Shown here piece by piece: positions 1 through 51,457 of a stretch of DNA of 51,457 nt; the first letter of the stretch is position 1, and each line of letters opens with the position of its first letter. Made by a program: the position numbers and the translations under genes. The DNA is taken from positions 1 through 51,457 of the forward strand of contig PXCF01000093.1 of NCBI GenBank assembly GCA_003566715.1, in the 5' to 3' direction. Below the pieces are notes generated by a model that was given only the letters and a program-made list of their open reading frames with translations, was not told the origin of the DNA and did no database searches. Origin of the DNA: Cryomorphaceae bacterium (GTDB taxonomy: Bacteria > Bacteroidota > Bacteroidia > Flavobacteriales > Schleiferiaceae).

Positions 1-2
1 AT

Positions 3-2246
3 ATACAGATGCGCAGCAATGTCACTGAGCTTGGGATGATTGAGGTACGACCCGGCGAAGAGGATCCGGCATACGCGATCATGCGACAGGCGATTGCCCG
101 CAGTAAATACCACCGCTTGCTGGTAGATGCCTACACGTGTAAGGTATACACCCGTGGATCGGGAAAAATTACCGAAGCGCCCAAGTTTTTTGTGAAATTA
201 CTCGAGCGCGACGATATCTATCTCAACCGTACATTCACCACCGAAAGCATCAGTGAGCTGCATTTTCAACAGCCCGATTCGGTGGCTGAGAAGGTCATTG
301 CCATGCGCACGGTGGCGACGGAGACGCCTTCGCCCAACGCATACATCAATGCCAGTTTTTACTTCCCCAAGGTTGCCGGGGCAATTTCGCCTCTGGCGCC
401 CAATGCTTTTTTTTACTATCGCTTCGGTTATCGCGGATCGTTTGAGGAAAATGGACGAACCATTTTTAAGATCAGCGTTACGCCCAAAACCAAAGGGATG
501 GATACCTATTCGGGAACCATTTACATATGCGATGGCGACTTTGCCATTCACAGTTTGGATTTGAGTACGTATATCACCGGATTTAATGTGCGTATCAAAC
601 AGTTGCACCAAGCGGTAGACAAAGACATTTGGATGCCTGTCAACCACCGCATCGATTTCTCGGGAAAAATTATGGGTATTGTTGGGGCGTACTCGTACAT
701 CGCCAATGTGGACGAGTATGACATCACGATTAATCCATCCATTGGTGTTATCGAAGTAGCCATTGATGAAGAAGAAACGGGAGCTTCTGTTCACAGTACA
801 AGAGATACGGTAGTGACGGTCAACAGCAAAAAAGACCTCAAGCGCGAACTCAAACGCATCGAAAAGGAGCAACGCAAACAAAAAGAAGAGCCCGAAGTAG
901 TCACCCATCGCTATCGCAAGGTGGATTCACTGGCCACCAAGTGGACCGAAGAGCAGTGGTTGAGTAAGCGTCCCATTCCTCTGTCGGACGATGAGCAGCG
1001 GGGCTACGATATTGGCGACAGTTTGGCAGAGGTCAAAGGCCTTAACGAAGACACCACGGAGTATGTCAAGCGCTTTGAATGGTTCGATCCCTTACTTGGC
1101 GCTAATTACAAGTTGGGAAAATATAAAAGTCTTCGCTGGCATTCACCCCTTACTTTATTGGGCTACAATACCGTTGAAGGGTACTTTGTTCAGGGGAGAA
1201 TGACCTATAAGGGTTGGCTAAGGAAGAAGTATCAATTCAATGCAGGTGGACAAGTGCGGTACGGACTTTCTGATAATACCACATTTGCAAAAGGTTGGAT
1301 GGAATTTGAGCGTAACAATGAAGGTCACAAGCGCAAATGGTCGTTGAATGGTGGGCATTTCGTGGAGCAGTTCGACGAAAACCAGCCCATTTCTGATTTT
1401 GTCAATACGCTACACACGCTTTTGCTCGGCCAAAATTTTCAAAAGCTCTATGCGCGTACGTATGTCGGATTGGCATTTGAAAACGATTGGAATAAAAAAA
1501 CCGAGCTTCGAGTGATGGCCGATGCCAATCGACGGATGCTATTAGAAAACACCTCCGATGAGCGTTGGCTTTTTACAAATAGAGAGCTATTGCCTAATAA
1601 CCCGGTAGAAAATCTCGTAGCCCACAACGCCTACAGGTTGGGCGTAGACATGACCTTTCGTCCAAAGTTGACCTACCGTTCCTATAATGGCTATAAAAAT
1701 CCCAATATCGGCCCGTATGTAGCCGAGTTTGGGGTGATGTTTCGTACCGGCATTTACGACGATGCCGCCGATGGATTTGCGCATTTACAGCTCAATTATG
1801 CCCAGGCCGTTTCCTTCGGCGTGAGTGGTGCCTTGGACTGGAACGTCGCGGCGGGAACTTTTTTCAACACCAATCCCATGTTTCAAGACGTCAAACATTT
1901 CTTAGCCAATCAGACGATCTTTGCTCCGATGAATACCCGGAAACAGTTTAGACTCATGCCGTATTACACGTATTTTACCCAAAGCGAATACGTCCAAGCC
2001 ATGACGCATTACGAGTTTCGTAAACTGTTGGTCACTCAGTTTTTTTATCCCCGTTTGATGGGGGTAAAGGAGCAGGTGTTTGTCAACGGTATGTACGATA
2101 TCGACGGACAGCATTACTTAGAAGCCGGTTATTCCCTCCAGAACATTTTTCGCGCCTTTCGAGTTGATATTGGGGTAACCATTTTACCCCATACCGGTAG
2201 GGTAGGCGCTATGATTGGAATGGGCGGATTTATACAGTTTGAATGA
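3..2246 (+). CDS. DUF5686-family outer-membrane protein (5'-truncated by window edge; upstream carboxypeptidase-regulatory-like domain probably missing)
   Basis: Frame is open to the window start; 'EVRPGEEDPAYAIMRQAI' resembles the junction after a CarboxypepD_reg-like domain; C-terminal beta-rich barrel-like sequence. Confidence 0.8.
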   Translation: MQMRSNVTELGMIEVRPGEEDPAYAIMRQAIARSKYHRLLVDAYTCKVYTRGSGKITEAPKFFVKLLERDDIYLNRTFTTESISELHFQQPDSVAEKVIAMRTVATETPSPNAYINASFYFPKVAGAISPLAPNAFFYYRFGYRGSFEENGRTIFKISVTPKTKGMDTYSGTIYICDGDFAIHSLDLSTYITGFNVRIKQLHQAVDKDIWMPVNHRIDFSGKIMGIVGAYSYIANVDEYDITINPSIGVIEVAIDEEETGASVHSTRDTVVTVNSKKDLKRELKRIEKEQRKQKEEPEVVTHRYRKVDSLATKWTEEQWLSKRPIPLSDDEQRGYDIGDSLAEVKGLNEDTTEYVKRFEWFDPLLGANYKLGKYKSLRWHSPLTLLGYNTVEGYFVQGRMTYKGWLRKKYQFNAGGQVRYGLSDNTTFAKGWMEFERNNEGHKRKWSLNGGHFVEQFDENQPISDFVNTLHTLLLGQNFQKLYARTYVGLAFENDWNKKTELRVMADANRRMLLENTSDERWLFTNRELLPNNPVENLVAHNAYRLGVDMTFRPKLTYRSYNGYKNPNIGPYVAEFGVMFRTGIYDDAADGFAHLQLNYAQAVSFGVSGALDWNVAAGTFFNTNPMFQDVKHFLANQTIFAPMNTRKQFRLMPYYTYFTQSEYVQAMTHYEFRKLLVTQFFYPRLMGVKEQVFVNGMYDIDGQHYLEAGYSLQNIFRAFRVDIGVTILPHTGRVGAMIGMGGFIQFE

Positions 2247-2359
2247 TAGATTTTATTTATCATTGCATCATGGTAAGGCCAACATGTCGAATCTCATGGT
2301 AGAAATTCGTATTTTTGCCAAGTAAATCAGAATTAAAGAATCATAAATCATAAATTGAA

Positions 2360-2671
2360 ATGAGAGAACTAAACGAAGACAATCTTGCAGACATTGTCAA
2401 AGAAAACAAGAAAGTATTGGTGCAATACGGCGCTACTTGGTGTGGCAATTGCCGAATGATCAAGCCAAAATTTAAGCGTTTGGCTGGTGAAACCGAAGGC
2501 GTGGTATTCGTTTACGCCGATGCCGAGAAATACCCCGATAGCAGAAAACTGGCCAACGTGAGCAATTTACCGACGTTTGCCTCATTCGTCGACGGAAAGT
2601 TAATCAACGAAGAAGCAGGAAGTAAAGGAGAACTATTAAAACGCATGATCGATGAGATTACCAATCATTAA
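2360..2671 (+). CDS. thioredoxin family protein
   Basis: 103 aa with 'GATWCGNCRMIKP' active site (WCxxC) and cis-Pro motif 'NLPTFASF'. Confidence 0.9.
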   Translation: MRELNEDNLADIVKENKKVLVQYGATWCGNCRMIKPKFKRLAGETEGVVFVYADAEKYPDSRKLANVSNLPTFASFVDGKLINEEAGSKGELLKRMIDEITNH

Positions 2672-2906
2672 GCATACCCTTGGTTTCATAAAGGAAAACG
2701 ACGAAGACTACATCCACGAAACCCTGGAAGTCCTCGAGCATTTCGCCGACGCTCGCGGCATTAAAGACGAGGAACTCGAAGTTATCGGTGAACTGGTCTC
2801 CAACCTCTATGGCGCCCTTGAGGTGAATCAAGAAATCAAAAACGGCACACCCGAGAAAGAAGCTCTGAATGCATTTATGAAGCGGGTTCAGGCGGCGATC
2901 GAATAG
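2652..2906 (+). CDS. small DUF6952-type protein
   Basis: 84 aa ORF overlapping the thioredoxin gene by 20 nt; matches remembered small acidic helical family next to thioredoxin in Flavobacteriia. Confidence 0.7.
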   Translation: MRLPIIKHTLGFIKENDEDYIHETLEVLEHFADARGIKDEELEVIGELVSNLYGALEVNQEIKNGTPEKEALNAFMKRVQAAIE

Positions 2907-3000
2907 TCTGATATTCAAGTGTTTAGTCGTCGATTCGTTGAGGTGATTATGGAAATATTTTTCAACCTTTAAAGTTTATCGCACTGGCGCAGGTTTCAAT

Positions 3001-3031
3001 AAAAAAACCCCGAACATATCGGGGTTTTTTT
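3001..3031. terminator. bidirectional intrinsic terminator between convergent genes
   Basis: A7-CCCCGA-acata-TCGGGG-T7 hairpin, U-tract on both strands. Confidence 0.85.
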
Positions 3032-3049
3032 GATTCTAAGCGGGTGGTT

Positions 3050-3331
3050 TTACGACCAATTGGTCATTTTATCAAACCCTTCTTTAAAAGATTCTGAAGC
3101 CTCAGAAAAGGCCTTGCTGGCGTTTTCAAAAGTATCTTCAGAGGCGCTTTTCATCTCTGAGAATGTGTCTTCCAGTTTGTCCTTCCTCTTTTCCAAATCT
3201 GCAATGGCGGAGTCGTATTTATCGTGTGCATCTTGAGACGCCTTCTCGCGTTTCTCTTTCAGCTCATTTAACTTAGCCGATACCTCATCAATGGTTTTAG
3301 ACGCTTTTGCCTTCAATTCTTCCTTGTTCAT
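3050..3331 (-). CDS. small charged coiled-coil hypothetical protein
   Basis: 93 aa Lys/Glu/Ala-rich helical protein; convergent with preceding gene across a terminator. Confidence 0.65.
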   Translation of the reverse strand: MNKEELKAKASKTIDEVSAKLNELKEKREKASQDAHDKYDSAIADLEKRKDKLEDTFSEMKSASEDTFENASKAFSEASESFKEGFDKMTNWS

Positions 3332-3425
3332 TGTTATATATATTTTTAATGATTAAACTTGTGAGGAATATAAGGGTTACGTTTTATAATTTCCGTTAAT
3401 GAGTGTTAAATTTCGTCCATAATTA

Positions 3426-5849
3426 TTAATTCTTCAAAAATTTCCCCAACCACTCATCCTGCTCCCACAACATATGCATCACGCTTTCTCTCGCCGCGTA
3501 GCCATGACTTTCCAACGGTAGCATCACCAGGCGAACGGGGGCCCCCAGTCCTTTGAGGGCGTTGAAATAGCGCTCGCTTTGCATGGGGTAAGTGCCTGAA
3601 TTATTGTCGTCGGCCCCGTGGATGAGGAGCAAAGGTGTTTTCATTTTATCGGCATTGCTGAATGGCGACATGGTGTGGTAAATCTCCGGGGCTTCCCAAT
3701 AGTTGCGCTCTTCGGATTGAAAACCGAATGGCGTGAGGGAGCGGTTGTACGCTCCGCTGCGGGCAATGCCGGCGGCAAACAAGTCTGAATGGGTCAGGAG
3801 GTTCGCGGTCATAAAAGCGCCGTAACTGTGTCCGCCAACGGCTACGCGCTCGCGCTCGATATACCCTAGATGGTCAACCGCGTCAATGGCGGCTTTGGCA
3901 TTGCCGACCAATTGCTCGATAAAACTGTCGTTTGGCTCCTCGTCGCCTTCGCCGACTATTGGAAAGGCCGTATTGTCGAGCACCGCATAGCCGCGTCTCA
4001 CCCAGTAAATCGGTGATCCGTAGTGTGGATAGGTAAACTGATTGGAACTGGCAGTCACCTGACCGGCACTGGCGCGGTCTTTATACTCGCGTGGATAAGC
4101 CCACATAATCATGGGTAATTTCTCTCCGGAAGTGGTGTCGTAATCTTCCGGTAAATACAAGGTTGCCGATAGGGGTAGGCCGTCTGCTCTTTCGTAGTTC
4201 AAAACTTCCTTGTGCACATTACCCAAGGCGGCGAATGGATTTTCAAAATCGGTAACCTGCTTAATTTCGTGTGTTCGCAGGTTCTTTTTGATATAATTGG
4301 GATACATTTGAGCACTTTCGATGCGAATGAGTAGCCAATCGTCCTTATCTCTACTCACAAATCGCACGAAGGACTGTAGGGTATCGTCGCCCGAGGCTTG
4401 AAACACGCGAAAAGACTTCTGTTCGCTAGGATAAATGGCATCGATGAAGGGGTACTTGCCGTTTGGACGATAGCCATCGCCCATCAGCCAAAGCATGCCA
4501 TCTTTTAGGTCGAGCACATTGCGGTTGTATTCGTTCTTCACCGTGATAAATCGACCCGGATCGGCGTACCGGTCTTGGTAATTACGCTCGTTAAAAAGCA
4601 CGGGGTCGAGATCCGTATTCGCCGGATTGAACGTGAGCGTGCGCGCGGTGCGACTGTTCCACCAGTATTCATTGACAACGGCCACGGTATCGTTCCCCCA
4701 AGTAATACTGGAAAAACGCAACTTGGTGCGCAGCAATTCCTCTGAGTTTGTTGTAAAAGGGGCATTCCATTGAAATACCGCGTCTCTTTGCTCGACCTCC
4801 TTGCGTGCGTCTCCTTCATCCAGGGCCTCTACGTACACCAGCGTTGACGGACGGTCGTCGCGCCACTGAATGCTGCGCTTACCGGTGCGCACCGACATAA
4901 AGCCCTTGGGCAATTCCTCCGTCAGCGGCACACGTTCGATGATTTGCACCATCTCGCCTTTGGGGTCGAGAACGTAAAACGTGGTAGGAAACCGGCTGTA
5001 GGGTACGATGTAGGAGAACGGACGATTGATTTCGCTGATCATGATGTACTCGCCACCTGGAGCCGGAGACATGCTGCGGTACATGCCGGCCTTGCGCCAA
5101 AGCGTTTGCTTGCCTTTTAAATCTACCCGCCAAATCTCTGAAGTGGCCAAGGTTTCAAAATTTGCCTCGTCGGCCGGGCTCTTCAATAAATCCTGATAAG
5201 TTCTGTTTTGAGCTTTGGTGCCGGCCTCGTTGACCGATACGATGGGACCGGTGGGAATGCTGTTGTCGGTATCGATCAGTCCAGGACGTCCTTTTGGAAG
5301 TCGTCTGACCAAAAATCCACTGTCGTCGCTGTTCCAAACGTATGGTTGCCCCATATTCGCGTTGAGGTCGTCGTCGGTTACTTTTTGTGCCTTGGCTTTT
5401 TTGTAGTCCACCACCCAGAGTTCAACACCTTTGGAGGTGGTGTTGGTAAAGGCAATCATGTCCTGCTTTTTTGACCAAGAAATATGCGTGATTCGCGCGT
5501 TCTCCGGCAGATTTTTAATGCTGGTTTCGGTCATTTTTTCCGGGTCGTAAAGTGATATTTTGTGGTAAAATCTCGCCCGTGAAGAAATATTGGTCACCGG
5601 ATTGATACGTAGTCCGGCCAAGCGCATTTCCGTCTCGGCCAATTCCGCCAACCCCACGTAGTTACTACGATATAGCAAAATCGCTTTGGAGCCGTCGGTA
5701 TTCATGGAAATCTGCGGCGGTCGTTCCGCATCGGCCAATTTTAGAATGTCTTCATGGGGCTTTTGATAGGTTATATTGACCTGAGCATGAACGAAAAAAG
5801 GGAAAAGGAGGGAGAGAATTACTATACGCATGGTTGTTGTTTTTTTCAT
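3426..5849 (-). CDS. S9 family peptidase (prolyl oligopeptidase / glutamyl-endopeptidase-like), secreted
   Basis: Signal peptide 'MRIVILSLLFPFFVHAQ'; nucleophile elbow 'GGHSYGAFM'; catalytic Asp/His context 'LLIHGADDNNSGT' and 'LPLESHGY'. Start set at internal Met (MKKTTT). Confidence 0.9.
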   Translation of the reverse strand: MKKTTTMRIVILSLLFPFFVHAQVNITYQKPHEDILKLADAERPPQISMNTDGSKAILLYRSNYVGLAELAETEMRLAGLRINPVTNISSRARFYHKISLYDPEKMTETSIKNLPENARITHISWSKKQDMIAFTNTTSKGVELWVVDYKKAKAQKVTDDDLNANMGQPYVWNSDDSGFLVRRLPKGRPGLIDTDNSIPTGPIVSVNEAGTKAQNRTYQDLLKSPADEANFETLATSEIWRVDLKGKQTLWRKAGMYRSMSPAPGGEYIMISEINRPFSYIVPYSRFPTTFYVLDPKGEMVQIIERVPLTEELPKGFMSVRTGKRSIQWRDDRPSTLVYVEALDEGDARKEVEQRDAVFQWNAPFTTNSEELLRTKLRFSSITWGNDTVAVVNEYWWNSRTARTLTFNPANTDLDPVLFNERNYQDRYADPGRFITVKNEYNRNVLDLKDGMLWLMGDGYRPNGKYPFIDAIYPSEQKSFRVFQASGDDTLQSFVRFVSRDKDDWLLIRIESAQMYPNYIKKNLRTHEIKQVTDFENPFAALGNVHKEVLNYERADGLPLSATLYLPEDYDTTSGEKLPMIMWAYPREYKDRASAGQVTASSNQFTYPHYGSPIYWVRRGYAVLDNTAFPIVGEGDEEPNDSFIEQLVGNAKAAIDAVDHLGYIERERVAVGGHSYGAFMTANLLTHSDLFAAGIARSGAYNRSLTPFGFQSEERNYWEAPEIYHTMSPFSNADKMKTPLLLIHGADDNNSGTYPMQSERYFNALKGLGAPVRLVMLPLESHGYAARESVMHMLWEQDEWLGKFLKN

Positions 5850-5931
5850 TGCACAATATACAAGCATTTATTGTAGACGTGCAAGGGGTAGCTTTAGCGA
5901 TGTTGGGTGATGGTGAGCGGTGAGCTGAGGG

Positions 5932-5962
5932 TTGCCCATACAGTTATACTTCATTACCTTTG
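5932..5962 (+). promoter_or_regulatory. candidate Bacteroidota-type promoter for purQ
   Basis: TTG (5932-5934), 20 nt spacer, TACCTTTG (5955-5962), matching TTG/TAnnTTTG. Confidence 0.55.
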
Positions 5963-5986
5963 TAGCCATCATTTAATATCTATCAC

Positions 5987-6685
5987 ATGACAATTGGTGT
6001 TCTTGTTTTCCCCGGATCGAATTGCGATCGCGACATGATGTACGTTTTAGAAACCATCATGGGGCATAAAGTCGTTGAACTCTGGCATAAAGATTCCGAC
6101 CTCAAAGGTGTGGACATGGTCGTTTTGCCTGGTGGTTTTTCTTATGGTGACTACCTGCGCAGCGGTGCCATTGCCCGTTTTTCTCCGCTCATGAATGCGG
6201 TGATTGATTTCGCCAATAACGGCGGATACGTGCTTGGTGTGTGCAACGGTTTTCAAGTACTCTGCGAATCCGGATTGCTTCCCGGTGCGCTCTTACACAA
6301 TACATCACACCGATTTACCTGTAAAAATGTACACATCACGCCTGCCAATCACGCCAGTGCCATCAATGCCGATTTGAGCGACGAGGCGCTGTGTATTCCT
6401 ATTGCGCACGGGGAAGGACGTTACTATATTTCCGATGAAGACCTCAAAACCTTGGAAGACAACAACCAAGTTATATTTCGTTACAGTCAGCCCGACGGTA
6501 CCGTTGACGATTCGGCCAATCCCAACGGCTCCATCAATAATATCGCCGGTGTGTGCAACAGCAACCGCAACGTATTTGGTATGATGCCGCACCCCGAGCG
6601 TGCCGCCGACGAGAATTTGGGCAATACAGACGGTGCCAAGATTTTTGCCAGTCTGTTGGCCAACGTAAAGGCACTTGCCCAATAA
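5987..6685 (+). CDS. purQ: phosphoribosylformylglycinamidine synthase subunit PurQ
   Basis: Motifs 'FPGSNCDRD', 'GVCNGFQVLCESGLLPGAL', 'MMPHPERA'. Confidence 0.93.
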   Translation: MTIGVLVFPGSNCDRDMMYVLETIMGHKVVELWHKDSDLKGVDMVVLPGGFSYGDYLRSGAIARFSPLMNAVIDFANNGGYVLGVCNGFQVLCESGLLPGALLHNTSHRFTCKNVHITPANHASAINADLSDEALCIPIAHGEGRYYISDEDLKTLEDNNQVIFRYSQPDGTVDDSANPNGSINNIAGVCNSNRNVFGMMPHPERAADENLGNTDGAKIFASLLANVKALAQ

Positions 6686-6706
6686 TCCACGAAAAACAGC
6701 CCCAAC

Positions 6707-7864
6707 ATGTCGAGAATTCTTATTGCTGAGGACGAACAGGCCATTCGCAACGTACTGACCAATATTTTGGAAGAAGAAAACGCTTCTTTCGTTATCGACG
6801 TGGCAGAGGACGGCAAACAAGCCGTTGAAAAGCTCAAGGACAATCCCTACGATTTGCTGATTTGCGACATCAAAATGCCCGTAATGGACGGGGTGGAGGT
6901 GCTTGAGCGCGCCGTTTTGATGAGTCCTGATACTTCCGTGGTCATGATTACCGGTCATGGCGATGTGGAGTTGGCCGTAAAGTGTATGCAAATGGGCGCC
7001 TTTGATTTTATCAGCAAACCACCCGATTTGAATCGACTGTTGACCACCGTGAGAAATGCATTGGACAATAACTCACTCAAGGTAGAAAACAAGCGTTTGC
7101 GCAAGAAGGTGAGCAGACATTACACCATGATTGGTACGTCGCCCAAGCTTGAGCAAATTCGCCAAATGATAGATAAAATCGCCCCAACCGACGCCCGCGT
7201 AATGATTACCGGACCCAACGGAACGGGAAAAGAATTGGTGGCGCACGCTGTGCATACCCAAAGCGAACGAAGTAAGAAACCGTTTATTGAAGTGAACTGT
7301 GCGGCCATTCCTTCCGAACTGATCGAAAGTGAATTGTTTGGTCACAAAAAAGGGGCATTTACATCCGCGGTAAAAGACCGCAAAGGAAAATTTGAATTGG
7401 CAGATGGCGGCACCTTGTTCCTCGATGAGGTTGGCGATATGAGTTTATCGGCCCAGGCCAAAGTACTCCGCGCATTGCAAGAAGGCAAAATTACTCCGGT
7501 TGGTGGAGACAAATCCATCAACGTCAACGTACGCGTGATTGCCGCGACAAACAAAGACTTAAAGGCCGAAATTGCCGAAGGTAATTTCCGTGAAGACCTT
7601 TACCACCGTTTGGCCGTTATCCTTATTAAAGTCCCGGCGTTGGACGAGCGCAAAGACGATATTCCATTATTGGTGGAGCATTTCGTCCAGCAACTGTCGG
7701 CCCAAGATGGCATGGCAGCTAAGATTTTTACCGACGACGCCATCAAGCGTTTACAAGACCGCTCTTGGACTGGCAACATTCGCGAACTACGCAATGTGGT
7801 GGAGCGCCTGATGATTCTTGGCGCCAATGAAGTTACCGCGGAAGACGTAGATAAGTACGTGTAG
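6707..7864 (+). CDS. NtrC-like response regulator (receiver + AAA+), no C-terminal HTH visible
   Basis: Receiver 'LLICDIKMPVMDGVEVL'; AAA+ 'GPNGTGKELVAHAVH', 'GAFTSA', 'GGTLFLDEVGDM'; ends just after 'NIRELRNVVERLMIL...VDKYV'. Confidence 0.9.
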   Translation: MSRILIAEDEQAIRNVLTNILEEENASFVIDVAEDGKQAVEKLKDNPYDLLICDIKMPVMDGVEVLERAVLMSPDTSVVMITGHGDVELAVKCMQMGAFDFISKPPDLNRLLTTVRNALDNNSLKVENKRLRKKVSRHYTMIGTSPKLEQIRQMIDKIAPTDARVMITGPNGTGKELVAHAVHTQSERSKKPFIEVNCAAIPSELIESELFGHKKGAFTSAVKDRKGKFELADGGTLFLDEVGDMSLSAQAKVLRALQEGKITPVGGDKSINVNVRVIAATNKDLKAEIAEGNFREDLYHRLAVILIKVPALDERKDDIPLLVEHFVQQLSAQDGMAAKIFTDDAIKRLQDRSWTGNIRELRNVVERLMILGANEVTAEDVDKYV

Positions 7865-7955
7865 GTGGTTTTGAAAACAGATGTTTAGAAGTGGCTTTTT
7901 TGGTCACTACAAAGCAATTAAACAAGGCTAAAGCCCTTAGCTCACCCATCACTGC

Positions 7956-9266
7956 TTATAAAAGCTCTCCGTACAAATCGTAATCTTCTGCCTTGGTAAT
8001 TTTTACATTCACAAAAGAGCCGGGGCTGAGGTAATTGTCTTGTGCATCAATCAGTACTTCATTGTCCACATCGGGGGAGTCAAACTCTGTACGTGCCACG
8101 TAGTGTGGTCCTTCTTTGCGGTCGATGAGAACGCGGTAGGTGTTGCCTACCATGGCTTGGTTTAATTCACGAGAAATGTCTTGCTGTGCAGCCATGATTT
8201 GTGCCACACGGTCTTCTTTAACCTCGGCGGGTACGTCGTCTTCATATTGGAAGGCGTGGGTGTTTTCTTCGTGTGAGTACGTGAAACAGCCCAAGCGGTT
8301 GAACTTACTGTCCTTTACCCATTGCAACATGGTTTGGAAGTCTTCCTCAGACTCTCCGGGAAAACCGGCAATGAGGGTGGTGCGAATGACAATTCCCGGG
8401 ACCTTCTCGCGCATCATGTCGAGCAGTCGGTTGGTTTTTTCCATCGTTGTACCTCGTCGCATGCGCTTGAGAACCGAATCGGCGATGTGCTGTAGCGGTA
8501 TGTCTATGTAGTTACACACTTTGGGTTCTTCGCGAATCACGTCCAATACATCTTCAGGGAAGCCGGTAGGGAAGAGGTAGTGCAAACGAATCCACTCGAT
8601 GCCTTCCACTTTAACCAAGGCGCGAAGGAGCTTGGCCAACTCGCGTTTTTTGTACAAATCAAGTCCGTAGTAGGTAAGGTCTTGAGCAATGAGAATAAGT
8701 TCTTTTACGCCTTTAGCAGCCAGTTTTTCAGACTCGGTCACCAAGTCTTCAATGGGTTTTGACTTGTGTCCGCCGCGCATCAAGGGGATGGCACAAAACG
8801 CACAGGGACGATCACAGCCCTCCGCAATTTTTAAATAGGCGTAGTGGCGCGGGGTGGTAAGTAAGCGCTCGCCAACCAATTCATGCTTGTAGTCGGCACC
8901 GAGAGCTTTGAGCAGTAGAGGCAAATCTCTGGTACCAAAGTATTGATCCACTTCAGGTATCTCCGCTTGGAGGTCGGGTTTGTAGCGCTCCGATAGGCAA
9001 CCGGTGACGAATAATTCGTCGATGTTGCCGCTGGACTTCTGCTGGGCAAAGTGTAGGATGGTGTTGATGGATTCTTCCTTGGCATTATCGATGAAGCCGC
9101 AGGTGTTGACCACAATGACGTTGGCTTCGCCGTCTTTGCCTTCGTTGATGACTTCCTTGCCGGAGGCCTTTAGTTGACCGCTCAGAACCTCGCTGTCGTA
9201 AACATTCTTACTACAGCCAAGGGTTACAACATTGATCACATTTTTTTTGGTCGACTTGGTACGCAT
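7956..9266 (-). CDS. rimO: ribosomal protein S12 methylthiotransferase RimO
   Basis: 'VVTLGCSKNVYDSEVLSGQL', radical-SAM 'CDRPCAFCAIPLMRG', C-terminal TRAM-like region. Confidence 0.93.
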   Translation of the reverse strand: MRTKSTKKNVINVVTLGCSKNVYDSEVLSGQLKASGKEVINEGKDGEANVIVVNTCGFIDNAKEESINTILHFAQQKSSGNIDELFVTGCLSERYKPDLQAEIPEVDQYFGTRDLPLLLKALGADYKHELVGERLLTTPRHYAYLKIAEGCDRPCAFCAIPLMRGGHKSKPIEDLVTESEKLAAKGVKELILIAQDLTYYGLDLYKKRELAKLLRALVKVEGIEWIRLHYLFPTGFPEDVLDVIREEPKVCNYIDIPLQHIADSVLKRMRRGTTMEKTNRLLDMMREKVPGIVIRTTLIAGFPGESEEDFQTMLQWVKDSKFNRLGCFTYSHEENTHAFQYEDDVPAEVKEDRVAQIMAAQQDISRELNQAMVGNTYRVLIDRKEGPHYVARTEFDSPDVDNEVLIDAQDNYLSPGSFVNVKITKAEDYDLYGELL

Positions 9267-9309
9267 GATATTTAAATTAGTGTTTGTCCAAATAGTGTCA
9301 GTGGCTGCT

Positions 9310-9356
9310 CTAGAAAGTTCAAGAGCAAGGCTTGCGACCCCGATAGCTACCGTGGG
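9310..9356 (+). repeat. copy 1 of a ~46-bp dispersed intergenic repeat
   Basis: ctagaaagttcaagagcaaggcttgcgaccccgatagctaccgtggg; aligns without gaps at about 37/46 to the reverse complement of 17325-17370. Confidence 0.7.
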
Positions 9357-9433
9357 AAATCAGGGATTTACAAAGGTAAATGACCGTATTTTCAATTGAG
9401 CATAACGAAGCTATTGGACTTTATAGACAAGAC

Positions 9434-10390
9434 TTAGGCGTTGAAAAAACTTTTGACGAATTCCTTAGGACTAAAAGGTTGAAGGTGCTCGGCACTTTCA
9501 CCCACGCCGATATATTTTACCGGAACTTGAAACTGATCGCTTACGCCAATGACCACGCCACCTTTTGCGGTGCCGTCTAGTTTGGTCACCGTAAGCGAGC
9601 TCACATCCGTAGCAGCGATGAAATGCTTGGCCTGCTCAAAGGCGTTTTGTCCGGTGCTTGCATCAATGACCAGCATGGTTTCGTGTGGTGAATCGGGGAT
9701 GAGTTTGCTCATCACGCGGCGCACTTTGGTCAGTTCGTTCATCAGATTAACCTTGTTGTGTAATCTACCGGCTGTATCGATGAGCACCACGTCTGCCTGT
9801 TGCGCTATGGCTGATTGCAGTGTGTCGTAGGCTACGGAAGCCGGGTCGCTGCCCTGTGCTTGTTTGACCACGGGTACGCCAACGCGCTTACCCCAGATAT
9901 CGATTTGTTCAACGGCCGCCGCTCTAAAGGTATCGCCAGCGCCAATCACCACCTTTTTGCCTTCCGACTTAAAGCGATGGGCGAGTTTGCCGATGGTGGT
10001 CGTTTTGCCCACACCGTTGACGCCAACCACCATAATTACGTAGGGTTTTGGCGGATTGTTCATATAGACGTCATTGGTGTTTTTGACGTCTTGATTGGTG
10101 AGTAAATCGCTTATTTCATCTTCGAGAAAGCGGTTTAATTCTTCGGCACCAAAGTACTTGTCCTGGGCCACGCGCTCTTCGAGCTTGTCGATGATTTTTA
10201 CCGTCGTAGCCACGCCCACATCAGAAGAGATGAGAACTTCTTCGATGTCGTCGAGTACATCTTCGTCTACTTTAGATTTTCCGAGGACGGCTTTGCCCAG
10301 TTTGCCCAGAAAATTACTGCGTGTTTTTTCCAGGCCTTTGTCTAAGTCGTCTTTTTCCTTTTTGCCAAAAAATTTACCGAGTATGCTCAT
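9434..10390 (-). CDS. ftsY: signal recognition particle receptor FtsY
   Basis: 'GVNGVGKTTTIGKLAH', 'DTFRAAAVEQ', 'DTAGRLH', 'TKLDGTAKGG'. Confidence 0.95.
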   Translation of the reverse strand: MSILGKFFGKKEKDDLDKGLEKTRSNFLGKLGKAVLGKSKVDEDVLDDIEEVLISSDVGVATTVKIIDKLEERVAQDKYFGAEELNRFLEDEISDLLTNQDVKNTNDVYMNNPPKPYVIMVVGVNGVGKTTTIGKLAHRFKSEGKKVVIGAGDTFRAAAVEQIDIWGKRVGVPVVKQAQGSDPASVAYDTLQSAIAQQADVVLIDTAGRLHNKVNLMNELTKVRRVMSKLIPDSPHETMLVIDASTGQNAFEQAKHFIAATDVSSLTVTKLDGTAKGGVVIGVSDQFQVPVKYIGVGESAEHLQPFSPKEFVKSFFNA

Positions 10391-10472
10391 GATTGCTGAA
10401 GCGTAAATGCTGTAATAATGGGCTGTGGATACAGCAAATTAGTGAGGGGTTATGACCATCTGCAAATAAACA

Positions 10473-10502
10473 GAAAAAGCCACCTTTGGTGCAAGGTGGC
10501 TC
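10473..10502 (-). terminator. intrinsic terminator of the rpmB-rpmG-DUF4295 unit
   Basis: AGCCACCTT/AAGGTGGCT hairpin followed by a U-run when read on the minus strand. Confidence 0.8.
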
Positions 10503-10527
10503 AAACGTCGATGCTGTTTGTCGACGA

Positions 10528-10680
10528 TTACTTTTTCAAAAAGTCATTGACCAAATCTTTGGGCATAACTTTTTCTTCAAAACTATAGCTGTTGGAATCG
10601 TTTTTCTTTACCATTTTAACAACTTTGGTATAAACGACACCACCTTCTTTCTTCAGTGTTGCTACTACTTTCTTAGCCAT
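10528..10680 (-). CDS. DUF4295-type small protein (50 aa)
   Basis: Read by hand, absent from ORF track: MAKKVVATLKKEGGVVYTKVVKMVKKNDSNSYSFEEKVMPKDLVNDFLKK; sits between rpmG and ftsY. Confidence 0.9.
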   Translation of the reverse strand: MAKKVVATLKKEGGVVYTKVVKMVKKNDSNSYSFEEKVMPKDLVNDFLKK

Positions 10681-10715
10681 ATCGCAAGAGTTTTATGGGT
10701 TGGTCCCAGAGGGAC

Positions 10716-10898
10716 TTACTTAATTTCTTTGTGCACCGTCATGCGCTTCAAAATGGGGTTGTATTTTTTCAACTCCATGCGATCGGGTGTGTTCTTTTTG
10801 TTTTTAGTGGTGATGTAGCGTGATGTGCCAGGTTTACCACTTTCTTTGTGTTCGGTACATTCGAGGATAACCTGAATGCGGTTGCCTTTTTTAGCCAT
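10716..10898 (-). CDS. rpmG: 50S ribosomal protein L33
   Basis: [18 protein letters not shown]...[21 protein letters not shown], typical L33. Confidence 0.96.
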
Positions 10899-10905
10899 GA
10901 CTTTC

Positions 10906-11142
10906 TTAGTTTAAGAATCCTTTCGCTTTAGCTTCTTTCAACACGCTGCTGATGCCGCGCTTGTTGATGTTTTTCAATCCTGAAGCAGATACGCGTAGGG
11001 TAACCCAACGATCCTCTTCGGGGATGTAAAAGCGTTTCTTGAACAAGTTTACGTTAAACTTGCGCTTGTTTTTCTTATTTGAGAAGGATACGTTGTTACC
11101 AACGATCGCTTTCTTTCCGGTGATTTGACAAACTTTTGACAT
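10906..11142 (-). CDS. rpmB: 50S ribosomal protein L28
   Basis: [33 protein letters not shown], typical L28. Confidence 0.96.
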
Positions 11143-11182
11143 GCGGTTAAGCTTTAAATCTTATGCGACGTTTTAAGGGGTG

Positions 11183-11213
11183 CAAAGAAACAACAATTTT
11201 TCGGTTCGTACAA
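11183..11213 (-). promoter_or_regulatory. candidate promoter for rpmB
   Basis: On the minus strand TTG-N20-TTTCTTTG, one mismatch to TAnnTTTG. Confidence 0.35.
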
Positions 11214-11330
11214 CAACAGCAAAGAAATTAGAAGCTGTTTTTTTTGATAAAATGATTTCGACCGTTTTATTGGTGTCCTAGCGGTGGTTTATGAATCATA
11301 AAAATTATTGATAAACAGGGTTTTATGCGT

Positions 11331-12281
11331 TTATTTTAAAAGTCCGTGCTGACTGGCCAGCATGACGTTTTTTAGTGCAAGATGGGCTTCAGAACGTTCA
11401 TCGGCCAAGTGAATACCATGTTTGTAGAAAATATCCATGCAGTGATCGAAGAGTTTTTTCGTTGAATTGGCTATTTTTTGCTGCAATTCGTCTTGGTCGT
11501 GTATGGGTTCGTTGGCCTCTAATTGTTGCCAATGACGAACAGCAGAGACCATCAGTTGGTGCCAAGAACCAGCCACATTTTCCTTTAACTCTGCCGCTAC
11601 GGCAAATTTCTCAGCAATTTTATCGGCAAAGCAATCAACGAGGCCGTAGTAGGCTGCCGCCATACAGTAGCGGGCAAACAACATAAAATCCATTCTGTGA
11701 ATGACGTATGCGTGAGGGTTTACGATCACACCAATTTCAAATGCCAGTGATGCATCGATGGTGGCGTCGTTTACCTCAATGGAAAAAGAAGATGTGTTTT
11801 TGAGCGCAAACAGTCCCCAAGTTGGCTTGATGGTTACCAAATGACGTGGTATGGCAAAACTCTTGGGTTTTCCGTCTTTGCCGACAGCGTTAACAGTGAA
11901 GTAGGTGGCGTGTGCCGCCCCGGTGCATTTTCCCCATTTTCCGCGGATGGTGTATTTGCCGTTCTCAAAGGTGTATGTACCACTATCCATGCCGCTACCG
12001 GCAACTACCCCTTTTTCGTCAGCAAAAATTTCCCTCGCAGCGTCGTCGTTGAAAAAGCCGGAAAAGTAACCCGCTCCCGCGCCAAGATTGACACACCAGC
12101 CGAGGTTTCCCTCTCTTTGTCCGGCTTCGAAAATATATTCTAATCCGTCGGGTAGTGTACAAGCCAAGCCCTCGTATGCTTTGGGAACGAATAGTTTAAA
12201 GAGTCTGTATTTGTAGATGTATTGAAGCATCTCGCTTGAAAGTCCGTCGTGTGTTTCCAAGGCAGTTGTCATGTTCATCAT
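11331..12281 (-). CDS. acyl-CoA dehydrogenase-fold flavoprotein
   Basis: 316 aa; 'REGNLGWCVNLGAGAGYFSGFF', 'TIRGKWGKCTGAAHATYFTV' resemble ACAD / HsaA-DszC-like monooxygenase N- and middle domains. Confidence 0.7.
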   Translation of the reverse strand: MMNMTTALETHDGLSSEMLQYIYKYRLFKLFVPKAYEGLACTLPDGLEYIFEAGQREGNLGWCVNLGAGAGYFSGFFNDDAAREIFADEKGVVAGSGMDSGTYTFENGKYTIRGKWGKCTGAAHATYFTVNAVGKDGKPKSFAIPRHLVTIKPTWGLFALKNTSSFSIEVNDATIDASLAFEIGVIVNPHAYVIHRMDFMLFARYCMAAAYYGLVDCFADKIAEKFAVAAELKENVAGSWHQLMVSAVRHWQQLEANEPIHDQDELQQKIANSTKKLFDHCMDIFYKHGIHLADERSEAHLALKNVMLASQHGLLK

Positions 12282-12386
12282 GGTTATGGTCTGTTTTGCA
12301 AATTAACTAAAGAGATGGTGAATGGGCGATCATTTTTTGGTGTAATTCACCTTACTTGTAAATGTAAGAAAAATAATAATAAACAC

Positions 12387-12417
12387 TTGGTAAATATTGC
12401 GAAAAATACTACATTTG
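12387..12417 (+). promoter_or_regulatory. candidate promoter for DUF2851 gene
   Basis: TTGG (12387-12390), 19 nt, TACATTTG (12410-12417). Confidence 0.5.
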
Positions 12418-12438
12418 TAGAATTAAAATACCAGTGAC

Positions 12439-13734
12439 ATGAAAGATTTTAAATACATCAGTGAAGATTACCTTCATTACGTATGGAAGTACCGCATGTT
12501 GGATGCGGATGCACTAGTTACCGACGATGGACAATTGGTAGAGATAATCTACCCGGGTTATCACAACCATCATTCCGGTCCGGATTTTTCACACGCCAAA
12601 ATTCGCATCGGCGATCAACTATGGGTGGGCAATGTAGAGATTCACGTGCTGCATTCAGACTGGGATAAACACGGCCATGGTGGAGACCCTGCGTATAACA
12701 ATATCATTCTTCACGTGGTTTACGAAAAGGATGTTGCAGTGTTGAGCAATGTCAAACAGCAGTTTCCAACGATAGAATTAAAGAATCGCTTGGATAACGC
12801 ACATTTTTCCAAGTACAATGCCCTTCTATCCTCGGGTAGAGATTTTCCTTGTCAAAACCTCATCGGGTTGCTTGATCAGTCGTTTGTTAAGCAGTGGTTA
12901 GAAAAACAGCTCATCGAACGCTTAATGCAGAAGGCGGAATTGGTGCAAAAAGACTGGCAGTTTTTTAAGGGCGATTGGGATACCGTGATGTATCGCTATT
13001 TGGCGCGTGCACTTGGCTTGAAAGTTAACGCCGATCCTATGTGGTGGTTGTCCGGCGCGCTTCCTTTACCACTTATTCGCAAGTACACCGACAACGATTT
13101 GGCTTTTCACGCACTGTATTTTGGTCAGTCGGGATTGTTGTTTTCACCTACCATCCGAGAAGATGGATATGTTCATGCATTGTTGACCCATTTTCAGCAC
13201 TTGGCGCGCCGTCACGAACTGCAGCCTATGGATCCCACCATTTGGCGGTTTTTGCGAATGCGACCCGGGTCCTTTCCTACGGTACGTGTTGCTCAACTGG
13301 CCTTGATCATGCAGCATATGCCCCATCTTTTTTCTCTCTTTCTGCAGGCCAATAGCGTGGAGGACGTTCGCCAACATTTATTGCGTCCCATGCCGGAATA
13401 TTGGCACAACCACTATATCCTTGGAAAACCCTCAAAACGCGGGGTACAAAGCATTAGTGCATCTACCGTTGATCGCTTGATTATCAATGCTGTGGTGCCT
13501 GTTTTGTTTGCTTATGCCCAGTACAGCCAAGACGAATCGCGCATGGAAAAAATGATTGAGTGGATGTATGCTTTACCGTCAGAAAGAAATGCCCTCACCG
13601 AGATGTTTGCCAACAGTGGCGTTTTACAATTCGATGCGGCTACGTCCCAGGCCACCATTCACGCCCACCAGAATTATTGTCGCCCGAGAAAATGCCTGCA
13701 ATGCGCGATTGGGAATAAATTGTTATCGAGGTAA
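12439..13734 (+). CDS. DUF2851 family protein
   Basis: 'EDYLHYVWKYRMLD...GPDFSHAKIRIGDQLWVGNVEIHVLHSDWDKHGH' and C-terminal 'CRPRKCLQCAIG'. Confidence 0.85.
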   Translation: MKDFKYISEDYLHYVWKYRMLDADALVTDDGQLVEIIYPGYHNHHSGPDFSHAKIRIGDQLWVGNVEIHVLHSDWDKHGHGGDPAYNNIILHVVYEKDVAVLSNVKQQFPTIELKNRLDNAHFSKYNALLSSGRDFPCQNLIGLLDQSFVKQWLEKQLIERLMQKAELVQKDWQFFKGDWDTVMYRYLARALGLKVNADPMWWLSGALPLPLIRKYTDNDLAFHALYFGQSGLLFSPTIREDGYVHALLTHFQHLARRHELQPMDPTIWRFLRMRPGSFPTVRVAQLALIMQHMPHLFSLFLQANSVEDVRQHLLRPMPEYWHNHYILGKPSKRGVQSISASTVDRLIINAVVPVLFAYAQYSQDESRMEKMIEWMYALPSERNALTEMFANSGVLQFDAATSQATIHAHQNYCRPRKCLQCAIGNKLLSR

Positions 13735-13761
13735 AGCCAGGGTATGCCCTGTCTGTATGAA

Positions 13762-15345
13762 TTACGTGAATTCCGATTTCAAATGAAATGTCAACCCCGG
13801 AAATTTATCTTTTGTCATTTGCAAACTAAACGATGAATCGGCCATAAATACCAGCTGATTAAATTTGTCACGGGCCAGGTAACGGCTTTTCTGGGCTTTA
13901 AATTCGTTGAATTGCGCTTCGTCGTGCACTTCCACCCAACAGGCCTTGTAGCAAGGGAAATTCTCGTAAGAGCACTTGGCACCGTATTCGTGTTCCAGGC
14001 GGTACTGAATGACTTCGTATTGCAGGGCACCAACCGTTCCGATGATTTTACGACCGTTGGTTTCCAGGGTGAACAACTGAGCCACCCCTTCATCCATCAG
14101 CTGATCAACGCCTTTGTTGAGCTGTTTGGCCTTCATGGGGTCGTCGTTGTTGATGAATCTAAAATGCTCGGGTGAAAAGGAGGGGATGTCTTTGAATTGC
14201 AATTGTTCACCTTCGGTAAAACTGTCACCAATTCTAAAGTTTCCGGAGTCGGGAAGGCCCACAATATCCCCGGCATAGGCGTTGTCAACCACGCTTTTTT
14301 TGCTGGCAAAAAAGGTCATGGGCGCCGAAAACTTCATTTTCTTATTGGAGCGAACATGCAGATAGTTTTTATTTCTTTCGAATGATCCGGACACTACTTT
14401 GGCAAATGCCAAACGGTTGCGGTGATTCGGATCCATGTTGGCGTGTATCTTAAAGATAAAGGCCGAGAACTTGTCTTCATTGGGTTTTACCACACGTTCC
14501 TCTGCGCGTTTGGGCTGGGGTGAAGGGGCAATCTCAACAAAGCAGTCGAGCAGTTCATTCACGCCGAAGTTATTGAGCGCCGAGCCAAAGAACACGGGCG
14601 ACAACAGGCCTTGTCGATACATTTCCACATCGAAATCTTCGTAAACCTCTGTGATGAGTTCCACTTCTTCGCGTAATCTTTTGGCGGCGCTTTCGCCCAC
14701 CAATTCGTCGATTTGTGGATCGTTGATGTCGTCAATGGAAACCGATTCTTGTACTTTTTGCTTGTTGGAACCGAGATAGAGTTTTAAACTTTTGCTCCAA
14801 ATGTCGTAAACGCCTTGGAAGTCTTGTCCCATACCAATGGGCCAGCTTAGCGGACAAAGGCTCAGTCCGATTTTTTGCTCCACCTCATCGAGCAAGTCAA
14901 AGGCGTCTTTTCCTTCGCGGTCGAGCTTGTTGATAAACACCATAATGGGCGTATCGCGCATGCGACATACCTCGGCCAATTTTTCCGTTTGTGCCTCTAC
15001 ACCTTTGGCCACGTCTATGACGAGGATAACGGAGTCCACGGCCGTCAGGGTGCGGTAGGTATCCTCGGCAAAGTCTTGGTGACCAGGGGTGTCGAGAATA
15101 TTGATGCGTTTGTCTTTATAGCCAAATCCCATGACTGAAGTGGCCACCGAAATACCTCTTTGTTTCTCGATTTCCATAAAGTCGGAAGTGGCCGTTTTTT
15201 TTATCTTGTTAGACTTAACTGCCCCAGCTTCTTGGATGGCACCACCAAAGAGGAGAAGTTTTTCCGTAAGCGTGGTTTTACCGGCATCCGGGTGAGAAAT
15301 AATGCCAAACGTTCGGCGACGTTCAATTTCTTGATTGACGTTCAT
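13762..15345 (-). CDS. prfC: peptide chain release factor 3
   Basis: 'RRTFGIISHPDAGKTTLTEKLLLFGGAIQEAGAVK' G1; 'DTPGHQDFAEDTYRTL'. Start at internal Met (MNVNQEIERR). Confidence 0.95.
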   Translation of the reverse strand: MNVNQEIERRRTFGIISHPDAGKTTLTEKLLLFGGAIQEAGAVKSNKIKKTATSDFMEIEKQRGISVATSVMGFGYKDKRINILDTPGHQDFAEDTYRTLTAVDSVILVIDVAKGVEAQTEKLAEVCRMRDTPIMVFINKLDREGKDAFDLLDEVEQKIGLSLCPLSWPIGMGQDFQGVYDIWSKSLKLYLGSNKQKVQESVSIDDINDPQIDELVGESAAKRLREEVELITEVYEDFDVEMYRQGLLSPVFFGSALNNFGVNELLDCFVEIAPSPQPKRAEERVVKPNEDKFSAFIFKIHANMDPNHRNRLAFAKVVSGSFERNKNYLHVRSNKKMKFSAPMTFFASKKSVVDNAYAGDIVGLPDSGNFRIGDSFTEGEQLQFKDIPSFSPEHFRFINNDDPMKAKQLNKGVDQLMDEGVAQLFTLETNGRKIIGTVGALQYEVIQYRLEHEYGAKCSYENFPCYKACWVEVHDEAQFNEFKAQKSRYLARDKFNQLVFMADSSFSLQMTKDKFPGLTFHLKSEFT

Positions 15346-15373
15346 TGGATCTGAAGTTTTGTAATGTAGGGGC

Positions 15374-16015
15374 TTAAAGGCCTTTGTCGAGAATATGATC
15401 AACCGCTTTGATGATGTCGTTTTTCACGACTTCTTCCGTTTGGTTGCCGTTGATGCGAATGACCGTTTCCCCTTCAGGAAGCATGGATATCCCTTTTTCG
15501 TAGGCGTCTCTCACGGCGATAAGATTTTCCAAGTTTTCGTAGAGTTCTGTTTCTTGACGGCTAAGCGCAATGCGTTCCATGCTTACTTTAGGGTCCATGT
15601 CGATATAGATGTGCGCAGTAGGTCTCAGCGCGTTCATTGCCGGTTGATTGCTGTCATACACCCACTGCATATCCACATGGGCACCGTGATAGGCCAATGA
15701 AGACAGGTAGTATCTATCGCTGATGATGGCGCGGGTTCGTTGTTGCACCAAAAGTCCATCGGTTTCGTTGTAGATGTGATCCAAGCGATCGGCGCAAAAC
15801 AAGGCGGCAATCACGTGTTGATCGGCTATGATTTTACCTGCGAAAATGTCGCGAATCATTCGGCCAATGATGTTTTTCGTTGGCTCACAGGTGCTATGTA
15901 CCAGATAGCCACGCTTCACAAGGTGCGCTTCCAAGTGCTGAAGTTGAGTTGTCTTTCCGCTGCCGTCTATGCCTTCCAAGGCAAAAAAAGGTGGTGGGGT
16001 GGGGGTGTTTGACAT
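15374..16015 (-). CDS. tmk: thymidylate kinase
   Basis: 'FFALEGIDGSGKTTQLQHLEAHL' P-loop, 'SDRYYLSSLAYHGA' motif. Start at MSNTPTPP. Confidence 0.93.
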   Translation of the reverse strand: MSNTPTPPPFFALEGIDGSGKTTQLQHLEAHLVKRGYLVHSTCEPTKNIIGRMIRDIFAGKIIADQHVIAALFCADRLDHIYNETDGLLVQQRTRAIISDRYYLSSLAYHGAHVDMQWVYDSNQPAMNALRPTAHIYIDMDPKVSMERIALSRQETELYENLENLIAVRDAYEKGISMLPEGETVIRINGNQTEEVVKNDIIKAVDHILDKGL

Positions 16016-16028
16016 GTTTAAGTTGGGT

Positions 16029-16361
16029 CTAAAGAATGATAACGCCTTTGATAAGCGCGGCTTTTTCGTATCTATCAATGACTGCTTCTGCACTCATCAT
16101 CATTTCCTTGGCGGTAAAGGCGATATAGTTGCCGTTTTTACTGCTGCGCATGGATATTTGAGCTTCTTTGGCATTGAATAAACGCTGTACTTTGGCAATG
16201 ATTTCGTTGTTGGCCGGACAAATAAATTTAAACATATACACTTTAGGCCAATCGTTACTGGCTTTCAGTTTTTCAAGCAATCCTTTAAAAGGGGATTCGT
16301 TTTTGTCCATAGTGTTAAGGTCGCGGCAACTGGATGAATGCATCTGTTGATTGTTTTCCAC
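16029..16361 (-). CDS. DUF493 family protein
   Basis: 'FKGLLEKLKASNDWPKVYMFKFICPANNEIIAKVQRLF...SKNGNYIAFTAKEMMMSAEAVIDRYE'; start may be the internal MDKNESP. Confidence 0.75.
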   Translation of the reverse strand: MENNQQMHSSSCRDLNTMDKNESPFKGLLEKLKASNDWPKVYMFKFICPANNEIIAKVQRLFNAKEAQISMRSSKNGNYIAFTAKEMMMSAEAVIDRYEKAALIKGVIIL

Positions 16362-16415
16362 TCAATCGATGGCGTAATGTGCCATATCAGCGGCAAAGAT
16401 AATGCGCATTAAAGG

Positions 16416-16446
16416 CAAAAAAAAACCGCCTCAAACTGAGACGGTC
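16416..16446 (-). terminator. intrinsic terminator downstream of YceI gene
   Basis: ACCG-c-CTCA/TGAG-a-CGGT hairpin, poly-U on minus strand. Confidence 0.7.
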
Positions 16447-16472
16447 TTTAACCCTAAACTGAAATGAATGTA

Positions 16473-17132
16473 TTATCCGCGAACGTTAAGTTCAAGAAGG
16501 ATTTTATCATCAATCAAGTTGTCTTTAGCAACACCTTCGATGCCGCTGGAACGGAACATAACGTTCCAATTGGTGCGGTCGATGGCAAATTCAGGCGCTT
16601 CGATTTTCACTGAACCATTGTCAACTTTAACGCTGGCTGGGAAGGTGATGTTTTTCGTGTTATCACGCATGGTAAGGTTACCCTTAATTACATGCGTGGT
16701 GCTTTTTTCATCGTTGGCTTCTTCTGCAATCTCAGTGATGACAAAACGCGCTGTGGGGTATTCCTCAACGGCAAAGAAATCATCGCTCTTCAAGTGACCA
16801 ACTAATTTTCCGTAGCTTTCTTCATCATCAGCTAAGTCGGTGCAGTGGATGGTGTTCATATCGATGGTGAAAGAACCTCCAACCAACGCATCACCTTTGG
16901 TTTTAAACTCACCTTCTTTGATGTTGATGGTACCAACGTGATCACCTTTGGAGTAAGTTTTAAATCCTTTCCAGTTGATGGTGGAAGTGGAAGCGTCAGC
17001 CATTATTGAGGCTTCGGAAACAACTTCTGTCTCTTCGGCAGCTTCGGTAGTTTCTACTGATTCGCTGGGAGCACTGCTGCAAGAGGCTAAAAACGCCAAG
17101 GCAGTAACGGCTAAAATGCTTTTCTTTAACAT
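16473..17132 (-). CDS. YceI-family lipoprotein
   Basis: Lipobox 'LAFLASC'; 'STINWKGFKTYSKGDHVGTINIKEGEFKTKGDALVGGSFTIDMNTI'. Confidence 0.9.
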   Translation of the reverse strand: MLKKSILAVTALAFLASCSSAPSESVETTEAAEETEVVSEASIMADASTSTINWKGFKTYSKGDHVGTINIKEGEFKTKGDALVGGSFTIDMNTIHCTDLADDEESYGKLVGHLKSDDFFAVEEYPTARFVITEIAEEANDEKSTTHVIKGNLTMRDNTKNITFPASVKVDNGSVKIEAPEFAIDRTNWNVMFRSSGIEGVAKDNLIDDKILLELNVRG

Positions 17133-17324
17133 GGTTTGTGATTCTTAAATGATTAGTAATTTTTATTTGTGCAAATTTACGATGTTAAGACAACACGGAT
17201 TAAGAAAGATTGTTTAAAAAGGGTTTTATTAATCCACATTAATTCGTGTCTGTATATAAAGTCTGTTAGCTGCGTTACGCTTCGTCGAAAAATGTTTAAT
17301 AGGTTCATTTTAAATGTACTTTTT

Positions 17325-17370
17325 CCCCGATAGTTTTCGGGTTCGCAAGCCATGTTCTCAAACTTTCTAG
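17325..17370 (-). repeat. copy 2 of the ~46-bp dispersed intergenic repeat
   Basis: Reverse complement ctagaaagtttgagaacatggcttgcgaacccgaaaactatcgggg; includes CCCGA-tagttt-TCGGG hairpin. Confidence 0.7.
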
Positions 17371-17457
17371 GCCAGTTAGTTTATCTAATATGGGCAATCT
17401 ATCGAAGCCCGTGAGCGGTGAGCTATTATGTCATGCTTTACCTTTAACTTCGCGGCG

Positions 17458-18576
17458 ATGAGTGAAAATAACAAGCATATTCTTTGGGTGACTAACTGGT
17501 ACCCCAACAAGCACCACCGCACGTTGGGTAATTTTGTAAAACGCCACGCTGAAGCGGCGTCCATTTACAACGATATAACAGTACTAGCGCCCATTGCCGG
17601 CAATGGTTGGTCGGTAGAGATTGAACAAACGAATAACCTTACCGAAATTAGAAGCTATTATCCTAAGTGGTTGCGTTTCATAGGTGCATGGGTGGCTTAT
17701 AAACGTGGTTTAAAGCAAGTAAAGCGACCAATTGTTGCGGTGCACGGTCACGCATTGATTGGCTGCTGGTGGATGTTGCTGGATTTAAGTAAACACCACA
17801 AAACACTGCTCACGGAACATTGGGCGGGCTTTCATCACAACGATGAGCGCTCACTTTCGTATCTAAAAAAAATGGGTATGAAGCGTGCCGGACAAACGCT
17901 CGAACATGCTTTACCAGTTACCGAGCAGCTGGGAGTCACCATGCAGCAGCTGGGCTATATCAACTCATATAAAGTTGTGGCTAATGTGGTAAACACGGAA
18001 TTGTTTGTCCCCAAGAAGAAGTCTACGTCAGAAGACTTTTGTCGTTTTATTCACGTTTCTACCTTGGATGATGCGCAAAAAAACATTCGCGGAATTATTG
18101 ATGTAGCAAGGGTGTTGAAAGAGGAAAACAGTGCTTTTCACTTAGAAATTATTGGCGATGGCGCAACCACTCCTTGGATCGATATGGCCGAGAACAGTGA
18201 TTTGTATCCCCAATGGGTTTCTGTGGAAGGGGAGAAGCCTCTGGAAGACATTGCCCGGCACATGCAACAGGCCGATGCCTTGGTTATGTTTAGTCGATAC
18301 GAGAATTTCCCTTGCGTAATCGCTGAAGCCATGGCGTGTGGCCTACCGATTATTGCCACCGATGTTGGAGGTATATCCGAACATGTAACGCCGTCTAATG
18401 GAATTCTCATTTCCTCGGAAGACAAGGTAGCCCTGAAACAGGGTATGATAAAACTCATTACCAATTACAGCCAATTTAATACACAGACCATTCGTCAATA
18501 CGCTGAAGATCATTTCTCTTATGGTGCGGTTGGAAAAAAAATTGCTGATGTTTACGCGGAATTACTTTCGCAATAA
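17458..18576 (+). CDS. glycosyltransferase (GT4-like)
   Basis: 'WVTNWYPNKHHRTLGNFVKRHAEA', 'SRYENFPCVIAEAMACGLPIIATDVGGISEHV'. Likely start MSENNKHI. Confidence 0.88.
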   Translation: MSENNKHILWVTNWYPNKHHRTLGNFVKRHAEAASIYNDITVLAPIAGNGWSVEIEQTNNLTEIRSYYPKWLRFIGAWVAYKRGLKQVKRPIVAVHGHALIGCWWMLLDLSKHHKTLLTEHWAGFHHNDERSLSYLKKMGMKRAGQTLEHALPVTEQLGVTMQQLGYINSYKVVANVVNTELFVPKKKSTSEDFCRFIHVSTLDDAQKNIRGIIDVARVLKEENSAFHLEIIGDGATTPWIDMAENSDLYPQWVSVEGEKPLEDIARHMQQADALVMFSRYENFPCVIAEAMACGLPIIATDVGGISEHVTPSNGILISSEDKVALKQGMIKLITNYSQFNTQTIRQYAEDHFSYGAVGKKIADVYAELLSQ

Positions 18577-18627
18577 ACTATTTTTGTGGGTAGTAAATAA
18601 TTGTTAATAGCAGCGCATAGGCCGCCC

Positions 18628-19878
18628 ATGTTAAAGAATATTTTAAGTACATCTTTTGCGAGAATAGCGGTGGCCGTATTGGGGTTGATCATCACGACGT
18701 TCAATGCACGCTATTTAGGCCCGGAAGGCTTGGGTGTGGTGCGAATTTTCACGGTAACCGTAGCCATCTTGATGATTGTCGCAAACTTTGTAGGTGGACC
18801 ACACTTGGTCTATCATACCCCCAAGTATGGAGTTAGTGCTTTGTTGCTTCGTGCTTACCTCTGGTGCGCGCTGGTGATTGCGGCGTTTATGTTGGTCGGA
18901 CAAGTTCCGGGTTTGTCTTTTGCTTTTCACTACTGGATAGGATTGGCTGCTCTGTTTTATGCTTTGGGTTGGGTACATGTGTACTTGCTTTTGGGGATAG
19001 AGCGGATATGGCAGCAAAATTTGGTCGTTGTGTCGTTTCAGGTGATATTATTTGTTGGAGCTATGCTGTTATACGGCGTTTGGGAACTGACTTCTGCCGA
19101 ATATTTCATTTATCTATACGTTGTGTCCGCTTTTTTTATGTGGTTGTTGGGCTTGTTGATGTTGCTGAAGTTAGCGCCATCTAATAGCAAAATCAGCGGA
19201 AATGAGGTTTTCAAGTTACTAATTCGCGACGGAGCCTATGTTCAAAGTGGTAACTTTTTTCAACAAATCAACTACAGGATTGCCGATTATCTCATCGATG
19301 CCTTTTGGGGAAAAGCGGCTGTAGGTGTTTACGGCGTAGCCATTCAGTTGGCAGAAGGCATTTGGACAGTAGCCAGAAGTGTTGCCCTTGTACAGTATTC
19401 CAAGCTCAGTAATTTAACCAACGATGTGCGGTCTAAGAAAATCACCTATCAAATGTCCAAGGGGGTGGTGTTGTTGACGTTTATCGGGTTTGTGACGTTG
19501 TCGCTATTGCCCACCTCATTTTACACGTACTTTTTCGGAGACGAATTTGCGCAGGTTAGAGCCATTCTTCGTTGGTTGGCTCCCGCCTTTACCTTGTACT
19601 CAGCCGGTTTTATTTATAGCAACTATTTCTCCAGCAATGGGATGTTTAAGGTCAACACACTTACGTCTTTTATTGGATTTCTTGTTGTGTTGACTTTAGG
19701 GTTGTTAATCATCCCCTCGTTTGGCATCAACGGCGCGGTGATGACCATTAGTGTCACTTACGTGGTTTCGTTGGGCTGCTTTATATACTTTCTGCGTTTA
19801 AAACCCAGTCGGGCCGACAGGTGGTTACTGCCGGGGGCTAAAGATTGGCGTTGGTTGCTATACGTGATAAAGCGCTAA
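18628..19878 (+). CDS. oligosaccharide flippase / Wzx-like polysaccharide exporter
   Basis: Multi-TM; 'FNARYLGPEGLGVVRIF' MOP-type N-terminus. ATG at 18628 preferred over TTG at 18601. Confidence 0.82.
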   Translation: MLKNILSTSFARIAVAVLGLIITTFNARYLGPEGLGVVRIFTVTVAILMIVANFVGGPHLVYHTPKYGVSALLLRAYLWCALVIAAFMLVGQVPGLSFAFHYWIGLAALFYALGWVHVYLLLGIERIWQQNLVVVSFQVILFVGAMLLYGVWELTSAEYFIYLYVVSAFFMWLLGLLMLLKLAPSNSKISGNEVFKLLIRDGAYVQSGNFFQQINYRIADYLIDAFWGKAAVGVYGVAIQLAEGIWTVARSVALVQYSKLSNLTNDVRSKKITYQMSKGVVLLTFIGFVTLSLLPTSFYTYFFGDEFAQVRAILRWLAPAFTLYSAGFIYSNYFSSNGMFKVNTLTSFIGFLVVLTLGLLIIPSFGINGAVMTISVTYVVSLGCFIYFLRLKPSRADRWLLPGAKDWRWLLYVIKR

Positions 19879-20720
19879 TCAAATTGCGCGTTAATCATTT
19901 CCACCATTTGCTTGGCTCGTTCGTTGTTGAACGCTTTCTTGCGAAAGTGACTCACTGCACGAACCCCATGGATGGAATTCGTCAACCAAATTTCGTCGGC
20001 TTTATTCAGGTCAAAAGGACTTACATCGGCTTCTTTAACTTCGTAACCCAGGGCGGGGGCCAATTTTTCAACAATACGTTTTCGCATGATGCCTTTGAGC
20101 GCCCCGGATGCAATGGGTGGTGTGGTGAGCACGTTGTCTTTGATCAAAATAATGTTTGAGGAAATGGCTTCTACCACTTGCTTCTTCTCATTGAGCAGGA
20201 AGCATTCGTCGAGATTGTTTTCTTTTCGGTACACCGAGGCTAAGATGTAGAGTTGGGCGTTGCAGCTCTTAACCGAAGATAAAAGGTGTTGCGGCTTGTA
20301 GAAGTCTTTGTAAATGTCGGTTTTTAATTCACCATCATTTAGTTCGTAATGCGTATTGGGAATGCGTTCGGCACGTGCCAGTAGATGAACGTCGTTGCTT
20401 GTCGGCGTATAGTTGCCTCCGGCTTTTCTCCAAGCTTGGAAACGAATGCGAACGCTGTCGTTTTCCCAATGATTGACCTCGACCAATTCATTGAGAACGT
20501 CTTGAAAATACTCCGGCGTTAAATGATCAGGTATGTTCATTCTCATGATGCGCATATTGGCCATTAAGCGGAAATAGTGGTCTTCGCCCCAATGAAATTG
20601 ACGATTGCTGTACCTCAGTGTTTCAAATACGCCATCACCATATTGTAAGGCGCGATCAGAGATGTTTATTGATATGTTTGATTCGTCCGTCCATTCGCCA
20701 TCAAAGAAAAAGGTGCTCAT
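19875..20720 (-). CDS. aminotransferase class IV (BCAT / aminodeoxychorismate lyase-like)
   Basis: 'ISDRALQYGDGVFETLRYSN', 'NLDECFLLNEKKQVVEAISSNIILIKDN', 'GIMRKRIVE'. Confidence 0.88.
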   Translation of the reverse strand: MSTFFFDGEWTDESNISINISDRALQYGDGVFETLRYSNRQFHWGEDHYFRLMANMRIMRMNIPDHLTPEYFQDVLNELVEVNHWENDSVRIRFQAWRKAGGNYTPTSNDVHLLARAERIPNTHYELNDGELKTDIYKDFYKPQHLLSSVKSCNAQLYILASVYRKENNLDECFLLNEKKQVVEAISSNIILIKDNVLTTPPIASGALKGIMRKRIVEKLAPALGYEVKEADVSPFDLNKADEIWLTNSIHGVRAVSHFRKKAFNNERAKQMVEMINAQFD

Positions 20721-20746
20721 TATGGGAGGTCAATTGATTTGTTGAA

Positions 20747-21919
20747 TTATTTGTAGTAAACGTACTTTTCGCGAATACGCATATACGCTTGTATGTCGGG
20801 TAACCAAGACTGACGGATTTTTGTTTCGTCAACGCCGTTCAAAATGTCTTTACGCAGTTGATCGGTTCCGGCCAGTAAGTCGAAGAAATTGGTGAAAAAC
20901 GAGGCTTTATTACCCGGATAAGCCTCAAATGCAGCAATGAGCCAGCCGATATAGAGGCGTGGCTCTTGGTCAATAAATGTTTCGGCAAAGGCGGTTAGAT
21001 TGAAGCCGCGACAACGTTCTCCGTTGAATTTTGGGTTGGGCGCGCCTTCGTTTGGACGAGGCGTAAAGAAGTGGTCACCTTCGGGAAACCAGGGAGCGCC
21101 AAACTGTTGAAACGGCAGGTCGGTACCTCGGCCAACGCTTACTTTGGTTCCTTCAAAAAAGCAGAGAGAAGGGTACAGTCGAATGGCATTTTGGTTGGGT
21201 AAATTGGGCGAGGGAGGGATGGGGAGAACATATCGCTCATCCGCTTGAAAATTTCGGCAGTATACCACGCGAAGGGAGCAGGGGTGGTCGATCCAGCGTT
21301 CACCGTTAACCATTTGGGCGTATTCGCCAATGGATAATCCGTAGATGACCGGAACAGGGTGAAGTCCAACAAACGATTTGAATTTGCTGGTGTCTAATAC
21401 CGGTCCATCAACGTAGTGTCTGTGGGGATTAGGCCTGTCCAATACCAAAACAGGAACGCCTACTTCTCCAGCGCGATCCATCACGTAGGTAAGGGTAGAA
21501 ATATAGGTGTAAAAGCGCACGCCGACGTCTTGAATGTCATACAGTACAACGTCGATCCCTTCTAGGTCTTTTGCAGATGGTTTCTTTTTATTGCCGTACA
21601 ATGATACCACATCGATGTTGCGCTTTTCGTCTTTACCGTCGCTAATGGATTCTCCCGCACCTGCTTTGCCGAGGTAACCGTGTTCCGGTGCAAATATTTT
21701 CACCACATTGATGCCTCGGAGCAACAGGTAGTCGACCAGATGGATGCTGTCTCTAAAGGTTGAACTGTGGTTGACCACCATGGCAACACGTTTATCCTTT
21801 AGCAGTGGAATGTATCCACCAGGATGATCGGCTGCCGGCTCAATAGCAAATAATCCTGCCGGTACAAAAAGTACCAACAGGATATATGTTTTAAGGTTGA
21901 GAAGCAAATTAATTTTCAC
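20747..21919 (-). CDS. DUF1343 / NamZ-like exo-beta-N-acetylmuramidase, secreted
   Basis: Signal peptide; 'KRVAMVVNHSSTF', 'FAPEHGYLGKAGAGESI', 'YDIQDVGVRFYTYISTL', 'VLDRPNPH'. Confidence 0.88.
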   Translation of the reverse strand: MKINLLLNLKTYILLVLFVPAGLFAIEPAADHPGGYIPLLKDKRVAMVVNHSSTFRDSIHLVDYLLLRGINVVKIFAPEHGYLGKAGAGESISDGKDEKRNIDVVSLYGNKKKPSAKDLEGIDVVLYDIQDVGVRFYTYISTLTYVMDRAGEVGVPVLVLDRPNPHRHYVDGPVLDTSKFKSFVGLHPVPVIYGLSIGEYAQMVNGERWIDHPCSLRVVYCRNFQADERYVLPIPPSPNLPNQNAIRLYPSLCFFEGTKVSVGRGTDLPFQQFGAPWFPEGDHFFTPRPNEGAPNPKFNGERCRGFNLTAFAETFIDQEPRLYIGWLIAAFEAYPGNKASFFTNFFDLLAGTDQLRKDILNGVDETKIRQSWLPDIQAYMRIREKYVYYK

Positions 21920-22610
21920 GATTGACCAATCTGAATCCTTCTCCGTGAATGTTGACGATTTCCAGATTGGGATCAGGGATAATGTATTTGCGCAATTTTG
22001 CCAAATACACGTCCATTGATCTTGCAGTGAAGTAATTGTCTTCTTTCCAAATCTTCAACAAGGCGTCTTTACGGGTTACCAGACGGTTCATGTTAAGGGC
22101 AAGGAGTACCAAGAGTGCATTTTCTTTGGGGGAAAGCTTTCTTTCTTCGCCGTCTTTTTCCATAATGCGCAGCTGGGTATTGAGCTTGAATTTACCAATC
22201 TCCATTTCTTCAGGAATTTCTTCCTGCTTGCCATCGGTTTTTTGACGATTGATGATGGCCTGAATTTTTAATTCTAAAACTTCAGAATCAAAAGGCTTGA
22301 TGATGTAATCATCGGCGCCGGCTTCGTAGCCTTTAATCATATCTTCTTTTAAAGACTTAGCAGTAAGGAAAATAATCGGCATATTCGGATTGATTTCCTT
22401 GATTTGTTTGGCCAAGCTGATGCCGTCTTTGCGTGGCATCATCACATCCAAAATGCAGATGTTGTAGTCTTTACTCTTAAAGTCATTGAGACCGTGAATA
22501 CCATCTCTTGCTAATGTTACATCGTAACCTTTGATGGTTAAATAATCGCGGAGTATCAGTCCGAAATTCGGGTCATCTTCTACCAATAGCACACTTTTTT
22601 TCTCTTCCAT
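21909..22610 (-). CDS. OmpR-family response regulator
   Basis: Receiver 'VEDDPNFGLILRDYL...CILDVMMPRKDG', C-terminal winged helix 'LSPKENALLVLLALNMNRLVTRKDALLKIW'. Confidence 0.93.
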   Translation of the reverse strand: MEEKKSVLLVEDDPNFGLILRDYLTIKGYDVTLARDGIHGLNDFKSKDYNICILDVMMPRKDGISLAKQIKEINPNMPIIFLTAKSLKEDMIKGYEAGADDYIIKPFDSEVLELKIQAIINRQKTDGKQEEIPEEMEIGKFKLNTQLRIMEKDGEERKLSPKENALLVLLALNMNRLVTRKDALLKIWKEDNYFTARSMDVYLAKLRKYIIPDPNLEIVNIHGEGFRLVNREN

Positions 22611-22628
22611 GGCGTGTTTTTTTTTGGG

Positions 22629-24035
22629 TTAAACATTGTCTTCTTCAATGAACGGGAGGCGTATGCTGAACACACTACCCTCTCCGGGTTTACTGTCAAC
22701 GGTGATTTCACCTTGATGTAATGTGATGATTTCACGGGCATAACTCAAGCCAAGACCGTGCCCTTTTATGTCGTGAAGATCACCGGTGGTCTGACGAAAG
22801 AAGCGATCAAATACTTTGCTGATCATATCTTTAGTCATACCAATGCCTTTGTCCGAAACCTCTACGTATAGTCCACCGTTTTTGTTGTAGGATCTGATGC
22901 CAATGCGCGGTTCATTCGGTGAATATTTATTGGCATTGTCAATGAGGTTGACAAATACCGTAAGCATCTGTTCCGGGTCGGCTTCAATCATACTGTTTTT
23001 AGCCTTGAAGTCCGTGGAAAAATCACCGCCGCGGGTTTCCACTTGAAGCCGTAAGTGCTCGACAGCTTTTGTCAGTATTTGATGTACATCGAGCACTTCC
23101 TTGTCCAGGGTAACGGCCTTCTTATCCAGTAACGCCAAGCGCAACACTTGCTCTACTTGTGCATTCATCCTGCGGTTCTCTTGTCTGATGAGGTTGGCGT
23201 AATAATTTACACGCTCGGGATTCTGGACTATTTGTTCGTTAGACAAGGCGTCAACTGCTAGGGAAATGGTGGCGATGGGCGTCTTAAATTCATGCGTCAT
23301 ATTGTTGATGAAGTCGGTCTTGATGTTGCTGATTTGCTTTTGTTTGATCAGCTGACTGATGGTGTACAACATAGCGTAAACCAATACGCCCATGAGTAGT
23401 AAGCTAAGACTCAATACGATGAGCAATCTTCGCAGTACAAAGCGATCTTTATTGGGGAAGTAGACATACAACCAAGTGGTGCTTGGTGGTGAAAGGTCGT
23501 GTCGAAATAAAAGTGTTCTAAACTGTGACTGGGCGAAATCCCAATCAAAATCCATGGTTTTGTACTTGGTCAATTCATTTTTTGAGGCAATGCCAAATTC
23601 AAAAACTTTGGGAAGGGCTTTCTGAGTAAATTCTCGTCTCAACAAAGAATCGATGGTGCTCATATCGATTCTGTTGTCTAGCGTCTGCTCGTTTCTCAGG
23701 GTTTCTCTATCGCTTTTGTTGGTTACTACAGAATCTAAACGACTCAAACGCCTAACAACGGCGGCCTTCTTAAAAATGGTTTGTTCGGTATCGGTCCGTG
23801 CATCATCACCCAAACTTGCTTCTTGCGGTACATCTGTTTTTTCAAATTTGTTAATCATCTGTTTGGCGTGGGCGTACTCCAGTTGATAGGAGACTTTGGT
23901 AATGGCATCAGATACGTCGCGGTTAAAGCGCTCTTCGTACATTTCTTGCGAGTACTTGATCAACCGAAGCTGAAGTACCAAGATACCAATGGTGGCCAAT
24001 GCGATTAATAAAAAAAATCGTCTGTATGACTTCAT
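22629..24035 (-). CDS. sensor histidine kinase
   Basis: Two TM segments; H-box 'NNMTHEFKTPIATISLAVDAL'; N-box 'NLIDNANKYS'; 'GLGLSYAREII'. Confidence 0.94.
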   Translation of the reverse strand: MKSYRRFFLLIALATIGILVLQLRLIKYSQEMYEERFNRDVSDAITKVSYQLEYAHAKQMINKFEKTDVPQEASLGDDARTDTEQTIFKKAAVVRRLSRLDSVVTNKSDRETLRNEQTLDNRIDMSTIDSLLRREFTQKALPKVFEFGIASKNELTKYKTMDFDWDFAQSQFRTLLFRHDLSPPSTTWLYVYFPNKDRFVLRRLLIVLSLSLLLMGVLVYAMLYTISQLIKQKQISNIKTDFINNMTHEFKTPIATISLAVDALSNEQIVQNPERVNYYANLIRQENRRMNAQVEQVLRLALLDKKAVTLDKEVLDVHQILTKAVEHLRLQVETRGGDFSTDFKAKNSMIEADPEQMLTVFVNLIDNANKYSPNEPRIGIRSYNKNGGLYVEVSDKGIGMTKDMISKVFDRFFRQTTGDLHDIKGHGLGLSYAREIITLHQGEITVDSKPGEGSVFSIRLPFIEEDNV

Positions 24036-24245
24036 GTGTGTGCTTTATTAAACACTGTTTAAAGATGTGAAAAGTAGCAATTTGTCAGAGGCAATCATTT
24101 TTAGTTAGTATATCAACCGAAAAGATGTATATTTTAGTAAATCTTTTGTTGGTTATTTAAAACACGTCAAAATAACGACAGATTCGTGAAATGGTTCTAA
24201 TGCCAAATGTTAAATTAACACTATAATACAAATTAAAAAAACACA

Positions 24246-25532
24246 CTATTTTGTTTTCCAGATGCTTGACATGTATATGCGGATAGTATTTTCTCGCTGG
24301 TTGTCAGCGGCTATATACCATTTCTTGTCTTTAATTTCCTCAGGAAGATATATTTGCGGGGTGAAATTTCCGGGGAAATCATGGGGATACTTGTAGGAGG
24401 TGCCGTAGCCAAGGTCTTTCATGAGCTTGGTAGGGGCGTTTCTCAAGTGAAGGGGAACCGGGTATTCGGCGAGGTTTTTCGCATCTTCCATGGCCTTGTT
24501 GATGGCGGTGTAGGCACTGTTGCTTTTGGGGGAGGTTGCCAAATAAATGGTGCACTGTGAAAGGGGGATCCTCGCTTCGGGCATGCCTAGTTTACTTACG
24601 GCATCAAAGGTAGCATTTGCTATGACCAAAGCGGTGGGATTGGCCAACCCGATGTCTTCGCTTGCCGAGATAAGCAGTCTTCGTGCAATGAACTCCGGCG
24701 TTTCTCCGGCAACCAGCATGCGGGCCAACCAGTATAAGGAAGCTTGCGGGTCACTGCCGCGAATGGATTTAATAAACGCCGATATAATGTCGTAGTGGTT
24801 CTCCCCATCTTTGTCGTAGGACGCGTTTTTTCTCTGACAAACCTGTTCGGTCAGGGCATTGGTTACCACCAATGGTTCACTTCCTTGATGATGCTGAACC
24901 AGCAATTCAAGATTGTTGAGTGTTTTTCTCGCGTCGCCCCCACCAAATGCAATCAGTGCATCGGTTTCATTTAATACGACCGGAATACGCCTTAATTGCT
25001 TGTCGTTTTCTACGGCATAAACCAAGAGCGCTTTGAGGTCTTCCGCTTCTAATGTGTTTAGGGTGAAAACCTGACACCTCGATAAAAGGGCGTTGTTTAT
25101 TTCGAAGGAAGGGTTTTCGGTAGTGGCCCCAATCAACACCACTTCTCCGCGTTCTACCGCGTGCAGAAGACTGTCTTGCTGACTCTTATTAAATCGGTGT
25201 ATTTCATCAATGAACAATACCGGCGGTTTGCTGCTGAACATCCCTCCCGTTTGCGCACTTTGTATGATGGTGCGAATGTCTTTTACGCCGGCAGTTACTG
25301 CGCTTAAGTGATGAATCTCTCTGTCAAGCGCTTGACACATAATAAAAGCCAAGGTGGTTTTACCCACGCCGGGTGGCCCCCAAAGAATGATGGAGGGCAA
25401 GGTCCCGTGATCAACCATGTTGCGAAGTGGCTTCCCCTTTTCAATCAAATGTCTTTGTCCAACAAAGGTATCTAATGTTTTTGGACGCATCCTTTCGGCC
25501 AATGGTTCTTGCATCATGTTGATTTGTTTCAT
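24246..25532 (-). CDS. rarA: replication-associated recombination protein A (RarA/MgsA)
   Basis: 'LAERMRPKTLDTFVGQRHLI', 'WGPPGVGKTTLA', 'FIDEIHRFNKSQQDSLLHAVE', 'IGATTENPSFEINNALLSRCQVF'. Confidence 0.94.
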   Translation of the reverse strand: MKQINMMQEPLAERMRPKTLDTFVGQRHLIEKGKPLRNMVDHGTLPSIILWGPPGVGKTTLAFIMCQALDREIHHLSAVTAGVKDIRTIIQSAQTGGMFSSKPPVLFIDEIHRFNKSQQDSLLHAVERGEVVLIGATTENPSFEINNALLSRCQVFTLNTLEAEDLKALLVYAVENDKQLRRIPVVLNETDALIAFGGGDARKTLNNLELLVQHHQGSEPLVVTNALTEQVCQRKNASYDKDGENHYDIISAFIKSIRGSDPQASLYWLARMLVAGETPEFIARRLLISASEDIGLANPTALVIANATFDAVSKLGMPEARIPLSQCTIYLATSPKSNSAYTAINKAMEDAKNLAEYPVPLHLRNAPTKLMKDLGYGTSYKYPHDFPGNFTPQIYLPEEIKDKKWYIAADNQRENTIRIYMSSIWKTK

Positions 25533-25559
25533 TTATAGGTTTTTGTTAATCATGGCATA

Positions 25560-25593
25560 TCTTTAGATGCGTCACGTGTTACGTATCTAAAGA
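25560..25593. repeat. 34-bp near-perfect palindrome upstream of rarA
   Basis: TCTTTAGATGCGTCACGTGTTACGTATCTAAAGA; outer 9 bp perfect, then one G/T, then CGT/ACG. Confidence 0.85.
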
Positions 25594-25622
25594 CGACCAA
25601 AATCGCGCACCACACTATGTGA

Positions 25623-25650
25623 CAAAGGTAGTGAACCATTAACAGCCCAA
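25623..25650 (-). promoter_or_regulatory. candidate rarA promoter
   Basis: On minus strand TTG-N17-TACCTTTG. Confidence 0.5.
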
Positions 25651-25743
25651 TCTGTATTTTTACCAATTGAAACATCCGTGGTCATCCTGGTTATATATTT
25701 GATTGGGATTTGGAGAACCGAACGATGAAAAACATATTTTTAC

Positions 25744-26538
25744 ATGCAAAAAACGTCAGATAGAAATCATTTTTGGGTCATTCCATTTCTTTTTGTCATG
25801 CTGATGTGGCTGGTCTACTGGCTCGACGAAAAGTATATGTTGGACCTGTATAGGTATGGTGTCCTGCCGCAAAAGTTGGTCGGTCTCTTTGGCGTAGTAA
25901 CCTCACCTTTTGTCCACGGTAGTTTATCACACCTGGTCTCCAATACCTTTCCCATCTTTTTCCTCGGATCGGGCATTGCGTATTTTTATCCCAAAACATC
26001 CAATAAAATGTTTCTTATAGCCTGGATTTTTACCGGGTTTCTGGTGTGGCTGTTTGGCAGACAAACCTTTCACATAGGGGCCAGTGGGGTAGTCTATGCG
26101 TTGGCCTTTTTCATTTTTTTCTCCGGATTGATCAGGGGGCACCCGCAGTTGATCGCCTTATCTTTGTTGGTCGCATTTCTCTACGGAAGTTTGGTCTGGG
26201 GCATGTTGCCCATCGAGGAGCATATTTCGTGGGAATCCCACTTATATGGCGGTTTGGTCGGTCTAAGTGGCGCCATAGTTTTTAGGCGTAGCAATCCCAA
26301 ACACATGTCGAGACACTTCTGGCACAATAGGAAATACCCCTGGGACGAAGCCGAAGAGCAGCGCATGGAAGAAATGGATTATTGGAAAACAGACGAGCAA
26401 AGACAGTCCAATTCTGGTTTAGAGCAATCTTCCCAAGTTAATTACCGCGTTGTTTATCACTATAAAGACACCGGCTTGACCGTCAAACCCAGCCAAATGC
26501 CTTCCGGAGAAAATGGACGAAAGGACAGAAAAAATTAA
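25744..26538 (+). CDS. rhomboid family intramembrane serine protease
   Basis: 'HGSLSHLVSNTFPIFFLG', catalytic 'GASGVVYAL' and 'SHLYGGLVG'. Confidence 0.92.
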   Translation: MQKTSDRNHFWVIPFLFVMLMWLVYWLDEKYMLDLYRYGVLPQKLVGLFGVVTSPFVHGSLSHLVSNTFPIFFLGSGIAYFYPKTSNKMFLIAWIFTGFLVWLFGRQTFHIGASGVVYALAFFIFFSGLIRGHPQLIALSLLVAFLYGSLVWGMLPIEEHISWESHLYGGLVGLSGAIVFRRSNPKHMSRHFWHNRKYPWDEAEEQRMEEMDYWKTDEQRQSNSGLEQSSQVNYRVVYHYKDTGLTVKPSQMPSGENGRKDRKN

Positions 26539-26551
26539 GCTAAATTAATTT

Positions 26552-26581
26552 TTTGCGTCCCCATCATTTTAGTTACATTTG
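26552..26581 (+). promoter_or_regulatory. candidate promoter upstream of the 26701 gene
   Basis: TTTG (26552-26555), 18 nt, TACATTTG (26574-26581). Confidence 0.5.
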
Positions 26582-26700
26582 TACCTAGTTTCCTTAAAGC
26601 CCTTTAAATGCTTTATAACTACCTCAATTATGTATGATAGTGTTTGTTGAATGGCTGTAATTTGAAGCCAAACAACCAACAAGAAAAAAGATTTTGATGA

Positions 26701-27375
26701 ATGTCAAATAAAAGAAAAGCATTACTGGTAGGCGGAACAGGTTTGGTTGGTTCACATTTATTGAAGTTGCTCGAAGAGAATGATGCTTACGTTGAGGTCA
26801 GAGTGATGGGTAGAACGGCACCTGATTCCAAAAAAAGCAAGGTGAAGTTCATTCCGGCAGTTCTAACCAATGGGAAATTTCCCCGCTCGGCCTTTGTTGA
26901 TGTACACGATGTGTTTTGCTGCATTGGCACAACCCAGAAGAAGACACCAGACAAAGAGGCTTACCGGGATATAGATGTTGGAATACCCGCCAATATAGCC
27001 AGTACTTCAAGTATTTTTAATGCGCGGAATTTTTTGGTGGTTAGCTCGGTAGGGGCGTCCGACCAAAGTCGATTCTTCTATCTTCGCTTCAAAGGTGAAA
27101 TGGAAGAAAAGGTTATTGTTTCGGGGGTGCCTACGATTGAGATTTTCAGACCAAATACACTTCTGGGCAAACGTAAGGAATTTAGGTTTGGGGAGTGGGT
27201 TGCCAAGGTGTTTAGCAATATTACGTCTTGGTTTATGCCGAAAAAATATCAAGCCATAAAGGCCTCAGACGTCGCTAAAGCCATGTTGGTTAGGGCGTTG
27301 GATGATCCCGATGCCGGTGTGAACGTATGGGAATCTAACCAGATTGAGACACTGGCCAAGGAATATAAAAATTAG
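26701..27375 (+). CDS. NAD(P)-binding Rossmann protein (HTATIP2/NmrA-like oxidoreductase)
   Basis: 'ALLVGGTGLVGSHLLKLL', 'DVFCCIGTTQKK', 'SSVGASDQSRFFYLRFKGEMEEKV'. Confidence 0.88.
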   Translation: MSNKRKALLVGGTGLVGSHLLKLLEENDAYVEVRVMGRTAPDSKKSKVKFIPAVLTNGKFPRSAFVDVHDVFCCIGTTQKKTPDKEAYRDIDVGIPANIASTSSIFNARNFLVVSSVGASDQSRFFYLRFKGEMEEKVIVSGVPTIEIFRPNTLLGKRKEFRFGEWVAKVFSNITSWFMPKKYQAIKASDVAKAMLVRALDDPDAGVNVWESNQIETLAKEYKN

Positions 27376-27379
27376 TCGG

Positions 27380-28573
27380 CTAGTTCTTTTGGAAGAACTT
27401 TTCTAAAGACTCATTTTCACCTCTTATGCGTTTGAAGATGAGGGCGTTTGGTTGTTCGTCGACGATGAGGTTGATCACGTAGGGTGCAGGCAACAAGGTC
27501 GATACATCGACGTTGAGCCGTTGAAACCCTGTTTTGTGAATGGATGGCGACATCACCTTGACGCGATCGCCTTCGGTGTTAAAAATTTCGTACCCAACTT
27601 TTGTTTCAAACGGCAGGATAAAGGTTATTTGAAGTGTATCACTCACTTCACTTTCTGCAGCTTTTACCTTGTAATCGATGGGTAAAAGATGGAGGTCTAG
27701 TCCCAATAACTCATAAAGCATTTTTTTGGGAAAGCGATACAGTTGCGGTCCGGGGAGGTTTTTAAACGCTTCATCGGAGATAAAAATATAGGCATTGCCG
27801 AAACCAATGGCTTCTTTCTGACTAAATTGTCCCAATGAGATAACGGTTTGCTCCCCTTGCCACGGCAGGAGGGTATGGCCATTCGAAAAGGCGGTAACTT
27901 TATTCTGCCCGAGCAGCAGTAGAGTTCCACTTGCTGCTTCGAAATCGGCCGAGGTTACCCAGGAGGTATATCGACTGATGCCGGGAATGCGAACCGAGTC
28001 CATCGGTTCGACATGATCGTACATACCGGGTTGATCGGGTATGCTAAATACCCAGCTGATCCCGTCAAAAGGAACCCGGCGGTTTTTCGAGAAAAAGTAC
28101 AGTGAATCGTTGTGCCAATAAATGGACTCCACATCATACATGAGGTCGCCGGGAGGGAAGTTGCCCGCATACGTGATCTCGATCTTATCGGCCGTGATAT
28201 GATCGTTTTCTTGAAACAATAGGTCTTGGTGAAACTTATATACCTGCACTGTTTTGCGGTTATTGCGATTGTTGCCCATATCGGCCAAATAAATAAAGCC
28301 TTTTGAATCAACCGCGGCATCTTCCCAGTCGGTGTTCTTTGCATTACGGATACAGATCTTCTTCAACAACGCACATCGATCATCGACCAAGTAAACGCAA
28401 GGTTCGTGTCCACTGTCGTTGTGGAACATGAAAAGACTGTCGTTTAAGACCACCATACCGCTGTTTTCTGCCAGCTCTCCCGGCAGGGTGCAGACCACTT
28501 CAGGAACAATTTCTTGTCCCTGTACGCCTTGATTAATGAGAAGTGCAATAATGGAAATGATGTCTTTTAACAT
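27380..28573 (-). CDS. putative secreted beta-propeller-like protein with C-terminal T9SS-CTD-like region
   Basis: N-terminal hydrophobic stretch; 'NTDWEDAAVDSKGFIYLADMGNNRNNR'; C-terminal 'YEIFNTEGDRVKVM...LNVDVSTLLPAPYVINLIVD'. Confidence 0.65.
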   Translation of the reverse strand: MLKDIISIIALLINQGVQGQEIVPEVVCTLPGELAENSGMVVLNDSLFMFHNDSGHEPCVYLVDDRCALLKKICIRNAKNTDWEDAAVDSKGFIYLADMGNNRNNRKTVQVYKFHQDLLFQENDHITADKIEITYAGNFPPGDLMYDVESIYWHNDSLYFFSKNRRVPFDGISWVFSIPDQPGMYDHVEPMDSVRIPGISRYTSWVTSADFEAASGTLLLLGQNKVTAFSNGHTLLPWQGEQTVISLGQFSQKEAIGFGNAYIFISDEAFKNLPGPQLYRFPKKMLYELLGLDLHLLPIDYKVKAAESEVSDTLQITFILPFETKVGYEIFNTEGDRVKVMSPSIHKTGFQRLNVDVSTLLPAPYVINLIVDEQPNALIFKRIRGENESLEKFFQKN

Positions 28574-28660
28574 GATTCAAAAGTACAGCACATCAGGCAT
28601 AATCCAGCTTGTCGAGCTTCGTTTTTTATCCGTACTTTCGCAGCATCAAAAACGGTAATC

Positions 28661-29155
28661 ATGGGCTGGATATCCAGATTGTTTTCTCCCTCGAAAACTA
28701 CAGATAAAAAACATTTCGGCGGTTGGCCTGAGGTCAAGCAGGTATTGATTTTATTTGACAATCACAAAGACCTTGTCCATGCGCTGGCCCAAAAGTGGGC
28801 CGATGAAGGGAAGGAGGTGAATCTGATTTACTGGAAAACTCCCGCGCCTAAAAAAGATTTGCGAAAAGATTGCTTCACCGAGAAAGACATTCGTTTTGGG
28901 AAAATCATCAACACGAAGTTTGATAAACACTGGAACGATGGGGTGTTGTTTGATTTCACCATTTCTACACACAAGCGCCTCCAGCGTTTACTCGCTGTTT
29001 CGTCTTTTGACTTTATGGCCGGAATCAATGGGGCGCATAAATCTCATTACGATCTTTTTACGCCTTATGTTGATGGTAAATTTGAATCTTGTTTGAACAC
29101 CGTTGAATCGTACATTAAAATCATTAATTCCAATAAAAACACCGTATCATTATGA
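28661..29155 (+). CDS. DUF6913-type protein
   Basis: 164 aa; 4-nt ATGA overlap with dapA; matches remembered dapA neighbour of Flavobacteriia. Confidence 0.65.
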   Translation: MGWISRLFSPSKTTDKKHFGGWPEVKQVLILFDNHKDLVHALAQKWADEGKEVNLIYWKTPAPKKDLRKDCFTEKDIRFGKIINTKFDKHWNDGVLFDFTISTHKRLQRLLAVSSFDFMAGINGAHKSHYDLFTPYVDGKFESCLNTVESYIKIINSNKNTVSL

Positions 29156-30036
29156 ACAGCAATCGCCCATTTTCCGGAACAGGTATCGCCATGGTTACGC
29201 CATTTGACGCCGATAAACAAGTCGATTTTGCAGCGGTAGAAAAACTGACCAACCACCTTGTAGACAATGGTGTAAACTACCTTGTGGTTATGGGAACCAC
29301 CGGTGAATCAGCCACATTAACCAAAAATGAAAAATTAGCGGTGCTCAATCGGGTTATTAAAATCAACAATGGCCGTTGCCAGATTGTATACGGATTGGGT
29401 GGGAACAACACTGTGGCGCTGGCGAAGGAGATGGAAGAAATGAACATTGAAGGTGTATCGGCCTTTTTATCTGTTTCTCCTTACTACAACAAACCAACCC
29501 AAGAGGGCATTTATCAGCACTATAAAGTCCTTTCTCAGGCTTCGCCGCTTCCCATTATTCTCTACAATGTTCCCGGAAGAACAGGCAGCAACATGAGTGC
29601 CGAAACCACCCTGCGATTGGCGCGTGATTTTTCCAACATCGTGGCCATCAAGGAAGCTTCCGGAAATATGGAACAAGTCATGCAAATCATCAATGAACGA
29701 CCGGCTGACTTCTCCGTTATATCCGGCGATGACAATCTGACTTTCCCGATGATCTGTTTGGGAGGAGATGGCGTGATTAGTGTATCCGGACAAGCATACC
29801 CGGCTATGTTTAGCAAGATGGTTGCCGATGCATTAAACGGTTCGTTTAGCGATGCCAGAGATGCGCATTACAAGTTGTTTACTTTTACCCAGTTGTTATT
29901 TGCAGAAGGCAACCCTGGAGGCATTAAGGCTGCCCTAGAGAAACTGGGTGTTTGCGACGACCACATGCGTTTGCCTCTTTACCCCATAAGCGTTGAAACG
30001 CGCAAAAAGTTAATGGATGTTATGTCTGCCATTTAA
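29152..30036 (+). CDS. dapA: 4-hydroxy-tetrahydrodipicolinate synthase
   Basis: 'GTTGESATLTKNEK', 'SPYYNKPTQEGIYQHY', 'LYNVPGRTGSNM', 'AIKEASGN'. Confidence 0.95.
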   Translation: MNSNRPFSGTGIAMVTPFDADKQVDFAAVEKLTNHLVDNGVNYLVVMGTTGESATLTKNEKLAVLNRVIKINNGRCQIVYGLGGNNTVALAKEMEEMNIEGVSAFLSVSPYYNKPTQEGIYQHYKVLSQASPLPIILYNVPGRTGSNMSAETTLRLARDFSNIVAIKEASGNMEQVMQIINERPADFSVISGDDNLTFPMICLGGDGVISVSGQAYPAMFSKMVADALNGSFSDARDAHYKLFTFTQLLFAEGNPGGIKAALEKLGVCDDHMRLPLYPISVETRKKLMDVMSAI

Positions 30037-30057
30037 TCCAACCAATCACGCCCGCTC

Positions 30058-30609
30058 ATGCTCGACAGTTTTAAACCAACGCTCAACTTCCTCCTTCGAT
30101 TTATCATCATCTATGGGGTAGGAAGTTTATTGTATTCACTATACATAGCGCATTATGACCCCAAGCCGGATGGGGTAACCGAACTGGTTGCTAAACAGAT
30201 GGCTTGGACCATGAATGCTTTTGGTCAAAACGTTGAGCTTTACGAAGTTGAAACAGATCCCTACGTAGGGGTTATGTACAACGAAACCCAGAGTGTTAGT
30301 ATTTTTGAGGGTTGTAATGGTCTGGCAGTGATGATTTTGTTTGCGGCCTTTGTCGTAGCCTTTAGGGGGGCAAACAACATGGCCGCATTGTGGTTTATTC
30401 CCCTGGGCTTTTTCTTCATTCACTTGTTCAATATCCTGCGCCTGGCGCTGCTGATTGTTATAAACTTCTACTACACCAGCGCTTTTCACTTTTACCACAA
30501 ATTCGTATTCACCGGAATCATTTACGCATTTGTGTTGTTGTTGTGGATATGGTGGGTACAAATACAGAAACAAAATCCGGCGACTGCGTCAACTACCGAG
30601 GATAACTAA
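30058..30609 (+). CDS. xrtF: exosortase family protein XrtF
   Basis: Multi-TM; Cys in 'SIFEGCNGLAVMILF', Arg in 'HLFNILRLALLI', His in 'FHFYHKFVFTGIIYAFV', in the exosortase triad order. Confidence 0.88.
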   Translation: MLDSFKPTLNFLLRFIIIYGVGSLLYSLYIAHYDPKPDGVTELVAKQMAWTMNAFGQNVELYEVETDPYVGVMYNETQSVSIFEGCNGLAVMILFAAFVVAFRGANNMAALWFIPLGFFFIHLFNILRLALLIVINFYYTSAFHFYHKFVFTGIIYAFVLLLWIWWVQIQKQNPATASTTEDN

Positions 30610-30618
30610 CGGCCCATT

Positions 30619-31077
30619 ATGTCTATATTGAACATCAAGCAAAAGTCACCTCTATCCACGTTGATAAGAGCCTTGGCCATTTTTGCCGGCATCTCTGGAT
30701 TGGCCGTAATTTATGTGTTTCAACGCGATCTTTTCTACAGTGGTTTCTCTGATATGGGCGCGGGAACAGTAAAGGTTGAAAACTTTGACACAGCGCGCTT
30801 TATGTGGCACAAGTTTGTTCGCTTGTTGCTAAATGACACCTTCAGTCTATTCATCATTTTCGGTGTTTTTATGAGAAAAGACTTCATGCAGTTTGGCTTT
30901 AGGTTGCTATTGGTTGAGGTATTTATCATACTACCTATCTATCTTTCCCTCAGTATTTTTGCTTATGAATACAAGCGTTTTTTTCTTCAGCACATACACA
31001 GACTGATTGTTAATCCGGTCTTGATGATGTTGTTGATTCCGGCGTTCTTTTATCAGCAACACAAAGAATCAAAGTAG
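30619..31077 (+). CDS. exosortase F system-associated membrane protein
   Basis: 152 aa, multi-TM, 10 nt downstream of xrtF; position and length match the XrtF partner family. Confidence 0.8.
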   Translation: MSILNIKQKSPLSTLIRALAIFAGISGLAVIYVFQRDLFYSGFSDMGAGTVKVENFDTARFMWHKFVRLLLNDTFSLFIIFGVFMRKDFMQFGFRLLLVEVFIILPIYLSLSIFAYEYKRFFLQHIHRLIVNPVLMMLLIPAFFYQQHKESK

Positions 31078-31108
31078 AGAATTGTCTAAATGCCCAGAAA
31101 AAGGCCAT

Positions 31109-31918
31109 TTACTCTTCCAGTAAGGGGTATAATATATCCAGTTTTGGACTGATGACGATTTCCGTACGTCGGTTTTTTGCGCGACCTTCCGGTGTGTCGT
31201 TTGACGAAATGGGGCGGTATTCGCTTCTACCGGTGGCGCGGATGCGTTCTCCGTCAACCCTGTATTCGTCTACCAATATCCTGGTGATGGCCGTGGCACG
31301 AGCAGCAGATAGGTCCCAGTTGTCGCTAAAGCGGGCTGTGCGAATGGGCACGCTGTCGGTGTGCCCGATGATTTCGATTTGCAAGTCCGGACTATTGGCC
31401 AATACGTCGGAAACAGATTTCAGCGCATCTTTTCCGCGCTTATCAACAATGGCACTTCCGGAGGCAAACAAAAGGTTTTCGGACAGGTTGATGTATAGCT
31501 TGCCGTCGCGCATTTCTAATTCTAAATCCTTAGCCGGCACATTGATCAAGGCGTCGCGCATGGTTCGTCTAAGTTGGCGCATACGCTCATTTTGTTCGTA
31601 TACCTGCTGCTGCAGTTCGCGAAGGCGTTCGGCACGTTCGGCCAAGGTTCCTTCCTTTTCTTTAAGTGCATCACTTTTCTGATCGAGCTGGGCAAGAAGG
31701 CTACTGGTAAGGTTGTTCTGTTCTTGCTTGTAGTTGGCAAACGAATCCGAAAGTGATACTAGGTTTTCCCCCAAACGGCTGTTTTCCCCGGAAAGGGCGG
31801 TGCTGTCTCTTTCTAAGCGATCGATGTGATCCAGGGCCATTTGGTGGTTTTTTTTGCTTACGCAACTCATTGTCATTAGTGAAGAAAAAGTAAGTATAAC
31901 GAAATTCGTGCGGTTCAT
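31109..31918 (-). CDS. OmpA-family lipoprotein with coiled coil
   Basis: Lipobox 'LMTMSC'; coiled coil; OmpA-C 'IIGHTDSVPIR...LSAARATAITRILV...GRSEYRP...NRRTEI'. Confidence 0.9.
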   Translation of the reverse strand: MNRTNFVILTFSSLMTMSCVSKKNHQMALDHIDRLERDSTALSGENSRLGENLVSLSDSFANYKQEQNNLTSSLLAQLDQKSDALKEKEGTLAERAERLRELQQQVYEQNERMRQLRRTMRDALINVPAKDLELEMRDGKLYINLSENLLFASGSAIVDKRGKDALKSVSDVLANSPDLQIEIIGHTDSVPIRTARFSDNWDLSAARATAITRILVDEYRVDGERIRATGRSEYRPISSNDTPEGRAKNRRTEIVISPKLDILYPLLEE

Positions 31919-32069
31919 AGAGGAGGTGGTTGTTTAATGTTCAATAATTTGCAAAGCTATAGAATCAAATTTGAGGCCCAAATATTTACTTATTACAAAT
32001 TTTTTTTTAAAAAATGATGTCCATATCGCGATTATTCCTATTTTTACCCTTCTAAAACTCCCATTGCTG

Positions 32070-32744
32070 ATGATTAAAAAAATACTCGTATCCATTTTAT
32101 TTTTGTTAGCCGTTGCAGCAAATGCACAATTCAGATGGAATGACGTCTCATTCTATTTTCAAGGCGGTATTTACAATTCTTCTATTCTGAATCCCAACTA
32201 TTACACCGAAGAAATTGATCTTCGTATTCCCACCGTTAGAGGAAGTGGGGGCGTAGGGTTACTCTACAATTTTAACGACCGTTATGGTTTGAGTTTTGGT
32301 GGTGACTACGAAAGAAAGGGTCAGCAGTTTGAAGAATTTCGTCGGGGCAATACCGTGCGCAGGGATTACACTCTGGATTATATTACCGGAAACGTTATGT
32401 TTCGCTATTTTGGAAAGGCGTTCAATGTTGGCGTAGGGGGCTATTACAGTTACAAGATCAACGAGGTTTTGCATTTTCGCAACGACGTACAGCACGGGAC
32501 CATCCGCTTTGAGAACGACGATTATTTCTATAACGACGATGTGGGTGTAATCTTAGAGTTGGGCTGGATGTTTGACCTTGATTATCGCACCAAAGCCAAT
32601 TTTTCACTCTTTGGTTCTTACGGAATGCTTGAACTCAATCGCAGTCGCCACCAATATATCATCACTGGCGATACCTATACTGCTGCACGAAATCTTGTGG
32701 TGGGATTTAAGGCAACCATATTTATTATCACGCAACCGTATTAA
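32070..32744 (+). CDS. outer-membrane beta-barrel protein
   Basis: Signal peptide 'MIKKILVSILFLLAVAANAQ' followed by alternating aromatic beta strands. Confidence 0.8.
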   Translation: MIKKILVSILFLLAVAANAQFRWNDVSFYFQGGIYNSSILNPNYYTEEIDLRIPTVRGSGGVGLLYNFNDRYGLSFGGDYERKGQQFEEFRRGNTVRRDYTLDYITGNVMFRYFGKAFNVGVGGYYSYKINEVLHFRNDVQHGTIRFENDDYFYNDDVGVILELGWMFDLDYRTKANFSLFGSYGMLELNRSRHQYIITGDTYTAARNLVVGFKATIFIITQPY

Positions 32745-33838
32745 TTTTCCACAAAGCCTTTCCACTTTCGCATGTATTCAACAAATGCCGGATTGAGTCC
32801 TGCGTTTTTCAAGTGAGTAACACTAAATGGTGGGGCGCTGGGGTGATAATCCGTATCTTGGAGGTATTCATTAACCCAGTTTGGGTGCGCAATGGCAACT
32901 CTTCCTAGTGCCAGAATGTCCGCTCCATAAGACAACACGTCTTCGGCATCTTGTCCTCGCCATATTTTCCCTGCAGTCATCAATGGCACCTCTGGGGGCA
33001 ACACTTTTTTAAAATGCGTAATGGCCGGACCACGATCCGGGTATTTCTCGGCAGCCTTGAACGCATCCCATAAAGAGATGTGGATGTAATCAACCCCTTC
33101 GTCTTCCGCCAATCGACACGACAAGTCCAAACAGGCATCAAAATCAATTCCGTGAAACCAATTGGCATCTTCGGGCGAAAGCCTAACACCAATAAGGAAA
33201 TCTTCGCCACACCTTTCCCTGATTCCACGAACAATGTGGAGCAGAAATCGCTCGCGGTTGGCGCTGCTGCCTCCCCAATCGTCTTCACGCCGATTGGTTT
33301 CGGTGCTTAAAAACTGATGAATCAAATATCCGTGTGCGCCGTGAATTTCTACGCCGTGAAAGCCCGATTGTTTGCTGCGGTAAGCCGCCTCTACGTGGGC
33401 AGTGATGGCTAGATGTATGTCGCTGACGTCCATTTTACGGGCAATGGTTTGTCCGCGACTGTTGGTTCCTCCCGATGGAGAAAGATTGGTATTGGCGTCA
33501 TGCATGGCGCGCATCCCGCCGTGAAACAATTGCAACACGCCAATGCTACTGCCTTGGCGAAGCGACTCGGATAAATGAAGGAATGACTCGGCAGTTGTTT
33601 GGTTGTGTATGCCAATTTGACCATCCCAGCTTTTACCCAACGCATCCACGTATGCCCCAGCGGTGATGATGGTGCCAAATCCACCGGATGCACGCATCTT
33701 TAACCAGGTGGCTTCATCGTCGCTCAGTCGCCCGTCCGGGTGGCTTTGGGTATTCGTCATGGGTGCCAACGCCACGCGATTGGGAGCGGAAATCTTAGAC
33801 ACGGGAAAAACAATGGGGTCTTTGACGTTTGCGGACAT
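32741..33838 (-). CDS. NADH:flavin oxidoreductase (Old Yellow Enzyme family)
   Basis: 'NRVALAPMTNTQSHPDGRLSDDE', 'GFHGVEIHGAHGYLIHQFLS..NRREDDWGGS'. Confidence 0.93.
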   Translation of the reverse strand: MSANVKDPIVFPVSKISAPNRVALAPMTNTQSHPDGRLSDDEATWLKMRASGGFGTIITAGAYVDALGKSWDGQIGIHNQTTAESFLHLSESLRQGSSIGVLQLFHGGMRAMHDANTNLSPSGGTNSRGQTIARKMDVSDIHLAITAHVEAAYRSKQSGFHGVEIHGAHGYLIHQFLSTETNRREDDWGGSSANRERFLLHIVRGIRERCGEDFLIGVRLSPEDANWFHGIDFDACLDLSCRLAEDEGVDYIHISLWDAFKAAEKYPDRGPAITHFKKVLPPEVPLMTAGKIWRGQDAEDVLSYGADILALGRVAIAHPNWVNEYLQDTDYHPSAPPFSVTHLKNAGLNPAFVEYMRKWKGFVEN

Positions 33839-33893
33839 ATTTTTAAAATTTTGCAATGGCGAAGATATTCATGCGCGACATTACATTTGCAAT

Positions 33894-34382
33894 ATGATTA
33901 CTTTATCTATGACATTAGACACCACGTTTTACGTATTTGTTTTCTTATCCTTGTTGTTAACGGTTTTGTTGCTGTGGAAAAAGAAGCGTTTGCTCGCGGT
34001 TTTGGTTTTTTTGGTCAGTGCCAGTCTTATTTGGTATTTATGGATATACGAGCCCGATGAGGTGATAGAAAAAACCAGCGAACAAAAGAGAAATCTGCCA
34101 CGAGATTGGTCGAAAAATATGTTCGACGATTTGGTGGAGGAGTGTAAAAAGGGGGTAGAGGATATCGACGACAAGTATGCGGATTTGGTTCAAGCGTATT
34201 GTGAATGCTCGGCAGAAATGGTCATGGATGAGATGACCTACGACGATTACCGCACATATGCCCGAATGCCCCAGCAAGCGCAAGATTCCATCTTTAGGCC
34301 ACTCTCCGAACCCTGTCAACACATGGTGAACCAAATGATGCTCGACAAACTCAGAGAAGAGGGCGCAAACGGTCGTCCGTAA
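33894..34382 (+). CDS. membrane-anchored hypothetical protein
   Basis: Internal start MITLSMTLDTTF; two N-terminal TM segments and soluble acidic tail. The ORF-track N-terminus is antisense to the OYE gene. Confidence 0.6.
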   Translation: MITLSMTLDTTFYVFVFLSLLLTVLLLWKKKRLLAVLVFLVSASLIWYLWIYEPDEVIEKTSEQKRNLPRDWSKNMFDDLVEECKKGVEDIDDKYADLVQAYCECSAEMVMDEMTYDDYRTYARMPQQAQDSIFRPLSEPCQHMVNQMMLDKLREEGANGRP

Positions 34383-34445
34383 AAAAATATTTTGTTTCCG
34401 AAGTTTGCAATGGTAATTTCGCCTTTTAATCATTGACTAGAAAAC

Positions 34446-35225
34446 ATGGCAGAATACATTACCACCTCTATGGAAGACGGCGTATGTGTGATTTCACTCA
34501 ACCGTCCCGACAAATACCACAGTTTTATTAAGCCCATGGAATTTGCATTGCAAGATGCGCTCGATGCTGCCGCAGAAGATGATTCGGTAAGGGCAGTGCT
34601 GCTGACCGCTACGGGAAAGGCTTTTTGCGCCGGACAAGATTTAAAGGAAGCCACGGAGCCTGGAGGCCCCGAATTGACAAAAATCGTTAGTGAGCACTAT
34701 AACCCCATCATACACAAAATGAGAAATTTACCCAAGCCTTTGGTGGTAGGAGTAAACGGGGTGGCTGCCGGAGCAGGTGCAAACATCGCCTTGGCCGGTG
34801 ATATCGTGCTTGCTACGGAGTCGGCAACCTTCATACAAGCATTCAGTAAAATCGGTTTGATTCCCGATAGTGGCGGAACCTTTATGCTTCCCAGACTGGT
34901 AGGACTGCAAAGAGCGACGGCATTGATGATGACAGCCGACCCGGTAACAGCAAAAGAAGCGGTTGATATGGGTATGATATATAAATATTTTCCCGATGAG
35001 TCTTTTGCCAAAGATGTATTGGCCTTTACCAAGAAATTGGCCAAGATGCCTACCAAAGGTTTGATGTTGACCAAGAAAGCTCTTAATAAGTCGTTGACCA
35101 ACAATCTTGATACGCAGTTGCAGTGTGAAGACGATTTGCAAACGCAAGCGGGCAATACCCGCGATTTCAAGGAAGGGGTAGCCGCATTTATTGAAAAACG
35201 CCAGCCAAATTTTGAAGGAAGATAA
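34446..35225 (+). CDS. enoyl-CoA hydratase/isomerase (PaaG-like)
   Basis: Crotonase motifs 'GKAFCAGQDLKE', 'GVAAGAGANIALAGDIVLA', 'KIGLIPDSGGTFMLPRLVG'. Confidence 0.9.
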   Translation: MAEYITTSMEDGVCVISLNRPDKYHSFIKPMEFALQDALDAAAEDDSVRAVLLTATGKAFCAGQDLKEATEPGGPELTKIVSEHYNPIIHKMRNLPKPLVVGVNGVAAGAGANIALAGDIVLATESATFIQAFSKIGLIPDSGGTFMLPRLVGLQRATALMMTADPVTAKEAVDMGMIYKYFPDESFAKDVLAFTKKLAKMPTKGLMLTKKALNKSLTNNLDTQLQCEDDLQTQAGNTRDFKEGVAAFIEKRQPNFEGR

Positions 35226-35235
35226 AAAAACAATC

Positions 35236-36399
35236 ATGGAAATAGGAGTGATCGGAGCCGGTGCCATGGGCAGCGGTATAGCGCAAGTGGCATCGCAATC
35301 GGGATGTCGGGTGGTTTTGTATGACACCAATCAAGCCGCTTTAGATAAAAGTGCCGCCAGTCTAGAAAAGGTGATGCGCCGCTTGGTAGAGAAAGAACGC
35401 GTAGACATCAAAGAATCCAACGCCATTCAAAGTCGTATTTCGTACGTCAATAATTTACAAGAATTTTCGGGTTGTGCGTTGGTGATAGAAGCCATTGTGG
35501 AAAATGCCGACATGAAAAAGAGCGTTTTTCAGCAGCTGGAAAACATCGTTAGTCCACAGACCATTTTGGCCAGTAATACATCCAGTTTATCCATTGCGTC
35601 TTTAGCATCGGCTTTGACGTTTCCCGGACGAATGATAGGCATACACTTTTTTAATCCGGCGCCGTTGATGCCATTGGTTGAAATCATACCGGCCATTTCT
35701 ACCGAGGCGGTGGTAACCGATGCCGCTAAAACAATCATCGACGATTGGGGGAAGGTAACCGTTTTGGCCAAAGACACCCCCGGTTTTATCGTCAATCGTA
35801 TTGCTCGTCCGTACTACGCAGAAGCGGTAAAGATGTACGACGAAGGATTGTCCGATCCGGCAACCATAGACTGGGCCATGAAATCATTGGGACTATTCAA
35901 AATGGGGCCCTTTGAGTTGATGGATCTTATCGGTCATGACGTCAATTACGTGGTGGCCGAAACGGTTTGGACACAAATGTACTACGATCCGCGCTACCGA
36001 CCATCGCTGACGCAAAAGCGCATGATGGAAGCCGGACTACTTGGCCGTAAGTCGGGACGAGGATTCTACGATTATCGCGAAGGCGCAGAGAAACCAGAGC
36101 CAACAACCGATCAAACAACGGGTGAGATGATTTTACACCGCATACTCGCCATGCTTATCAATGAAGCCGCAGATGCCGTCTTTTTAAATGTGGCTTCTCC
36201 AAAAGACATCGAATTGGCCATGACCAAAGGGGTCAATTACCCCAAGGGCTTATTGCAATGGGGAGACGAGATTGGGGTGGAAAATATCTTGGGCATTCTC
36301 GATGACCTTCACGCCAGGTTTGGCGACGATCGCTACCGTGCCAGTGCCTACCTCAGAGATTGTGCCGCTGTAGGTCATTCACTGTTAACCGGAAAGTAG
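35236..36399 (+). CDS. 3-hydroxyacyl-CoA dehydrogenase (PaaH-like)
   Basis: 'IGVIGAGAMGSGIAQVAS', 'ASNTSSLSIASLA', 'GIHFFNPAPLMPLVEII', 'KDTPGFIVNRIARPYY'. Confidence 0.92.
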   Translation: MEIGVIGAGAMGSGIAQVASQSGCRVVLYDTNQAALDKSAASLEKVMRRLVEKERVDIKESNAIQSRISYVNNLQEFSGCALVIEAIVENADMKKSVFQQLENIVSPQTILASNTSSLSIASLASALTFPGRMIGIHFFNPAPLMPLVEIIPAISTEAVVTDAAKTIIDDWGKVTVLAKDTPGFIVNRIARPYYAEAVKMYDEGLSDPATIDWAMKSLGLFKMGPFELMDLIGHDVNYVVAETVWTQMYYDPRYRPSLTQKRMMEAGLLGRKSGRGFYDYREGAEKPEPTTDQTTGEMILHRILAMLINEAADAVFLNVASPKDIELAMTKGVNYPKGLLQWGDEIGVENILGILDDLHARFGDDRYRASAYLRDCAAVGHSLLTGK

Positions 36400-36451
36400 A
36401 AGAAGTCGGAGACCAAAACACGACGCTTTTCTTTTGAGAATACTTATCATG

Positions 36452-36519
36452 TCACACGATTAACGTGTGAATATCTGTTAAAAAAGCATAAACTTTTGAC
36501 AGGCAAACACTTTTAACAG
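36452..36519. promoter_or_regulatory. two inverted repeats upstream of the Bat cluster
   Basis: TCACACG-attaa-CGTGTGA (36452-36470) and CTGTTAAAA (36475-36483) ... TTTTAACAG (36511-36519). Confidence 0.55.
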
Positions 36520-36531
36520 CTTTTTAGGTGG

Positions 36532-36559
36532 TTTGGGTCTGTTAATACGCCTACTTTTG
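36532..36559 (+). promoter_or_regulatory. candidate promoter of the Bat cluster
   Basis: TTTG (36532-36535), 16 nt, TACTTTTG (36552-36559); spacer shorter than usual. Confidence 0.4.
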
Positions 36560-36630
36560 AACATCGCAAAACGTTGTAATATCACAGTAAATACAGCGCA
36601 TATGTTTAATACAAAATCTAACGTGGCTTT

Positions 36631-37626
36631 ATGAATGAAGGTGTTGATATTCAAGAAATATCTGAAAAAATAAAAGAAGAAAGTGCTTTTGTTGAGCAGC
36701 TTCGTTTAGAGGTGTCTAAAGTGCTGATTGGTCAGCATAAGATGTTTGATCGCTTGTTGATGGGCTTACTGGCCAATGGCCACATATTGCTGGAAGGGTT
36801 GCCTGGTTTAGCAAAGACCTTGGCGATTAAGACCTTGGCAAGTGCGATTAATGCGGATTACGCCCGTATCCAGTTCACCCCCGATTTACTTCCTTCCGAC
36901 ATCATCGGAACGCAGATTTACAACCTGCAAAAGAATGCGTTTGCCACCATGAAAGGGCCGGTGTTTGCCAACTTTGTTTTGGCCGACGAGATCAACCGCG
37001 CTCCCGCCAAGGTGCAAAGTGCTTTGTTGGAAGCCATGCAAGAAAGACAAGTAACCATCGGCGATACAACCTTTAACTTACCCGATCCCTTTTTGGTACT
37101 GGCTACCCAGAACCCCATTGATCAAGAGGGTACATATCCTTTACCTGAGGCGCAAACCGACAGGTTTATGCTGAAAACAGTGATTACTTACCCCAACATT
37201 GAAGATGAACGCTCGGTAATGCGCCAGCAAATATCCGGAGAAAAACCAGAAGTCAAGCCTGTGGTAACGCTCGATCAAATCAAAAGTGCCAGAACACAGC
37301 TCCATAAAATTTATATGGATGAGAAAATTGAAAAGTATATACTCGACATCATTTCCGCAACCCGTTCACCGGAACACTACCGCATGCCCGACTTTGCTCA
37401 GTTTATCTCCTTTGGCGCCTCTCCACGTGGGAGCATCAACCTGGCTTTGGCTGCCCGAGTGAATGCCTTTATTCGCGGTCGCGCATTTGTGATACCCGAA
37501 GACGTCCGAGAAGTGGCGCTGGATGTACTCCGTCACCGCATTGGTCTTACCTACGAAGCCGAAGCGGAAGAAATTACCACCGATCGATTGATCAAAGAAA
37601 TCATTAATGAGGTAGAAGTACCATAA
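36631..37626 (+). CDS. MoxR family AAA ATPase
   Basis: 'LLEGLPGLAKTLAIKTLA', 'QFTPDLLPSDIIGT', 'ADEINRAPAKVQSALLEAMQERQVT', 'ATQNPIDQEGTYPLPEAQTDRF'. Confidence 0.95.
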   Translation: MNEGVDIQEISEKIKEESAFVEQLRLEVSKVLIGQHKMFDRLLMGLLANGHILLEGLPGLAKTLAIKTLASAINADYARIQFTPDLLPSDIIGTQIYNLQKNAFATMKGPVFANFVLADEINRAPAKVQSALLEAMQERQVTIGDTTFNLPDPFLVLATQNPIDQEGTYPLPEAQTDRFMLKTVITYPNIEDERSVMRQQISGEKPEVKPVVTLDQIKSARTQLHKIYMDEKIEKYILDIISATRSPEHYRMPDFAQFISFGASPRGSINLALAARVNAFIRGRAFVIPEDVREVALDVLRHRIGLTYEAEAEEITTDRLIKEIINEVEVP

Positions 37627-37628
37627 CT

Positions 37629-38495
37629 ATGGATACCCGGGAGCTGCTTAAAAAAGTTCGTCAGATTGAAATAAAGGCTCGTCGCAATTCCGACCACATG
37701 CTTTCCGGAGAGTATCACTCATCGTTTAAAGGTCGGGGGATGACCTTTAGTGAAGTGCGCTTGTACCAATATGGCGACGATGTACGCGCCATCGATTGGA
37801 ACGTGACGGCCAGACTAAACGAAACCTATATTAAGGTCTTTGAGGAGGAGCGAGAACTGACTTTGCTCTTGGTGGTAGACGTTTCGGGTTCTACCCATTT
37901 CGGTACACAAGGACGATATAAAAGAGAATTGGCGGCAGAAATTTGTGCTTCCCTGGCGTTTTCTGCTTTGGCCAACAACGACAAGGTAGGGGTGCTCCTC
38001 TTTGCCGATGGTCCGGAAAGATACATTCCACCACGAAAAGGTAAAAAACACCTACTGCACATCATCCGTGAAATTTTGGAATACGAACCCAATACCTCAT
38101 CCACCAGCATTTCCAAAACGCTGCCTTTTTTGCTGAACATCCTGAAGAAAAAAGCCATTATTTTTATGCTGTCCGACTTTATGGACGGCGATTACCTCAG
38201 CACCTTAAAGATCGCCTTGCGAAAACACGAAATGATTGGCGTTCGATTGTTTGACCCTACCGAAGAAACACTGCCAAATCTTGGTATGTTGCAGGTTTAC
38301 GACCCCGAAAAGCGCGATTATGTGTGGATGAACACCTCGAGAAAAGGCGTGCGCCAGTCGTTTCAAGATTCACAAAGAAAATACGCCCAATATTTCAGAG
38401 ATGCCTTTACCAAGTTTGGCGGTGGTGCCATAGAAATTGACATCCACCAACCTTATTTGAAAAAATTGATGCAGTATTTTAAACAACACGCTTGA
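37629..38495 (+). CDS. DUF58 domain-containing protein
   Basis: 'FSEVRLYQYGDDVRAIDWNVTARLNETYIKVFEEERELTLLLVVDVSGS'. Confidence 0.94.
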   Translation: MDTRELLKKVRQIEIKARRNSDHMLSGEYHSSFKGRGMTFSEVRLYQYGDDVRAIDWNVTARLNETYIKVFEEERELTLLLVVDVSGSTHFGTQGRYKRELAAEICASLAFSALANNDKVGVLLFADGPERYIPPRKGKKHLLHIIREILEYEPNTSSTSISKTLPFLLNILKKKAIIFMLSDFMDGDYLSTLKIALRKHEMIGVRLFDPTEETLPNLGMLQVYDPEKRDYVWMNTSRKGVRQSFQDSQRKYAQYFRDAFTKFGGGAIEIDIHQPYLKKLMQYFKQHA

Positions 38496-38540
38496 CATGA
38501 TTAAAAGTTTGGGCTTGTCATACAGAAATTAATACCACCA

Positions 38541-39434
38541 ATGAAGAAGCTGCTGTTTTCGTCTCTTATACTGATCATCGCGTTGACACACGTGAATGGA
38601 CAAGATGCGTCTTGGTCGGTAGACACAACAGTGATCCGACTGGGTGAACCCATAACCGTGCAGTTTAGGGCAATGGTTGATGCTGATTCTACACCTCGTT
38701 TTCCCAACTACGCAACCTGGGAGGCGCATTCTTTCATTGTGCTCTCCAACGATACGGCCTTTTCCAAACCAAAGAAAGGTCGCAAAGAAATGCAGCAAAC
38801 GGTAGTTGTTACCTCCTTTGATACCGGTTTTGCCGTATTAGAGCCCATTCTGTGGTCGTACAACGATGTGGAATATGAGTCCGATCCAACAATGATTGAA
38901 GTACAGTGGGTGATGATAGAGGAGGGGGTTGACTTGTTTGATATCAAAGACGTGTTGGGCGTGCCTTATCCCTGGTACGTTTACGTGATTTTATTGATTT
39001 TAGTGGTGCTTTTGTTCTTGGCCATATTGAAATTGCTCAAGTGGTATCGACGTCCCAAATTACCACCGTTACAAGTGGAATTGCAAACACCATACGAATG
39101 GGCATTGGAAAGGTTACAGCATCTGGAGTCGTCTGATTTATGGGCCTCTGAGAAGTACGGTTTGTTCTTTCTCGAACTCACCACCATTCTGCGTCAGTAT
39201 ATGGAGCGCGCCCACGGCGTAAGAGCGATGGAGGCTACGATGGATGAGTTGCTTAGAAGAATAGGTGACCTGCCTTTGACCGACGATCAGCTCTCACATA
39301 TGTCTGAATTCCTTAGGCGTTCTGAGTTGATTAAGTACGCCAAGCAGCTGCCGTCGCGAGACAGTTCAATACATTACATCAACGAGGTGAAAACGTTTTT
39401 AAACTGGCTCAATAAATCCAATAGCGATGTTTAA
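38541..39434 (+). CDS. Bat-cluster membrane protein (DUF4381-like)
   Basis: Signal peptide, beta-rich ectodomain, one TM 'WYVYVILLILVVLLFLAILKLL', helical cytoplasmic tail. Confidence 0.7.
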   Translation: MKKLLFSSLILIIALTHVNGQDASWSVDTTVIRLGEPITVQFRAMVDADSTPRFPNYATWEAHSFIVLSNDTAFSKPKKGRKEMQQTVVVTSFDTGFAVLEPILWSYNDVEYESDPTMIEVQWVMIEEGVDLFDIKDVLGVPYPWYVYVILLILVVLLFLAILKLLKWYRRPKLPPLQVELQTPYEWALERLQHLESSDLWASEKYGLFFLELTTILRQYMERAHGVRAMEATMDELLRRIGDLPLTDDQLSHMSEFLRRSELIKYAKQLPSRDSSIHYINEVKTFLNWLNKSNSDV

Positions 39435-40422
39435 TATAAGCTTTTCAAACCCGGAGATACTCTGGTTGATTGCGTTGCTGCCCCTATTGTGGGCGTGGGT
39501 TTATCTGCGCAGAAGACAATTGAGGTCTGAAGTAAAGTTGAGCCATATCCCCTCAGCGATTCGCGATGGTTTTAACCCTATGTCGATGGTGTACCTTACC
39601 CGCACTTTGGCCTTAGCGGCTATTATCCTTGCACTGGCAGGTCCACGAAGCAGCGATATCACCACCAAAACCAGAGGCGGAGAAGGGATTGAAATTGTAT
39701 TGGCCATTGACATATCCACCAGTATGTTGGCCAGAGATCTAAAACCGGATAGGTTAGAGGCAACCAAACGCCTATCCGCAGAGTTTGTGCAAAATCGTCC
39801 TCAAGATAAAATTGGCTTGGTGTTGTATGCCGGAGAGGCGTTTACCAAAACACCACCCACAACCAATCAGGCTTTGCTATTACAGAACATTTCCGAAATC
39901 ACGTATAATATTGTTGAAGATGGAACCGCCATTGGAATGGGGCTGGCTACTGCCGTCAATCGATTGAGAAATAGCCAATCCGAAAGTAAGGTGGTTATCT
40001 TGCTCAGCGACGGAGAAAACAACCGCGGCATTGTTGATCCACTGACCGCCGCAGAGCTCGCATCCCAATTTGGAATTCGTGTATACACCATCGGTGTCGG
40101 TAGCAAAGGTACGGCCTCCACGCCTTATGCATATGGCGCCAGGGGGGAACTCCTCTTCCGAAATGCTCCGGTGAACATCGACGAAAAATTGCTGCAAACC
40201 ATTGCCGATATTTGCGAGGGTAAGTACTTTCGAGCTACGGACAACACATCACTTCAGCAGATTTATGCTCAGATTGACGAAATGGAGCGAACCAAACTCG
40301 AAGACGTGGATTACATTCACATAGAAGAAAGACATTTGCCTTTTTTATGGCTGGCTTTAGGCCTATTGTTGTTGGAATTTGTATTGCGTAAAACCTGGTT
40401 AAAAAGTGCTTTAGACGTATGA
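39427..40422 (+). CDS. batA: VWA domain protein BatA-like
   Basis: 'VLAIDISTSMLARDLKPDRLEATK' MIDAS; flanking TM helices. Confidence 0.88.
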   Translation: MFNISFSNPEILWLIALLPLLWAWVYLRRRQLRSEVKLSHIPSAIRDGFNPMSMVYLTRTLALAAIILALAGPRSSDITTKTRGGEGIEIVLAIDISTSMLARDLKPDRLEATKRLSAEFVQNRPQDKIGLVLYAGEAFTKTPPTTNQALLLQNISEITYNIVEDGTAIGMGLATAVNRLRNSQSESKVVILLSDGENNRGIVDPLTAAELASQFGIRVYTIGVGSKGTASTPYAYGARGELLFRNAPVNIDEKLLQTIADICEGKYFRATDNTSLQQIYAQIDEMERTKLEDVDYIHIEERHLPFLWLALGLLLLEFVLRKTWLKSALDV

Positions 40423-41492
40423 TGTTTCGCTTTGAACATAACGAATTGTTGCATGTATTGTGGGCACTGCCCATTTTACTGGCTTGGCGTTTTTACCTGC
40501 TTTGGTGGGCGCGTAAACAAAGAGCGCGCTTTGCCAGTTCTGATGCCTTGCTGCGACTGGCCCCTCAAAGAGATCGCTCAAAGTCTTGGATAAAGTTTTC
40601 GCTTCAATGGTTGGCTTTGGCGGCATTGATATTAGCCCTTGCCAATCCTCAACAGGGTGGAAAGGTGGAAAATCAAACCGTTAGTGGTGCTCAGGTGGTG
40701 TTTGCTCTAGATGTATCGAGGTCTATGATGGTAGAAGACGTCACGCCTAATAGGCTGGAAAGAGCCAAGCAACTCATATCTAGAATGCTGCCCTATATGA
40801 GTAACGATCAGGTTGGATTAATCGCTTTTGCCGGAAAGGCATTTCCCTCCGTGCCTTTAACGCCGGATAAATCGTCTTTGCTGCTTCAGCTAAAACAATC
40901 CGATCCAGGGTCAATCTCAGCCCAAGGTACCAATTTCTCATCGATGATTTCTTTGGCCGCAACCTATTTTAATCAGTCGATTTCTTCCGATAAAATTCTC
41001 ATCGTGGTAGGTGATGGCGAAGACCATGAAGGCGGATGGAAAGACCGCGTTGATGACCTTCGCAAACAAGACATTCGTGTATTCACCATCGGTATAGGAA
41101 CCGAAAAGGGGGGGCTCATCCCCGTGCGTAACGCACGCGGTACGGTTACCGGATATGTGAAAGACGATGAAGGTTCAGCGGTTGTTTCCAGACTAGAACC
41201 ACGCACTTTACAAGAACTTGCCGATTACGGTGATGGTGAATATCACCACCTGACATCCCTGCAAGGAGGGGAACAGTTTTTGCGCGATGTAATCTCCGGA
41301 TTGGGTCGATCTGAATTTGAACGAAAGGTGTTTACAACCTATCAAAGTCAATATCAATGGCCTTTATCCATCGCTTTCTTATTGTTGATTATCGATTGGT
41401 TGTTGTTTGAACGACGTACGCGTTGGTTACAGCGCCTGAGGGCCATCAATGAATCACATTCAGAAGCACTGTCTAAAACAAAAGATGTATGA
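40419..41492 (+). CDS. batB: VWA domain protein BatB-like
   Basis: 'VFALDVSRSMMVEDVTPNRLERAK' MIDAS; ATGA overlap with batA. Confidence 0.88.
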   Translation: MMFRFEHNELLHVLWALPILLAWRFYLLWWARKQRARFASSDALLRLAPQRDRSKSWIKFSLQWLALAALILALANPQQGGKVENQTVSGAQVVFALDVSRSMMVEDVTPNRLERAKQLISRMLPYMSNDQVGLIAFAGKAFPSVPLTPDKSSLLLQLKQSDPGSISAQGTNFSSMISLAATYFNQSISSDKILIVVGDGEDHEGGWKDRVDDLRKQDIRVFTIGIGTEKGGLIPVRNARGTVTGYVKDDEGSAVVSRLEPRTLQELADYGDGEYHHLTSLQGGEQFLRDVISGLGRSEFERKVFTTYQSQYQWPLSIAFLLLIIDWLLFERRTRWLQRLRAINESHSEALSKTKDV

Positions 41493-42271
41493 TTAGTGTC
41501 CAAAACATCAATGGCCAGCATGGCTCATCGCTGATATTGCCGATGAGGATATGGGTGTTATTGTTCCTGTTTGCATCGTCGTCGTTGGCCACCGCGCAAA
41601 GTTATCGCGATGCCATTAGTAAAGGCAATGACCTTTTTGAAAAAGAAAAATTTGGTGAAGCAGAAGTGGCTTATCGACGAGCAATGGAGGAACATCCCGA
41701 CGCTTTTGAGGCGCCGTTTAACTTGGGAAACGCCCTTTACCGACAAGGCCGCTTTGATGAAGCCATTGAGGCCTATAAAAAAAGTGTCGATCGCGCGGCT
41801 GGTAAAGAACAACGAGCCAAAGCCCTGCACAACATTGGCAATGCACAAGCGGGAAAAGAAGCCTACGACAAGGCCATAGAGTCGTACAAATCGTCCTTGT
41901 TGGAAAACCCCAAAGACGAAGAAACAAGGTCAAACCTGGCGTATGCCATGCGACAACTCACAGAGCCGCCTCCGCAGGAGGAACAACAGCAGTCTGGAGA
42001 TGGAGAGGAAAGCGATGACGACGAAGAACAGGATTCTTCCGACAATCAAGAGCAAGAAGATGAGCCGGATGAGCAGGAGGGCGACGGACAAGACGACGCC
42101 TCAGACGAGGAAGATGAGCAGGAACAACCCGAGCAAGATCCAAATTTTGACCCTGCTGATGCCGAAAGAATCATGCAAATGATAGAAGAAGAAGAGGAGA
42201 AGGTACAAGAAAAACTCAACGAACAAGAAAAGAAAAAGTCGCAAGAACAATCCAAAAAACGCAGTTGGTAA
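41489..42271 (+). CDS. batC: TPR protein BatC-like with acidic low-complexity C-terminus
   Basis: TPRs 'FEAPFNLGNALYRQGRFDEAIEAYKKSV'; Glu/Asp/Gln-rich tail; ATGA overlap with batB. Confidence 0.85.
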   Translation: MISVQNINGQHGSSLILPMRIWVLLFLFASSSLATAQSYRDAISKGNDLFEKEKFGEAEVAYRRAMEEHPDAFEAPFNLGNALYRQGRFDEAIEAYKKSVDRAAGKEQRAKALHNIGNAQAGKEAYDKAIESYKSSLLENPKDEETRSNLAYAMRQLTEPPPQEEQQQSGDGEESDDDEEQDSSDNQEQEDEPDEQEGDGQDDASDEEDEQEQPEQDPNFDPADAERIMQMIEEEEEKVQEKLNEQEKKKSQEQSKKRSW

Positions 42272-42289
42272 TTTCGTTGCCCTAAGCAT

Positions 42290-44047
42290 ATGACAAGACT
42301 ATTCATCTATTTATTTGGCTTTGTTCTACTATCCTCCGGAGGGGTCGCTCAAGGAAGTGGGGTAAAATTTGTTGGTAAAGCCAGCCATGAATCTATTGGT
42401 ACAGATGACCGATTTACCATTACTTATACCCTAAATGCGAGAGGACAAAGCTTTCGACCGCCCGAAAACATGGAAGATCATTTTATGGTACTGGTGGGCC
42501 CCAACCAGAGCTTTCAAAGCACCATGACTTCTCGAGGGTTTGAAACCACCATGCAGGTGTCCTACACTCTGCGCGCTAAATCAGAAGGCACCTTTGAACT
42601 AGGTCCGGCCCGTGTGATGGTCGGTGGAACACCACATGCATCCAACAGTATTTCCGTAGTGGTGGTCAAGGGTTCTACCCTGGAAAAAGATCCCAATGAT
42701 CCCGAAGTATTGGCCGCTCAGCTCTCGTGGATGAAGGCCATACTCAACAGAACGGAAGTGTTTGTTGGGGAGCCCATCAACGTGAATTACAAGCTTTACT
42801 CCAAAACCGGGGTGTCTGGACCAAGATTTGAAAGTGAACCGAATTTTAAAGGATTTATCACCGAACACATCGACCTTGGTCAAATTGAACAGAAGAGAGA
42901 GTTCATCGACAACGAACAAGTTCTTACGGCCGTTATCAAGTCCTTTTTACTGTTTCCTCAACAACCGGGCAACTACGATTCACAAAAAATTCCGGTTACC
43001 ATCCCTACAAATGTTCAAGTACAAAGGCGCGACAGTTGGTTTGGCAGTATGACACAGCGGGTAGACAACAATACCCATGTGACCATACCGGCCATCAAAG
43101 TAAAGCCACTTCCTGTGAGTGGCAGACCGGAGGATTTCAGTGGAGGCGTTGGCAAGTATGACCTGGATATCAGTGTTGATAAAACAACCCTAGACGCCGA
43201 TCAATCGCTTTCGGTTAAAATCACGTTGAGCGGAGAGGGCAATATGCGACTGGTCGATGTACCTGCCTTAGAGTTGCCATCTGTGTTTGAGACCTACGAT
43301 CCGCGGACATCCTCGCGCTTGAATGTGGCAGGTGGCACGCTTAAAGGCAGTAAGTCGGCAGAGTATTTACTCATCCCACGCTATTCCGGTACCTACGAAA
43401 TTCCCGCACTTACATTTTCGTATTTCAACCCCAAAACTAAGCAGTATAGTGAAGCGCGTACGGAACCGATAACCATTGAGGTCACGGGCGACAAAAAACG
43501 CAGTGAAGTGGTTGGCCCATCTGCGGGGGGAAAAGAACGTGTGGACATGATGAGTCGTGACATCATGTTTATCAAAACATCAACACCAAATTTTCAGTCA
43601 GAAAGATGTCCCGTGATTGAATCGGCCTGGTACTGGGTTTTATGGGTGCTTGGAATATTGTTGTTTCCCATTGCGTGGTTGCTACGCAACATTATTTTCA
43701 AACAACGACTGGCGAGAAACACAAAACTAAAAAAAGCGGAACGCATGGCCGAGCGATTGCTGCAAGAAGCGAGCAAACAACAGGATACCGCTTCAAAGGG
43801 AGACAAGCTGCACAAGGCCATCGAGGTTTACTTTGCCGCACATTTAAGGATTAATACCTCAGATTTATCCAATGAACAACTGCGTACGAAATCCAAAGAC
43901 GTGTTTGGCGAAGGGTTTACTGAGGAATGGATGCGTGTATACGAATCACTTGAGGCACTACAATACGGTGGCACGTCGGTAGATGTGTCTGTGGATCGTG
44001 TAAAAACAATGATTAACAAAGCAAAAGAATGGGCATCAAACAATTGA
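42290..44047 (+). CDS. batD: BatD-like protein (oxygen tolerance)
   Basis: Signal peptide, repeated beta domains, TM near 'WYWVLWVLGILLFPIAWLL', helical tail. Confidence 0.87.
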   Translation: MTRLFIYLFGFVLLSSGGVAQGSGVKFVGKASHESIGTDDRFTITYTLNARGQSFRPPENMEDHFMVLVGPNQSFQSTMTSRGFETTMQVSYTLRAKSEGTFELGPARVMVGGTPHASNSISVVVVKGSTLEKDPNDPEVLAAQLSWMKAILNRTEVFVGEPINVNYKLYSKTGVSGPRFESEPNFKGFITEHIDLGQIEQKREFIDNEQVLTAVIKSFLLFPQQPGNYDSQKIPVTIPTNVQVQRRDSWFGSMTQRVDNNTHVTIPAIKVKPLPVSGRPEDFSGGVGKYDLDISVDKTTLDADQSLSVKITLSGEGNMRLVDVPALELPSVFETYDPRTSSRLNVAGGTLKGSKSAEYLLIPRYSGTYEIPALTFSYFNPKTKQYSEARTEPITIEVTGDKKRSEVVGPSAGGKERVDMMSRDIMFIKTSTPNFQSERCPVIESAWYWVLWVLGILLFPIAWLLRNIIFKQRLARNTKLKKAERMAERLLQEASKQQDTASKGDKLHKAIEVYFAAHLRINTSDLSNEQLRTKSKDVFGEGFTEEWMRVYESLEALQYGGTSVDVSVDRVKTMINKAKEWASNN

Positions 44048-44829
44048 TTTTTTCATTGGCGATGCTTTCGTTGGTATCGCATCACGTTCGGGGTGAACAA
44101 CCCAATGGACAGGAAACAAGCAAGTCTGAAATTGATAAAGCAATACTCCGTCAGGTGATGGAAGAAGGTAATGCACTATACGAAACGGGCGCGTATGAAC
44201 TTGCCATAGAAAAGTATAACGACATACGTTCAAAAGGCGTTTTGTCGCCGGAGCTGTTCTTTAATCTAGGCAACGCCTATTACAAGAAGAAAAACTTAGG
44301 CAAAGCCATTTTGTACTACGAGCGTGCATTAAAGTTGGCTCCCAAAGACGAAGATATTCGCTTTAACTTAGCGTTTGCTCAAGCGTCAACGGTTGATAAA
44401 ATTGAGTCCAGCGGTACCGTGTGGTTTAAGAAAATGGTACACGGTTATTTGAAAATCATGAATACGAATACCTGGGGCTTTGTTTCGCTGGCGTTTGTAT
44501 TCATTTCTTTATTGTTGTGGGTTTTGTTTTTGTCCAATCGCTTTTCTCCTAACGTATTGATGATTTCCATGGTGGTGAGCTTGCTGCTGGCCATCGCAGC
44601 CATCTTTTCCTCTTTTGGGCGTCGGTTGTTGGATGCGCAGCGTTTTGCCATCGTGATGGACGATGGCATTACGGTGAAAAGCGCCCCCGCAAAAAAAGGG
44701 GAAGACATGTTCATCATTCACGAAGGCACGAAGATGGAATTGTTGGATGCGTACCAAACCTGGTACAAAATCAGACTAAACAACGGCAATGTTGGTTGGT
44801 TGCCACAAAGCTCAGTAGAGGAAATATGA
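44029..44829 (+). CDS. batE: TPR + SH3-like protein BatE
   Basis: 'FFNLGNAYYKKKNLGKAILYYERALKLAPKDEDI', two TMs, C-terminal SH3-like 'NGNVGWLPQSSVEEI'. Confidence 0.85.
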   Translation: MGIKQLIFSLAMLSLVSHHVRGEQPNGQETSKSEIDKAILRQVMEEGNALYETGAYELAIEKYNDIRSKGVLSPELFFNLGNAYYKKKNLGKAILYYERALKLAPKDEDIRFNLAFAQASTVDKIESSGTVWFKKMVHGYLKIMNTNTWGFVSLAFVFISLLLWVLFLSNRFSPNVLMISMVVSLLLAIAAIFSSFGRRLLDAQRFAIVMDDGITVKSAPAKKGEDMFIIHEGTKMELLDAYQTWYKIRLNNGNVGWLPQSSVEEI

Positions 44830-44857
44830 TTGATCTTTTCACAACGCATTCCTCTGT

Positions 44858-45781
44858 ATGAAGGCAACCGTCATAAAATCAACCGGCAATACATGTCTCA
44901 TACGTTTTGACGACGGTGATATACAGTCGTGTCGCGTACCCGGTAAATTTCGTATCAAAGGACTAACCACTACCAACCCGGTAGCGGTGGGTGATTTCGT
45001 CGACGCGTCGAAAAATGAACGAGGGGAATGGCGCGTGGAGCATATTCACGATAGGAAAAACTACCTGGTGAGGAAATCCGTGAACCTTTCACACCAAAAG
45101 CACATCATTGCGGCAAATATAGACCAAGCCGTGCTGGTGGTTACCCTCGAGCAACCCGAAACCAGTACCGGCTTTATGGATCGCTTCCTGGTGTCTTGTG
45201 AAGCATACGACATCCCAGCAGTTATCGTGTTCAACAAATGGGATGTGTATTCCGATGAAGCCAAAAGTGAATACGACTATCGAAAGGCTGTGTACGAAAG
45301 TGCCGGATACCAAGTTTTGGCGACCTCTGCAGAAACGGCTTTTCAATTGACCGACGTCGTGCAGGCGTTGGAAGGAAAAATAACGTTGCTTGGCGGACAC
45401 TCCGGAGTAGGTAAGTCCAGTTTGGTGAATGCCATTCAACCCGATTTGGATTTGAAAGTGGGCGACATTTCGGTGGTTCACCGCAAAGGACAACACACCA
45501 CTACCTTTGCGCAAATGGTGTATGTCGACAACATCAAGGGGTACCTGATTGATAGTCCGGGCATCAAGGGATTTGGCTTGGTGGATATGGAGCCAGAGGA
45601 AATTGGTGACTACTTCCCGGAGTTTTTTGCGTACAGAGAACAGTGTCGTTTTCACAATTGCACCCACCGCAACGAACCCGGCTGTGCCGTGAAAGCTGCT
45701 CTCGACAGTGGTGATCTGCCACACAGCAGATACCAAAGTTACCTGTCTATGATGGACGGAGAAGACGAACCATATCGCTAA
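44858..45781 (+). CDS. rsgA: ribosome small-subunit-dependent GTPase A
   Basis: Circularly permuted GTPase: 'VIVFNKWDV' (G4) before 'LLGGHSGVGKSSLVNAI' (G1), 'DSPGIKGFGL' (G3), then Cys/His zinc motif. Confidence 0.95.
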   Translation: MKATVIKSTGNTCLIRFDDGDIQSCRVPGKFRIKGLTTTNPVAVGDFVDASKNERGEWRVEHIHDRKNYLVRKSVNLSHQKHIIAANIDQAVLVVTLEQPETSTGFMDRFLVSCEAYDIPAVIVFNKWDVYSDEAKSEYDYRKAVYESAGYQVLATSAETAFQLTDVVQALEGKITLLGGHSGVGKSSLVNAIQPDLDLKVGDISVVHRKGQHTTTFAQMVYVDNIKGYLIDSPGIKGFGLVDMEPEEIGDYFPEFFAYREQCRFHNCTHRNEPGCAVKAALDSGDLPHSRYQSYLSMMDGEDEPYR

Positions 45782-45793
45782 GAATAGATTGCC

Positions 45794-45964
45794 ATGAAGC
45801 GCAGCCAGCTGAACAAGGAAGATTTTTATTATTCCGAAGAGGGATACATCGTTTTTACCGAGGCATATCACCTCAAGCGCGGTTATTGTTGTAAAAGTGG
45901 TTGCAAACACTGCCCTTACGGCTACAACAAGAAAACCGGAAGATTTGACAAAAAATCGCTTTAA
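45794..45964 (+). CDS. DUF5522-type small Cys-rich protein (56 aa)
   Basis: Read by hand, absent from ORF track: MKRSQLNKEDFYYSEEGYIVFTEAYHLKRGYCCKSGCKHCPYGYNKKTGRFDKKSL; CCxxxCxxCP motif. Confidence 0.88.
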   Translation: MKRSQLNKEDFYYSEEGYIVFTEAYHLKRGYCCKSGCKHCPYGYNKKTGRFDKKSL

Positions 45965-46257
45965 GGGTAATAGGCAAAATCCTTCATGCTGGACAAATTC
46001 CCCAGCACATACACCCATTTAATTTTATACGCCTCCTGCGATAGGTTTTTTTTGTTTTCAACAATCGTTTGTGTATAAAAGTGTTAATAAATACATAAAC
46101 AAAAAAAACTGAACATAACATGTGAGGAGAGCAGTTGTTCAAAATTCGAATATAATCATTTAAAATTCTGATATTAAAGTATTTGCCCAGATCTAAGCCC
46201 TGATTAAAAAAATAATTTTATCATAAATGTTTTTTTTTAAAATGTTAAATATTCGAT

Positions 46258-46265
46258 TATATTTG
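46258..46265 (+). promoter_or_regulatory. candidate -7 element for the 46331 lipoprotein gene
   Basis: TATATTTG in a strongly AT-rich leader; no clear -33 TTG. Confidence 0.35.
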
Positions 46266-46330
46266 TATAAGATTATGATTAACCCACTACTAAGAACAAC
46301 TCCTAATGTCAAATTTAATTAACAAAGACA

Positions 46331-47212
46331 ATGAGAAAGTTAAGTATGCTGCTCGTTCTTGCAGTAGTGGCGATTTCGTGCCAAAAGGACAATCTAAGCG
46401 ATGAGCCAACCCAATCCATGCGTAAATCATCCAGCGCATGTGATGTGGTTAGTCCGCAATCTGTAGCTGACGCTGGTGCCATTTCAAGACCCGGTGGTAA
46501 TGCCGATTGTAATGGTGCTGACTATGATTACAGCAGCGATCGTGTCAACCGAAATAGCGACAACACCTGGGATGCCTCTTTTCCAGATGGTTTTAGCGTT
46601 ATTTATGATGAAAGTTCCAAACAATTAACATGGAGTTATACGTCACAGATGGTTGACGGCGTACTTATGTGTTTGGACGGTATTCAGGTCATTGCCAAAG
46701 GAGGTTCTGGTGCACAGGTTTATTCCTATGGATCCGATGTTCATTGTGGGGAAGAAGTTTCCGCTCCCGGAACGGCTGATATCAGCAATCTTACCTTGTG
46801 TTACAACTTGAAAACTTGTAGCCAAACAACTTCCGACACTTGTTATGAAGGTGAGTCTGCATGGGGCGAAGGAACCCGCTATGTGAATCGCGGTAACTGG
46901 GCAACGTATTCTGCTTACCCAACTGGTGGGGGATCTGTTACTTTGTATGCCGGACAAACCCATGATGCAGGTACCATTACGTTCTCTGCTGTTTCTAATG
47001 GAGAAGTTACCATCGACATTACATTGAACAGTGGTTTTGTATTTGATGGTGATGTACACATCCAAGGTTATAACTCAACGCCTCCTTCGAGAAACCCTGC
47101 ACCGGGGCAGTTTGATCATAAATTTGCTCAATTGACAGGAATGGTCGTTGATGAAGCAATGTACTATGGTATTCACGTCAATGTGAATAGAGAAGTACCT
47201 TGTGAAGACTAA
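46331..47212 (+). CDS. secreted lipoprotein of unknown function, two beta-rich domains
   Basis: Lipoprotein signal 'MRKLSMLLVLAVVAISC'; 'FSVIYDESSKQLTWSYTS' and 'GEGTRYVNRGNWATYSAYPTGGGSVTLYAGQTHDAGTITFSAV'. Confidence 0.75.
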   Translation: MRKLSMLLVLAVVAISCQKDNLSDEPTQSMRKSSSACDVVSPQSVADAGAISRPGGNADCNGADYDYSSDRVNRNSDNTWDASFPDGFSVIYDESSKQLTWSYTSQMVDGVLMCLDGIQVIAKGGSGAQVYSYGSDVHCGEEVSAPGTADISNLTLCYNLKTCSQTTSDTCYEGESAWGEGTRYVNRGNWATYSAYPTGGGSVTLYAGQTHDAGTITFSAVSNGEVTIDITLNSGFVFDGDVHIQGYNSTPPSRNPAPGQFDHKFAQLTGMVVDEAMYYGIHVNVNREVPCED

Positions 47213-47238
47213 ACAGTCAATCATCCAATAGGATACTT

Positions 47239-47275
47239 TAAAACTCCCCGGCCTTAACAGTCGGGGAGTTTTTTT
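47239..47275 (+). terminator. intrinsic terminator downstream of lipoprotein gene
   Basis: AAACTCCCCG ... CGGGGAGTTT hairpin followed by T-run. Confidence 0.85.
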
Positions 47276-47306
47276 ATTCACTACATTTGGAGTCAATTTT
47301 CCACCT

Positions 47307-47735
47307 ATGACAAGAGTAGACATCATCAATGGTCCAAACCTCAATCTTTTGGGATCGAGGGAACATGAGGTTTATGGCCATCAATCGCTTGAGGATATAG
47401 CACGTGCCTGCAACGTCGCCTTTCCGGATGTTGACCTACATTTTTTTCAGTCCAATATCGAGGGAGAAATCATCGATGCCTTGCAAAAAAGCACTGCTAA
47501 AGCCATCGTGATTAATCCGGGAGGCTATACCCATACAAGCGTAGCCATCAGAGATGCCATCGCCACCATGCGCATTCCGGTGGTCGAATGTCATATCAGC
47601 AATATTGCCGGTAGGGAGTCCTTTCGACACGAATCACTCATCAGTCCGGTCTGTACCGGTGTCATCATGGGCTTTGGAACCGATGGGTACCTATTGAGTA
47701 TCCATGCGGCCTTGCATGTGCTCAACACTAAATAA
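47307..47735 (+). CDS. aroQ: type II 3-dehydroquinate dehydratase
   Basis: 'IINGPNLNLLGSREHEVYG', 'FFQSNIEGEIIDALQ', 'INPGGYTHTSVAIRDAI', 'ECHISNI'. Confidence 0.95.
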   Translation: MTRVDIINGPNLNLLGSREHEVYGHQSLEDIARACNVAFPDVDLHFFQSNIEGEIIDALQKSTAKAIVINPGGYTHTSVAIRDAIATMRIPVVECHISNIAGRESFRHESLISPVCTGVIMGFGTDGYLLSIHAALHVLNTK

Positions 47736-48735
47736 AATCTGAAAACCGCTTTTTGCCCTTCACGAAATAATTCCACACGATGGAGCCTTTGTAGCGACCC
47801 TTAAGCATTCTCCATTCTGCATCTTTTCGTTGGCGCCTGTATCTTTTGATGGCGCCCAGGTGTTGGTAATAATCCATGTGTGCTTTGAGTATGGCTTTAA
47901 AGTAACCAAATTCTCCCGTCAAAAGAAAGCGAATGGCTGAGATGCCGTCTAAGACCATACGAGAAAACACCACACGTATTCTATCGCGGTGGGGGAGTAG
48001 GCGCCCCATCATAATGAGATTGTTGCGAAAGTTGAGATAGACCTTTCTGGGATTTTGGTAGGTGAGCGTACCACCGCCCAGGTGATAAACCTTAGATTTG
48101 GTGAGGCATTGAACTTTGTATCCGGCGGATTGCAAACGCCAACAGAGGTCTATTTCCTCCATATGGGCAAAGTAGTGGGGGTAAAATCCACCCATTTCTT
48201 GAAATACCGACGATCTTACAGCCATGCAGGCTCCGGAAGCCCAAAAGCAATCAATGATGTGGTTGTACTGTGGATTTTCCTTTTCTAGTGTATCAAACAC
48301 CCGTCCACGACAAAAGGGATACCCAAAGCGATCGATAAAACCACCGGCAGCTCCAGCGTACTCGTACCGCTCGGGATTTTTGTCGTCGAGTATCACCGGT
48401 TGTGCTGCCGCCAGTTGGGGGTCGGCGGCAAAGGCATGAACCATTGGACTTAGCCAACCTTCGGTCACGCGGACATCGGAATTGATCAGGACATAAATGT
48501 CGGCTTCAATAGACTTAAGTCCTTCGTTATAGCCACCGGCATAACCTGTGTTTTCGGCATTCACCACGCATTTAACCCCGGGGAATTTGCGTTTCAAGAG
48601 GTCAACAGAATCGTCGGTTGAGGCGTTGTCGACCACCCACACTTCGGCTTCACCGGAATATTGCACAATACTCGGCAGGTAGGTTTCTAAGAGTTTACGG
48701 CCATTGTAATTAAGTATGACAACTGCTATGTTCAT
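47728..48735 (-). CDS. glycosyltransferase family 2
   Basis: 'AVVILNYNGRKLLETYLPSIV', 'VWVVDNASTDDSVD', 'NTGYAGGYNEGL', 'YVLINSDVRV'. Confidence 0.93.
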   Translation of the reverse strand: MNIAVVILNYNGRKLLETYLPSIVQYSGEAEVWVVDNASTDDSVDLLKRKFPGVKCVVNAENTGYAGGYNEGLKSIEADIYVLINSDVRVTEGWLSPMVHAFAADPQLAAAQPVILDDKNPERYEYAGAAGGFIDRFGYPFCRGRVFDTLEKENPQYNHIIDCFWASGACMAVRSSVFQEMGGFYPHYFAHMEEIDLCWRLQSAGYKVQCLTKSKVYHLGGGTLTYQNPRKVYLNFRNNLIMMGRLLPHRDRIRVVFSRMVLDGISAIRFLLTGEFGYFKAILKAHMDYYQHLGAIKRYRRQRKDAEWRMLKGRYKGSIVWNYFVKGKKRFSDFI

Positions 48736-48738
48736 TCC

Positions 48739-49590
48739 TTATAGATTTTTCCAACGTTTGTGAGACCATAACCAGTGACCAGGGCGTTGGCGAATCAGCT
48801 GTTCTAGTTCCGCCACGTGCGCGTTGGTGATTTGGTATTCTTCCGTGTTTTGGGGATTGTCAAAAAGAAGTTTGGGAGTGATTTCGTAGTTACCTCTTTT
48901 TACGCGCTCAACATGGATAAATACCACGGCCAAATCACATGTCTTTGCCAGCTTTTCTGCGCCGAGATGCGTAGGGGTTGGAATGTTGAAAAAGGGTGCT
49001 CTGTATTTTATCTTCCCTTTGTGAGGCGCTTGATCGGCCATAAAAACATACAATGGTGCTTCCGTCTTTTGATTGAGCATAAAATCGTAGGTGTCTTTCA
49101 TTTGGAAAAGCTTCAGGCCAAAACGTTCCCTTAGTCGCACCACCCAATGATTCACGTTGGGGTTTTTTATTCGACCGTACACGGCAAAGGTAGGGTGGGG
49201 CACCAGTAGAGGCATGGCGAGTGCTACCCATTCAAAGTTGGCGTAGTGCCCCATAATCAGCATGACGCCTTTTTTTTCTTTGTGTAGCGCCTCGAATAGT
49301 TCCGGATGCTTCATCCGCACTCTTTTGCGCAGCGCACGGGGAGAAATACTCAAACTTTTAATGCTTTCCACCATGATATCTGCCACGTGCTTGTAAAAAG
49401 TAGTCGTGGTTTTTCGCATCTCTTCAATACCCATATTCGGAAAAGCCAGAGCTAAGTTGTTTTCAATAACTTTTCTGCGATATCCAAGGGTTTGCAAGGC
49501 AAACGCAATTAAATTCGACAAGCCATAAAGAAAGAAAAAAGGGAAATAACTCAGCCCTTTTGCCAGCGGTGACCACCAAGGCATTTTCAT
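48739..49590 (-). CDS. LpxL/HtrB-like lysophospholipid acyltransferase
   Basis: 'VMLIMGHYANFEWVALAMPLL' (HxxxxE-type), 'MADQAPHKGK', 'WLWSHKRWK'. Confidence 0.9.
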   Translation of the reverse strand: MKMPWWSPLAKGLSYFPFFFLYGLSNLIAFALQTLGYRRKVIENNLALAFPNMGIEEMRKTTTTFYKHVADIMVESIKSLSISPRALRKRVRMKHPELFEALHKEKKGVMLIMGHYANFEWVALAMPLLVPHPTFAVYGRIKNPNVNHWVVRLRERFGLKLFQMKDTYDFMLNQKTEAPLYVFMADQAPHKGKIKYRAPFFNIPTPTHLGAEKLAKTCDLAVVFIHVERVKRGNYEITPKLLFDNPQNTEEYQITNAHVAELEQLIRQRPGHWLWSHKRWKNL

Positions 49591-51144
49591 TTACCAGCGA
49601 CCATATCTGCCCATAGAACTGGGATTGATGATGAGGTTGTCTGTTGCCCGACTTCCCCAATTCCCGCGGCGATTGAGTTGTTGTTGGCGATCCATCATGT
49701 ATTCGTCTTGAAACGTTTCGCCCACCTGTACGCCCGGCTCCAATTCACGGGGCCAGTTTTCATTGTAGCGCTCACCATCGGCATTGCTGTGCACCAAGCG
49801 GTAACGATTGGTGTTTACTTCGCGGTCAACAAAGACAAAAATACGGTCGGTTTGGTCACGCGTAGAAGGTGATTTCAATTGATTGTACTGCCAAATTTCA
49901 AAGGGGAATGTTCCGGTTTCAAAACGTCTGTCTTCAACCAGCGTCGGTTTACCGTATTGTAGATATACCCTCCCGCGATCGGACTGATATCCGGGCAACA
50001 CACGCATGCCGTATTTTTCATTCACGTAGCGCACCTCCCGGTAGTAACCCAGCCATTCATCGTAGGTATTGGAAGGAAATTTATTGGCCCAAAAAGAGTA
50101 GAAGAAGCGCTTTAACTTGCTTTTATCCCCTTCATTGGTCAAGGTTTCTATAGAGCGTTGCTCTTGGAAATTGGCTATGGGTGTTAAGAAGTCAACGAAG
50201 TGTTCGATGGAGTCCATATTGATCTTGTCCATAAACGTACCCGCCAAGTCGTCGAGATTGGTTTCCTGGAAAAACTTAGGCGCTTCATCGTTGGGGTTTT
50301 CTCTCAGGAAATACACGTGACGGGCGTCCATGACCTCATTCTTTTGAGAAATGGCTTCTAGCACCAGAAAATAAGGACCGGATGGCAGGTCTTTTATGTT
50401 AAAGCTACTCAGCATGGGGATGACACTGTTCCCATCCTTAATGCGTTTAAATCCGGCCAGTTTATCAACTGTTTCCTGGGTTTGTGCATTCTCCACATAA
50501 TACTTGATCATAAACGGTCTGGCGGTGTCCTCTGCGGTTGTTCGGTCATATAGTTCCGCATAAAAGTTAATCCGTTCGGCCTTGTCGCCGTAGTAGAAGT
50601 GTTTGCGTGGCAGAAGGGGGATAAGGTTAAAACCACTGCCATCGGATTTTGGACTGTAGCTGTTAAGAATGTTGACATCGGAAAAGCCAACGCGTTCGGG
50701 ACCACGGAGATTGACCTCAAAGTTGAAATCGTATGATTCAGATTCGTTGTGGATATCATGCACGGAAATGTGCACTTCGTAAGAACCGGGGTCGAGGCCC
50801 AAGCGCTGCGTATGGGTGAAGTACATGTTCAGCGCTTCATCGCTTGCATTTTCCGGAACCGTTACTTGCACGCTTTCCATACCCTGTAACTCATCCTCTT
50901 GATAAACGGAAACACGAATGCCAATTCCGCCGGTCTTCACCCCTTCATCATTGCTTGATATGGTCAAAGAAGATCCCTTAAAAGCGTAGTAAGTTTCGAG
51001 TACAGACGCCTTTTCTGAAGAAAAAAAGCGCCCATAAGACACCCTTAAATCCATTTGCTGCGCAAACAGAGAGCTGGTAGTCAGTGCGATAAGCCAAGTC
51101 ATTAAATGTTTCATCCCCATCCTATTTGAACTACTAAGATACAA
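49591..51144 (-). CDS. GWxTD domain-containing protein
   Basis: Signal peptide; 'FWANKFPSNTYDEWLGYYREVRYVNEKYG...GYQSDRGRVYLQYGKP'. Confidence 0.82.
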   Translation of the reverse strand: MYLSSSNRMGMKHLMTWLIALTTSSLFAQQMDLRVSYGRFFSSEKASVLETYYAFKGSSLTISSNDEGVKTGGIGIRVSVYQEDELQGMESVQVTVPENASDEALNMYFTHTQRLGLDPGSYEVHISVHDIHNESESYDFNFEVNLRGPERVGFSDVNILNSYSPKSDGSGFNLIPLLPRKHFYYGDKAERINFYAELYDRTTAEDTARPFMIKYYVENAQTQETVDKLAGFKRIKDGNSVIPMLSSFNIKDLPSGPYFLVLEAISQKNEVMDARHVYFLRENPNDEAPKFFQETNLDDLAGTFMDKINMDSIEHFVDFLTPIANFQEQRSIETLTNEGDKSKLKRFFYSFWANKFPSNTYDEWLGYYREVRYVNEKYGMRVLPGYQSDRGRVYLQYGKPTLVEDRRFETGTFPFEIWQYNQLKSPSTRDQTDRIFVFVDREVNTNRYRLVHSNADGERYNENWPRELEPGVQVGETFQDEYMMDRQQQLNRRGNWGSRATDNLIINPSSMGRYGRW

Positions 51145-51158
51145 ATTAAATAAATGTC

Positions 51159-51188
51159 TTGCAAACTATGAATTTCATTGTATTTTTG
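51159..51188 (+). promoter_or_regulatory. promoter of tRNA-Ser
   Basis: TTG (51159-51161), 19 nt, TATTTTTG (51181-51188), about 10 nt before the mature 5' end. Confidence 0.65.
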
Positions 51189-51198
51189 CCCCCGCTTA

Positions 51199-51283
51199 GG
51201 AGGGATGGCAGAGTGGTCGAATGCGGCGGTCTTGAAAACCGTTGAGGGTCACACCTCCGGGGGTTCGAATCCCTCTCCCTCCG
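51199..51283 (+). tRNA. tRNA-Ser(UGA), no encoded CCA
   Basis: Acceptor GGAGGGA/TCCCTCC; anticodon loop CTTGAAA (TGA); long variable arm; T-loop GGTTCGAATCC. Confidence 0.95.
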
Positions 51284-51287
51284 CAAT

Positions 51288-51324
51288 AAAACCCCCAAAG
51301 GTCGCAGACCTTTGGGGGTTTTTT
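51288..51324 (+). terminator. hairpin terminator directly after tRNA-Ser
   Basis: AAAACCCCCAAAGGTC-gca-GACCTTTGGGGGTTTT, 16 bp perfect, then T-run. Confidence 0.85.
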
Positions 51325-51375
51325 CATTCCCCCAAAACGCCAAGCTTGCTTGAGCGTTTTGGGGGAATGAAAAAA
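51319..51375. repeat. second long hairpin, overlapping the first
   Basis: TTTTTTCATTCCCCCAAAACGC / GCGTTTTGGGGGAATGAAAAAA, 22 bp perfect; loop caagcttgcttga has its own CAAGC/GCTTG. Confidence 0.85.
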
Positions 51376-51457
51376 CCCCGGACGAAGCGCAGCGAAGACC
51401 GAGGGGTTTTATTGCAGGTCCTCCCTTTAGGGATCACGCAAGTAATCCCTTTAAGAC

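Follow-up and report, generated by a model that had tools for sequence, protein, structure and literature searches.

The window analysed here, a stretch of 51,457 nucleotides, is the whole of contig C109 and ends inside a tandem array that begins at the 3' end of a tRNA-Ser(UGA) gene. The parts of this block are as follows.

51199-51284, plus strand: tRNA-Ser(UGA), host gene of the array (ARAGORN); with the Rfam tRNA model, 51199-51283, plus strand, 59.3 bits
51283-51295, plus strand: 5' strand of P1, GCAATAAAACCCC, a 100% inverted repeat of 51403-51415, paired in the minimum free energy (MFE) fold
51288-51322, plus strand: P2, an intrinsic-terminator-like hairpin of the tRNA with perfect 16-bp arms (51288-51303 / 51307-51322)
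51315-51379, plus strand: P3, a long hairpin with perfect 26-bp arms (51315-51340 / 51354-51379) and 13 nt between them
51340-51354, plus strand: tip motif of P3, CCAAGCTTGCTTGAG, with a bulged A on the 3' side
51352-51457, plus strand: first copy of a 108-bp tandem unit (3' half of P3, P4, P1' and the T-arm-like hairpin), cut by the contig end
51380-51402, plus strand: P4 region, a weak inner hairpin (MFE; sequence read directly)
51403-51415, plus strand: 3' strand of P1, GGGGTTTTATTGC, the inverted repeat
51430-51449, plus strand: T-arm-like hairpin, GGGATCAC-GCAA-GTAATCCC, with one C.A mismatch

The 5' strand of P1 begins on the terminal base or bases of the tRNA, the outer repeat overlapping the gene by 1-2 bases. 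P2 is followed by TTTTTT at 51319-51324, a T-run that is itself contained in the 5' arm of P3, and from its sequence P2 probably also serves as the terminator of tRNA-Ser(UGA). Read on the minus strand, the P4 region with its flanking AAAACCCC (51372-51379) and GGGGTTTT (51403-51410) resembles a second terminator; a GC-rich hairpin with a T-run is thus present on both strands, at 51288-51324 on the plus strand and about 51410-51366 on the minus strand. The hairpin at 51430-51449 may be read as a degenerate copy of the T-arm of tRNA-Ser(UGA) itself, since its equivalents in other arrays resemble the T-arm of their own tRNA.

The first-pass annotation of this DNA had been right about the 16-bp hairpin at 51288-51322, the outer 13-bp repeat (51283-51295 / 51403-51415) and the AAAACCCC/GGGGTTTT stem sequences. 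Its 22-bp hairpin is real but was understated, being a sub-stem of the 26-bp arms of P3, and the GGGAT...ATCCC pair that it had placed at 51434-51453 lies at 51430-51449. The folding it had proposed as a check gave a structure beyond chance: 51283-51415 folds as a four-way junction in which P1 closes the hairpins P2, P3 and P4 (MFE), with z = -11.1 as RNA and -10.5 as DNA and none of 200 shuffles folding equally well. In a survey of 433 kb of this genome, P3 and a hairpin behind tRNA-Arg(ACG) were the only two with arms of at least 20 bp; CAAGCTTGCTTGA occurs once in the genome, at 51341-51353 of the window. At gathering score, Rfam matched nothing besides the tRNA. A permissive scan of 51100-51457 gave below-cut-off matches to microRNA precursors and leaders, which we read as chance.

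Tandem units and the neighbouring tRNA genes

A genome search with the block found the same unit on one other contig, C2 (13002-13248), which ends in 2.3 tandem copies of 108 bp. These match the block's right half at 97-99%, whereas the other matches in the genome are short or at chance level. The pattern thus continues past the window, as had been suspected. Each unit runs from the P3 tip (GAGCG...) to the T-arm-like hairpin and AATCCCTTTA; the restart of the units at the tip hints at a break or switch point there. From the common unit we infer that C109 and C2 are neighbours, and as the copy in the window differs slightly from those on C2, the array probably has at least three units. On C2 the gene beside the array, which encodes 302 aa and matches no Pfam family, is oriented towards it and hence convergent.

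This arrangement is what could be expected of a selected bidirectional terminator and nothing more, serving the tRNA on one side and the convergent gene on the other, with the tandem units as passive duplications. P2 with its T-run on the plus strand, the inverted half on the minus strand and the direction of the C2 gene all agree with it, and to this extent the stacked bidirectional terminator of the first-pass annotation stands. We nevertheless consider terminator function alone unlikely, because it leaves unexplained the tandem array, the T-arm copies and three further properties of the family described below: restriction to tRNA 3' ends, a conserved P3 tip, and coding units with a common first half. 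Most other tRNAs of this genome, moreover, are served by simple single hairpins.

Of the 32 tRNA matches of the genome, 30 were taken, and the 3' flanks of the tRNA genes among them were read. This comparison, another check proposed at first pass, revealed the same P1-P4 layout at tRNA-Arg(ACG) and tRNA-Met, together with a truncated P1-P4 element at tRNA-Gln, at a contig end. Behind tRNA-Arg(TCT) there is a 60-bp tandem repeat that includes the 3' end of that gene, tRNA-Val and tRNA-Ser(GCT) are followed by partial tRNA copies with T-loop insertions, and tRNA-Asn is followed by tRNA-tail copies and a gene for a GIY-YIG protein. Behind most of the remaining tRNAs lies an ordinary terminator. 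Contig breaks appear to fall within the arrays at Ser(UGA), Arg(ACG) and Arg(TCT).

Several details of these flanks deserve recording. The tRNA-Arg(TCT) repeat (C97:19000-19115 and C62:1-62), which appears to span a contig break, includes GGATCACGACCGAAGGGAGTAATCC. In the tRNA-Asn array (C19:1-760), the stand-alone GIY-YIG gene lies on the minus strand at C19:256-480, and the contig starts within a second copy of it. A perfect 16-bp palindrome, CCCGATAGCTATCGGG, occurs at 9 places in the genome, among them C19:157-172, C19:575-590 and C153:29435 (reversed control, 0), and in other Bacteroidota similar hairpins lie within copies that are pseudo-tRNAs (L165, L217). In a genome of the same genus (G003:C189:1-297), tRNA-Ser(UGA) carries no element; behind it lie a simple terminator and a 33-bp tandem repeat.

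A structured repeat family at tRNA 3' ends

To describe the block as a family, a covariance model, R1, was built on six elements (the Ser and Met elements of this genome and of G001, and the Ser elements of G040 and G024). It was limited to these closer sequences because a first MAFFT alignment of 15 divergent elements was structurally too poor for a model. R1 was searched in Bacteroidota only, with E-values that are rough owing to a short calibration; control pieces of this genome lacking arrays gave no match at E < 0.02. The model matched in 83 of 149 related genomes and in 23 of 396 genomes sampled across the phylum.

The location of the matches is strikingly uniform. Among 77 inspected matches outside the training set, 63 abut an intact tRNA or lie in an array behind one, 13 lie behind a tRNA 3'-end remnant and 1 behind neither. 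For the relatives, 41 of 50 inspected matches have an intact tRNA upstream on the same strand, representing 13 isoacceptors, with 36 of them within -5 to +5 bases of the tRNA and 5 further down the array (176-557 bases); the other 9 have recognisable tRNA 3' ends upstream, judged by eye, and no intact tRNA. In the phylum sample 22 of 27 matches abut a tRNA, 4 follow a 3' remnant (by eye), and the exception is a weak match in G337. The first-pass annotation had allowed that the block might be simply a common terminator pair seen after many unrelated genes; the structure is common behind tRNA genes only. The window element itself starts at a tRNA 3' end, has P1 closing three hairpins and carries the P3 tip motif, as the family does.

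The block is therefore a member of a widespread and apparently undescribed family of DNA elements at tRNA 3' ends in Bacteroidota. Searches of the open-access literature on tRNA-tail repeats, on GIY-YIG genes at bacterial tRNAs, on rtT and on Bacteroidetes palindromic repeats turned up no account of the family, which is weak evidence of novelty. Elements at the same tRNA within one genus are 73% similar, against 64% for different tRNAs within one genome, indicating that inheritance in place predominates; recent jumping from tRNA to tRNA is not evident. Separately, we note in the closed genome G044 a tRNA-Pro array (C1:1362994-1364160) of 164 bp in 6.7 copies, with 8- and 24-bp micro-repeats in each unit.

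Two of the rival explanations can be judged on location. An assembly artefact at a contig end might be suspected, given that both the window and C2 end in the array. The same arrays, however, lie inside closed single-contig genomes such as G044 and G031, and the elements covary between species (see below); leaving aside the copy number at the window locus, an artefact is refuted for the family and hardly credible overall. The second, an integration scar in the first-pass wording, would be the attachment site of an integrative element whose tyrosine recombinase acts at tRNA 3' ends. It has in its favour that tRNA genes are classic attachment sites and that tRNA 3' parts are indeed duplicated in the arrays. 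The arrays read show no sign of an integrase or island, though, and tandem units of 60-180 bp whose sole cargo is a GIY-YIG gene make such a scar highly improbable.

One outer stem closing exactly three hairpins was found in 48 of 54 elements, against 31 of 540 shuffles (MFE), a contrast that is partly built in, as the elements had been found by structure or by the model. Covariation provides a more independent test. In tRNA-Met elements from four genomes of one genus, 22 of 60 pairs are changed on both sides and still paired, a number reached by none of 500 shuffles, and sliding the partner strand abolishes the signal. In the same set 28 cells are changed on both sides and 3 on one side. The tRNA-Leu set agrees, more weakly. 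Above differing stems, the P3 tip is CCAAGCTTGCTTGAG-like with a bulged base in 47 of the 54 elements, and past P1' a hairpin resembling the T-arm of the element's own tRNA follows (by eye). The four-armed shape is thus kept across the family while the sequence changes.

The kind of pairing is equally informative. G-U pairs make up 1.5-3% of P1-P3 and 5% of P4, compared with 14% in shuffled folds. This scarcity, along with the rarity of one-sided changes, points to a constraint at the level of DNA or of both strands, or to copying from arm to arm, rather than to ordinary RNA evolution. The near absence of G-U would also suit a bidirectional terminator, which has to fold on both strands.

Arm copying is the core of another proposal, in which the elements are passive products of replication, formed by tandem duplication at tRNA tails and template-switch correction of arms, with no nuclease and no function. 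The nearly exclusive two-sided changes at tRNA-Met are as expected of it, and the P3 tip at which the units restart would be a likely switch point. Such a process would hardly keep the tip motif and the four-way layout over many genera and several families despite divergent stems. It also does not explain why P2 and P4, which are unlike each other, both fold, nor the link with a GIY-YIG gene, and we regard it as decidedly unlikely.

Strong covariation could alternatively reflect a structured RNA co-transcribed with the tRNA. A precedent exists in the tail repeats of the E. coli tyrT gene (RtT), which are tandem, lie behind a tRNA and restart with the tRNA 3' end, a layout shared by the arrays described here. 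The two nevertheless differ in sequence and structure, and the present family occurs at many tRNAs and is nuclease-linked. The RtT model (Rfam RF00391) gave no match at the window locus, and its gathering score of 45 bits was not reached in this genome. A sub-threshold match (23.6 bits, E 0.03) lies at another locus of the genome, the tRNA-Ser(GCT) tail repeat (C14:91-185). Since transcription should end at P2, ahead of P3, P4 and P1', we judge the MFE cloverleaf unlikely to exist as an RNA made with the tRNA; the very low G-U content and the lack of any Rfam match but the tRNA at gathering score likewise render a co-transcribed RNA very doubtful.

Association with small GIY-YIG nucleases

Coding and hairpin units share arrays. 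Behind one tRNA-Met of the closed genome G044 lie two GIY-YIG units and then hairpin units, and the first 86 bp of the two kinds align with 78 identities, 6 mismatches and 2 gaps (91%). This common part comprises the tRNA tail, the terminator and the 5' arm and tip of P3; past it the units part ways, continuing with the gene or with the 3' arm of P3. Both kinds also occur in the tRNA-Met contigs of G039 and in a tRNA-Ser array of G123, these three being the only mixed arrays found. The GIY-YIG domain is encoded in these arrays and in the tRNA-Asn array on C19, which holds the sole stand-alone GIY-YIG gene found in the genome of the window; it is not encoded in the assembled part of the window array. 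G001 and G002 carry elements and have no GIY-YIG match besides one UvrC-like.

A wider association emerged independently when 84,980 genomes were scanned with a GIY-YIG protein associated with tRNA-Val; the scan yielded 80 loci, nearly all titled Bacteroidota. A tRNA lies within 400 bp upstream in 63 of the 80, and 54 of these are tRNA-Val(UAC). At many loci the tRNA 3' part is present again downstream of the gene, frequently in the form of a pseudo-tRNA whose anticodon arm or T-loop is altered. The tip motif was found upstream of 1 of these 80 genes only. A closer set of three proteins served for searching, a 10-protein alignment being too diverse as a query. The linked proteins match PF01541 and, by profile, the structures of UPF0213 and SLX1. 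We left out YhbQ-like GIY-YIG proteins (KIKGWSRAKKEALI), as no tRNA lay near any of those read. In the pseudo-tRNAs behind tRNA-Val-linked genes (L120, L128, L163-L238) the anticodon arm is often replaced by CATCCCGA-nnnn-TCGGGAG.

SLX1, a structure-specific endonuclease, takes part in the maintenance of rDNA copy number, and stand-alone prokaryotic Slx1-like proteins have been described as the minimal GIY-YIG form (PMC1564403). The linked proteins are relatives of SLX1 and UPF0213 by sequence profile and, unlike SLX1, are expected to lack an SLX4 partner and a RING domain. For the process itself, the nearest demonstrated counterpart of the mechanism we favour would be the amplification driven by SegB, a GIY-YIG enzyme of phage T6. 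It cleaves DNA in which tRNA genes lie, and tandem amplification of tRNA-Tyr together with segB depends on its activity (PMC13096335). SegB, a free-standing homing endonuclease of T-even phages, likewise lies beside a tRNA gene, and tRNA and nuclease are amplified in tandem by recombination. Here, in contrast, the host is bacterial, the units carry just a tRNA tail or pseudo-tRNA, many arrays are non-coding palindromes, and the linked protein, a predicted nuclease, is small and UPF0213/SLX1-like.

These data lead to the reading we favour, at about even confidence: a family of repeats at tRNA tails that is tied to a small GIY-YIG nuclease and probably owes its amplification to it, with P2 doubling as the tRNA terminator. 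A full unit starts at the tRNA 3' end, retains the terminator P2 and continues as a near-perfect DNA palindrome able to form the four-way junction P1-P4, ending in a degenerate T-arm copy of that tRNA; in the coding units of some arrays, a small SLX1/UPF0213-type GIY-YIG gene follows the common first part. Counting against this reading are the small number of mixed arrays, the near absence of the tip motif upstream of the tRNA-Val-type genes, the single stand-alone GIY-YIG gene found in this genome, the elements of G001 and G002, and the lower similarity between different tRNAs of one genome. In the most likely mechanism, the nuclease would cut either the extruded palindrome or the 3' part of the tRNA, and recombination repair between repeated tRNA tails would insert and amplify units, as for phage SegB with tRNA-Tyr. 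Because the units carry the tRNA tail and terminator, the host tRNA would stay intact and working. Hairpin-only arrays such as that of the window would be non-autonomous or relics, whose lasting local effect would be to end transcription from both sides. The palindromic mobile remnant of the first-pass annotation is accordingly the best supported of its three ideas, in the form of tRNA-tail repeats that share arrays with GIY-YIG units and whose mobility we infer.

A further and more tentative reading is that of a selfish system spanning the phylum: a minimal SLX1-like GIY-YIG protein would recognise the tip motif or the four-way junction and spread gene and hairpin copies from tRNA to tRNA. 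REP/REPIN sequences, too, are short bulged palindromes, believed to owe their spread to a separate enzyme of nuclease type (the RAYT transposase), and the selfish system could, with similar reserve, be seen as their GIY-YIG counterpart. Palindrome, bulge and separate enzyme are alike; the present family differs in lying at tRNA 3' ends only and in its linked enzyme, and the Y1 transposase domain (PF01797) had no match in this genome while the E. coli control was positive.

If the favoured reading is right, the tRNA genes of a major bacterial phylum bear widespread, overlooked structured repeats tied to small GIY-YIG nucleases. The repeats would offer a concrete candidate substrate for these enzymes and a bacterial parallel to SegB-driven amplification of tRNA loci, and would account for the breaks behind tRNA genes in draft Bacteroidota assemblies. 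The family is also a natural case in which to ask whether covariation stems from selection on RNA or from copying between arms.
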